A stretch of 34,695 bases of DNA from an uncultured bacterium (GTDB taxonomy: Bacteria > Cyanobacteriota > Vampirovibrionia > Gastranaerophilales > Gastranaerophilaceae), in the NCBI GenBank assembly GCA_902796925.1, contig CADBQW010000023.1:1-34695 (forward strand). Direction: 5' to 3'. The notes under the pieces were generated by a model. The model worked only from the letters and a program-made list of their open reading frames with translations, did no database searches and was not told the origin of the DNA. Shown one piece after another: positions 1 to 34,695 of this stretch. Made by a program: the position numbers and the translations under genes. Every line of letters starts with the position of its first letter. Positions within the stretch are counted from its first letter, which is position 1.

Positions 1-7
1 CGAGAGG

Positions 8-39
8 GGTAGCGCACCTGAGCGGAACGAATGTTCCGC
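8..39. repeat. tRNA-like D-arm fragment plus perfect hairpin at window edge
   Basis: The 11-mer GGTAGCGCACC at 8-18 recurs exactly inside the D-arm of the tRNA-Pro at 77-87. It is followed by a perfect 7-bp stem with a GAAT loop: GCGGAAC at 22-28 and GTTCCGC at 33-39. The stretch does not fold as a complete tRNA, because no matching T-arm follows. It could be a tRNA-derived scar or an intergenic palindrome. The upstream context lies outside the window. Confidence 0.4.
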
Positions 40-58
40 GATTAAAAACTCAATACTT

Positions 59-132
59 CGGGATGTAGCGCAGCTTGGTAGCGCACCACGTTCGGGACGT
101 GGGGGTCGCAAGTTCAAATCTTGTCATCCCGA
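59..132 (+). tRNA. tRNA-Pro (anticodon CGG)
   Basis: A full cloverleaf can be drawn. The acceptor CGGGATG (59-65) pairs with CATCCCG (125-131), with discriminator A132. The D-arm is GCGC..GCGC, the anticodon stem is CCACG/CGTGG with loop TTCGGGA (anticodon CGG), and the T-loop is TTCAAAT. CCA is not encoded. It lies 16 bases upstream of aroK on the same strand, so co-transcription is possible. Confidence is high because all four stems pair. Confidence 0.95.
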
Positions 133-148
133 TTTTTAAAGAGGGCTA

Positions 149-661
149 ATGGGACAAGGGAATATAATTTTAATCGGCATGATGGGGAGTGGCAAAACGA
201 CGGTTGCCAAGGAGCTTTCACAAGTTTTGTACGGATATAACCTTATCGACATAGATAATGAAATCGAAAAATCTTCCAACAAGAAAATATCTGAAATTTT
301 TTTGAGATTTGGAGAAAAGCATTTTCGCATATTGGAAGAAGATAAGATAAAATTGTTCTGTAAAAAATCAAAACAAATAATATCAATAGGAGGGGGAGCC
401 TTTGAGAACCCGGAGAACAGAGATGTACTGTTAAATTGCGGAAAAGTGATTTACCTCAAATCATCACCTGAGGAAATATATAAAAGAATCAAAAATGAGT
501 TTCATCGGCCCTTGCTTAAGAAGAATTTTTCTGTGGAAAGAATATCAGAAATAATAAAAGCACGCGAGTCAAATTATAAAAAAGCACATATAACGATTGA
601 CACAGATGGCAAAAGTCCTTATGATGTGGTAAAAGAAATTTGTGGGGTTATAAATGGCTGA
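149..661 (+). CDS. aroK: Shikimate kinase
   Basis: The cytoplasmic enzyme phosphorylates shikimate with ATP, the fifth step toward chorismate. The 170-residue length is typical of the family. Visible motifs are a Walker A loop GMMGSGKTT (residues 10-18), the substrate-binding Asp in LIDIDNEIE (about 34), the GGGAF loop (about 80), the arginine in HRPLL, and the lid/adenine-binding segment KARESNYKKA near the C-terminus. The ATG is preceded by AGAGGG. The last 8 bases overlap the start of aroB, which predicts translational coupling. The product call is secure; aroK and aroL are not distinguished by sequence alone. Confidence 0.95.
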   Translation: MGQGNIILIGMMGSGKTTVAKELSQVLYGYNLIDIDNEIEKSSNKKISEIFLRFGEKHFRILEEDKIKLFCKKSKQIISIGGGAFENPENRDVLLNCGKVIYLKSSPEEIYKRIKNEFHRPLLKKNFSVERISEIIKARESNYKKAHITIDTDGKSPYDVVKEICGVING

Positions 662-1721
662 GATTTCTATCAATATTAACTCAAAAGAATTGAATTATCC
701 AATTTTTGTTGATAATGAAGAAATTGAATATATTAAAACAAAAATTAAAACTTTTATAGGCAGCAAAAAATACGTTGTAATTTTTAGTGAAAAAGTTTAT
801 AAGTTATACGGAAAAATTTTAGATTTTGGCAAATCGTCAATTCTTGTGATAAAAGATGGGGAACAAAACAAAAATTTAAAGAATTTGCAAAAGATTATGA
901 AATTTTTGTTTGAGAATGATTTAACAAGGCATGATTATGTTATCGCTTTAGGAGGCGGAGTTATAGGTGACATGGTAGGTCTGGCTTCGTCATTATATAT
1001 GAGAGGAATTCATTTAATCCAAATTCCGACGACCCTGTTATCAATGGTTGATAGTTCTGTTGGGGGTAAAACCGCAATAGACACAAAGTATGGAAAAAAT
1101 TTGATTGGAACATTTTATCAACCGGACTGTGTAATCGTAAACACAAATTTCATAAAAACTTTGGATGAAAAGCAGTATAAATCAGGCCTCGGGGAGGTTT
1201 TGAAATATGGGTTCATAGAAAAAAGTTGTGAAAATAATGAAGATTTTTCCTTGCTGAATCTCTTATACGAAAAATCGGTGGAAATTTTGAATCGTGAAAA
1301 TGATATTTTATGTGACATAATTATAAAATGCATAAATTTAAAAAAGTCTGTTGTTGAAAAAGATGAAAAAGAATCCGGATTAAGGCGTGTTCTAAATTTT
1401 GGTCATACATATGGTCATGCTATTGAAACGCTTACAAAATACAATAAATACACTCATGGACAGGCAGTAGTTGAGGGAATTCTTTTTGCATTTAAAATTT
1501 CAGATGCGGATGAAAGTTACAAATTCTTTGCAAAAGATTTAATAGAAAAATATGGTTTTATAAGATTGAAAGAATATCCATTTGAGAAAATTTATTCCAT
1601 AATGCTAAAAGATAAAAAGGTGGTTGATGGGAAAGTTGCATTTGTTTTGCCAACAACCTTTTCGATGGTAGATATAATACAGTTGTCAAGCGAGGACTTT
1701 AATCGCAGGATTGGAAAATAA
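654..1721 (+). CDS. aroB: 3-dehydroquinate synthase
   Basis: This NAD- and Zn/Co-dependent enzyme converts DAHP to 3-dehydroquinate, the second shikimate-pathway step. The 355 residues match the family length. The NAD-binding GGGVIGD (about 100-106), IPTTLLSMVDSSVGGKTAID, the metal-ligand GLGEVLKYG, and the two metal histidine segments FGHTYGHAIET and THGQAVVEG are all present in the right order. The start ATG overlaps the aroK stop by 8 bases, so the two form a translationally coupled pair. No other aro gene is in the window. Confidence 0.96.
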   Translation: MAEISININSKELNYPIFVDNEEIEYIKTKIKTFIGSKKYVVIFSEKVYKLYGKILDFGKSSILVIKDGEQNKNLKNLQKIMKFLFENDLTRHDYVIALGGGVIGDMVGLASSLYMRGIHLIQIPTTLLSMVDSSVGGKTAIDTKYGKNLIGTFYQPDCVIVNTNFIKTLDEKQYKSGLGEVLKYGFIEKSCENNEDFSLLNLLYEKSVEILNRENDILCDIIIKCINLKKSVVEKDEKESGLRRVLNFGHTYGHAIETLTKYNKYTHGQAVVEGILFAFKISDADESYKFFAKDLIEKYGFIRLKEYPFEKIYSIMLKDKKVVDGKVAFVLPTTFSMVDIIQLSSEDFNRRIGK

Positions 1722-1728
1722 ATGATTT

Positions 1729-1747
1729 TATGATAACATCGTGTTAT
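1729..1747 (+). promoter_or_regulatory. -10-like box and start-codon palindrome of the TonB-like gene
   Basis: A TATGAT hexamer (1729-1734) runs into a perfect inverted repeat, ATAACA (1733-1738) - TCG - TGTTAT (1742-1747), which covers the first two bases of the ATG at 1746. There is no ribosome-binding purine tract. If TATGAT is the -10 box, the transcript would start about 4 bases before the ATG, making it nearly leaderless. The dyad could be an operator or a start-codon hairpin. No good -35 box is visible. Confidence 0.35.
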
Positions 1748-2750
1748 GAAATATATCTGTAAGGATTGTGGGAAAGAATACACTCGAGAGGTTAGTTATT
1801 GCATATGTGGCAATAATAGTTTTGATATTGTAGAAGTTTCTGTAGATATTTCAGAGGTAACTGAAGAAACAACCTATAAAAAACCAATTGACAGAGGGCT
1901 TTTTCTTTCTTGGGCAATTTTTGTAACTTGTTTAATATTATCTATAATAGTAGTATTTATTCCGGTTAACAGTAGATCAAATATTACTCAAAACAGTACG
2001 TCAAAAATTTCTGTATCAAAAGAACAAATTCCGGATATTGATACATTTTGGAAAAGTACACCACCAAATACGGCAGTCTCAAAAGAGACAACTGATTTAA
2101 AATCTGACAAAAACATCATTAAACGTGCAATGGATTTTGAGGAACCGGCTTTTGTTAAAGATCTCTTTAATAAGGGAAAAACCGGAAGTACTGTCAAGTC
2201 TTCCTCAACACAACAAAAACCTCAGAATGTAAAAAAGGTTTCCCAAGCGCCAAAACCTGCATCAAATTTTAAACCTTCAACAAATTCAAATATGCAAACT
2301 CCAAAGTCAAACGAAACAAAACAAAATTTAATAGAACCAAAACAGAATCCTAATTCAAATAAAAATAAACAAGAAAAGCCTGCGCAAACTGTAAATAAAC
2401 CCGTCTCTGATTCAGTTGTTGGGAAACAACCTTCCCCGATACAAGAATTCAACATCAAAGCAACAGCCAATTATGAATCATCACTTCTTAGGCAGTTGTA
2501 CTCAAAATTTGTAGTAGGGGGACTTTCCGGTAACGGAAGTTGCGTAGTTTCTTTTTATGTCGACAGCAACGGAAAATTGTCGGATAGAAAATTTGAAAAA
2601 CTGTCCGATAATAAGCCGTTGAATGATGCCGTTTATTACATGATGATGAGTACATCAACATATACCCCGCCTCCAAATGGTTATTATAAAAGAACATTAA
2701 AAGTTCAAGTAACATATAAAAATGGTGAATATTCAATAGGGTATATTTAA
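1746..2750 (+). CDS. Zinc-ribbon / single-TM / TonB C-terminal-like protein
   Basis: This is a 334-residue protein with three parts. An N-terminal cytoplasmic zinc-ribbon has cysteines at 5, 8, 19 and 21 (CxxC...CxC). One membrane helix spans about 51-73. A long Pro/Lys/Asn/Gln-rich linker (about 95-235) leads to a C-terminal domain of about 95 residues (about 240-334). That domain carries TonB_C-like features: the GNGSCVVSFYVDSNGK strand pair and a late TPPPNGYY segment. TonB-type domains normally span the periplasm and contact outer-membrane partners; here the cytoplasmic end is a zinc-ribbon instead of a short tail. No ExbB/ExbD lies nearby. The start lacks a Shine-Dalgarno site and sits on a palindrome (1733-1747). 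The domain reading is moderately sure; the function is unknown. Confidence 0.7.
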   Translation: MKYICKDCGKEYTREVSYCICGNNSFDIVEVSVDISEVTEETTYKKPIDRGLFLSWAIFVTCLILSIIVVFIPVNSRSNITQNSTSKISVSKEQIPDIDTFWKSTPPNTAVSKETTDLKSDKNIIKRAMDFEEPAFVKDLFNKGKTGSTVKSSSTQQKPQNVKKVSQAPKPASNFKPSTNSNMQTPKSNETKQNLIEPKQNPNSNKNKQEKPAQTVNKPVSDSVVGKQPSPIQEFNIKATANYESSLLRQLYSKFVVGGLSGNGSCVVSFYVDSNGKLSDRKFEKLSDNKPLNDAVYYMMMSTSTYTPPPNGYYKRTLKVQVTYKNGEYSIGYI

Positions 2751-2760
2751 AAAATACATC

Positions 2761-2789
2761 TTGACATCCTTTTTTGTGCAACGTATTAT
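2761..2789 (+). promoter_or_regulatory. Sigma-70-type promoter of tRNA-Cys
   Basis: A perfect -35 box TTGACA (2761-2766) is followed by a 17-bp spacer and TATTAT (2784-2789), one mismatch from consensus. Transcription would begin around 2796, about ten bases before the mature tRNA-Cys. This is the clearest consensus promoter in the window and fits a highly transcribed RNA gene. Confidence 0.85.
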
Positions 2790-2806
2790 GTAAAAGTATC
2801 GTCTAA

Positions 2807-2878
2807 GGCGACATGGCCAAGTGGTAAGGCAGAAGCCTGCAAAGCTTTTATCCCCCAGTTCGAATCTGGGTGTCGCCT
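2807..2878 (+). tRNA. tRNA-Cys (anticodon GCA)
   Basis: The acceptor GGCGACA (2807-2813) pairs with TGTCGCC (2871-2877), and U2878 is the discriminator, as expected for tRNA-Cys. The anticodon stem is GAAGC/GCTTT around loop CTGCAAA (anticodon GCA). The T-arm is CCCAG TTCGAAT CTGGG. CCA is not encoded. A small coding gene begins 32 bases downstream with its own ribosome site and may share the transcript. Confidence 0.96.
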
Positions 2879-2910
2879 TTTTAATTATTTTTTATAAGGA
2901 GTCTCTGTAT

Positions 2911-3108
2911 ATGGGTAAAATTTTTGGAATTTCTGATCTGCCGGTAACTACGTTTACAACACCGTTCGAACAACCTAAAATTGTAGCTCCTCGTGCTTAT
3001 TATTTAAAGAGTTTGACATATGAGCCAAAAAATGTAGTTCTTCAAAAGAAACCAAGTTTATTATCATATTTATTAGATAGATTAAAACACATCCATATAA
3101 GAAAATAG
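2911..3108 (+). CDS. Small unknown protein, 65 aa
   Basis: This is a 65-residue unrecognised protein beginning MGKIFGISDL and ending in a basic helix, LLDRLKHIHIRK. A longer reading from 2821 would overlap tRNA-Cys. The ATG at 2911 has AAGGAG about 9 bases upstream, so I use that start. No signal peptide or membrane helix is seen. It lies just behind tRNA-Cys and ends about 30 bases before a strong stem-loop (3136-3175). It is a plausible lineage-restricted small gene of unknown function. Confidence 0.6.
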   Translation: MGKIFGISDLPVTTFTTPFEQPKIVAPRAYYLKSLTYEPKNVVLQKKPSLLSYLLDRLKHIHIRK

Positions 3109-3135
3109 TTTTTTTGGGGAGGAAATTTGGAAAGT

Positions 3136-3175
3136 AAAACAGGCAAAGATGCTCGTTGCATGCTATGCCTGTTTT
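3136..3175. terminator. Stem-loop terminator between convergent small genes
   Basis: AAAACAGGCA (3136-3145) and TGCCTGTTTT (3166-3175) form a perfect 10-bp stem. A smaller ATGC/GCAT stem lies inside the 20-base loop. The arms begin with A-runs and end with T-runs, so the structure can work as a Rho-independent terminator in both directions. It sits between the stop of the plus-strand gene ending 3108 and the minus-strand gene ending 3203. Confidence 0.8.
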
Positions 3176-3202
3176 GCGTTGCCGGCATGATATATCAACT
3201 TG

Positions 3203-3472
3203 TTAAAATGCTTGAAAAGCTTCGCAAACTTTTGTATTTAGCTGATTAAACATAACCTCAAGAGGTTCAATAATTAAATCGTGTTCCAGAGCCGTTATCA
3301 TTTTTTTTGACAAATCTAATGTCTCCGAAATATTGTCAATACAAGCACTCGTAATGTCTGCAATATACCCGCTCTCCGATAAAAGTTTTTCATTAATATC
3401 AAGCTCTTGAATAAAATTATTGTTCATTACAACAATATCATTAACCTTAGACGATTCGTTTAAAATATCCAT
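3203..3472 (-). CDS. Small acidic unknown protein, 89 aa
   Basis: This is an 89-residue, mostly helical acidic protein with no recognised domain, signal peptide or membrane segment. The start is supported by GGAGGT 5 bases before the ATG. It is monocistronic: the bidirectional stem-loop at 3136-3175 lies after its stop and a 420-bp non-coding spacer precedes it. Its helical pattern (repeated ISETLDLSKKM-like segments) could suit a small partner or chaperone protein, but that is only a guess. Confidence 0.6.
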   Translation of the reverse strand: MDILNESSKVNDIVVMNNNFIQELDINEKLLSESGYIADITSACIDNISETLDLSKKMITALEHDLIIEPLEVMFNQLNTKVCEAFQAF

Positions 3473-3891
3473 TTATACCTCCGACTTAAAATATTCATAT
3501 TATTTATATCGGCTATTTAAATAAAAACCTTTAATAAAATATTCACATTATTACAAAAAATTAACATTAAAACCAGAAAATAAAAATAAGAGGTTACATA
3601 AAGGCTCACCCCCGGGGTGAGGGTAACACATAATGGAGATAAGTTCGCCATTCAGGGTGGGGAAATTCGAGGATTTCAAAGTATTGAAATTAAGTCGGTA
3701 TGGTAGACTTCAGTCTACCGAAAATGTTTAGTTGACTAAAGTTTACGTGCTAAGTGTTGCGTTTAATAGAATAATTCACCAAATAGTATATATTAAGAAT
3801 TGTAACGGTTTTATCTTTTGTTGAAATTCGATAATCTTAGAAAACTTTATATAAGTAAGAGCACAATTAACAAATAAGAAGGAGATAAGAT
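3473..3891. repeat. 420-bp non-coding spacer with a cluster of four palindromes
   Basis: No gene is seen here. Four short hairpins lie within 140 bases: CTCACCCC/GGGGTGAG (3605-3621, 1-base loop), ATTTCAA/TTGAAAT (3673-3690), GGTAGACT-TC-AGTCTACC (3702-3719) and TTTAGT-TG-ACTAAA (3727-3740). The third has the same core and loop as a palindrome at 33967-33984 but different arms. The first is very GC-rich compared with the surrounding DNA. They look like REP-type intergenic palindromes, not terminators, because T-runs do not follow them. The right end carries the promoter region and the GAAGGAGAT ribosome site of the 3892 gene. Confidence 0.7.
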
Positions 3892-4218
3892 ATGTCATTT
3901 TTGGCTATTGATTCGCAAAAAGCATTGTTTACGATGCAGAAAAACCAGTTGCAGTTTGAAAAGTCTATTATTGCAAGCAGAACCTTGGTTATTACACGAG
4001 AGATGGCAGAATTGTCTGAATCTGCAGGTGATGACTACGATTATGAAAACGATCCGGTTTATAAACAATTGGAGCAAACAGAAATCTACTACCAAACGAG
4101 AAGTGATAACTTAGATTCTCAAATAACACTTTTAGACAATGCCTTAAGTAGTCTGAAAACGCTCGTTAACAATAATATTAAAAGTACCTGTCAACTCAAT
4201 TTGGCCGGCGGGTCATAA
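3892..4218 (+). CDS. Small helical unknown protein, 108 aa
   Basis: This is a 108-residue unrecognised protein. The N-terminal half is Gln/Lys-rich helix (SQKALFTMQKNQLQFEKS). An acidic, tyrosine-rich stretch (GDDYDYENDPVY, about 46-57) follows, then a second helix (about 60-95) with coiled-coil-like heptads. The start is excellent: AAGGAGAT precedes the ATG by 6 bases. There is no signal peptide. The last 6 bases overlap the 3' end of folD, which converges on it. The hairpin-shaped architecture resembles small secreted or filament-like helical proteins, but no family can be named. Confidence 0.7.
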   Translation: MSFLAIDSQKALFTMQKNQLQFEKSIIASRTLVITREMAELSESAGDDYDYENDPVYKQLEQTEIYYQTRSDNLDSQITLLDNALSSLKTLVNNNIKSTCQLNLAGGS

Positions 4219-5061
4219 TCTTGAAGATTTATTATACAATTCCAAGGTGTTGGACATTAAAGAGGCTATTGTCATCGGTCCGACACCACCCGGTACGGGT
4301 GTTATAAAATCAGCATTAGATTTTACTTTACCAAAATCCACATCCCCTGTTGTCTGGTCATTTTCATCTTTGAATATTCCGACATCAATGACAACACAAC
4401 CCGATTTTATCATATTTTCCCCTATTAATTTTTTTCCTACTGCGGATATCAATATATCGGCAGTTTTTGTTATGTTTGATAAACTTTCCGTTTTGCTATG
4501 GCAAACGGTAACTGTCGCGTTACGATTCAATAACATTTGAGCAAGCGGCCTTCCCACCAAATCGGAGCGACCTATTACCACGGCGTGTTTACCTTCAATT
4601 TTAATATTATTTTCATCAAGAATTTTTATAACACCCTTTGGCGTACAAGGATAAACAAAAGGTGTACCTCCGGAATATAATTTCATTTTGTTGTAGTCTG
4701 TCAGTCCGTCAACATCTTTTTGCGGAGAAATCGCATTAATTACTTTATATTTGTTAATATGCTCCGGCAGGGGTAATTGCACAAGAATCGCTGTTACACT
4801 TTTATCTTCATTAAATTCCTTTATTTTTTTTATAATTGCATCTTCGCTTACAGAGTTATTGAAAGTATGAACATATGACCGGATTCCTATTTTATCCGCA
4901 AACTTTCTTTTGTTATTTACGTAAATTTTACTTGCAGGGTCATCTCCAACAAGAATAACATCAAGTCTTGGTCGTTTTGAATAGTCAAAATTTGCAATCT
5001 TCAGCCTTAATTCATTCAGAATCTTATCTCTTAATTTTTTACCATCAAATATAATCGTCAC
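4213..5061 (-). CDS. folD: Bifunctional methylene-THF dehydrogenase / methenyl-THF cyclohydrolase
   Basis: The enzyme interconverts 5,10-methylene-THF, 5,10-methenyl-THF and 10-formyl-THF in the cytoplasm. The 282-residue length is standard. Signature segments are KIYVNNKRK (catalytic Tyr/Lys pair), VQLPLPEHI, KDVDGLT, the NADP-site GRSDLVGRPLA, CHSKT, and the C-terminal PVPGGVGPMT. It starts with GTG, 3 bases after the stop of the CooC-like gene. That makes it the last gene of the rplI - methyltransferase - CooC-like - folD operon. The context links it to one-carbon supply for the upstream methyltransferase. Confidence 0.96.
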   Translation of the reverse strand: MTIIFDGKKLRDKILNELRLKIANFDYSKRPRLDVILVGDDPASKIYVNNKRKFADKIGIRSYVHTFNNSVSEDAIIKKIKEFNEDKSVTAILVQLPLPEHINKYKVINAISPQKDVDGLTDYNKMKLYSGGTPFVYPCTPKGVIKILDENNIKIEGKHAVVIGRSDLVGRPLAQMLLNRNATVTVCHSKTESLSNITKTADILISAVGKKLIGENMIKSGCVVIDVGIFKDENDQTTGDVDFGKVKSNADFITPVPGGVGPMTIASLMSNTLELYNKSSRL

Positions 5062-5064
5062 TTG

Positions 5065-5817
5065 TTACTTTCCATTCTCTCCCTGAGGAAGATTTAATCT
5101 GAAATAGAATTGTTTTATTGAATCTTGAATTTTAGCGGAGTTTCTTGTCACAATTTCAATATCTTTATCATAGGGAATTACACCCAAAACGTCAAGGTCA
5201 TATTTTTTGAGAATTTCCGATATTTTATACATTTCAGTGTTTTCTGCTTTATTTATAACAACCCCAAGTTGTCCGCCTGCTGCATATTTGGCGCTGAATT
5301 CTTCTATACGTTTTGCGAGATGTGCTGATTCTTCAGTTGGATTGGCCACAATCAGGGTCGTATCGATTTCAATGTCTACAAGTTGATTCAAATATTTTAA
5401 ATCAAATTCACAGTCGAAAATTACAATATCATATCGATTTATAAACTTTTTCACAGCATCATTAATTTGCCCTGTTATGGGACAACGACAATCCTTAGAG
5501 GGAACAAGCCAGGAAACAATTATGTCAACATTGTCATCAAGAGATACAACAATATCTTCAAGTGCCCACTCTACAAATTCCTGTTTGGACATATTTTCAG
5601 GAATTCCTGTTTTATATTCGTGTTTACCACTTCTGATTCCATATATAGTATTTCTAATATCGTGTCCAAAGCTATGTCCTAATTCACTTGTTAGATCATT
5701 GTCAAATAGAAGAATAGACTTTTCAGGAAACATTTCCTTAAAAATGTTCATAAAGGCTTTTGTTACAGTGGTTTTACCGCTGCCGCTTTTACCGGTTATA
5801 GCAAGTGTTGTTGTCAA
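5065..5817 (-). CDS. CooC-like P-loop ATPase (metal-insertion / CODH-ACS maturation type)
   Basis: This is a 250-residue MinD/CooC-type NTPase. It has a deviant Walker A GKSGSGKTT (residues 9-17, with the signature lysine K10 and catalytic K15), a Walker-B-like IVIFDCE (about 131-137), and ANPTEES and VVINKAE switch/base segments. Cysteines C110-R-C112 reproduce the CxC motif by which CooC dimers bind nickel or zinc. CooC proteins mature the nickel site of CO dehydrogenase/acetyl-CoA synthase. The start is TTG with AAGGAG 6 bases upstream, inside the end of the preceding gene. Neighbours are a core-MetE-like methyltransferase and folD, both companions of Wood-Ljungdahl genes, though no CODH or ACS gene is in the window. 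The family call is good; the client metalloenzyme is unknown. Confidence 0.85.
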   Translation of the reverse strand: MTTTLAITGKSGSGKTTVTKAFMNIFKEMFPEKSILLFDNDLTSELGHSFGHDIRNTIYGIRSGKHEYKTGIPENMSKQEFVEWALEDIVVSLDDNVDIIVSWLVPSKDCRCPITGQINDAVKKFINRYDIVIFDCEFDLKYLNQLVDIEIDTTLIVANPTEESAHLAKRIEEFSAKYAAGGQLGVVINKAENTEMYKISEILKKYDLDVLGVIPYDKDIEIVTRNSAKIQDSIKQFYFRLNLPQGENGK

Positions 5818-5820
5818 AAT

Positions 5821-6909
5821 CTACTCCTTATATATGTTTTTTAATTCTTCAGATAATTCTTTTGTTAATCTCATTGCCTTAACTGCAAGTTCTTCACTAA
5901 GATTACCGGCACCACAAGACGGTGTAACAATAGAATGATCAATTATAAGTTTCTCACTGATTCCCTTATCGGTCAAATATTTTACAGATTGTTTAAATTT
6001 TTTAACGGCATCATTTAGGGTCATTTTTTCCAGGTAGGAACTTTCTAATGTTGGTATTATACCCCATGCAATCCTACCGCCTGCTTGTAAAAATTTTTCA
6101 ACTTTTTCAGCGAAAATGCTTAAACTCATTGCAAAGCAGTATGCATCGAGATTAATTATATCAACACCGGCATCGATTGCAATTGTCCAATCACATTTTC
6201 CGCAGCAATGAATTGCACAAAGAGCGCCGGCTTTTTTAATTACCTGTACAATTTCACTTAACATAGAAATAACAACTTCCGGACTTATCGTTAAGAATGC
6301 AGATGTTCCTAACTGTGTGATAGATGGCTCATCTAAAAATATAATTGGTTTTGTGCTATTATTAGCCGTTTTTATCTGAGAAATTTGCCATAATGCTTTC
6401 AACGCCAAGATTTTAACTATAATTTCTCTTTGGGTTTCATCATAAATAGCTAAAAGTCCCGAATTATCTGCAAGTGATGTTGCCAATGTAAATGGGCCTA
6501 CAACTTGCCCTTTTGCATAATTCGGTTTCAATAACTTAATTAATTCAATAAAGCCATCAAATGTACTTGAATATTCTTTAGTTATTGCATAATTATTCAA
6601 TAACTCGATATTCATTGAATCGGATATTGACGAAGTAATTTGTTCCCAATCAGAAAAAAAAGTTTCTAATTTTTCATAAAAATTATCACTTTCATTATCG
6701 AAAAAAACTTGACCATCTTTATTAACGGAAAAAGAGGGCATCCCTTCCAGAAACTGGAGCATCATGTCCTCTTTTTTAGATTTTTTTGTCAATTGTGCCC
6801 AAAAAGGTATTGATGAAAAATATCTTTCAACTATATCCATAGCTACATCGGGCGAGGTTTGTGGGAGAGAACCTATAGCCATGCATTCAAGTTTTAGATT
6901 CTCCGGCAT
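5821..6909 (-). CDS. Core-MetE-like (UroD/cobalamin-independent methionine synthase family) methyltransferase
   Basis: This is a 362-residue TIM-barrel methyltransferase of the MetE-core/UroD superfamily, lacking the N-terminal folate half of true MetE. Candidate zinc ligands are H234, C236 (in IHCCGKCDW, 233-241) and C332 (in TPSCGAG). LDEPSITQLG (192-201), INLDAY (252-257) and AWGIIPT (281-287) are further family-typical segments. Core-MetE proteins transfer methyl groups from a methylated corrinoid protein, not from methyl-THF, to homocysteine; relatives sit beside acetyl-CoA-pathway genes. Here it lies 5 bases after rplI and 3 bases before the CooC-like gene. A methyl-corrinoid:acceptor methyltransferase other than methionine synthase is the main alternative. 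Confidence 0.82.
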   Translation of the reverse strand: MPENLKLECMAIGSLPQTSPDVAMDIVERYFSSIPFWAQLTKKSKKEDMMLQFLEGMPSFSVNKDGQVFFDNESDNFYEKLETFFSDWEQITSSISDSMNIELLNNYAITKEYSSTFDGFIELIKLLKPNYAKGQVVGPFTLATSLADNSGLLAIYDETQREIIVKILALKALWQISQIKTANNSTKPIIFLDEPSITQLGTSAFLTISPEVVISMLSEIVQVIKKAGALCAIHCCGKCDWTIAIDAGVDIINLDAYCFAMSLSIFAEKVEKFLQAGGRIAWGIIPTLESSYLEKMTLNDAVKKFKQSVKYLTDKGISEKLIIDHSIVTPSCGAGNLSEELAVKAMRLTKELSEELKNIYKE

Positions 6910-6914
6910 AACAC

Positions 6915-7412
6915 CTATTCTTCTATTGGGGTTTCTTCAACTTCTACTGATTCTTTTAAGATTTCAGAAGCAGTAACTACGACAGGAACTTCACATTTAA
7001 CTTTTGAAGTCAATTTAATTAACATTTTGTACTCACCAACTCTGTTTATTGGTGCGTTTAAAGAAACGTTCTTTCTGTCAATTTCAATTCCAGATTCAGC
7101 GAGAAGTTCTTCTGCCAATTTCTTAGTTGTAATCGTACCGAACAACTTGCCTGATTCGCCAGCTTTTGCAGATAAATTCAATGCGCCGAAAGCTTCCAAT
7201 TTTTGAGCTTTGTCCAAAGCTTCTTGATGTAATTTTTCTTGTTTTGCTTTAATTCTGGCAAGATTCTGTTCTCTGTTTTTCAAAGCACCTTCAGTAGCTT
7301 CTTCACAAATACCTTGTGGCATAAGAAAATTTCTTGCATAACCGTCTTTTACGTTAACGATATCGCCTGCTTCACCAAGGTTTTGAACATCTTTTCTTAA
7401 TATAACTTGCAT
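6915..7412 (-). CDS. rplI: Large-subunit ribosomal protein bL9
   Basis: The protein binds 23S rRNA in the large subunit. Its N-terminal domain carries the bL9 signature MQVILRKDVQNLGEAGDIVNVKDGYARNFLMP. The long connecting helix (about 45-80) and the C-terminal domain with GKLFGTITTKKLAE are present. The 165 residues include a short acidic tail. AAAGGAGA precedes the ATG. It heads a four-gene minus-strand operon instead of pairing with rpsF/rpsR/dnaB, an unusual context that ties the downstream methyltransferase cluster to ribosome-linked expression. Confidence 0.97.
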   Translation of the reverse strand: MQVILRKDVQNLGEAGDIVNVKDGYARNFLMPQGICEEATEGALKNREQNLARIKAKQEKLHQEALDKAQKLEAFGALNLSAKAGESGKLFGTITTKKLAEELLAESGIEIDRKNVSLNAPINRVGEYKMLIKLTSKVKCEVPVVVTASEILKESVEVEETPIEE

Positions 7413-7528
7413 TTTTATGTCTCCTTTAATTTATATTCCGTCTGCGTAGTCCCACCCTACACCAAAAATAATTAATTGTCGAGTGTTTATTTAATATTGT
7501 TAAGGAAACCTACAATAAAAATAAGAAA

Positions 7529-7556
7529 TTGCACTATTTTTATAATGTGGTAATAT
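7529..7556 (+). promoter_or_regulatory. Putative leaderless promoter of the ABC permease pair
   Basis: TTGCAC (7529-7534), a 16-bp spacer and TAATAT (7551-7556) would start transcription at about 7563, exactly on the permease ATG. No Shine-Dalgarno tract precedes that ATG. A second -10-like TATAAT lies inside the spacer (7541-7546). The reading is inferred from spacing only. Confidence 0.4.
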
Positions 7557-7562
7557 TGACCT

Positions 7563-8435
7563 ATGTTTAAGTATTATGGTAAATATGCACCGTATCTGTT
7601 TTTACTGCCGGCTTTTGTTTTGCTTGTAATCTTTTTTTTCATACCGTTTTTTCAGACTTTCGCTTTGAGTTTTAATGATTATTCGTCAAGTATTTATTTA
7701 CCAATTTTTGTTGGAATAGAGAATTATATAAAACTCTTTAAAAATCCTGTATTTTACAAAGTTTTATTAAATACGTTTATATACTTAATTGTAGCGGTGC
7801 CGATTCTGGCAATATTTCCTCTGTTTTTGGCCGTTTTGATAAACCAAAAAATCCGCGGGGTTACAATATATAAAATTTTAATTTATTTACCTGTAATTGT
7901 CTCAATTGTTGTTGCGGCTATTGCATTTAAGTGGCTTTATGCGGAACAGGGAATTCTTAATTATTTTGTAACAATGTTTGAATTAGAACCAATAGGTTGG
8001 TTAACAGACCCTAATTGGGCAATATATTCTGTAATAATTGTAACCATCTGGAAGGGCATCGGATACTATATGATAATATATCTTGCGGCTTTAATGAGCG
8101 TTCCTAATGAACTTTATGAGGCATGTGATATTGATGGTGCAGGTTTTTTTCAAAAGCACTTAACGGTTACAATTCCGCATATTATGCCGACTATCGCTCT
8201 CGTTACAACTATTAGCGCAATTTCTGCAATGAAAGTTTTTGCAGAAATTTATGTCATGACAAAAGGTGGGCCTTTGAATTCCAGTAAAACCATTGTCTAT
8301 TATATATACGAGCGCGCGTTTGAAAATCTTGACCTGGGATTTGCCTCTGCAATGGCGGTGGTGCTTTTGGTTATCGTTATGGCGTTTTCTATAATAAACA
8401 TTTTCTGTTTTGAGAGGAATAAATATCAAATATGA
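7563..8435 (+). CDS. Sugar ABC transporter permease, MalF/UgpA type
   Basis: This is a 290-residue inner-membrane permease with six predicted helices, the first at about 10-32 (YLFLLPAFVLLVIFFFIPF). The EAA loop that docks on the ATPase reads EACDIDGAGFFQKHLTVTIPHIMP (about 184-207). It belongs to the binding-protein-dependent CUT1 carbohydrate group. The next permease starts in an ATGA overlap, so the two are translationally coupled and probably form a heterodimer. Neither the solute-binding protein nor the ATPase is adjacent, so they must be encoded elsewhere and the substrate cannot be named. The start has no ribosome site and may be leaderless. Confidence 0.92.
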   Translation: MFKYYGKYAPYLFLLPAFVLLVIFFFIPFFQTFALSFNDYSSSIYLPIFVGIENYIKLFKNPVFYKVLLNTFIYLIVAVPILAIFPLFLAVLINQKIRGVTIYKILIYLPVIVSIVVAAIAFKWLYAEQGILNYFVTMFELEPIGWLTDPNWAIYSVIIVTIWKGIGYYMIIYLAALMSVPNELYEACDIDGAGFFQKHLTVTIPHIMPTIALVTTISAISAMKVFAEIYVMTKGGPLNSSKTIVYYIYERAFENLDLGFASAMAVVLLVIVMAFSIINIFCFERNKYQI

Positions 8436-9280
8436 AATTATCATTAAAAAACAAACATTATATATCACATATAATTCTCATAACTGTATCGTTACTGTCG
8501 ATATTCCCATTTATTTGGTTAATATCAACCTCACTAAAAGGCGGAGGCGAAAATATATTTGCATATCCTCCTGTTATAATACCAAAAGATTTTACTTGGG
8601 ATAATTATATCGGAGTTTGGAAAAGAGTTAATTTTATAGGATATTTTATAAATAGCATGATAGTTGCCGGAGGAACAGTGCTTTTGAATCTAATACTGTC
8701 ATCTCTTGCGGGGTACCCTCTTGCCCGGATGGAATTCAGAGGGAAAAAAATATCCTTTTTTGCAATACTGGCAACTATCATGGTTCCTTTTCAAGCTATA
8801 ATGCTACCGGTATATTTAATAACTTTAAAATTGCATTTAACGGATAATATCTCTGATTTAGCTGGATATTTAGGGATGATACTTCCATTTGCGGTGAGTG
8901 CTTTTGGAATTTTTCTTATGCGTCAAGCTTTTATGGGAATACCAAGAGAAATGGAAGAAGCCGCAATTATTGACGGATGTAACGTTTTTCAAGTATTTTT
9001 GAAAGTTCTTTTACCGATGGTTAAACCGTCTTTAGCCGTTCTTGCAATCTTTACCTTCATTGGTTCTTGGGGTGAATTCCTTTGGCCAAGCATTGTCTTA
9101 ACAAAAGAAAATTTATATACCCTTCCAGTCGGAGTAAACAATCTGCAGGGAATGTTTTCTTCTAACTGGAGATATATCGCTGCAGGTTCTATTTTATCAA
9201 CTATTCCGATACTTATATTTTTCCTTGCAATGCAAAGATACTTTATTTCCGGTGAAAATGAGGGTGCCGTTAAGGGCTAA
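8432..9280 (+). CDS. Sugar ABC transporter permease, MalG/UgpE type
   Basis: This is a 282-residue second CUT1 permease. It has six helices, the family-typical SLKGGGENIFAYPP region after the first helix, and the EAA loop EEAAIIDGCNVFQVFLKVLLPMVKP (about 171-195). The C-terminal QRYFISGENEGAVKG is the classic ending of MalG/UgpE homologues. It overlaps the upstream permease by 4 bases (ATGA). It converges on the glycosyltransferase gene, leaving only 3 bases between the two stop codons and no obvious terminator. Confidence 0.93.
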   Translation: MKLSLKNKHYISHIILITVSLLSIFPFIWLISTSLKGGGENIFAYPPVIIPKDFTWDNYIGVWKRVNFIGYFINSMIVAGGTVLLNLILSSLAGYPLARMEFRGKKISFFAILATIMVPFQAIMLPVYLITLKLHLTDNISDLAGYLGMILPFAVSAFGIFLMRQAFMGIPREMEEAAIIDGCNVFQVFLKVLLPMVKPSLAVLAIFTFIGSWGEFLWPSIVLTKENLYTLPVGVNNLQGMFSSNWRYIAAGSILSTIPILIFFLAMQRYFISGENEGAVKG

Positions 9281-9283
9281 AAC

Positions 9284-10225
9284 TTATTTTCTTAATTCAA
9301 TTTGCTTAATTCTGCGTTGAACATCTTCAATCAATTTTCTATTCATAGCAAGAAGTTCAGCAATAATAGCAAGCATTCCGACTTGAAAACCAATTATCAA
9401 CAGTATTGCGGTTAAAATTAAAGATTGAATGTGTCCTGAACCCGCTCCGTTCAGGTAAAAATATAAAAATCTTCCGCCCAAAATCAGACCGCAAAATACA
9501 AACAATCCTGCAATTAAAGTGAAAAATCTGAATGGCCTATAAATCACAAACATTCTCATCATAGTTATTGCCGAACGAAAAATATAATCAAACATATTCT
9601 TTACAAGTTTTGATTTTCTAAGTTCAGGGTTAACTCTGATTGGCACACTTATAATTCTGAGCCCTTTAGCTTTTGCCTGAATAATAGTTTCCATTGTATA
9701 AGTATATTTATCAAATATGTTCAATTGCATTGCCGCAGAACGGGAAAATGCTCTAAAACCGCTCGGTGCATCCTCAACCTTGGCAGACGAAATTAATCTC
9801 ATAACCCAAGATCCGAATTTTTGTAGAAGTTTCTTTAATGGTGAAAATTCCTTAACAGTGGACACAGGTCTTGCACCGATAACGATATCTGCATCATTTG
9901 ATATAATTGGTAAAATCAACTTTTCTATATCTTCAGCGCAATATTGATTATCTGCATCTGTATTAACGATTATATCAGCACCAAGTTCCAGGGCCTTGTT
10001 TATTCCCGTTGTAAAGGCTTTTGCTAACCCGAAATTCTTGCCATGTGACACTATGTGTATTACCCCTAGTTCTTTTGCAATTTCAACTGTTTTATCAGTA
10101 GAACCATCATCTATAATCAAGGTTTCTATTTGATCAATTCCTTCAATATATTTAGGCAACGCATCTATTGTTGTTTTTAGAGTTTTTTCTTCATTAAAAC
10201 ACGGTATTTGTATAATAAGTTTCAT
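9284..10225 (-). CDS. GT2 glycosyltransferase, dolichol/undecaprenyl-phosphate sugar synthase type
   Basis: This is a 313-residue membrane-associated family-2 glycosyltransferase. The N-terminal GT-A fold has IPCFNEEKTL, LIIDDGSTDKT and the metal-binding NTDADNQY (DxD), followed by APSGFRAFSR in the acceptor region. Two membrane helices follow (about 235-255 and 270-292), then a basic helical tail. This arrangement matches GtrB/DPM1-like enzymes that load a sugar onto polyprenyl phosphate for envelope glycans. GGGAG precedes the ATG by about 9 bases. It is monocistronic on this strand. The exact sugar and lipid are unknown. Confidence 0.88.
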   Translation of the reverse strand: MKLIIQIPCFNEEKTLKTTIDALPKYIEGIDQIETLIIDDGSTDKTVEIAKELGVIHIVSHGKNFGLAKAFTTGINKALELGADIIVNTDADNQYCAEDIEKLILPIISNDADIVIGARPVSTVKEFSPLKKLLQKFGSWVMRLISSAKVEDAPSGFRAFSRSAAMQLNIFDKYTYTMETIIQAKAKGLRIISVPIRVNPELRKSKLVKNMFDYIFRSAITMMRMFVIYRPFRFFTLIAGLFVFCGLILGGRFLYFYLNGAGSGHIQSLILTAILLIIGFQVGMLAIIAELLAMNRKLIEDVQRRIKQIELRK

Positions 10226-10277
10226 TAGCTACTCTCCCTCATTAGTGAATTATAACAGTAATAACTCATTTTTGCAA

Positions 10278-10313
10278 ACAAAAAAGCCTCTGAATTTTTC
10301 ATTCAAAGGGCTT
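10278..10313 (-). terminator. Rho-independent terminator of the 10355-10873 gene
   Basis: Read on the minus strand, AGCCCTTTGAAT - GAAAA - ATTCAGAGGCT forms an imperfect stem. Its TGAAT/ATTCA and AGCC/GGCT segments are perfect, and a run of six T follows. It lies about 40 bases past the stop of the unknown gene at 10355-10873 and before the glycosyltransferase start, so it separates the two transcripts. Confidence 0.75.
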
Positions 10314-10354
10314 ACATTTTGTATGAAAATTTAAGAATGTTTTAAATTTAACTG

Positions 10355-10873
10355 CTAAGGTAATAAGAAATCTCTTATTTTTTGAGAAATAGACCTGTTT
10401 TTTCTTGCTCTGGCTTCTGCAATTTGAGATGGAAGATTAATATTTTTATTGTTCAAATGTCTTAAGAATGTTTCTTCACCCTCTAATAAATCAATACTTT
10501 TATCGTTATTTGACCTAACGATTTGTTCAGTCATAGTATCGTTATTTTCACCAAACTCTTTTCTTAAAATTCTGAACGATAATTTATCTCTTTCATCTTC
10601 TTTAGTGGAAAACAATGTTGTGGATATTGGTTTTTTATTGCGGTTATATCTTTTAAGTGCAAATTTATCCCCATTGCTATCTCCTATATAAACGAAATAA
10701 TCACCATCTATTGTTTTGTAAAGAGAAGTCTTTTCTCCATATGATTCCAAAAAATAAGCTGATTTTTTTTCAAAATCAAGAAGTTTACTGCTATCAGCTT
10801 TTGCTTTGCTTTGTATAAATTTGAACTCCGGGCGACATTTCTCAAAAAGATTTATTCGATTTACACTTACCAT
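10355..10873 (-). CDS. Unknown basic protein, 172 aa
   Basis: This 172-residue protein is unrecognised. The middle (about 45-85) reads like a small beta-sheet domain (TSLYKTIDGDYFVYIGDSNGDKFALKRY). The flanks are charged and helical, and the C-terminal 35 residues are rich in Arg/Lys. There is no signal peptide or membrane helix. AAGGAG precedes the ATG, and a clear terminator follows the stop. It diverges from the small LuxR-type HTH gene at 11048; a regulatory link is possible but unproven. Confidence 0.65.
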   Translation of the reverse strand: MVSVNRINLFEKCRPEFKFIQSKAKADSSKLLDFEKKSAYFLESYGEKTSLYKTIDGDYFVYIGDSNGDKFALKRYNRNKKPISTTLFSTKEDERDKLSFRILRKEFGENNDTMTEQIVRSNNDKSIDLLEGEETFLRHLNNKNINLPSQIAEARARKNRSISQKIRDFLLP

Positions 10874-11047
10874 AATTTCTCCTTTATAAATTTAAAACAC
10901 TACCACGCATATAAAGAAAAAATATAAATGAAAATTGCTTTATTTTTAAAAATTATTAAGTTTTATTAAAATAAATTCAAATAAATTAGTTATATAGGGA
11001 ATTTTATGTTGAAGATTTTTAGGTAGCATATAATGATAGGAGGAATT

Positions 11048-11263
11048 ATGTTTGACCTGCAAGACGAAGAAATTCTTACATATGTTATAGAAGGTTACTC
11101 CAATAAAGAGATTGCAAATATATTTAATACAACGGAAGATAATGTAAAATTTTTGATAAGAACAATTGTAAACCAATTTTCAGAAACAAGTCTTACAGAA
11201 AAATTTTTAAGTTATTATGACTTATTAAAAGAGCTTTCCAATGATGATTTGTTAGATAATTAA
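11048..11263 (+). CDS. Stand-alone LuxR/GerE-type helix-turn-helix protein, 71 aa
   Basis: This is a 71-residue cytoplasmic DNA-binding protein. Residues about 6-40 (YVIEGYSNKEIANIFNTTEDNVKFLI) match the LuxR/GerE helix-turn-helix pattern (G-S-N-K-E-I-A ... T-x-x-x-V-K). No receiver or sensor domain is attached. I take the ATG at 11048 because AGGAGG lies 4 bases upstream; an ATG at 11033 would include that site in the coding region. The 3' end overlaps the end of the convergent GspE-like gene by 4 bases. A degenerate sigma-region-4-like fold is an alternative. Likely a small regulator of unknown target. Confidence 0.75.
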   Translation: MFDLQDEEILTYVIEGYSNKEIANIFNTTEDNVKFLIRTIVNQFSETSLTEKFLSYYDLLKELSNDDLLDN

Positions 11264-12648
11264 GCCAGATATTTTTGTACAGTAGCGTTATCAAAAACTT
11301 CAACACTATTTTTTGAGTGGATAAATATCATACAAGATATGAGGGATTTCAATGTTGAAAAGTCAGAAAAAGCCATTTTTTTCCTTAAATCTTCCATGTT
11401 GTTGGCAAGGAATTCCATTATAATAGTTTTATTTTCAAATACAAGGTTTGAAAAATAATCAAAAACTTCTTTGGATTTTACCCCTTCCAAATAGATTATG
11501 TCAGGGGATTGAAACTCTATGAATCTGGCTGCTTTATCAAGGTTAAAACCAATATTTTCATTTAGTTCACATTGATTTACTCCTGCAAGATTATATTTAG
11601 CAAGACTTTCGAGTGTCATAACATTTTTGTTACGGAACCTACTTGTTGCCTCCAAAAGTAAAGAATAAATGACGTGAGTTTTTCCACTCAAAGGGGAACC
11701 ACAAACTAATATTATTCCGGAATTTTGTAAGGCGTTACGTACTATAGATATGTTTTTTTCGTTTGTGATTATAGCTTTTAGATTTCTTGGCGGCTTGTAT
11801 ATTTTTAGAAAAATTCTTTCCCCCATTATAGTTGGGAAGGTTGATACGCTGGATACAACTTCTATATTATCAACTTTAAAAGATAATTTGCCAAGTTGCG
11901 GAACTTCACTCACCGCAGGATCAAGACCCGCAAGTATTTTTAACTTTGCAATGAAAGAGGATGTCAAAACTTGCGGAAGGCTGCCTTTATTTAAAATTTC
12001 ACCGTTCTTTTTGAAATTCACACAAAGTCCAACTTCCTCGTGTTGAAATGTTATTTCATGAACCCCTTCAAGTATTGCCTGTTTTAAAATTGCATTAATA
12101 ATCTTTTGCATATGATTATCGTTTAAATCATCACTATGTAATTCTTCTGTCCAATTAAAATCTACCGGTTTATCCTCGGTTATAATTGAACCTATCGTAG
12201 CGGTTTCGCCATAATATTCTTCAATTTTGTCAATTATTACCGATTGTGATGAAATCACAGGTTCAATAGAACATTCAGCGCTTTCTAAAATTTTATCTAT
12301 GGCAAACAAATCCAGAGGGTCTGCCATTGCAATCGTAAGGGTATTTTCTATCTTAAAGAGCGGTAAAATTCTATATTTTTTTGCATCGTTATAAGAAACA
12401 TACTTTAAGCAGGATTTGTCCAAGGTATAATCATTTAAGTCTACGTATGGAATGTGGAGTTTATCTTCCAAGAATTTTAGAATAGATTCCTCCGTTAAAA
12501 TACCAGAATTTATTAGAGCTTGTCCGATATTAATATTTTGCGCATCGGCTATTTCTTGTGCTTGCTCAATAACCTCATATTGCACAAGCCCTGAGCGAAC
12601 AAGATCATATTTTAATTTTTCCAAAGTTTTGTTGGTAACTGTATCCAT
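11260..12648 (-). CDS. Degenerate GspE/PilB-family ATPase with MshEN-type N-terminus
   Basis: This is a 462-residue protein with the layout of type II secretion/type IV pilus assembly ATPases. An MshEN-like domain (about 15-145, with NIGQALINSGILTEESIL and IPYVDL) precedes the RecA-like core. Walker A is GSPLSGKT (317-324). Several catalytic hallmarks are altered: the Asp box ITIEDPVE is replaced by MTLESLAK, the Walker B GEIRDxET by LEGVKSKEV (387-395), and the His box by EFLANN. The tetracysteine zinc motif is absent. It may bind ATP but be a poor motor. It starts 2 bases after the response-regulator stop, so the two are co-expressed. PilMN/PilO homologues lie 8 kb away. Confidence 0.8.
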   Translation of the reverse strand: MDTVTNKTLEKLKYDLVRSGLVQYEVIEQAQEIADAQNINIGQALINSGILTEESILKFLEDKLHIPYVDLNDYTLDKSCLKYVSYNDAKKYRILPLFKIENTLTIAMADPLDLFAIDKILESAECSIEPVISSQSVIIDKIEEYYGETATIGSIITEDKPVDFNWTEELHSDDLNDNHMQKIINAILKQAILEGVHEITFQHEEVGLCVNFKKNGEILNKGSLPQVLTSSFIAKLKILAGLDPAVSEVPQLGKLSFKVDNIEVVSSVSTFPTIMGERIFLKIYKPPRNLKAIITNEKNISIVRNALQNSGIILVCGSPLSGKTHVIYSLLLEATSRFRNKNVMTLESLAKYNLAGVNQCELNENIGFNLDKAARFIEFQSPDIIYLEGVKSKEVFDYFSNLVFENKTIIMEFLANNMEDLRKKMAFSDFSTLKSLISCMIFIHSKNSVEVFDNATVQKYLA

Positions 12649-12650
12649 AA

Positions 12651-13016
12651 TTATTTCTTCAAATACTTGTCAACTGTCTTTACTACATCGTCAAGGTCAA
12701 AAGGTTTAGTGATGTATTCATCAGCGCCGGTTTCTTCACCAATTTTTTTATCTTCTTCTTGACTTCTTGCTGTTATCATGAGAATGGGAATATCTTTGTA
12801 TTTGTTATCGTATTTCAAAAGTCTGCTTATCTTATAACCGTTAATCTTAGGCATCATAACATCAAGAATCATTAAATCCGGCAAAATTTCTTTCGCCATT
12901 TTTAACCCGTCTTCTCCATTGTATGCACAATAACAACTATAATCCGATGCTTCCAGCATAAACTTTAAACTTTCCACAATGTCCTGTTCATCATCAACAA
13001 TTAATATCTTTTTCAT
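12651..13016 (-). CDS. Single-domain response regulator (CheY/PilH-like)
   Basis: This is a 121-residue stand-alone receiver domain. The acidic pair is D8/D9 (IVDDEQD), the phospho-acceptor is D52 (MILDVMMP), and the switch residues are T82 (MITARS) and K104 (YITKPFD). There is no output domain, so it should act by protein contact. The GspE-like ATPase gene starts 2 bases downstream, which suggests the phosphorylated regulator acts on that ATPase or its complex. The histidine kinase at 13972-15657 is the nearest candidate phospho-donor. Confidence 0.93.
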   Translation of the reverse strand: MKKILIVDDEQDIVESLKFMLEASDYSCYCAYNGEDGLKMAKEILPDLMILDVMMPKINGYKISRLLKYDNKYKDIPILMITARSQEEDKKIGEETGADEYITKPFDLDDVVKTVDKYLKK

Positions 13017-13169
13017 ACAAAACCTCTTGTATTATCAATTTATAGAATTATATCACATTGCAAACCCTCAACCAAAAATGTTAAATTTTATTAAAATTTT
13101 CTATTTTTATAGCAATAATTTATCTTTAAGGATATTCTATATTTGGCGTAATTAGTAAAGGAGATAAAA

Positions 13170-14000
13170 ATGTTATTTTATTCAAAAATTGCCCCGAAAG
13201 TAAAAGCCCCTGTAACCAGACTTTTCAATGGTAGTTGGGAAGTTAGAGGAGCGGTACAAAGAGGACCGGAAACTAGAACGAAAAAGCAATTGCTTAATAA
13301 TGTAGAATATTATGCAACAAAAATTCCTGAAGTTGCTAAATTTAAAGATCAATTGAAAAATTTGAATTACGTAGATTTAGTTTCTGATATTTGTGAATTG
13401 GCATCTAATGGAGAGGTTTTGTCCCAAGCTGCAGCATTGAGTCTCACAAAAAAACAAAATGGAGTCTCTGTTCTTGATAGATTAATACCTCAAATAATAA
13501 AAGCAGATAAACAAAACCCTCATGCGCTTGCGTTTACTAAAGAAGTTATAAATAATACTGACACTCTTACCAGTAAATATTTTCTTAATGCTGCCTCGGG
13601 TGGGATTTTGACCGATACAAAAGTAGCAAACCAGTTTAATGCAACCAGGCCTATTGTTAGAACTATTGCAGAATCAACGCTCACCGGTTTCCCGTCATTG
13701 GATTTTCGACCTCAAAAACGTTTTATGAATATTATTGAAACCTTTATTCATCCGGAGGTAAGTCATTTGAGAATAACTTCTCTGAGCAAATTGTTGGAAA
13801 AAATAGATTCAATGCCGCAAGCAAATAGCTATAAAGTTGATATTGACAAATTTATGAATCTATTAACACCAACTGCTCGTATTAACAGAAATATTGAAAG
13901 CCTTCCAACAGTTGAAACAGCGCTTGCAAGACTTGGCAAACAGGTTGACCCTGTGGATTATGTATCCGGAGCTACCGTGAAAGTTGAGCCACTTTCGTAA
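13170..14000 (+). CDS. Unknown helical protein, 276 aa
   Basis: This is a 276-residue, mostly alpha-helical protein with no recognised domain. The start is good: AAAGGAGATAAAA precedes the ATG. The N-terminus is basic (KIAPKVKAPVTRLFNG) but has no hydrophobic signal core. Helices of about 20 residues repeat through about 30-150 and 170-260 in a way that could reflect a HEAT-like or spectrin-like array. The last 29 bases overlap the 3' end of the histidine kinase gene on the other strand. Its function cannot be named from sequence. Confidence 0.7.
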   Translation: MLFYSKIAPKVKAPVTRLFNGSWEVRGAVQRGPETRTKKQLLNNVEYYATKIPEVAKFKDQLKNLNYVDLVSDICELASNGEVLSQAAALSLTKKQNGVSVLDRLIPQIIKADKQNPHALAFTKEVINNTDTLTSKYFLNAASGGILTDTKVANQFNATRPIVRTIAESTLTGFPSLDFRPQKRFMNIIETFIHPEVSHLRITSLSKLLEKIDSMPQANSYKVDIDKFMNLLTPTARINRNIESLPTVETALARLGKQVDPVDYVSGATVKVEPLS

Positions 14001-15657
14001 CCGGGAGGGCAAAATAGAATTTTGAGCCTTTATCAAGGGTACTATCACACCAGATAGTGCCCTTGTGAGCTTCCAATAATTGTTTTGCAATTGGTAGTCC
14101 TAAACCTGTTCCTCCAACTTTGCGAGATAAAGAATTTTCTATCTGTGCAAATTTATCAAAAGCTTTGCGCAAATTAGATTCAGCAATACCGATTCCTTCA
14201 TCTTCTACTGTAACAACAATATAATCCCCTTCAAGCTTGTTTAATTCATCTTCAAAGATAGGATTCTTTGGAATAGCTTTCGAATTCATAAGTTTTGATC
14301 TAATAAAGATATTTTTGTTTTCCGGAGTAAATTTTATGGCGTTTGATACAAGATTTGTTAATACTTGCTCCAATCTTTGAGAATCAGCTTTTATTTCAGG
14401 TAAGTCGTTTACTTCTGCAAAAAGATTAATGTTTTTTGATTTCGCAACTTCCGATAGCGAACTTTTTACATAATCAATTACAGACTGAATATTGCATTCT
14501 TTAAAGTTAAATTCCATCTTTCCGGCCTCAATCTTCGACAAATCTAACAAATCGTTAATTATCCTGGAGAGAGACTTGATATTTCTTTGTGCCATTGATA
14601 TAAACTTTTCTGCAGTTGGAGTGATTTCACAACATTTACCACTTGATAAAATATCCATAGAATTTTTTATTGAAGTAAGAGGCGTTCTTAACTCATGCGA
14701 GACAATTGAGATAAAATCGGATTTTAACCTCTCAAGTTTTTCCAGCTCTTTATTTGTATTTATCAATTCTTGGTATAAATCGGCACCTTTTATAGGCAGG
14801 GCTACCTGCTGTACTATCGTTTGAAAGCAAGTTGCATCGTCAGGAGTGAATGTGCTGTCTTTAAATATTTCTACGCATCCGAAAAATTCATCTCCCAGAG
14901 ATATCGGTGCAAACATATTATCGTACTGAAATAGAGAAAACGTAAATCGTGATGCCGGATATTTTATATGTTTTATAACTTTTATATCTTTTTCGTTTAA
15001 ATCATAAGGAATTTCTCCAAGTGATTTATAATTAAGAATTGTTCTTAATTTTATTGCAGCAATAAGTTCATCTGATAATTCATAAAGAGAATTTAATATA
15101 AGTTCAGGATTATCTTTATCTGCAAATGACAAAAGACAAGTTAGCGAAAAACTTAGGGTCCTATCCATCCCTTCTATCATATATTTTAAAAGTTCCTTTT
15201 TATCTAATGTTCCTGCAAATTTTGAACTTGTATCATAAAGAGCATTAAGTCTGTATAAACTGGATTCCAAATCTTTGTTTGTATTGAAAAGCTTTTCAAG
15301 TGAATTCTTAGTTTTTAAATTCATGTTAACAGTTGAATATATCATTTTATCTGACATTGTAGATGTTATAAAAGCATTTGAATACGAGGTTAAAAATATA
15401 TCATCAAATTCATTGTCAGAATAAATTATCAATATAATGTTTTCATCTATAGATTTTACTCTTTTTACAATCGTCTTGAAGTCAATTTCATTCGAATCTA
15501 CATCCAAAATTATAATATCAGGAGGGTAAACCGAGACTGAATCAGTTATCATCAGTTCATCTGTCAGTACAAAAAAATCATGGATATTTTTTGAAAATAT
15601 ATCCCCAAATTTTTTAGCTACTTCATCTCTGTCTGATATTAACAAAATCTTTTCCAT
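13972..15657 (-). CDS. Hybrid sensor histidine kinase: receiver-like, GAF, HisKA, HATPase
   Basis: From the ATG at 15657 this is a 561-residue soluble kinase. Domains in order are a receiver-like module (1-118; D9, D52 in IIILDVDSN, but no clear KP switch), a GAF-like sensor (about 140-290), a HisKA domain with H321 in SHELRTP, and a HATPase with N435/N439 (NLVSNAIKF), DEGIGI and GTGLGL. It lacks membrane helices, so it probably senses an internal signal. An upstream ATG at 15714 would add 19 unremarkable residues encoded in AT-rich spacer DNA; I prefer the shorter form. The likely partner is the CheY-like protein at 12651. The 3' end overlaps the unknown gene at 13170-14000. Confidence 0.9.
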   Translation of the reverse strand: MEKILLISDRDEVAKKFGDIFSKNIHDFFVLTDELMITDSVSVYPPDIIILDVDSNEIDFKTIVKRVKSIDENIILIIYSDNEFDDIFLTSYSNAFITSTMSDKMIYSTVNMNLKTKNSLEKLFNTNKDLESSLYRLNALYDTSSKFAGTLDKKELLKYMIEGMDRTLSFSLTCLLSFADKDNPELILNSLYELSDELIAAIKLRTILNYKSLGEIPYDLNEKDIKVIKHIKYPASRFTFSLFQYDNMFAPISLGDEFFGCVEIFKDSTFTPDDATCFQTIVQQVALPIKGADLYQELINTNKELEKLERLKSDFISIVSHELRTPLTSIKNSMDILSSGKCCEITPTAEKFISMAQRNIKSLSRIINDLLDLSKIEAGKMEFNFKECNIQSVIDYVKSSLSEVAKSKNINLFAEVNDLPEIKADSQRLEQVLTNLVSNAIKFTPENKNIFIRSKLMNSKAIPKNPIFEDELNKLEGDYIVVTVEDEGIGIAESNLRKAFDKFAQIENSLSRKVGGTGLGLPIAKQLLEAHKGTIWCDSTLDKGSKFYFALPVTKVAQLSR

Positions 15658-15669
15658 ACCATTATGGTA
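15657..15669 (-). promoter_or_regulatory. Palindrome at the histidine kinase start codon
   Basis: TACCAT (15657-15662) - T - ATGGTA (15664-15669) is a perfect 6-bp dyad whose left arm covers the first base of the kinase ATG at 15657. No Shine-Dalgarno tract is present. It resembles in placement the dyad at 1733-1747. It may be an operator, or a small hairpin that masks the start. Confidence 0.35.
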
Positions 15670-15812
15670 GCAATATTTTAGAATATTCGCAAACAATTTA
15701 ATTTTCTTAAACAAAATTTTACGTTAATTTTACTTAACAAAAGACAAAATTTAAGCAATTTTACATTTGCAGGAGTATTATATATTTGTATTAGTTTAGA
15801 TAGGTAAAGGTT

Positions 15813-16286
15813 ATGAATTTTTCAGTACAAAATGTTAGTTATTGTTCTTCTAGAGTAAATAGACAAGGAAACTATATTAATTTTCAAGGAGGGAGTGTAG
15901 AAGAAGTTAACAAACTGCTTGTTGCAGCAAAGGGACTCTCTAATGAAAAATTTGCTGAAAAAGTTTCTTTTATAAATAATTCAATTAATAAGAATTTATC
16001 ATCAAATGAACTTAAGTTAAAATTTAAAGATATTAAAAACTCTTTTGAAGCAGCAGTTGAACAGTGGAATAGAGCCTTCAAAAAACTAAATATGATTAAA
16101 AATGGCCGAGCTCATGATAAATATGAAAGAGAAAACACAAGCCGTTTTATTTATGGAAAAAATCATTATTACGATGCCCAAAAAGCCGAGTATCAATACG
16201 AACAGAGAGCAAAACTTGAAAAAAATCAGGCTGAAGAATTAATAGATTATTTAGCAGATCTTATAAATAAAACAAAAAATCAGTAA
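15813..16286 (+). CDS. Unknown protein with N-terminal INFQG segment, 157 aa
   Basis: This is a 157-residue protein. Its polar, Ser/Asn-rich, non-hydrophobic N-terminus contains YINFQGG (about 21-27), and a long charged helical region (about 30-155) with coiled-coil character follows. No signal peptide or known domain is seen. A comparable leader with VNFGD occurs in the protein at 17599. TAAAGG precedes the ATG by 4 bases. A perfect 12-bp stem-loop (16308-16338) lies just after the stop. It is monocistronic; the function is unknown. Confidence 0.65.
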   Translation: MNFSVQNVSYCSSRVNRQGNYINFQGGSVEEVNKLLVAAKGLSNEKFAEKVSFINNSINKNLSSNELKLKFKDIKNSFEAAVEQWNRAFKKLNMIKNGRAHDKYERENTSRFIYGKNHYYDAQKAEYQYEQRAKLEKNQAEELIDYLADLINKTKNQ

Positions 16287-16307
16287 ATTTTATAAAAATA
16301 TATGCAG

Positions 16308-16338
16308 ATAAACTTACATTTTAAAGATGTAAGTTTAT
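16308..16338 (+). terminator. Stem-loop terminator after the 15813-16286 gene
   Basis: ATAAACTTACAT (16308-16319) and ATGTAAGTTTAT (16327-16338) form a perfect 12-bp stem around the loop TTTAAAG. The stem is AT-rich and the following tract is only weakly T-rich, so termination efficiency is uncertain, but it lies about 20 bases after the stop codon. Confidence 0.65.
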
Positions 16339-16394
16339 TAATTTATGTAACAAAATATCAAATATATGAAAATTTTCTCACTGTATATACTTTA

Positions 16395-16516
16395 TATATA
16401 CAAGAAAACATTAGATACACGAGATATTAAGAGAGACGTTTAAACAAGAGAGAGCAAATTTCTATTCCTACTATTTTTCCCTAAGAAGATTTCCCCTAAT
16501 TTAGGGGATTTTTTTT
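16395..16516 (+). ncRNA. Candidate small RNA ending in a strong terminator
   Basis: A second plus-strand terminator lies at 16493-16516: stem CCCCTAA/TTAGGGG, then A and eight T. It is separated from the previous gene by its own stem-loop. The intervening segment has a -10-like TATATA (16395-16400), a hairpin TGTATATA/TATATACA (16382-16402), GA-rich tracts and a pyrimidine-rich tract, but no open frame. A short RNA of about 110 bases would explain the orphan terminator. It could instead be a backup terminator. The terminator overlaps the 3' end of the convergent TOPRIM gene. Confidence 0.35.
16493..16516 (+). terminator. Strong Rho-independent terminator
   Basis: CCCCTAA (16493-16499), a one-base loop and TTAGGGG (16501-16507) are followed by A and T8 (16509-16516). 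The stem lies partly inside the last codons of the minus-strand TOPRIM gene. On the plus strand it has no immediately preceding coding gene, which is the basis of the small-RNA proposal. Confidence 0.8.
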
Positions 16517-17503
16517 ATTATAAATTTCAGAAATCACGAGTTTTATTTCATCTGATAAGTCTGATTCCGTGAGATTTAGTTCATTTATTGCGGCAGCGAA
16601 TTCGGATTTTTTAAATTCGTGCATTCCGCGAGTTTTAAACAATTCCTCAAGTTTTTTGGACATAGGGATACTTTTAAGCATGATATCATCGTTTATTATG
16701 GAAATATTTTTCATTTCTGCATCAAGAGCCTTATTTATAAGTTTTGGAGGAAAAAGGTCCTCAAATTCACCGGATTCCAGAATGTGAACACTGTCTTGAG
16801 TTCGTAATTTCGGTTTAATTTGTTCAAGGTTGGAAGAAGCATCCTTGTCCAGGAGAACAAAAATAGGAATTTTAAGGGATTCTGCAAAACGGTAAAAATA
16901 TTTTACTACTTGATTTTTTCCTCCGGCAGAAATTACATAAATCCCTTTTTTGTTAAAATCAACTCCTAAAATTTTTGCAAATTTTGGCAGGAGAATTTCT
17001 TCCGTAATACCTTCCGCCAATATAACCTCTCTGATTGGGTATCTGAGGCTATACTTTTCTCTAAAATCCTCCGGTGAATCGTTTCTTTCAAGAGTTTTTA
17101 GCCAACGTAAGTTAAAAGGCAAGTCATCTTCTAGCAGGTTTATTATTGATGCATAGTTTATTTTATTTTTTAAAAGCAGATTGATATCGTCATTTATTTT
17201 AAAAGTTGAATTTTCATACTCATAAATTTTTTTATTAATTAAAAGGTTATTAGTCGGAGGGAATCCAAGATTTTCCAGTGATTTATTGATAATTTTTTCT
17301 ACAAAAAGTTTTAAAACATTAAAATCAATATTTTCAATTTCGTTTTTTTTAATAGAAGGGTTAATCAAATGGTTTGATATTATATCTTTAAAAACTCTTA
17401 AATATTTAATTTCCGGTTCTTTAAAACGAGTCAGTCTGTCGACCGAGATAACAATCTCGGATTTTGTCATATATTTAATTTTTATATCTTCGGTAAAATT
17501 CAA
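16496..17503 (-). CDS. Stand-alone TOPRIM protein related to OLD-family nucleases
   Basis: This is a 335-residue protein. An N-terminal helical region (about 1-155) precedes a TOPRIM domain: the catalytic-type glutamate E164 in ILAEGITEE, the VISAGGKNQVVKYF segment, and the D219-K-D221 metal pair in IFVLLDKDAS, then SGEFEDLFPP (about 244-253). These are features of OLD-family/COG3593 nuclease modules, but the ABC-type ATPase half is missing and no neighbouring ATPase replaces it. The best start is TTG at 17503, with AAAGGT 5 bases upstream; an ATG at 17470 lacks a ribosome site. A role in DNA metabolism or phage defence is inference only. Confidence 0.75.
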   Translation of the reverse strand: MNFTEDIKIKYMTKSEIVISVDRLTRFKEPEIKYLRVFKDIISNHLINPSIKKNEIENIDFNVLKLFVEKIINKSLENLGFPPTNNLLINKKIYEYENSTFKINDDINLLLKNKINYASIINLLEDDLPFNLRWLKTLERNDSPEDFREKYSLRYPIREVILAEGITEEILLPKFAKILGVDFNKKGIYVISAGGKNQVVKYFYRFAESLKIPIFVLLDKDASSNLEQIKPKLRTQDSVHILESGEFEDLFPPKLINKALDAEMKNISIINDDIMLKSIPMSKKLEELFKTRGMHEFKKSEFAAAINELNLTESDLSDEIKLVISEIYNKKNPLN

Positions 17504-17598
17504 AGTATGACCTTTTGTTACAAAAATTAGTAATTTTTTTACATTATAGCAAATTTTTATTCACTTTTGTTTTATTATAAATGTAGTGGAGTTGAATA

Positions 17599-18981
17599 GT
17601 GTATTCGGTAACATTAAATAACAAACCATATAATAATAGCACAATTGGCGCAACAAGGCTTGATTGTAAAGTGCCGGAAAAAGTCTCAGCATATAGCGTT
17701 GCCAATGATTTAGGGCATGCCGTTAATTTCGGGGACTCCTCTCAAACCACGAAGGTTCGAACAACTCTTGTGAACAAGGATGAGATTTCAAAATATAATG
17801 TTGTGCTTAATAATTGTGATAAATCAACAAAAAAACAAATGGATATTCTGCTAAAGAACGGTGTTCTGTTAAGCAATCGTTCAAATGATAAATCCACGGT
17901 CTTAGATAATTTATATCTGATTGCATCCGGCAAAAGGGCTGAAGGTTTGAATACAAAAGAAATTATTAAAAATACTGTGGAAGCTATTGCTAATCCATAT
18001 TCGATAACTCAGCAATTCGGAGATATTCCTAAGCAATATCAGTCTGCAGCTATAAATTTATTCCTTGATGGAAAACAAGCCAATTCCGGTTCTTTGAAAT
18101 CCGCGGAAGAAGAAATTAATATTGAACATTCCGGAACTTGTGTTGCAGCAAGTATTGAATTCAATTTGGCAAAGAATTATCCGGCAGAATTTGCAAGATT
18201 CGCCGCAGGGTTGAGTTCTCCAGAACTGGCTGTTAACAAAACCATTCAATTAAAAAATCTTACTGATAATGTATTGGATTCGGTGTGGTTGTTAAATGCA
18301 TTTGAAATCCCTTATGAAATGAAAGATTATGAAAATGCAGTATTAAAAATTGCACCTGACAAGAATGCAATTATGCGCGCGACAATTCAAACATCAAATA
18401 GGGATAAGGGCGAACGTTCTTCTTTAGACGTTTTGATGCAGTCAGCATTTATGAATGTAGGTTCCGAACAGTCTTATAATACTTTATCTGATAAGAGAAA
18501 AGGTAAATTCAATCAAAATGACAAAGGTTTAATAGAATTTGAGAAAACATTCACGGAATCAATTGTAGAAAATGAAAATAAAACATCTATTACATATCAA
18601 AAAGTTGATGAGAATTCTAAGTTAGTTGGCTACGAAACAGATTTTGAGACAATAAAAAAACAACTTGTTTCCGCTTTGGAATTGGGACATGATGTAATTA
18701 TAGGATATACGCAAACAGATGAAAATAACGTTATCATAAATGGTCATGAAATAACGATTACTGATGTAAAACTGGACAGAAACGGGAAAATGATTTTTAC
18801 ATGTAACGACACTGATGACGGATATTCAAAACCAATTGCCTATTCGGAAGATTATCTGATCCCAAAAATTCACCATGCTGCGCTTCCTCAGGAGGTACTC
18901 AGTGACAATAGGGGGATTCCGGAAAATTGGGTTGATGGTCTACGTTACTACCAGGATGTAAAGAAGAATAAGGTAGCATAA
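17599..18981 (+). CDS. Putative papain-order cysteine protease-like protein
   Basis: This 460-residue protein carries C181 in HSGTCVAAS, H383 in INGHEITITDV and N403/D404 in FTCNDTDDGY. That is the Cys-His-Asn/Asp order of papain-like peptidases and transglutaminases. The spacing of about 200 residues between Cys and His is long but acceptable. The first 50 residues are polar with a VNFGD segment and no Sec signal. The GTG start has TGGAG about 8 bases upstream. The 5'-nucleotidase starts one base after its stop, so the two are coupled. The enzyme assignment is inferred from motifs only; substrate and secretion route are unknown. Confidence 0.6.
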   Translation: MYSVTLNNKPYNNSTIGATRLDCKVPEKVSAYSVANDLGHAVNFGDSSQTTKVRTTLVNKDEISKYNVVLNNCDKSTKKQMDILLKNGVLLSNRSNDKSTVLDNLYLIASGKRAEGLNTKEIIKNTVEAIANPYSITQQFGDIPKQYQSAAINLFLDGKQANSGSLKSAEEEINIEHSGTCVAASIEFNLAKNYPAEFARFAAGLSSPELAVNKTIQLKNLTDNVLDSVWLLNAFEIPYEMKDYENAVLKIAPDKNAIMRATIQTSNRDKGERSSLDVLMQSAFMNVGSEQSYNTLSDKRKGKFNQNDKGLIEFEKTFTESIVENENKTSITYQKVDENSKLVGYETDFETIKKQLVSALELGHDVIIGYTQTDENNVIINGHEITITDVKLDRNGKMIFTCNDTDDGYSKPIAYSEDYLIPKIHHAALPQEVLSDNRGIPENWVDGLRYYQDVKKNKVA

Positions 18982-18982
18982 T

Positions 18983-20497
18983 ATGATAAATGCAATAAAT
19001 AATGTAAATCAAAATACTAAAAGTACTCCACAAAGGGTGAATACCAGTATTTTTTACATAAACGATGTCCATGGAAAGATGACAAACATGGAGAGAATTT
19101 ATACAGCTTCTCTTGATTTCGATACATTTACCCCTTCTGAGCAAACAGACAAGTTAAAACTTTCATCAGGGGATATTATTTTAGGTGAAGATTTAAAATC
19201 AAATAAAGTGGCAAATAAATTTCTTGATTGGTCCGGATTTATTGCGAATGCACTAGGCAATCACGAAATGGATGTTTCCCCGAAAAAGCTTGCAGAATTA
19301 CTGGAAAATGCAAAATATAAGATTCTTGCAGCAAATGTAAAAGTAGTGGATAAAAGTCCGTTAAAAGATAAAATTCAAAAATCAATGGTGTATGAGCAAA
19401 ACGGTAATAAGTATGGTATTATTGGAGTTGCGCCTTCCGATATGGCTGATAGAGTTAAGCTGAATGAATCAATGCGAGAACTATCTGTCGACAATATTGA
19501 CGATACAATAAAAGATATTCAAGCTGAAATTGATAAAATGAAAGCTCAAGGAATAAATAAAATTATATTACTTTCCCATAGCGGAGCAACCAATGATATA
19601 AAGATAGCACAAGAAACCGACGGTATTGATATAATTCACGGCGGACATACCCATAACCTTATAAAAGGTGTTGAGAAAGATAAGAACTTGTTATTCTCAA
19701 AAAGCGGTGAGCCGGTTGTTATAACTCAGGGTGGCAAGGATGGCGAAAATATAGGAATTCTTAATGTTGAGTGGGATGAAAATGGTATTATTACAAAAGT
19801 TCAAAATAATGTAATTGAGACGAGAAGTACCTACAATAGAACATTACCTATGAAGTATGCCGTAGAACAAATATTAGGTAAACCTGAAATTGTAGGTTCA
19901 ATATCAAAAGCAGAAAAACCACCTAAAAACAGATTGATTGAGCCTAATCCTCATGCAAATTTCATAGCTGATGCAATGAAAAATGAGTTAAATACGGATA
20001 TTGCACTTTTAAATGCTGCCAATATAAGAGGAAATTTTTCACAAGGGCCTGTAGATACCCGCTTGATGGCGGATATCACGCCATTTAAAAACATAATGGT
20101 CATAGCCGAAGTTTCGGAACCGGAACTTATAAATGCTATAAAGGTAGGAATATCTTCATTCAATAACGACGGCAATAAACCAGGACTGCTGTTGACTTCC
20201 GGACTAAATTATGTTGTTTCAAAAAAAGGTGAATTGAAGGAAATGCACTTTATTGATAAAGATGGTAATAAAATTCCTATAGATATTAATAACCCAAATC
20301 CAAACAAAACTTATAGGGTAGCAATGGATGATTTTTGCGCAACCGGCGGCGATAACTATTTTCCAAAAGATGAAAATCCAAAATTTATAAAACAACGGTT
20401 TGACTTTGATAAAGATTTTCTTACATGCGAATACTTAAAGAAAATTGGGAAACCAATTGAAATTAAGGGTGACGAAAGACTGATTGTTGAGGACTAA
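18983..20497 (+). CDS. 5'-nucleotidase/UshA-like metallophosphatase without signal peptide
   Basis: This is a 504-residue two-domain enzyme. The metallophosphoesterase domain has D28-x-H30 (INDVHGK), SGD (62-64), GNHEMD (N93/H94), H199 in LLSHSG and GGHTH (H222/H224), all metal ligands in order. The C-terminal nucleotide-specificity domain carries NAANIRGNFSQGP and DITPFKN. Family members usually hydrolyse nucleotides in the periplasm or at the surface. This one lacks a signal peptide and begins with a polar INNVNQNTKSTPQ leader. It starts one base after the cysteine-protease-like gene. It may be exported by another route or work inside the cell. Confidence 0.9.
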   Translation: MINAINNVNQNTKSTPQRVNTSIFYINDVHGKMTNMERIYTASLDFDTFTPSEQTDKLKLSSGDIILGEDLKSNKVANKFLDWSGFIANALGNHEMDVSPKKLAELLENAKYKILAANVKVVDKSPLKDKIQKSMVYEQNGNKYGIIGVAPSDMADRVKLNESMRELSVDNIDDTIKDIQAEIDKMKAQGINKIILLSHSGATNDIKIAQETDGIDIIHGGHTHNLIKGVEKDKNLLFSKSGEPVVITQGGKDGENIGILNVEWDENGIITKVQNNVIETRSTYNRTLPMKYAVEQILGKPEIVGSISKAEKPPKNRLIEPNPHANFIADAMKNELNTDIALLNAANIRGNFSQGPVDTRLMADITPFKNIMVIAEVSEPELINAIKVGISSFNNDGNKPGLLLTSGLNYVVSKKGELKEMHFIDKDGNKIPIDINNPNPNKTYRVAMDDFCATGGDNYFPKDENPKFIKQRFDFDKDFLTCEYLKKIGKPIEIKGDERLIVED

Positions 20498-21082
20498 TTA
20501 ATCTTTTCTTGCGTAAATTTTTATTTGCAAATTTATCAGCAAAATACGTTTATTTTTCATGTATGGAGCAATTTCTATCTTTGAAATTTCCAAAAAATGA
20601 GGATGTGCGTATAGGTCTCTCAAAAATTCCTTAAACTCTGAATATTTGGCAACCATTTCCATTGACACACGACAAACCTGATATGAACCCGGCATATTTT
20701 TTACAAAATTATCGTCTTCAGGATTATAATCATATTTGATTGAACGTGTCTTAACCTTGTATTTGCGGATACTTTCAAGAATTTCAGAAAATTCAAGACC
20801 TAAAGTAGCCTCTGTATCAAGTTGAGCTCCGTTCGAGCTAAAGAAAGCTTTATAAACATCATCAATTTCTTCTTCTTGTTTTTCTTGATTTTTTCTGAGG
20901 ACTTCAAGTTTTCGAGTTTCATCATTAAGTGTTGCTTGAGAGGATTTTATGTTTTTGTTCAAGCTGGAAATTCTTTGAACATTAGGATATATTTTAGTTC
21001 CTATAAGGATTGCACCCAGCAATCCCAGTCCGAGAATTATGTACATAACTACTAACTTTTTATGATCTTCTTTATTCATCAT
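20498..21082 (-). CDS. pilO: PilO-like inner-membrane alignment protein
   Basis: This is a 194-residue bitopic membrane protein. A short cytoplasmic tail and one helix (about 10-30) precede a coiled coil (about 38-75) and a ferredoxin-like periplasmic domain (about 90-194). This is the architecture of PilO in type IV pili and GspM in secretion systems. It directly follows the PilM-PilN fusion gene (20 bases), completing a PilM/N/O alignment set. No PilP, PilQ, pilin or prepilin peptidase is in the window. Primary sequence is weakly conserved in this family, so context carries much of the call. Confidence 0.78.
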   Translation of the reverse strand: MMNKEDHKKLVVMYIILGLGLLGAILIGTKIYPNVQRISSLNKNIKSSQATLNDETRKLEVLRKNQEKQEEEIDDVYKAFFSSNGAQLDTEATLGLEFSEILESIRKYKVKTRSIKYDYNPEDDNFVKNMPGSYQVCRVSMEMVAKYSEFKEFLRDLYAHPHFLEISKIEIAPYMKNKRILLINLQIKIYARKD

Positions 21083-21102
21083 TTTTCCTTGGTTTAGTGT
21101 TT

Positions 21103-22857
21103 TTATTCCAATTCATCCTCAGGTATCGGCTCCATATTTGGGTTTTTTCCGCCGAATAAAGGGTTTTTATTTCTGTTTTTATTTTGATTAAGATTTTCCT
21201 GAGGCTGTTTTTGATTTACCCTGTCTGAAGTTTGAATACTGCTATTTTCATTTTTTTCAGAAGCAGATTCTTCTGTGTTGATAGGTGCTGACATGTTCGT
21301 TATCTCAAATATATAGTAGTTAGGATATTTATTTGTTGCTTCCACCAAATCTTCCAAATTAACAGGTTCCATCTCCAATTTTTGCAATCTTAAATCAGAA
21401 TTTATCATAGAATCCTTGAGGTTAGTGAAGAAAACATATATATCCTCAACACTTGAAGCTTTACCCTTTATATCTAATCCGCCGTTATCTGCGGTAACAA
21501 AATACGTAATCCACAAATTTTTAGGTACGGATTCCCCAAGGGCAGAATAAGCAATCAACTTGGTTCTATTTGAATCTAGAACACGTTTAATTTCGGTTTT
21601 AGCATCAAAACCCATTGCGGATGAAGTTTTACTTTCAATTTGTGAAATTTCATTCTCGACTGCTTGCACCTTAGATTGCACGTCTTGCAATTTATTATCA
21701 AGAGTTTTGGTATAATTTGTTACCATAAAATAAAAGGCGCCAAAAACAGATAATATAATCGCAACAAGAACAAAAGCGATAAAATTTGCTGTTGCCGGAG
21801 TAATCAAATACTCCTTATTTCCAATCATTAGTCGGATAGGAGAATTCGGATCTGTATCATCACTACTTCTATCCAAAATGTTAAATGAAAGATTTGTATT
21901 TACGGTCCTATTTAAAGCATTACCTATTGCATCTAAAGATATTTTCAATACATTATCTTGAATTACATCCAAACTCGTTTCAAGGAATTCTCTCTTTTTG
22001 TACTTGTTGTTCTCGATAAACTGAATTGTACCATCAACCGGCAACTTATTTGCCAATATTTCAGCGCTGACATCATCGGTATCAGAAATAATGTAAAGAT
22101 ATTTTGAAGGGTAACTCATCAAAGTTAATTGTGCAGAAGCACTTATAGCCTTGTAAATTTCTTCTCCGTCAAAAGACTTTACTGGAATAGCTTCTTCGTA
22201 ATATTCAATAAGATTTCTGCCTTTCATAGAACATATTGAGTATCCCAATCTGTTAATTATTAACAGATTCCAAGGTTCTTCTTTACTCATCTGTTCACTG
22301 GCAAAACCGGTAAAATCAAGCGCTCTTAATTTTGATACAAGTGACACTTCAATACTTAAAAGAGTTGCTCCAATTTCTCCAAGAGCTGTTCTAATATTAT
22401 CAACAACTTCCTGTTGAATAGCAGTATAGAATACGCGCCGCGCTTCTTGCATTGATGTATCACTATATTCAACCCATCCAACGACCGGATCGCTGCGTTT
22501 GAAAATGTACGATTGTTCAACTTCAGAAGTAATAATTGTTGACAAACCGTCACTTCCTACAATTATTGCAACATCTTTATAGCCGAATAAGACCGTCGGC
22601 AAATTTAAAACGATATTACATTTTGGATTAATATTTGCCTCTCTTAAAAGTTCCCTGACCGCATTCTTAAACTGTTCATAGTCCGCTATATCACGTGCGG
22701 TTTCGTTATATTCCAAAGGTCTACAAGAATAACTCTTAACAATCCGAGCATTCGTATCAAGTTTTATTAACTCTAAACCAACATCAGGTGTAACTGATAA
22801 ATATACCGTTTCTTTATTAGATGCGCCAAATGCGCCCAACAAATTACCTAAATCCAC
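21103..22857 (-). CDS. PilM-PilN fusion protein
   Basis: This is a 584-residue protein. Residues about 15-330 are PilM-like (actin-fold, with IVLNLP, FKRSDPVVGWVEY and LLIINRLGYSICSM strands). A membrane helix (about 356-380) then leads into a PilN-like region with a coiled coil (about 383-412) and a ferredoxin-like domain (about 430-530). The final 60 residues are a low-complexity Gln/Asn/Glu tail. Separate PilM and PilN proteins normally touch through the PilN N-terminal tail; here they are one chain, which fixes a 1:1 ratio. The start is GTG with AGGAAG upstream. PilO follows, and the divergent nadA shares its promoter region. Confidence 0.82.
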   Translation of the reverse strand: MDLGNLLGAFGASNKETVYLSVTPDVGLELIKLDTNARIVKSYSCRPLEYNETARDIADYEQFKNAVRELLREANINPKCNIVLNLPTVLFGYKDVAIIVGSDGLSTIITSEVEQSYIFKRSDPVVGWVEYSDTSMQEARRVFYTAIQQEVVDNIRTALGEIGATLLSIEVSLVSKLRALDFTGFASEQMSKEEPWNLLIINRLGYSICSMKGRNLIEYYEEAIPVKSFDGEEIYKAISASAQLTLMSYPSKYLYIISDTDDVSAEILANKLPVDGTIQFIENNKYKKREFLETSLDVIQDNVLKISLDAIGNALNRTVNTNLSFNILDRSSDDTDPNSPIRLMIGNKEYLITPATANFIAFVLVAIILSVFGAFYFMVTNYTKTLDNKLQDVQSKVQAVENEISQIESKTSSAMGFDAKTEIKRVLDSNRTKLIAYSALGESVPKNLWITYFVTADNGGLDIKGKASSVEDIYVFFTNLKDSMINSDLRLQKLEMEPVNLEDLVEATNKYPNYYIFEITNMSAPINTEESASEKNENSSIQTSDRVNQKQPQENLNQNKNRNKNPLFGGKNPNMEPIPEDELE

Positions 22858-22895
22858 AAATTTACTTCCTATAACATATCAATATTCTTATTTTT

Positions 22896-22920
22896 ATTAT
22901 ACAATAATTTTTGTATTGTA
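22896..22920. promoter_or_regulatory. Divergent promoter region with 7-bp dyad between pilMN and nadA
   Basis: A perfect TATAAT on the minus strand (22896-22901) sits about 39 bases before the pilMN GTG. Overlapping its upstream edge is a perfect dyad, TACAATA (22900-22906) - 7 bases - TATTGTA (22914-22920). Such a dyad over a promoter fits an operator. Which gene it controls is unknown; nadA is the other candidate. Confidence 0.5.
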
Positions 22921-22961
22921 AAACTTATTTACATAAATTTACACTGTTAAAAGGATTATTG

Positions 22962-23870
22962 ATGAATAAAGATATCATAGAAGAAATAAGAAGATTGAAA
23001 TCTGAAAAAAATGCCATAGTATTAGCTCATTGCTACCAGAATGTTGAGATAGACGAGGTCGCAGATTTTGTTGGGGATTCCCTATACTTGAGCCGAAAGG
23101 CGGCAGAGACAGATGCAGATATAATAGTTTTTGCCGGCGTATATTTTATGGCTCAAACTGCAAAAATTCTATCTCCGGATAAAAAGGTCCTTTTACCAAC
23201 GATCGAATCAGGGTGTCGAATGGCTGATATGATAAGTTTAAATCAGCTTAGAGATTTTAAATCGAAATATAAGAATATGCCGACTGTATGTTATGTAAAT
23301 TCGACAGCAGAGGTTAAATCAGAATGTGATATATGCTGTACAAGTTCGAATGCAGTGGAAGTTGTAAAAAGTTTAAATGCAAAAGAAATATTATTTGTTC
23401 CTGACACCTATTTGGGTAAATACGTGGAAAGTCAGCTCGATGGTGTAAAAATTAATACATATCCCGGTTTTTGTCCTACACATTTACAAATCAGACCGGA
23501 AGATATTATAAATGCACGTAAAAAATATCCAAAAGCCATATTACTTGCACATCCGGAATGTCATAATGAAGTGGTGAAATTAGCTGATGTTGTTGGCAGT
23601 ACAGCAAAAATTATGAGATATGCTTCAGAAAGTAATGAAAAAACTTTCATTATCGCTACCGAAAAAGGTGTCGTAGACAGATTAAAACGTGATTATCCGG
23701 ATAAAGAATTTATCTTGATAAAAGAAAATATAATCTGTCCTAATATGAAATTTAATACCCTTGCTGACATTTTGAATTCACTAAAAAACGAAGAATATGA
23801 AATAACAGTAGATGACGAAATATCAAAAAAAGCATATAACTGTATAAGAAAAATGCTAGAGGTCAATTAA
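22962..23870 (+). CDS. nadA: Quinolinate synthase
   Basis: This [4Fe-4S] enzyme condenses iminoaspartate and dihydroxyacetone phosphate to quinolinate in NAD synthesis. The 302 residues match the short family form. The three cluster cysteines are visible as C85 (ESGCRMADM), C171 (GFCPTH) and C259 (IICPNMK), with LAHCYQN and VGDSL substrate loops near the N-terminus. I use the ATG at 22962, preceded by AAAAGGA; an upstream in-frame ATG at 22911 would read through promoter-like DNA. The rlmB start follows the stop with no gap. No nadB or nadC is present here. Confidence 0.96.
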   Translation: MNKDIIEEIRRLKSEKNAIVLAHCYQNVEIDEVADFVGDSLYLSRKAAETDADIIVFAGVYFMAQTAKILSPDKKVLLPTIESGCRMADMISLNQLRDFKSKYKNMPTVCYVNSTAEVKSECDICCTSSNAVEVVKSLNAKEILFVPDTYLGKYVESQLDGVKINTYPGFCPTHLQIRPEDIINARKKYPKAILLAHPECHNEVVKLADVVGSTAKIMRYASESNEKTFIIATEKGVVDRLKRDYPDKEFILIKENIICPNMKFNTLADILNSLKNEEYEITVDDEISKKAYNCIRKMLEVN

Positions 23871-24620
23871 ATGGAAGTAAATGCAATTTTTGGCAAAAAT
23901 GCTGTTACAGAAGCACTGATTTCAGGTAATCGCGAAATAAACAAAATCCTGATATTAAAGACAATCCATACCGACAAAAAAGTAGAACAAATTAAAGAAA
24001 TTGCCCGTCAAAAGGGAATTGTTTTTCAATTTGTAGGTAAAGATAAATTTAGAGATTTCGAAAAATATTCTCATCAAGGAATTATTGCTTTAATATCACC
24101 TATAAAATACTTGGATATTGATGAATTTCTGGAACGCGAAGATTACCGAGATTCTTCAGTTGTAATCCTTGACGGAATCGAAGATGCGCACAATCTGGGT
24201 GCTATTATAAGAACTGCTGTATGTGCAGGGGTTAGGGGTATAATTATCCCTTCAAGACGAAGTGTTCAGGTAAATTCGGTTGTTGAAAAAGTGAGTGCCG
24301 GTGCAATTAACAGAATTCCTATAATTAAAGTAAATAGTATACAACAGGCTGTTGAGAAACTGAAAAAATCAAACTGGTGGGTAGTTGCAGCAGAAGCTTC
24401 AGCAGTAGATAATTATTATGATATCGACTATACAGGCATGAATTTTGCACTTGTAATGGGTGCCGAGCATGCCGGTGTTTCAAAAACAGTTATGAATGCG
24501 GCAGACTTTAAGATTAAAATTCCAATGATAACAGATTTTAATTCACTGAATGTTTCAAATGCATTTAGTATAATTATTTTTGAATCGTTAAGGCAAAAGT
24601 TGAATAAAAATTTTAAGTAA
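23871..24620 (+). CDS. rlmB: SpoU-family 23S rRNA 2'-O-methyltransferase (RlmB/TrmH type)
   Basis: This is a 249-residue SPOUT-fold enzyme using S-adenosylmethionine. An N-terminal substrate-binding domain (about 1-75, starting IFGKNAVTEAL) precedes the trefoil-knot domain. Knot motifs are present: ILDGIEDAHNLGAIIRTA (about 98-115), VMGAEHAGVS (the usual GSEG replaced by GAEH), and IPMITDFNSLNVSNAFSI. Known members methylate G2251 of 23S rRNA or related sites; the exact target is inferred. The ATG follows the nadA stop immediately, so the two are one transcript. Confidence 0.9.
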   Translation: MEVNAIFGKNAVTEALISGNREINKILILKTIHTDKKVEQIKEIARQKGIVFQFVGKDKFRDFEKYSHQGIIALISPIKYLDIDEFLEREDYRDSSVVILDGIEDAHNLGAIIRTAVCAGVRGIIIPSRRSVQVNSVVEKVSAGAINRIPIIKVNSIQQAVEKLKKSNWWVVAAEASAVDNYYDIDYTGMNFALVMGAEHAGVSKTVMNAADFKIKIPMITDFNSLNVSNAFSIIIFESLRQKLNKNFK

Positions 24621-24654
24621 ATTTAATAAAATAAAAATTTATAACTAAATATAC

Positions 24655-24660
24655 TATAAT
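24655..24660 (+). promoter_or_regulatory. TATAAT -10 box before the sigma factor gene
   Basis: A consensus TATAAT lies 22 bases before the sigma factor ATG, downstream of the rlmB stop. No convincing -35 hexamer is seen at 16-18 bases. The leader contains GGAG about 10 bases before the ATG. It suggests the sigma gene is transcribed separately from nadA-rlmB. Confidence 0.5.
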
Positions 24661-24682
24661 AATCTTATGGAGCTTTATAAAA

Positions 24683-25693
24683 ATGAAAAGTGATGTAGAA
24701 AAGTACGGATTTGCAACAGAGGAAATAACTGATGAAGGAGTTGACTTTCATAATCTTCAGGCGGAATCAGAAGATGATGAAACGGAAGATGTACTTGAGT
24801 CAATTGATCCGAAATTTCAAGAAAGTTTAAAATCTGTAAACACAGACGATAGCGTAAGAATTTATCTTCAGCAAATAGGTAAAATCCCACTTCTTACAAA
24901 AGATGAAGAAAGAGAAGTCGCAAAAAGAATCCACAAAGACCATGACGAATTTGCAAAAAATATATTAATTAACGCAAATTTGAGGTTGGTTGTCAGTATT
25001 GCAAAAAAATATATTGGGCGCGGATTATCTTTTTTGGATTTAATTCAGGAAGGTAACCTCGGATTGATGAAGGCTGCAAATAGATTTGATTACACAAAGG
25101 GCTACAAATTTTCTACGTATGCAACCTGGTGGATTCAACAGTCAATTACTCGTGCAATAGCTGATAAAGCAAGAATTATAAGATTACCGATACACTTAAT
25201 AGAGTCATTGGGTAAGATTAGAAAAGCAACCATAGACTTAACCACAGAGATTGGACATACTCCGACAAAAACGGAGATTGCAAATCGTATGGGGATTTCT
25301 ACCTCCAGATTAAATTCGATAATCAAATCTGCACAATCAACAATAAGCATGGAAACTCCGGCGGGTTCGTCAGGTGATGACACTGCAAAAATTGCTGATT
25401 TCATTGTTGACGAAGTGTCTGTTGCGCCTGAAACAAGGGTTTCACAAGAAAACTTGTTTGAAGAAATCAGACGAATGTTGAGACAATTAAGCCCTAAAGA
25501 ACGTGATGTTCTTATTTTGCGTTACGGGCTTGATAACAATGGAGAAAGAAAAACTCTCGATGAAATTGGTTTGCAATACGGAGTTTCACGTGAACGCATC
25601 AGACAAATTGAAAACCGCGCAATTGCAAAATTAAAGAAACTTTGTAAAAATAAAAACTTGACTGTGGGGCTAAAAAATTATTTTGGCTCGTAA
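24683..25693 (+). CDS. rpoD: Primary RNA polymerase sigma factor (RpoD/SigA)
   Basis: This is a 336-residue sigma-70 protein. Region 1.2 is [17 protein letters not shown] (about 56-72). Region 2 has [31 protein letters not shown] and [18 protein letters not shown]. Region 3 has [14 protein letters not shown]. Region 4 has [15 protein letters not shown] and the -35-contacting [18 protein letters not shown]. Region 1.1 is reduced to a short acidic N-terminus. The completeness of regions 2.3-2.4 and 4.2 supports a housekeeping or primary-like factor; a group-2 paralogue cannot be excluded without the whole genome. Confidence 0.93.
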
Positions 25694-25777
25694 TTAATAT
25701 TACTTAATAAATATCATGACATGCGCAATTTTGGAGTTTTACAGGTTTTTCATCACCATAAAGTATAGTGGGGAAAG

Positions 25778-26383
25778 ATGAAAATTAAGTCTGAAGTTTT
25801 ATATGCATATTTGCCAAAATTGAAACAAAAATGTTTGGTTGAAGTTTGTAACGGACCGTTTTATACAAAAGTTTGCGCTAAAGATCTAAATGGTAACGAG
25901 ATTGGTTATGAAAAATTTTCACAATTTCAAGATCGATTTCACGGTGACTATATAGAAGTTTCTCATCGACAACGTAGAAGCGGATTGGGGACTTTAATTC
26001 ACCTTACAACTATAAAAAATTTTCTTGAATCCGGTGCAAAAGCGTTTAATATAGAGTCAATGCCACATGCAAAAGAATTCCATAAACAATTTGGGTTCAA
26101 ACCGGTAGAGAAAAGATTTGACTTCAAAAAAGCCTATAATACATTGCAAGCAGATAACCGAACAATTTACCGTTCAATGCGAGAAAAGGCCGAGAAACTT
26201 ATGGCAGATAACAAAATTGAAGAATGTGAAAAACTAATACATGAATACATGCAATGCCTAATAAAGGATTGCTCTCAAGCATACGAACTTACACCAATGC
26301 AGTTGACACGCGAAGAAATCCTTGAAAACAAGGATTTCTATAATAAACTTTTTAAAACTTATGAACTAAATTATTCAGTATAA
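25778..26383 (+). CDS. GNAT-family N-acetyltransferase
   Basis: This is a 201-residue protein. Residues about 1-115 form a GNAT fold: the acetyl-CoA-binding motif A is SHRQRRSGLGTLIHLTTIKNFL (RRxGLG at about 69-74), then the KAFNIESM strand, and FHKQFGFKPVEKRF as motif B. A helical C-terminal extension (about 120-195) has no known domain. GGGGAAAG precedes the ATG. The acceptor could be a protein, a small amine or a peptide. It is monocistronic and converges on the HExxH gene with only 5 bases between. Confidence 0.8.
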   Translation: MKIKSEVLYAYLPKLKQKCLVEVCNGPFYTKVCAKDLNGNEIGYEKFSQFQDRFHGDYIEVSHRQRRSGLGTLIHLTTIKNFLESGAKAFNIESMPHAKEFHKQFGFKPVEKRFDFKKAYNTLQADNRTIYRSMREKAEKLMADNKIEECEKLIHEYMQCLIKDCSQAYELTPMQLTREEILENKDFYNKLFKTYELNYSV

Positions 26384-26388
26384 ATATT

Positions 26389-27075
26389 TTATAAATCATC
26401 AAAGCCAGGGGATTTCAGAGGGAGGTCTTTGTAACCTTTATTAGACATAACAGTTTTTCTTATATATTTGTTTGAATAATTACCTTTTTCAAACAGTTTT
26501 CCCAATGTGTTTTCTCTGACAACCAAGGGGTGGGTTTTAACGTCACTTACCGGGTGAAGTTTTACGACTTCTGTCCAAACTGCGGCTTCCATTGTCCAAG
26601 CGTAAGTTTCTTCCGCTATTGAATTAAACTCATCCTGATGTAAAGCTTCGTGAGATAGCAGTGCCGCTATAGCACCTGCAGGCGCATCTTGATGCCGCGG
26701 GTTTATAAATATATACAAGTCTTTACCTTTTTTCCAACCTAGCGCATCGAAATTTTTATAATCAGGGTTTATAAGTCCCAGATCTTTGAATTCAATTTTC
26801 ACAGGCTTGCCTGTAAGGTTGTTTCCTAAGATTGCAGCTCGCGAAAATTCTCCGGTGGTATCTTTCATTATATCAAGAGCTATCCAAATAACCGGTTCTT
26901 TCGATACCTTTTTGTATATTGGCATAATTTGTTGAACATATTCTTGTGTATATTTTTCCGGTGAATTTTTTGGTATGACAAAAGTTTTGTCACCCCTGGC
27001 AAAAACCGGTCCTGCTGCTGTTAACACAAGTATTGAAATTAACGCTATTCTTCTTTTTATTTCATTCTTCCTCAA
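26389..27075 (-). CDS. Exported HExxH metalloprotease-like protein
   Basis: From TTG at 27075 this is a 228-residue protein. A Sec signal peptide is clear: basic RKNEIKRR, hydrophobic core IALISILVLTAAG, and likely cleavage after PVFA. The mature part carries H142-E-A-L-H146 in LLSHEALHQDEF and a nearby glutamate pair (AEET) that could supply the third zinc ligand, so a zincin-type fold is likely. GGAGGG lies 7 bases before the TTG; ATGs at 27096 and 27120 are possible but lengthen the n-region and have poorer ribosome sites. It is the third gene of an operon with the FtsB-like and TPR genes. Confidence 0.7.
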   Translation of the reverse strand: MRKNEIKRRIALISILVLTAAGPVFARGDKTFVIPKNSPEKYTQEYVQQIMPIYKKVSKEPVIWIALDIMKDTTGEFSRAAILGNNLTGKPVKIEFKDLGLINPDYKNFDALGWKKGKDLYIFINPRHQDAPAGAIAALLSHEALHQDEFNSIAEETYAWTMEAAVWTEVVKLHPVSDVKTHPLVVRENTLGKLFEKGNYSNKYIRKTVMSNKGYKDLPLKSPGFDDL

Positions 27076-27125
27076 AATCTTCCCTCCGTTTTTCATAGAT
27101 TCTAATCCTCGTATTAACATTATAA

Positions 27126-28718
27126 TTATATATTTTTGGGAGGCAAATTTTTTATTTGTTCATTTATAACTTTTCTATTTTCTGCAACAAGCCGTGCGCA
27201 GAGTTCTTTATATTTTGCACCGGGATTAATACTTTCAGCTTCTTTTGCATATTCCAAAGCTGATTTTACATCACCTTTTCTTTCGTAAATTTGACTCATT
27301 TGTACATAATATTCGGGATTGTTTAAATCGTACATTATAGCTCGTTTTACGCATTGGAACGCCTCCTCAATATCTCCTTCTTTAAGTCTGCATTTGCCGA
27401 GCCAAAAATAGCCTTGAGCGCAATTTACATCAAGCGCGATAATATTTTTTGAAAAACTTTTTGCGGTATTATAATCCCCCAGTTTATAGGCACATTCAGC
27501 ACCTATGATGTAGGCCTCAATATAATTTTCAGATTTTTCTATTACATTTTTTACCAAACTCAGAGCTTTTTCGTAATTTTTTTGATGCACATATAATGAA
27601 GCAAGTTCACAATAGTATTCAAGACTTTCCGGATATTTGGAAATAATATCTTTTATAATTTTTTCAGCTTTATCGTAATAATTTAAACACTTGTAGACTT
27701 TAGCAAGTGATATTAAAGTAAATTCATCATCGCTTCCTGACTTAATGTTTGTTTCCAATATCTGCTGAGCGCCAATATAATCTTTATTTTCCAATTTTAA
27801 AAGAGCTTCTAAAACCCTTGTTCGGTAATGATTCTCATTGACAGATAAAATGTACTTAACTTCGCTTTTGCATTTTGCAAATTCTTTTATTGACCAATAT
27901 AGATAGGCTAAAGAGTATCTGTAGTCCATATTATCGTTATCTAATTTTATTGCGTTAAGATAAAATGTTATTGCTTCTTTGAACCAACCGTTATAAAAGT
28001 ATGCATTTGCCAAATTATAATGATAGGTTGGATTCATTTTATCTATACACACAGCTTCTGACAAATATTTTATTGCATCAGTAAAATCTCCGTTTTCTAT
28101 TGCGAATAGTCCCAAATAATTTGACACATCGGGATTATTTTTTATATCTTTAAGTGATTCAAAAATTTCTTGAGATTTTTGAAAATCACCTTTGTCGAAA
28201 TAAATTTTGCCCAAAATGATTTTGTCATAATTGTCATTAGGATAATGTTCAAGTAATTTTAGGGCATCATCCGGGTAACCCAACTCATAATATGATTTAG
28301 CCAAGGCTTTTTTAACCTCAGGGATATCATGTTTTTCTAAGGTTCTTAAACCGTCAATATCATGGAGTGCTTTATATACGGCTACAAGTTTCAGAATACT
28401 ATCTGACAATGCCTTTACTTCAACCAATTTTTGTGCATATTTTAATGCCTCCTCCAATCTTTTGGAGTTATGACAAATTTTCTCCATAAATCCTAAAGCA
28501 GCTTCATGTTTTGAATCAATTACCAAAACTTGTTTAAAATAATGTTCTGCGCGTTCCATATTGTCTAATAAAAAGTATAATTCTCCGAGTTGAAAAAGAA
28601 TTTCAACATTATTATTTTCAAGTTCTAAGGCTTTATAAAACATTTCTATGGCTTGTTTATAGATACCGTTATTTTTATATTCAAAACCTTTTCTTATGTA
28701 TGTTAAAATATTCTCCAT
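27126..28718 (-). CDS. Tetratricopeptide-repeat protein, 530 aa
   Basis: This 530-residue protein is almost wholly TPR repeats. Typical 34-residue units run from about residue 3 to 505, for example AIEMFYKALELENNNVEILF, AEHYFKQVLVIDSKHEA, DAIKYLSEAVCIDKMNPTYH and AFQCVKRAIMYDLNNPEYY. There is no signal peptide, membrane helix or catalytic domain, so it should be a cytoplasmic scaffold. The ATG directly follows the stop of the FtsB-like gene (TAGATG), predicting reinitiation. Its co-transcription with a divisome-like and a secreted-protease-like gene hints at envelope assembly. The function is otherwise unknown. Confidence 0.9.
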   Translation of the reverse strand: MENILTYIRKGFEYKNNGIYKQAIEMFYKALELENNNVEILFQLGELYFLLDNMERAEHYFKQVLVIDSKHEAALGFMEKICHNSKRLEEALKYAQKLVEVKALSDSILKLVAVYKALHDIDGLRTLEKHDIPEVKKALAKSYYELGYPDDALKLLEHYPNDNYDKIILGKIYFDKGDFQKSQEIFESLKDIKNNPDVSNYLGLFAIENGDFTDAIKYLSEAVCIDKMNPTYHYNLANAYFYNGWFKEAITFYLNAIKLDNDNMDYRYSLAYLYWSIKEFAKCKSEVKYILSVNENHYRTRVLEALLKLENKDYIGAQQILETNIKSGSDDEFTLISLAKVYKCLNYYDKAEKIIKDIISKYPESLEYYCELASLYVHQKNYEKALSLVKNVIEKSENYIEAYIIGAECAYKLGDYNTAKSFSKNIIALDVNCAQGYFWLGKCRLKEGDIEEAFQCVKRAIMYDLNNPEYYVQMSQIYERKGDVKSALEYAKEAESINPGAKYKELCARLVAENRKVINEQIKNLPPKNI

Positions 28719-29270
28719 CTATTCTTCCTTTTCTTTTAAGGGAGCATTCTCTTTAATTTTGGATTGTTTTCTTTTAAGAAGTTTTTTTTGTTTTTTTTGA
28801 TTTTGTTCTCTTATTTTCTTTTGTTCAGCTTCAAGTTTTAGCTGTTCAGCTTCAATTTTTTCTTGTTCTTTGGGATCATTTATTATGATAAGGACTTCAT
28901 CTTCTCCTGCCATTTTAAGGTTATTTCTTGCGATACCTTCAAGGCTCGAGGAGGAAGAAAATTGGGTAATATTTTGTTTAAGATCGATATTATAAGCTTC
29001 AGAACGTGCTTTTATTTTTTCGAGTGTTGCTATTTTTGCGCGGTATGAAATTGTTTTAGATATATTTAGAATTACACCAAAGCCTATTTGAACGAGACAA
29101 AACAGAAGAATTAATGTTAAAAAAGAGTAGTAGAACTTATTTCTTTTACTTTCTTTTTTACTTTTTTCTTGCATTTTGGACATTAGAGTTTCAACTTGTC
29201 GTTTTGCATAACTTTCGACAATTCCCGATTCCTGATTATTTTGTTGAAAATCGAAGTCTTTATCGTTCAA
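28719..29270 (-). CDS. FtsB/DivIC-like septum formation protein
   Basis: This is a 183-residue bitopic membrane protein. A cytoplasmic segment (about 1-44) and one helix (about 47-69) precede a short coiled coil (about 75-98). The family-typical LEGIARNNLKMAGEDEVLIII (about 109-129) follows, then a Lys/Glu/Gln-rich tail (about 133-183). FtsB/DivIC proteins bridge FtsL and FtsQ in the divisome. The long charged tail after the domain is unusual. The start is TTG with GGAGGAAG 4 bases upstream. It heads the operon with the TPR and HExxH genes. A general FtsB-like scaffold is the safe call. Confidence 0.8.
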   Translation of the reverse strand: MNDKDFDFQQNNQESGIVESYAKRQVETLMSKMQEKSKKESKRNKFYYSFLTLILLFCLVQIGFGVILNISKTISYRAKIATLEKIKARSEAYNIDLKQNITQFSSSSSLEGIARNNLKMAGEDEVLIIINDPKEQEKIEAEQLKLEAEQKKIREQNQKKQKKLLKRKQSKIKENAPLKEKEE

Positions 29271-29334
29271 GGCTTCCTCCTGTACATAAAATTATATAAT
29301 AAATTTGTTTGACTGACAAAATGTTTTGATATGT

Positions 29335-30318
29335 TTACATTTTGAATACAGTTGAAAAACGAAACTGGGATTTGTACATTTCATTTTGCTGATTAAAAGA
29401 TTGTTTTGCCCCCAGCTCAAAATTCAACCTATCGTCTCCTCGCTTGGCAAAAGGGGTGACAGACAGAATGAGTTCTGCTGATTTTATGTTGTAGGTCATA
29501 TTGGCAGAAAGCTTTTCTCTTATGGAAAATATTTCATTTATCTTATATGACGGTTCTAATGTAAAACTATCACTATACGTACCTTTATTTGTCCCTAGGG
29601 TTCTGGAATGTCCAGTTGAGAGGGATGCTTTTTTATAGGTGTATTTTGCAAACAATCCGGATGTATATTCCAATTGGGAAGTATCGAGGTCTGTACCATA
29701 CCTTGTACCTATCTCAAAACTTCCTATCTTTTCACTTAGGGAAGCTTTATTCGAAGAAATTTTGTATTCTTCATTATTAAATTTAGAAACATCCAAATAT
29801 TTTTGTTGAAAGACTCCGGATTTTTGTAAGTTTATACTTGAAGATTCCAGCCTCTGAGGTTTTTTGATATTGAACGTAAATTTGTCCTGATCGTCTTTTA
29901 AGTATACATCATTAATACCATCTATATATTCCGCATACCCTTTAAGTATCGCTGCAGAGATAACTTCATCATCGGAGATTTGAATAAATGGTAATTCCTC
30001 TTTTTGTCGTCTAAACAATCTTGACTTATGAGCTTTTGCAAGAATTTCTTGGGCTTTAAGTATTTTTTCATTTTTTTTGTCGATAATTGCTTGAATTTCC
30101 TCATCTGTCAGATAATCTGATTCTCTTGCATCTTCATCTTCTTCGTCAGAATATATAATTTGATCTTTTTTCTCTGTTGACCATATGAATATATTGGGCA
30201 ATGGGGTTTCTGTGTCCTCCAAAACGGGTTCCAATGCAACTTGCCCAACATCAGTATTTGACTGTGCAACGGGGCAAAATAATATCAAAAATAAAATAAT
30301 GATTACAAATTTCTTCAT
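29335..30318 (-). CDS. Outer-membrane beta-barrel-like exported protein
   Basis: This 327-residue protein has a Sec signal peptide (MKKFVIIILFLILFCPVAQS). A charged helical linker follows (about 40-110, DEEDEDARESDYLTDEE and the KAQEILAKAHKSR helix). The C-terminal part (about 150-327) has alternating beta-strand patterns such as FEIGTRYG, GLFAKYTYKKASLS and SANMTYNIKSAELILSVTPF, and ends FRFSTVFKM. A C-terminal aromatic strand ending the chain is typical of outer-membrane barrels, which supports a diderm cell. No specific family is recognised. It diverges from lysA and is not closely linked to the FtsB-like operon. Confidence 0.65.
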   Translation of the reverse strand: MKKFVIIILFLILFCPVAQSNTDVGQVALEPVLEDTETPLPNIFIWSTEKKDQIIYSDEEDEDARESDYLTDEEIQAIIDKKNEKILKAQEILAKAHKSRLFRRQKEELPFIQISDDEVISAAILKGYAEYIDGINDVYLKDDQDKFTFNIKKPQRLESSSINLQKSGVFQQKYLDVSKFNNEEYKISSNKASLSEKIGSFEIGTRYGTDLDTSQLEYTSGLFAKYTYKKASLSTGHSRTLGTNKGTYSDSFTLEPSYKINEIFSIREKLSANMTYNIKSAELILSVTPFAKRGDDRLNFELGAKQSFNQQNEMYKSQFRFSTVFKM

Positions 30319-30401
30319 TATGACTAATATTTTATATTTTTATGAATCATTCGTCAAGTGTAAATTAAGTACATTTCTATTGCGTTTTACTTGATGATAT
30401 G

Positions 30402-30418
30402 ATATGTTAAATACATAT
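30402..30418. promoter_or_regulatory. Dyad in the lysA promoter region
   Basis: ATATGT (30402-30407) - TAAAT - ACATAT (30413-30418) is a perfect 6-bp inverted repeat, 21 bases before the lysA start and overlapping the -10-like sequence TATGTT (30403-30408). It could be a regulator site for the lysA-dacA-yitT operon. In AT-rich DNA such dyads can arise by chance. Confidence 0.3.
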
Positions 30419-30438
30419 AAACGATTAAAGAGGGCTCA

Positions 30439-31758
30439 ATGGGTAGTATTAATCAAGATTTAAAACCAATTACGACAACTGTTGATGAAAGTGGAAACTT
30501 GCAAATTGGCGGGTGTAGCCTGGTTGAATTGACAGAAAAATACGGTACCCCTCTTTACGTGATTGACGAGGAGACTTTACGGGGAATATGTAAGGATTAC
30601 AAGAGGGCATTTCCTAACGTTAATATGATGTATGCCTCAAAGGCTCTCTGTACATCTGCAATTGCAAAAATCCTATCAAGTGAAGATTTTGGGTTTGATA
30701 CTGTTTCAGCAGGTGAAATTTATACCTGTAAGAATGCCGGTGTCGATATGAAAAAGATACTATTTAATGGGAACAACAAAAGTTATGATGAAATAAAATT
30801 GGCATTGGATTTTGATATTGGGCGTTTTTCTGTTGACAATTTTTTTGAACTTTCACTATTAAATGAAATTGCAAAATCTGAGAATAAATATGTCGATATT
30901 CTTTTGAGAATAACACCGGGTATTGAATGTCATACGCATGAATACATCCAAACCGGACACCTGGATTCTAAATTTGGATTTGATCTTACCCAAATTGATG
31001 AGGCAGTAGAGCCTATTGAAAATGAGTACAAAAACCTCAGATTACGAGGGCTTCATGCTCATATAGGGTCTCAAATTTTTGAAACTCAAGTTTTCAAGGA
31101 TGAAATAGAAATTCTGGTAAGAGAAATTTCAAGACTTAATAAAAAATTTAATATAAAGCTTGATGAAATAAATCTTGGCGGAGGTATAGGAGTGAAATAT
31201 ACGCAAAAAGATAATCCGCCATCTGTATTTGATATTGCAAAGGTTATCTTTGAAAGTTTAGAGGAAAATATACAAAAATATAATATTGAACGACCTACGA
31301 TATTCATAGAACCGGGAAGAAGTATTATTTCAACAAGCGGAGTAACTCTTTATACCGTAGGAAGTTCAAAACAAGTTCCCAACGGTAAAAAATATGTAGC
31401 TTTAGATGGTGGTATGGCTGACAATCCAAGACCTTCGCTTTATGAAGCCGAATATACGGCACAGGTCGCTAATGCTAAAGAAAATAAAAAGATAGAAAAG
31501 GTTACCCTAGCAGGAAAATATTGTGAAAGCGGTGATATTTTAATAAAAGATATACTTCTGCCCGAGCTAGAGGAAGGTGACATTATTTGTGTTTATAATA
31601 CAGGAGCGTATAATTATTCGATGGCATCAAATTATAACCGCAGAGAAAAACCTGCTATGGTACTTGTAAATAAATCCCAGTCTGATATTATAGTAAAGAG
31701 AGAAACTCTGGATGATATTATTTCAAAAGATGTTATTCCTGAAAGGTTGAAAGGATAG
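30439..31758 (+). CDS. lysA: Diaminopimelate decarboxylase
   Basis: This PLP enzyme converts meso-diaminopimelate to lysine. It has 439 residues with a fold-III alanine-racemase-like barrel: PLP lysine K68 (MMYASKAL), the phosphate-binding glycine loop NLGGGIGVKY, the GHLDSKFG motif and the EPGRSI and YCESGDIL segments, where the cysteine is catalytic at the dimer interface. AGAGGG precedes the ATG. dacA starts 3 bases after the stop, so lysine/DAP metabolism and c-di-AMP synthesis share a transcript. Confidence 0.96.
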   Translation: MGSINQDLKPITTTVDESGNLQIGGCSLVELTEKYGTPLYVIDEETLRGICKDYKRAFPNVNMMYASKALCTSAIAKILSSEDFGFDTVSAGEIYTCKNAGVDMKKILFNGNNKSYDEIKLALDFDIGRFSVDNFFELSLLNEIAKSENKYVDILLRITPGIECHTHEYIQTGHLDSKFGFDLTQIDEAVEPIENEYKNLRLRGLHAHIGSQIFETQVFKDEIEILVREISRLNKKFNIKLDEINLGGGIGVKYTQKDNPPSVFDIAKVIFESLEENIQKYNIERPTIFIEPGRSIISTSGVTLYTVGSSKQVPNGKKYVALDGGMADNPRPSLYEAEYTAQVANAKENKKIEKVTLAGKYCESGDILIKDILLPELEEGDIICVYNTGAYNYSMASNYNRREKPAMVLVNKSQSDIIVKRETLDDIISKDVIPERLKG

Positions 31759-31761
31759 AAA

Positions 31762-32682
31762 ATGTTGAACGATTTTTTTGGATTTTTAACTAAATACTTA
31801 GGTAATATTGTTACAACCTTTACAATTGCTGATATTGTCCAAATTGTTGTTTTAGTAGCTTTTTTATTCTTTGCTTACCGAAAATTTATCAAAAATACAA
31901 GGTCTGAAAAATTTGTCAAAGGAGTTTTGATTCTTGCTCTGGGCTGGATATTTAGTGAATTACTAATTGCAATTAATCTTAAAATCTTGGGGGTATTTTT
32001 AAGAACCTCAGTAATGCTAATTTCTCTAAGTTTGATTGTCATATTTCAACCTGAACTCAGAAAGTTTTTAGGATTTTTGGGCCAGGCAGATATTATAGCA
32101 AAGCTCTTTTCTAATGATATTACATCAAGAAAAAAGGGTGAAAAGATAGATGTAATAAAAGAGCTGATTGATGCAGTAAAAGATTTGTCCAGATCACATA
32201 CCGGTGCATTGATGGTATTTCAAGGTGATTTGAGTCATACCTATAATGATGTAGGTACGATTCTTAATGCCGATTTGTCAACAGAACTCATATTAACAAT
32301 ATTTCACGAAAACACCCCTTTACATGATGGCGCTGTGGTAATAGATGGAGATAAAATAATTTCTGCGGGTGTTTTGCTTCCATTGACAGAGGATCCGAAA
32401 CTATCTTGGAAGTATGGTACTCGTCACAGAGCTGCAATAGGTATGTCCGAAACTTCTGATGCAGCTTGTCTTGTTGTATCAGAAGAAACAGGTGATGTTT
32501 CTATATGTATGGACGGTTCCCTTAAAAAGTATGAAGACTTGGCAACATTAAAATCAGATTTAGAGAAAATTCTTGGATATAGAACAGCAGAACCTGAAGA
32601 TACCCTAAAACGGCCAATGTTCAAACTTGGTGCATTTATTCCGACATCCAAAACTTCTGGCGACAATAAAGGAACCCTTTAA
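31762..32682 (+). CDS. dacA: Membrane diadenylate cyclase CdaA/DacA
   Basis: This enzyme makes c-di-AMP from two ATP. The 306 residues contain three N-terminal helices (about 22-40, 52-72 and 78-95) and a DisA_N catalytic domain (about 105-270) with the D189-G-A motif (PLHDGAVVI) and the R221-H-R motif (GTRHRAAIG). Both are intact, so activity is expected. Members regulate cell-wall and osmotic homeostasis. It is the middle gene of lysA-dacA-yitT. The usual cdaR (YbbR) and glmM neighbours are missing from this operon. Confidence 0.96.
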   Translation: MLNDFFGFLTKYLGNIVTTFTIADIVQIVVLVAFLFFAYRKFIKNTRSEKFVKGVLILALGWIFSELLIAINLKILGVFLRTSVMLISLSLIVIFQPELRKFLGFLGQADIIAKLFSNDITSRKKGEKIDVIKELIDAVKDLSRSHTGALMVFQGDLSHTYNDVGTILNADLSTELILTIFHENTPLHDGAVVIDGDKIISAGVLLPLTEDPKLSWKYGTRHRAAIGMSETSDAACLVVSEETGDVSICMDGSLKKYEDLATLKSDLEKILGYRTAEPEDTLKRPMFKLGAFIPTSKTSGDNKGTL

Positions 32683-32684
32683 GC

Positions 32685-33545
32685 ATGACTAATAAAAAAT
32701 TTAAAGACAGATTTATAGAGTTTTTATTTTTAACGCTTGGTCCTCTTATTGCGGCTTTTGCATTAGAGATTTTTCTTGTTCCAAACAATATAATTGATGG
32801 TGGTATCGTTGGTATTTCAATTATTACGGAATACTTGACCAAGGGCAATTTGGGTTTAATTATATTTCTTTTAAACCTCCCGTTTTTCTTTCTTGCGTTT
32901 AACAAAATTGGAAAACACTTTGTATTTAGGACATTTTATGCAATTCTGATGTTATCTTTAGGAGTGAACTTCTTTCACATAAATCATTTTTCACTTACTA
33001 GTGATCTGTTGTTGGTCACCGTATTTGGAGGGATAATCCTTGGGGCCGGAGTTGGCCTGGTACTTAAAAACAACGGCGCAATGGACGGTACGGAAATATT
33101 ATCACTTGTTTTGTCAAAGAAAATAGGGGTTACCGTTGGTGAATGTATTATGTTTTTCAATGTGTTTATCTACACTGCCGCAGGATTTATTTTCGGATTT
33201 GAAAAAGCTTTATATTCGGTCCTAACTTATTTTATAGCATATAAAGTTATTGATATAGTTGTAGAAGGGTTTAATACTTCAAAATCTGTAAGAATTATAA
33301 GTAATAAATATGAAGAAATCGGTAGAACTTTAATTTCAGAGCTGGAAATTGGGGTAACTTATATAAAGGCTAAAGGTGGATATTCCGGAGATGATAAGAC
33401 AATTATCTATTGCGTAATGTCAAGATTAGAACTGGCAAAACTAAAGGAAATAACAGCCGAAATAGATCCTTCGGCATTCATCTCAATTGTGGATGTACAT
33501 GAGTCCTTTGGCGGGAGCTTTAAAAAGTATAGAGACAAAATTTAA
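32685..33545 (+). CDS. YitT-family membrane protein (DUF161/DUF2179)
   Basis: This is a 286-residue protein with five to six membrane helices in the first 200 residues (FLFLTLGPLIAAFALEIFLVP, GLIIFLLNLPFFFLAF, VFGGIILGAGVGLVLK). A soluble C-terminal DUF2179 domain (about 200-286, with VRIISNKYEEIGRTLI and ISIVDVHESFGGSFKKY) follows. It starts 2 bases after the dacA stop, so it belongs to the same operon. The family is widespread but its transport or signalling role is unsettled. Confidence 0.92.
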   Translation: MTNKKFKDRFIEFLFLTLGPLIAAFALEIFLVPNNIIDGGIVGISIITEYLTKGNLGLIIFLLNLPFFFLAFNKIGKHFVFRTFYAILMLSLGVNFFHINHFSLTSDLLLVTVFGGIILGAGVGLVLKNNGAMDGTEILSLVLSKKIGVTVGECIMFFNVFIYTAAGFIFGFEKALYSVLTYFIAYKVIDIVVEGFNTSKSVRIISNKYEEIGRTLISELEIGVTYIKAKGGYSGDDKTIIYCVMSRLELAKLKEITAEIDPSAFISIVDVHESFGGSFKKYRDKI

Positions 33546-33612
33546 CATATAGACAATTTTAAAAAAATGTATTATATTTAAATAGGTTTGAATATTCAAG
33601 AAGGTAAAACAT

Positions 33613-33960
33613 ATGACTAAAAATACTGATACGGTACCTATAGAAGTAAACATCTTAACAAGTGATCACGATATAAAAGGAATAGTTCATGTTTCCAAGT
33701 ATACAAATACAAATCGTGAATTAACTGATCTGTTGAACGATAAAGAGCGAAGATTTTTAGCAGTTACAAATGCGGAGTTATACCCTCGTACCCCTGGACA
33801 GCCTCCGAGAAAATATAAATTTTTAGAAATACATATGGATTACGTGTTAATGGTTCATCCTACAACACAAGCCGTTTTCCAAGATAGCGGAAAATCTCAG
33901 GAAGATATCCGTCGTTTCCGTGATTTAAGAATGAAATTAAATCAAACAAAACCATTTTAA
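33613..33960 (+). CDS. Small conserved-looking unknown protein, 115 aa
   Basis: This is a 115-residue soluble protein. A beta-rich core (VPIEVNILTSDHDIKGIVHVS, then LTDLLNDKERRFLAVTNAELYP and YKFLEIHMDYVLMVHPT) suggests a small SH3-like or Sm-like fold, with a helical Arg/Lys C-terminus. AGAAGGT precedes the ATG by about 8 bases. There is no signal peptide. A palindrome of the same core type as one at 3702-3719 lies just after its stop. The family is not recognised; the strand pattern resembles small proteins that bind RNA or act as subunits, but this is conjecture. Confidence 0.7.
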   Translation: MTKNTDTVPIEVNILTSDHDIKGIVHVSKYTNTNRELTDLLNDKERRFLAVTNAELYPRTPGQPPRKYKFLEIHMDYVLMVHPTTQAVFQDSGKSQEDIRRFRDLRMKLNQTKPF

Positions 33961-33966
33961 TAGTAG

Positions 33967-34027
33967 CGTGCACTTCAGTGCACGAATTGAATTTTGATTT
34001 TATTTTTTTGTTCGTGCATTATAATGC
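33967..34027. repeat. REP-like palindrome pair
   Basis: CGTGCACT - TC - AGTGCACG (33967-33984) is a perfect 8-bp stem-loop. A second palindrome, GCATTATAATGC, lies at 34016-34027, and GTAGC (33963-33967) and GCTAC (34025-34029) flank the pair. The first shares the core ACTTCAGT with 3702-3719 while the outer arms differ and still pair. It sits between the stops of two convergent small genes. Confidence 0.7.
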
Positions 34028-34044
34028 TACAGCCGTAGATATTT

Positions 34045-34299
34045 CTATTGATTATTACTTTTGTTTTCTTTAACAAATATATCTTCTGCAGGTTGACCAT
34101 TTATTATAATTTTTTGGGAATCAAAACCTTCTTTAATATATTCTTTTGCAATTTCTTTTACATCACCTCTCCCATCAGCCATTTTAACAATCTTACCTGG
34201 TTTCCCATTATCATCAGTTCGTTCGTGAACAAAAAACTCATTTGGCCTATAGGGATTTTCAGATCCTATAATAATAAAACTATCTTTATCGAAACTCAT
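34045..34299 (-). CDS. Small unknown protein, 84 aa
   Basis: This is an 84-residue soluble protein beginning MSFDKDSFIIIGSENPYRPN. Its segment EIAKEYIKEGFDSQKIIINGQPAEDIFV (about 48-75) looks like a small alpha/beta unit. The start is good: AAAGGAGATAAC precedes the ATG. It has no signal peptide or known domain. It is flanked by the REP-like palindromes on one side and the repeat-rich spacer next to tRNA-Arg on the other. Confidence 0.6.
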   Translation of the reverse strand: MSFDKDSFIIIGSENPYRPNEFFVHERTDDNGKPGKIVKMADGRGDVKEIAKEYIKEGFDSQKIIINGQPAEDIFVKENKSNNQ

Positions 34300-34319
34300 C
34301 GTTATCTCCTTTTATGATA

Positions 34320-34641
34320 GAGTACTTTGTGCATAATTATGATAAAACGAAAATTACGTAAAATTTGCTATGAATATTATTTATATTTACAATCTGTCAC
34401 AACTAGGTATCGTTTTCGACCAACCAAATCAAAAGTTTTTTGACCGGAGTACAAATAAAGAGTAAAAGTGAGTAAATCGTTTTTTGGGTAAAGCTGCACT
34501 TCCGACCTTCAAAACCACTACAACGAGCGGGCTTTACAAAAATTGCAAACTGTCTGTACCTTGCAAACTGATCGTCTTACTATATCTGCCGAGCGAAACA
34601 ATTGAGTATTGTTGCACAAAAGTTGCACAAAATAGAAAAAA
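34320..34641. other. 320-bp non-coding spacer next to tRNA-Arg with direct repeats
   Basis: No gene with a ribosome site is visible. TTGCAAACTG occurs at 34543-34552 and 34561-34570 (18-base period). GTTGCACAAAA occurs twice in tandem at 34611-34621 and 34622-34632. The second pair ends 10 bases from the tRNA-Arg 3' end. The base composition is more mixed than the surrounding spacer DNA (for example CGACCTTCAAAACCAC and CGAGCGGGC). This is the layout expected of an integrase attachment region with arm-type sites or of a degraded element edge. No integrase is in the window. Confidence 0.5.
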
Positions 34642-34695
34642 CGCGCGTGGCAAGATTCGAACTCGCGACCTTTTCGTTCGTAGCGAAACGCTCTA
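34642..34695 (-). tRNA. tRNA-Arg (anticodon ACG), 5' part beyond the window
   Basis: The minus strand shows the end of a D-arm (GAGC), the anticodon stem TTTCG/CGAAA with loop CTACGAA (anticodon ACG), the T-arm GCGAG TTCGAAT CTTGC and the acceptor 3' strand CACGCGC with discriminator G at 34642. CCA is not encoded. The 5' acceptor and D-arm start lie beyond 34695. The call rests on three intact arms. Confidence 0.93.

What the first reader, a model, noticed from the sequence alone, without database searches (positions are those of the whole stretch)
17599..20497. Coupled cysteine-protease-like and 5'-nucleotidase-like proteins, both without Sec signals
The two genes are 1 base apart. The first has Cys181-His383-Asn403/Asp404 in papain order. 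The second is a complete UshA-type enzyme, a family that is normally exported. Both start with polar, Asn/Ser/Thr-rich leaders. They may be released by a non-Sec route or act together inside the cell, for example on host or predatory targets.
Basis: partly seen in the sequence, partly recalled or inferred. Interest (0 to 1): 0.65.

Follow-up and report, generated by a model that had tools for sequence, protein, structure and literature searches.

The report
Gut cyanobacterial papain-like enzyme plus nucleotidase
Two back-to-back genes of a non-photosynthetic gut cyanobacterium encode a previously unnamed papain-like cysteine enzyme, carried by nearly every member of its order, and an AMP-type nucleotidase; neither has the usual export signal, so how and where they act is open and testable.

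Summary
The genes are 1 base apart, and in-frame stops just upstream of both starts rule out a missed signal peptide. Named relatives place the genome in Candidatus Gastranaerophilales (Melainabacteria/Vampirovibrionia).

Protein 1 has no Pfam, NCBIfam or PDB sequence match. It is a core gene of the order (86/88 good genomes), with relatives at 19-33% identity elsewhere in the class. C181, H383, Q138 and H426 are invariant, and D404 is at least 90% conserved (else mostly Asn). N403 varies, so the triad is C181-H383-D404. AlphaFold models (pLDDT 88 and 96) match papain-clan (CA) proteases before anything else. I call it a new family of papain-like cysteine hydrolases.

Protein 2 is a complete UshA-type 5'-nucleotidase, also order-wide; no copy examined has a hydrophobic N-terminal segment. 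The pairing is clade-limited: 53/74 genomes of one family, 0/19 in the other six. The deeply conserved neighbour of protein 1 is instead an OLD-like TOPRIM gene (84/93).

Export is unproven. A second, flagellin-independent FlhA (type III gate) is present across the order and is a candidate route, but no FlhB was found in this assembly. Predatory or host targeting has no support.

The parts
17599..18981 (+). Gene 1: 460-aa papain-like cysteine hydrolase of a new family
17599..17748 (+). Gene 1 leader, residues 1-50: polar, disordered, no Sec signal
   Evidence: pLDDT below 50; no hydrophobic segment; upstream stops
18010..18012 (+). Q138, proposed oxyanion-hole Gln (inferred)
   Evidence: invariant in 87 sequences; remote relatives have Gln 8 residues before the Cys in nearly all
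18139..18141 (+). C181, proposed nucleophile, first residue of a helix
   Evidence: invariant; helix 181-193 in model
18745..18747 (+). H383, proposed catalytic His in GHE motif
   Evidence: invariant in 87 sequences
18808..18810 (+). D404, proposed third triad residue
   Evidence: at least 90% conserved, Asn in most exceptions seen
18871..18876 (+). H425-H426, conserved pair of unknown role (H426 invariant)
18983..20497 (+). Gene 2: 504-aa UshA-type 5'-nucleotidase without signal peptide
18983..19045 (+). Gene 2 leader, residues 1-21: polar, no Sec signal
16496..17503 (-). Divergent neighbour: stand-alone OLD-like TOPRIM protein, the most conserved neighbour of gene 1
   Evidence: PF20469 E 3e-17; in 96/98 genomes; directly upstream and divergent in 126/151 loci
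17504..17598 (.). 95-bp shared intergenic region; GGAG at 17588-17591 upstream of the GTG start

Best explanation
Gene 1 encodes a new family of papain-like (clan CA) cysteine hydrolases, most likely a peptidase or amidase: a disordered ~50-residue leader, a helical N-terminal part (residues 60-131) and a catalytic domain in which C181 attacks the substrate, H383 and D404 activate it, and Q138 probably steadies the oxyanion. It is a core enzyme of Gastranaerophilales and some related families. In one clade it became the first gene of a two-gene operon with a UshA-type 5'-nucleotidase. Both proteins lack Sec signals as a conserved trait. Because an active UshA-type enzyme in the cytosol would attack the cell's own nucleotides, the polar leaders most likely serve as non-Sec targeting tags, and the two hydrolases work outside the cytoplasm on peptides and nucleotides (scavenging or envelope turnover). 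Shown: gene structure, conservation, predicted fold, lack of signal peptides, clade-limited pairing. Inferred: catalysis, substrate, export and route.
For: Invariant C181/H383/Q138/H426 and D404 at 90% or more down to 19% identity. Confident models whose top PDB matches are papain-clan proteases (best E 7.5e-4, probability 1.00). Sub-threshold Pfam matches led by Peptidase_C39_2 in 16 of 87 members. Remote relatives carry Cys, GHx[VI] and [ND]-P motifs. Order-wide presence. No Sec signal in any homologue examined and no missed start. Both families share leader make-up and a short Phe motif above shuffles.
Against: Foldseek TM-scores are low (0.2-0.4) and no Pfam match passes its cut-off. No coordinates were available to measure the triad. 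No activity or localisation data. The Phe motif is absent from the window's own nucleotidase, and shuffles do not correct for relatedness. Export is inference.
Confidence: 0.55

Rival explanations
1. Both enzymes are cytosolic. Protein 1 is an intracellular peptidase or maturase co-regulated with the divergent TOPRIM protein, and the nucleotidase salvages nucleotides or NAD inside the cell. The leaders have no targeting value.
For: No export signal of a recognised kind; the deepest conserved neighbour is a TOPRIM protein without a leader.
Against: Conserved polar, disordered leaders with a motif above shuffles; UshA-type enzymes are normally exported (established knowledge).
Confidence: 0.3
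2. The two proteins are cargo of a second, flagellum-derived type III export apparatus that persists in flagellin-less members of the order.
For: FlhA in 98/98 genomes, flagellin in 34/98; two FlhA types split by a fully supported branch; FlhB, sigma factor and hook-like genes within about 4 kb of gene 1 in a clade of relatives; leader layout recalls split early-subunit signals (PMC8983047).
Against: The gene-order link is confined to one clade; FlhA type 2 also occurs in families without gene 1; no FlhB match in the window's own assembly.
Confidence: 0.2
3. The adjacency of the two genes is incidental: they form an operon in one clade without working together.
For: Paired in 53/74 genomes of one family and 0/19 of the others, although both genes exist in almost all; most genomes have a second nucleotidase copy elsewhere.
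Against: The tandem arrangement persisted in 74 of 151 partly redundant loci, through proteins down to about 50-60% identity.
Confidence: 0.4
4. Protein 1 is not a protease but another papain-fold enzyme (transferase, deamidase or amidase).
For: Fold and triad are shared by such enzymes; sub-threshold BtrH_N and Amidase_6 matches.
Against: Peptidases dominate the PDB matches; C39-type peptidase leads the weak Pfam matches.
Confidence: 0.3

Closest known systems
Clan CA papain-like proteases of known structure: Parabacteroides distasonis dipeptidyl aminopeptidase (5wdk, 3pw3, 6w4n), streptopain, interpain A, staphopain
   Same: Predicted fold, Cys at the start of a helix, Cys-His-Asp/Asn order
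   Different: About 10% identity and TM-scores of 0.2-0.4; no Sec signal; long insertion between Q138 and C181; extra conserved H425-H426
Pfam Peptidase_C39_2 (PF13529), with Peptidase_C39 and C70 for the remote relatives
   Same: Weak matches; GHx[VI] then N/D motif
   Different: All below Pfam's curated cut-offs; not attached to ABC transporters in what was examined
UshA / 5'-nucleotidase family (PF00149 + PF02872), e.g. Thermus 2z1a
   Same: Both domains, metal ligands and catalytic His-Asp
   Different: No signal peptide in any copy examined; below every NCBIfam equivalog cut-off, so substrate unassigned

Membership tests
Papain-like clan CA cysteine hydrolase (protein 1) | Cys, His, Asn/Asp in that order, conserved | tested here: met
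   C181 and H383 invariant, D404 at least 90%
Papain-like clan CA cysteine hydrolase (protein 1) | Papain-like fold | tested here: met
   Top PDB matches are papain-clan; distant, TM 0.2-0.4
Papain-like clan CA cysteine hydrolase (protein 1) | Triad residues close in space | not testable with these tools
   No coordinates returned; only secondary structure is compatible
Papain-like clan CA cysteine hydrolase (protein 1) | Hydrolase activity | not testable with these tools
   Needs enzyme assay
Any existing Pfam or NCBIfam peptidase family (protein 1) | Score above the curated cut-off | tested here: not met
   No match for the window protein; only sub-threshold matches in homologues
UshA-type 5'-nucleotidase (protein 2) | Metallophosphoesterase plus C-terminal nucleotidase domain with metal and catalytic residues | tested here: met
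UshA-type 5'-nucleotidase (protein 2) | N-terminal Sec signal peptide (usual in the family) | tested here: not met
Type III export substrate (both) | Leader-dependent secretion through FlhA/FlhB | not testable with these tools
   Only circumstantial; no FlhB match in this assembly

The most novel reading that the evidence does not exclude
Gut cyanobacteria without flagella keep a second, flagellum-derived type III export machine, and the papain-like enzyme and the leaderless nucleotidase are among its cargo, carried by a polar N-terminal tag that often ends in a short Phe motif. That would be an undescribed secretion route for hydrolases in an order common in animal guts.
Probability: 0.2. Interest if true: 0.85.

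Novelty: new variant of a known kind. Interest (0 to 1): 0.55.

Why it matters
A core protein of a whole order of animal-gut cyanobacteria had no family match or proposed function; it now has a predicted fold, a triad and residues to mutate. Both it and a normally exported type of nucleotidase lack signal peptides throughout the order, which raises a directly testable question about an undescribed export or targeting route.

Tried and rejected
Missed upstream start with a Sec signal: excluded by in-frame stops. N403 as catalytic residue: rejected, not conserved. Transglutaminase fold: not among the listed top fold matches. Viral origin: no relative in viral contigs. A genome-wide N-terminal motif class: not enriched over shuffles in all genes, only in polar N-termini (5 against 0.8 expected), so kept as a lead. 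Type III linkage by gene order: looked strong at first but is confined to one clade. Co-occurrence of gene 1 with FlhA outside the order (18/18 against 24/76, p 4e-8, counts) is not corrected for relatedness, and FlhA type 2 also occurs in families without gene 1. PDB profile searches by sequence gave only chance-level hits. The first genome-contig scan with the single sequence found nothing; the alignment found 305 relatives. No paper found in the searched library describes this protein or a second export apparatus here; Soo et al. 2014 (PMC4040986) read the leftover genes as an incomplete flagellum.

Full report
IDENTITY OF THE GENOME. The window is contig 23 of a 1.57-Mb, 123-contig genome. 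Named relatives of gene 1 are mostly labelled Candidatus Gastranaerophilales, Melainabacteria or uncultured gut bacteria, so this is a non-photosynthetic gut cyanobacterium.

CHECK OF THE OBSERVATION. Both ORFs are present with one base between them. Upstream in-frame stops rule out a hidden signal peptide. None of 138 homologues of protein 1 and none of 76 of protein 2 has a hydrophobic N-terminal stretch, against 105 of 360 genes sampled from a related genome. The lack of Sec signals is therefore a conserved property, not an annotation slip.

WHAT PROTEIN 1 IS. It has no match in Pfam, NCBIfam or PDB by sequence. It is a core protein: 125/126 good genomes of the family and 86/88 of the order. 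It also occurs in three further families of the class. Very remote relatives, often several per genome and one with a LysM domain, occur elsewhere in the phylum. In 87 aligned sequences Q138, C181, Y293, G310, H383 and H426 are invariant and D404 is at least 90% conserved; in the exceptions seen it is Asn. N403 is free to vary. AlphaFold gives a confident model for most of residues 51-460 and a disordered leader 1-50. C181 starts a helix, H383 lies in strand 378-392, and D404 follows strand 398-403; this order is compatible with papain, but distances could not be measured. Foldseek against PDB returns papain-clan proteases at the top for the full model and more clearly for the catalytic domain alone (pLDDT 95.7; best E 7.5e-4, probability 1.00). 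TM-scores are low, so the relation is distant. Sub-threshold Pfam matches are led by Peptidase_C39_2. In most remote relatives examined the motifs read [IV]-[NS]-Q-x5-[TS]-C and GH-x-[VI] followed by [ND]-P. I take protein 1 to represent a new family of papain-like cysteine hydrolases; activity is not shown.

WHAT PROTEIN 2 IS. A complete UshA-type 5'-nucleotidase with invariant metal and catalytic residues. Its family is in 97/98 genomes of the order, usually in two copies, at most one of them beside gene 1 in nearly all. It scores below all NCBIfam equivalogs, so its substrate is open.

GENE CONTEXT. Tallied by eye from coordinates: the nucleotidase adjoins gene 1 in 53 of the 93 genomes that have gene 1, all in the window's family (53/74) and none in the other six (0/19). 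In the same-genus genome G001 one other gene lies between them. An OLD-like TOPRIM gene adjoins gene 1, mostly divergently, in 84 of 93 (68/74 and 16/19). In 151 partly redundant loci the TOPRIM gene is directly upstream and divergent in 126, and the nucleotidase directly downstream in 74.

LEADERS AND ROUTE. Leaders of both families are rich in polar residues and often carry a hydrophobic-[S/T/N]-F-x-[G/A/S] motif beyond composition-preserving shuffles (34/86 against 3.1; 21/86 against 1.7 with K also allowed before F). Shuffles do not correct for relatedness, and the window's own nucleotidase lacks the motif. Looking for a route, I found FlhA in 98/98 genomes of the order but flagellin in only 34/98. 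There are two FlhA types, split by a long, fully supported branch: by scores, one closely tracks flagellin and the other is kept across the order. FliE, FliF, FliH and FlhA of the second type are encoded together in the window's genome, but no FlhB match was found in this assembly. In a clade of relatives FlhB and a sigma factor lie downstream of the pair, and in some of them FlgE/FlgD-or-FliK/FliJ-like genes upstream, all within about 4 kb of gene 1. The leader layout recalls the split export signals of early flagellar subunits (PMC8983047). These facts make type III export a fair hypothesis, not a result.

VERDICT. The surprising parts are an unnamed papain-like core enzyme and order-wide leaderless nucleotidases. 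Host or predatory targeting is speculation without support here.

Noticed in passing
Outside the window: G000:C52:21487-23460 (L244:13409-15505) and 98 genomes of the order: A second, deeply diverged FlhA type is kept across the order, including genomes with no flagellin match; in the window's genome it sits with FliE, FliF and FliH.
   Followed up: partly
G000 whole genome; window 20498-22857: No FlhB (PF01312) match in this assembly, although close relatives encode it just past the nucleotidase; here PilN/PilO-like genes follow instead.
   Followed up: partly
L250:6224-7702, L251:5539-7020, L263:5040-6515: Proteins of about 490 aa matching only the C-terminal half of FlhA (PF00771 positions ~309-655) occur in many genomes of the order.
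   Followed up: no
window 16496-17503 (-): Stand-alone OLD-like TOPRIM protein, present in 96/98 genomes and usually divergent from gene 1; function unknown.
   Followed up: partly
window 15813-16286 (+): 157-aa orphan with a polar leader ending in NYINFQGG, like the Phe motif seen in other leaders.
   Followed up: no
L289-L301 (other classes of the phylum): Remote papain-like relatives, often several per genome, some in proteins of 700-860 aa and one with LysM, also without evident Sec signals.
   Followed up: partly
L274:2548-5418 (G115): Two nucleotidase copies in tandem fused in one long open frame.
   Followed up: no
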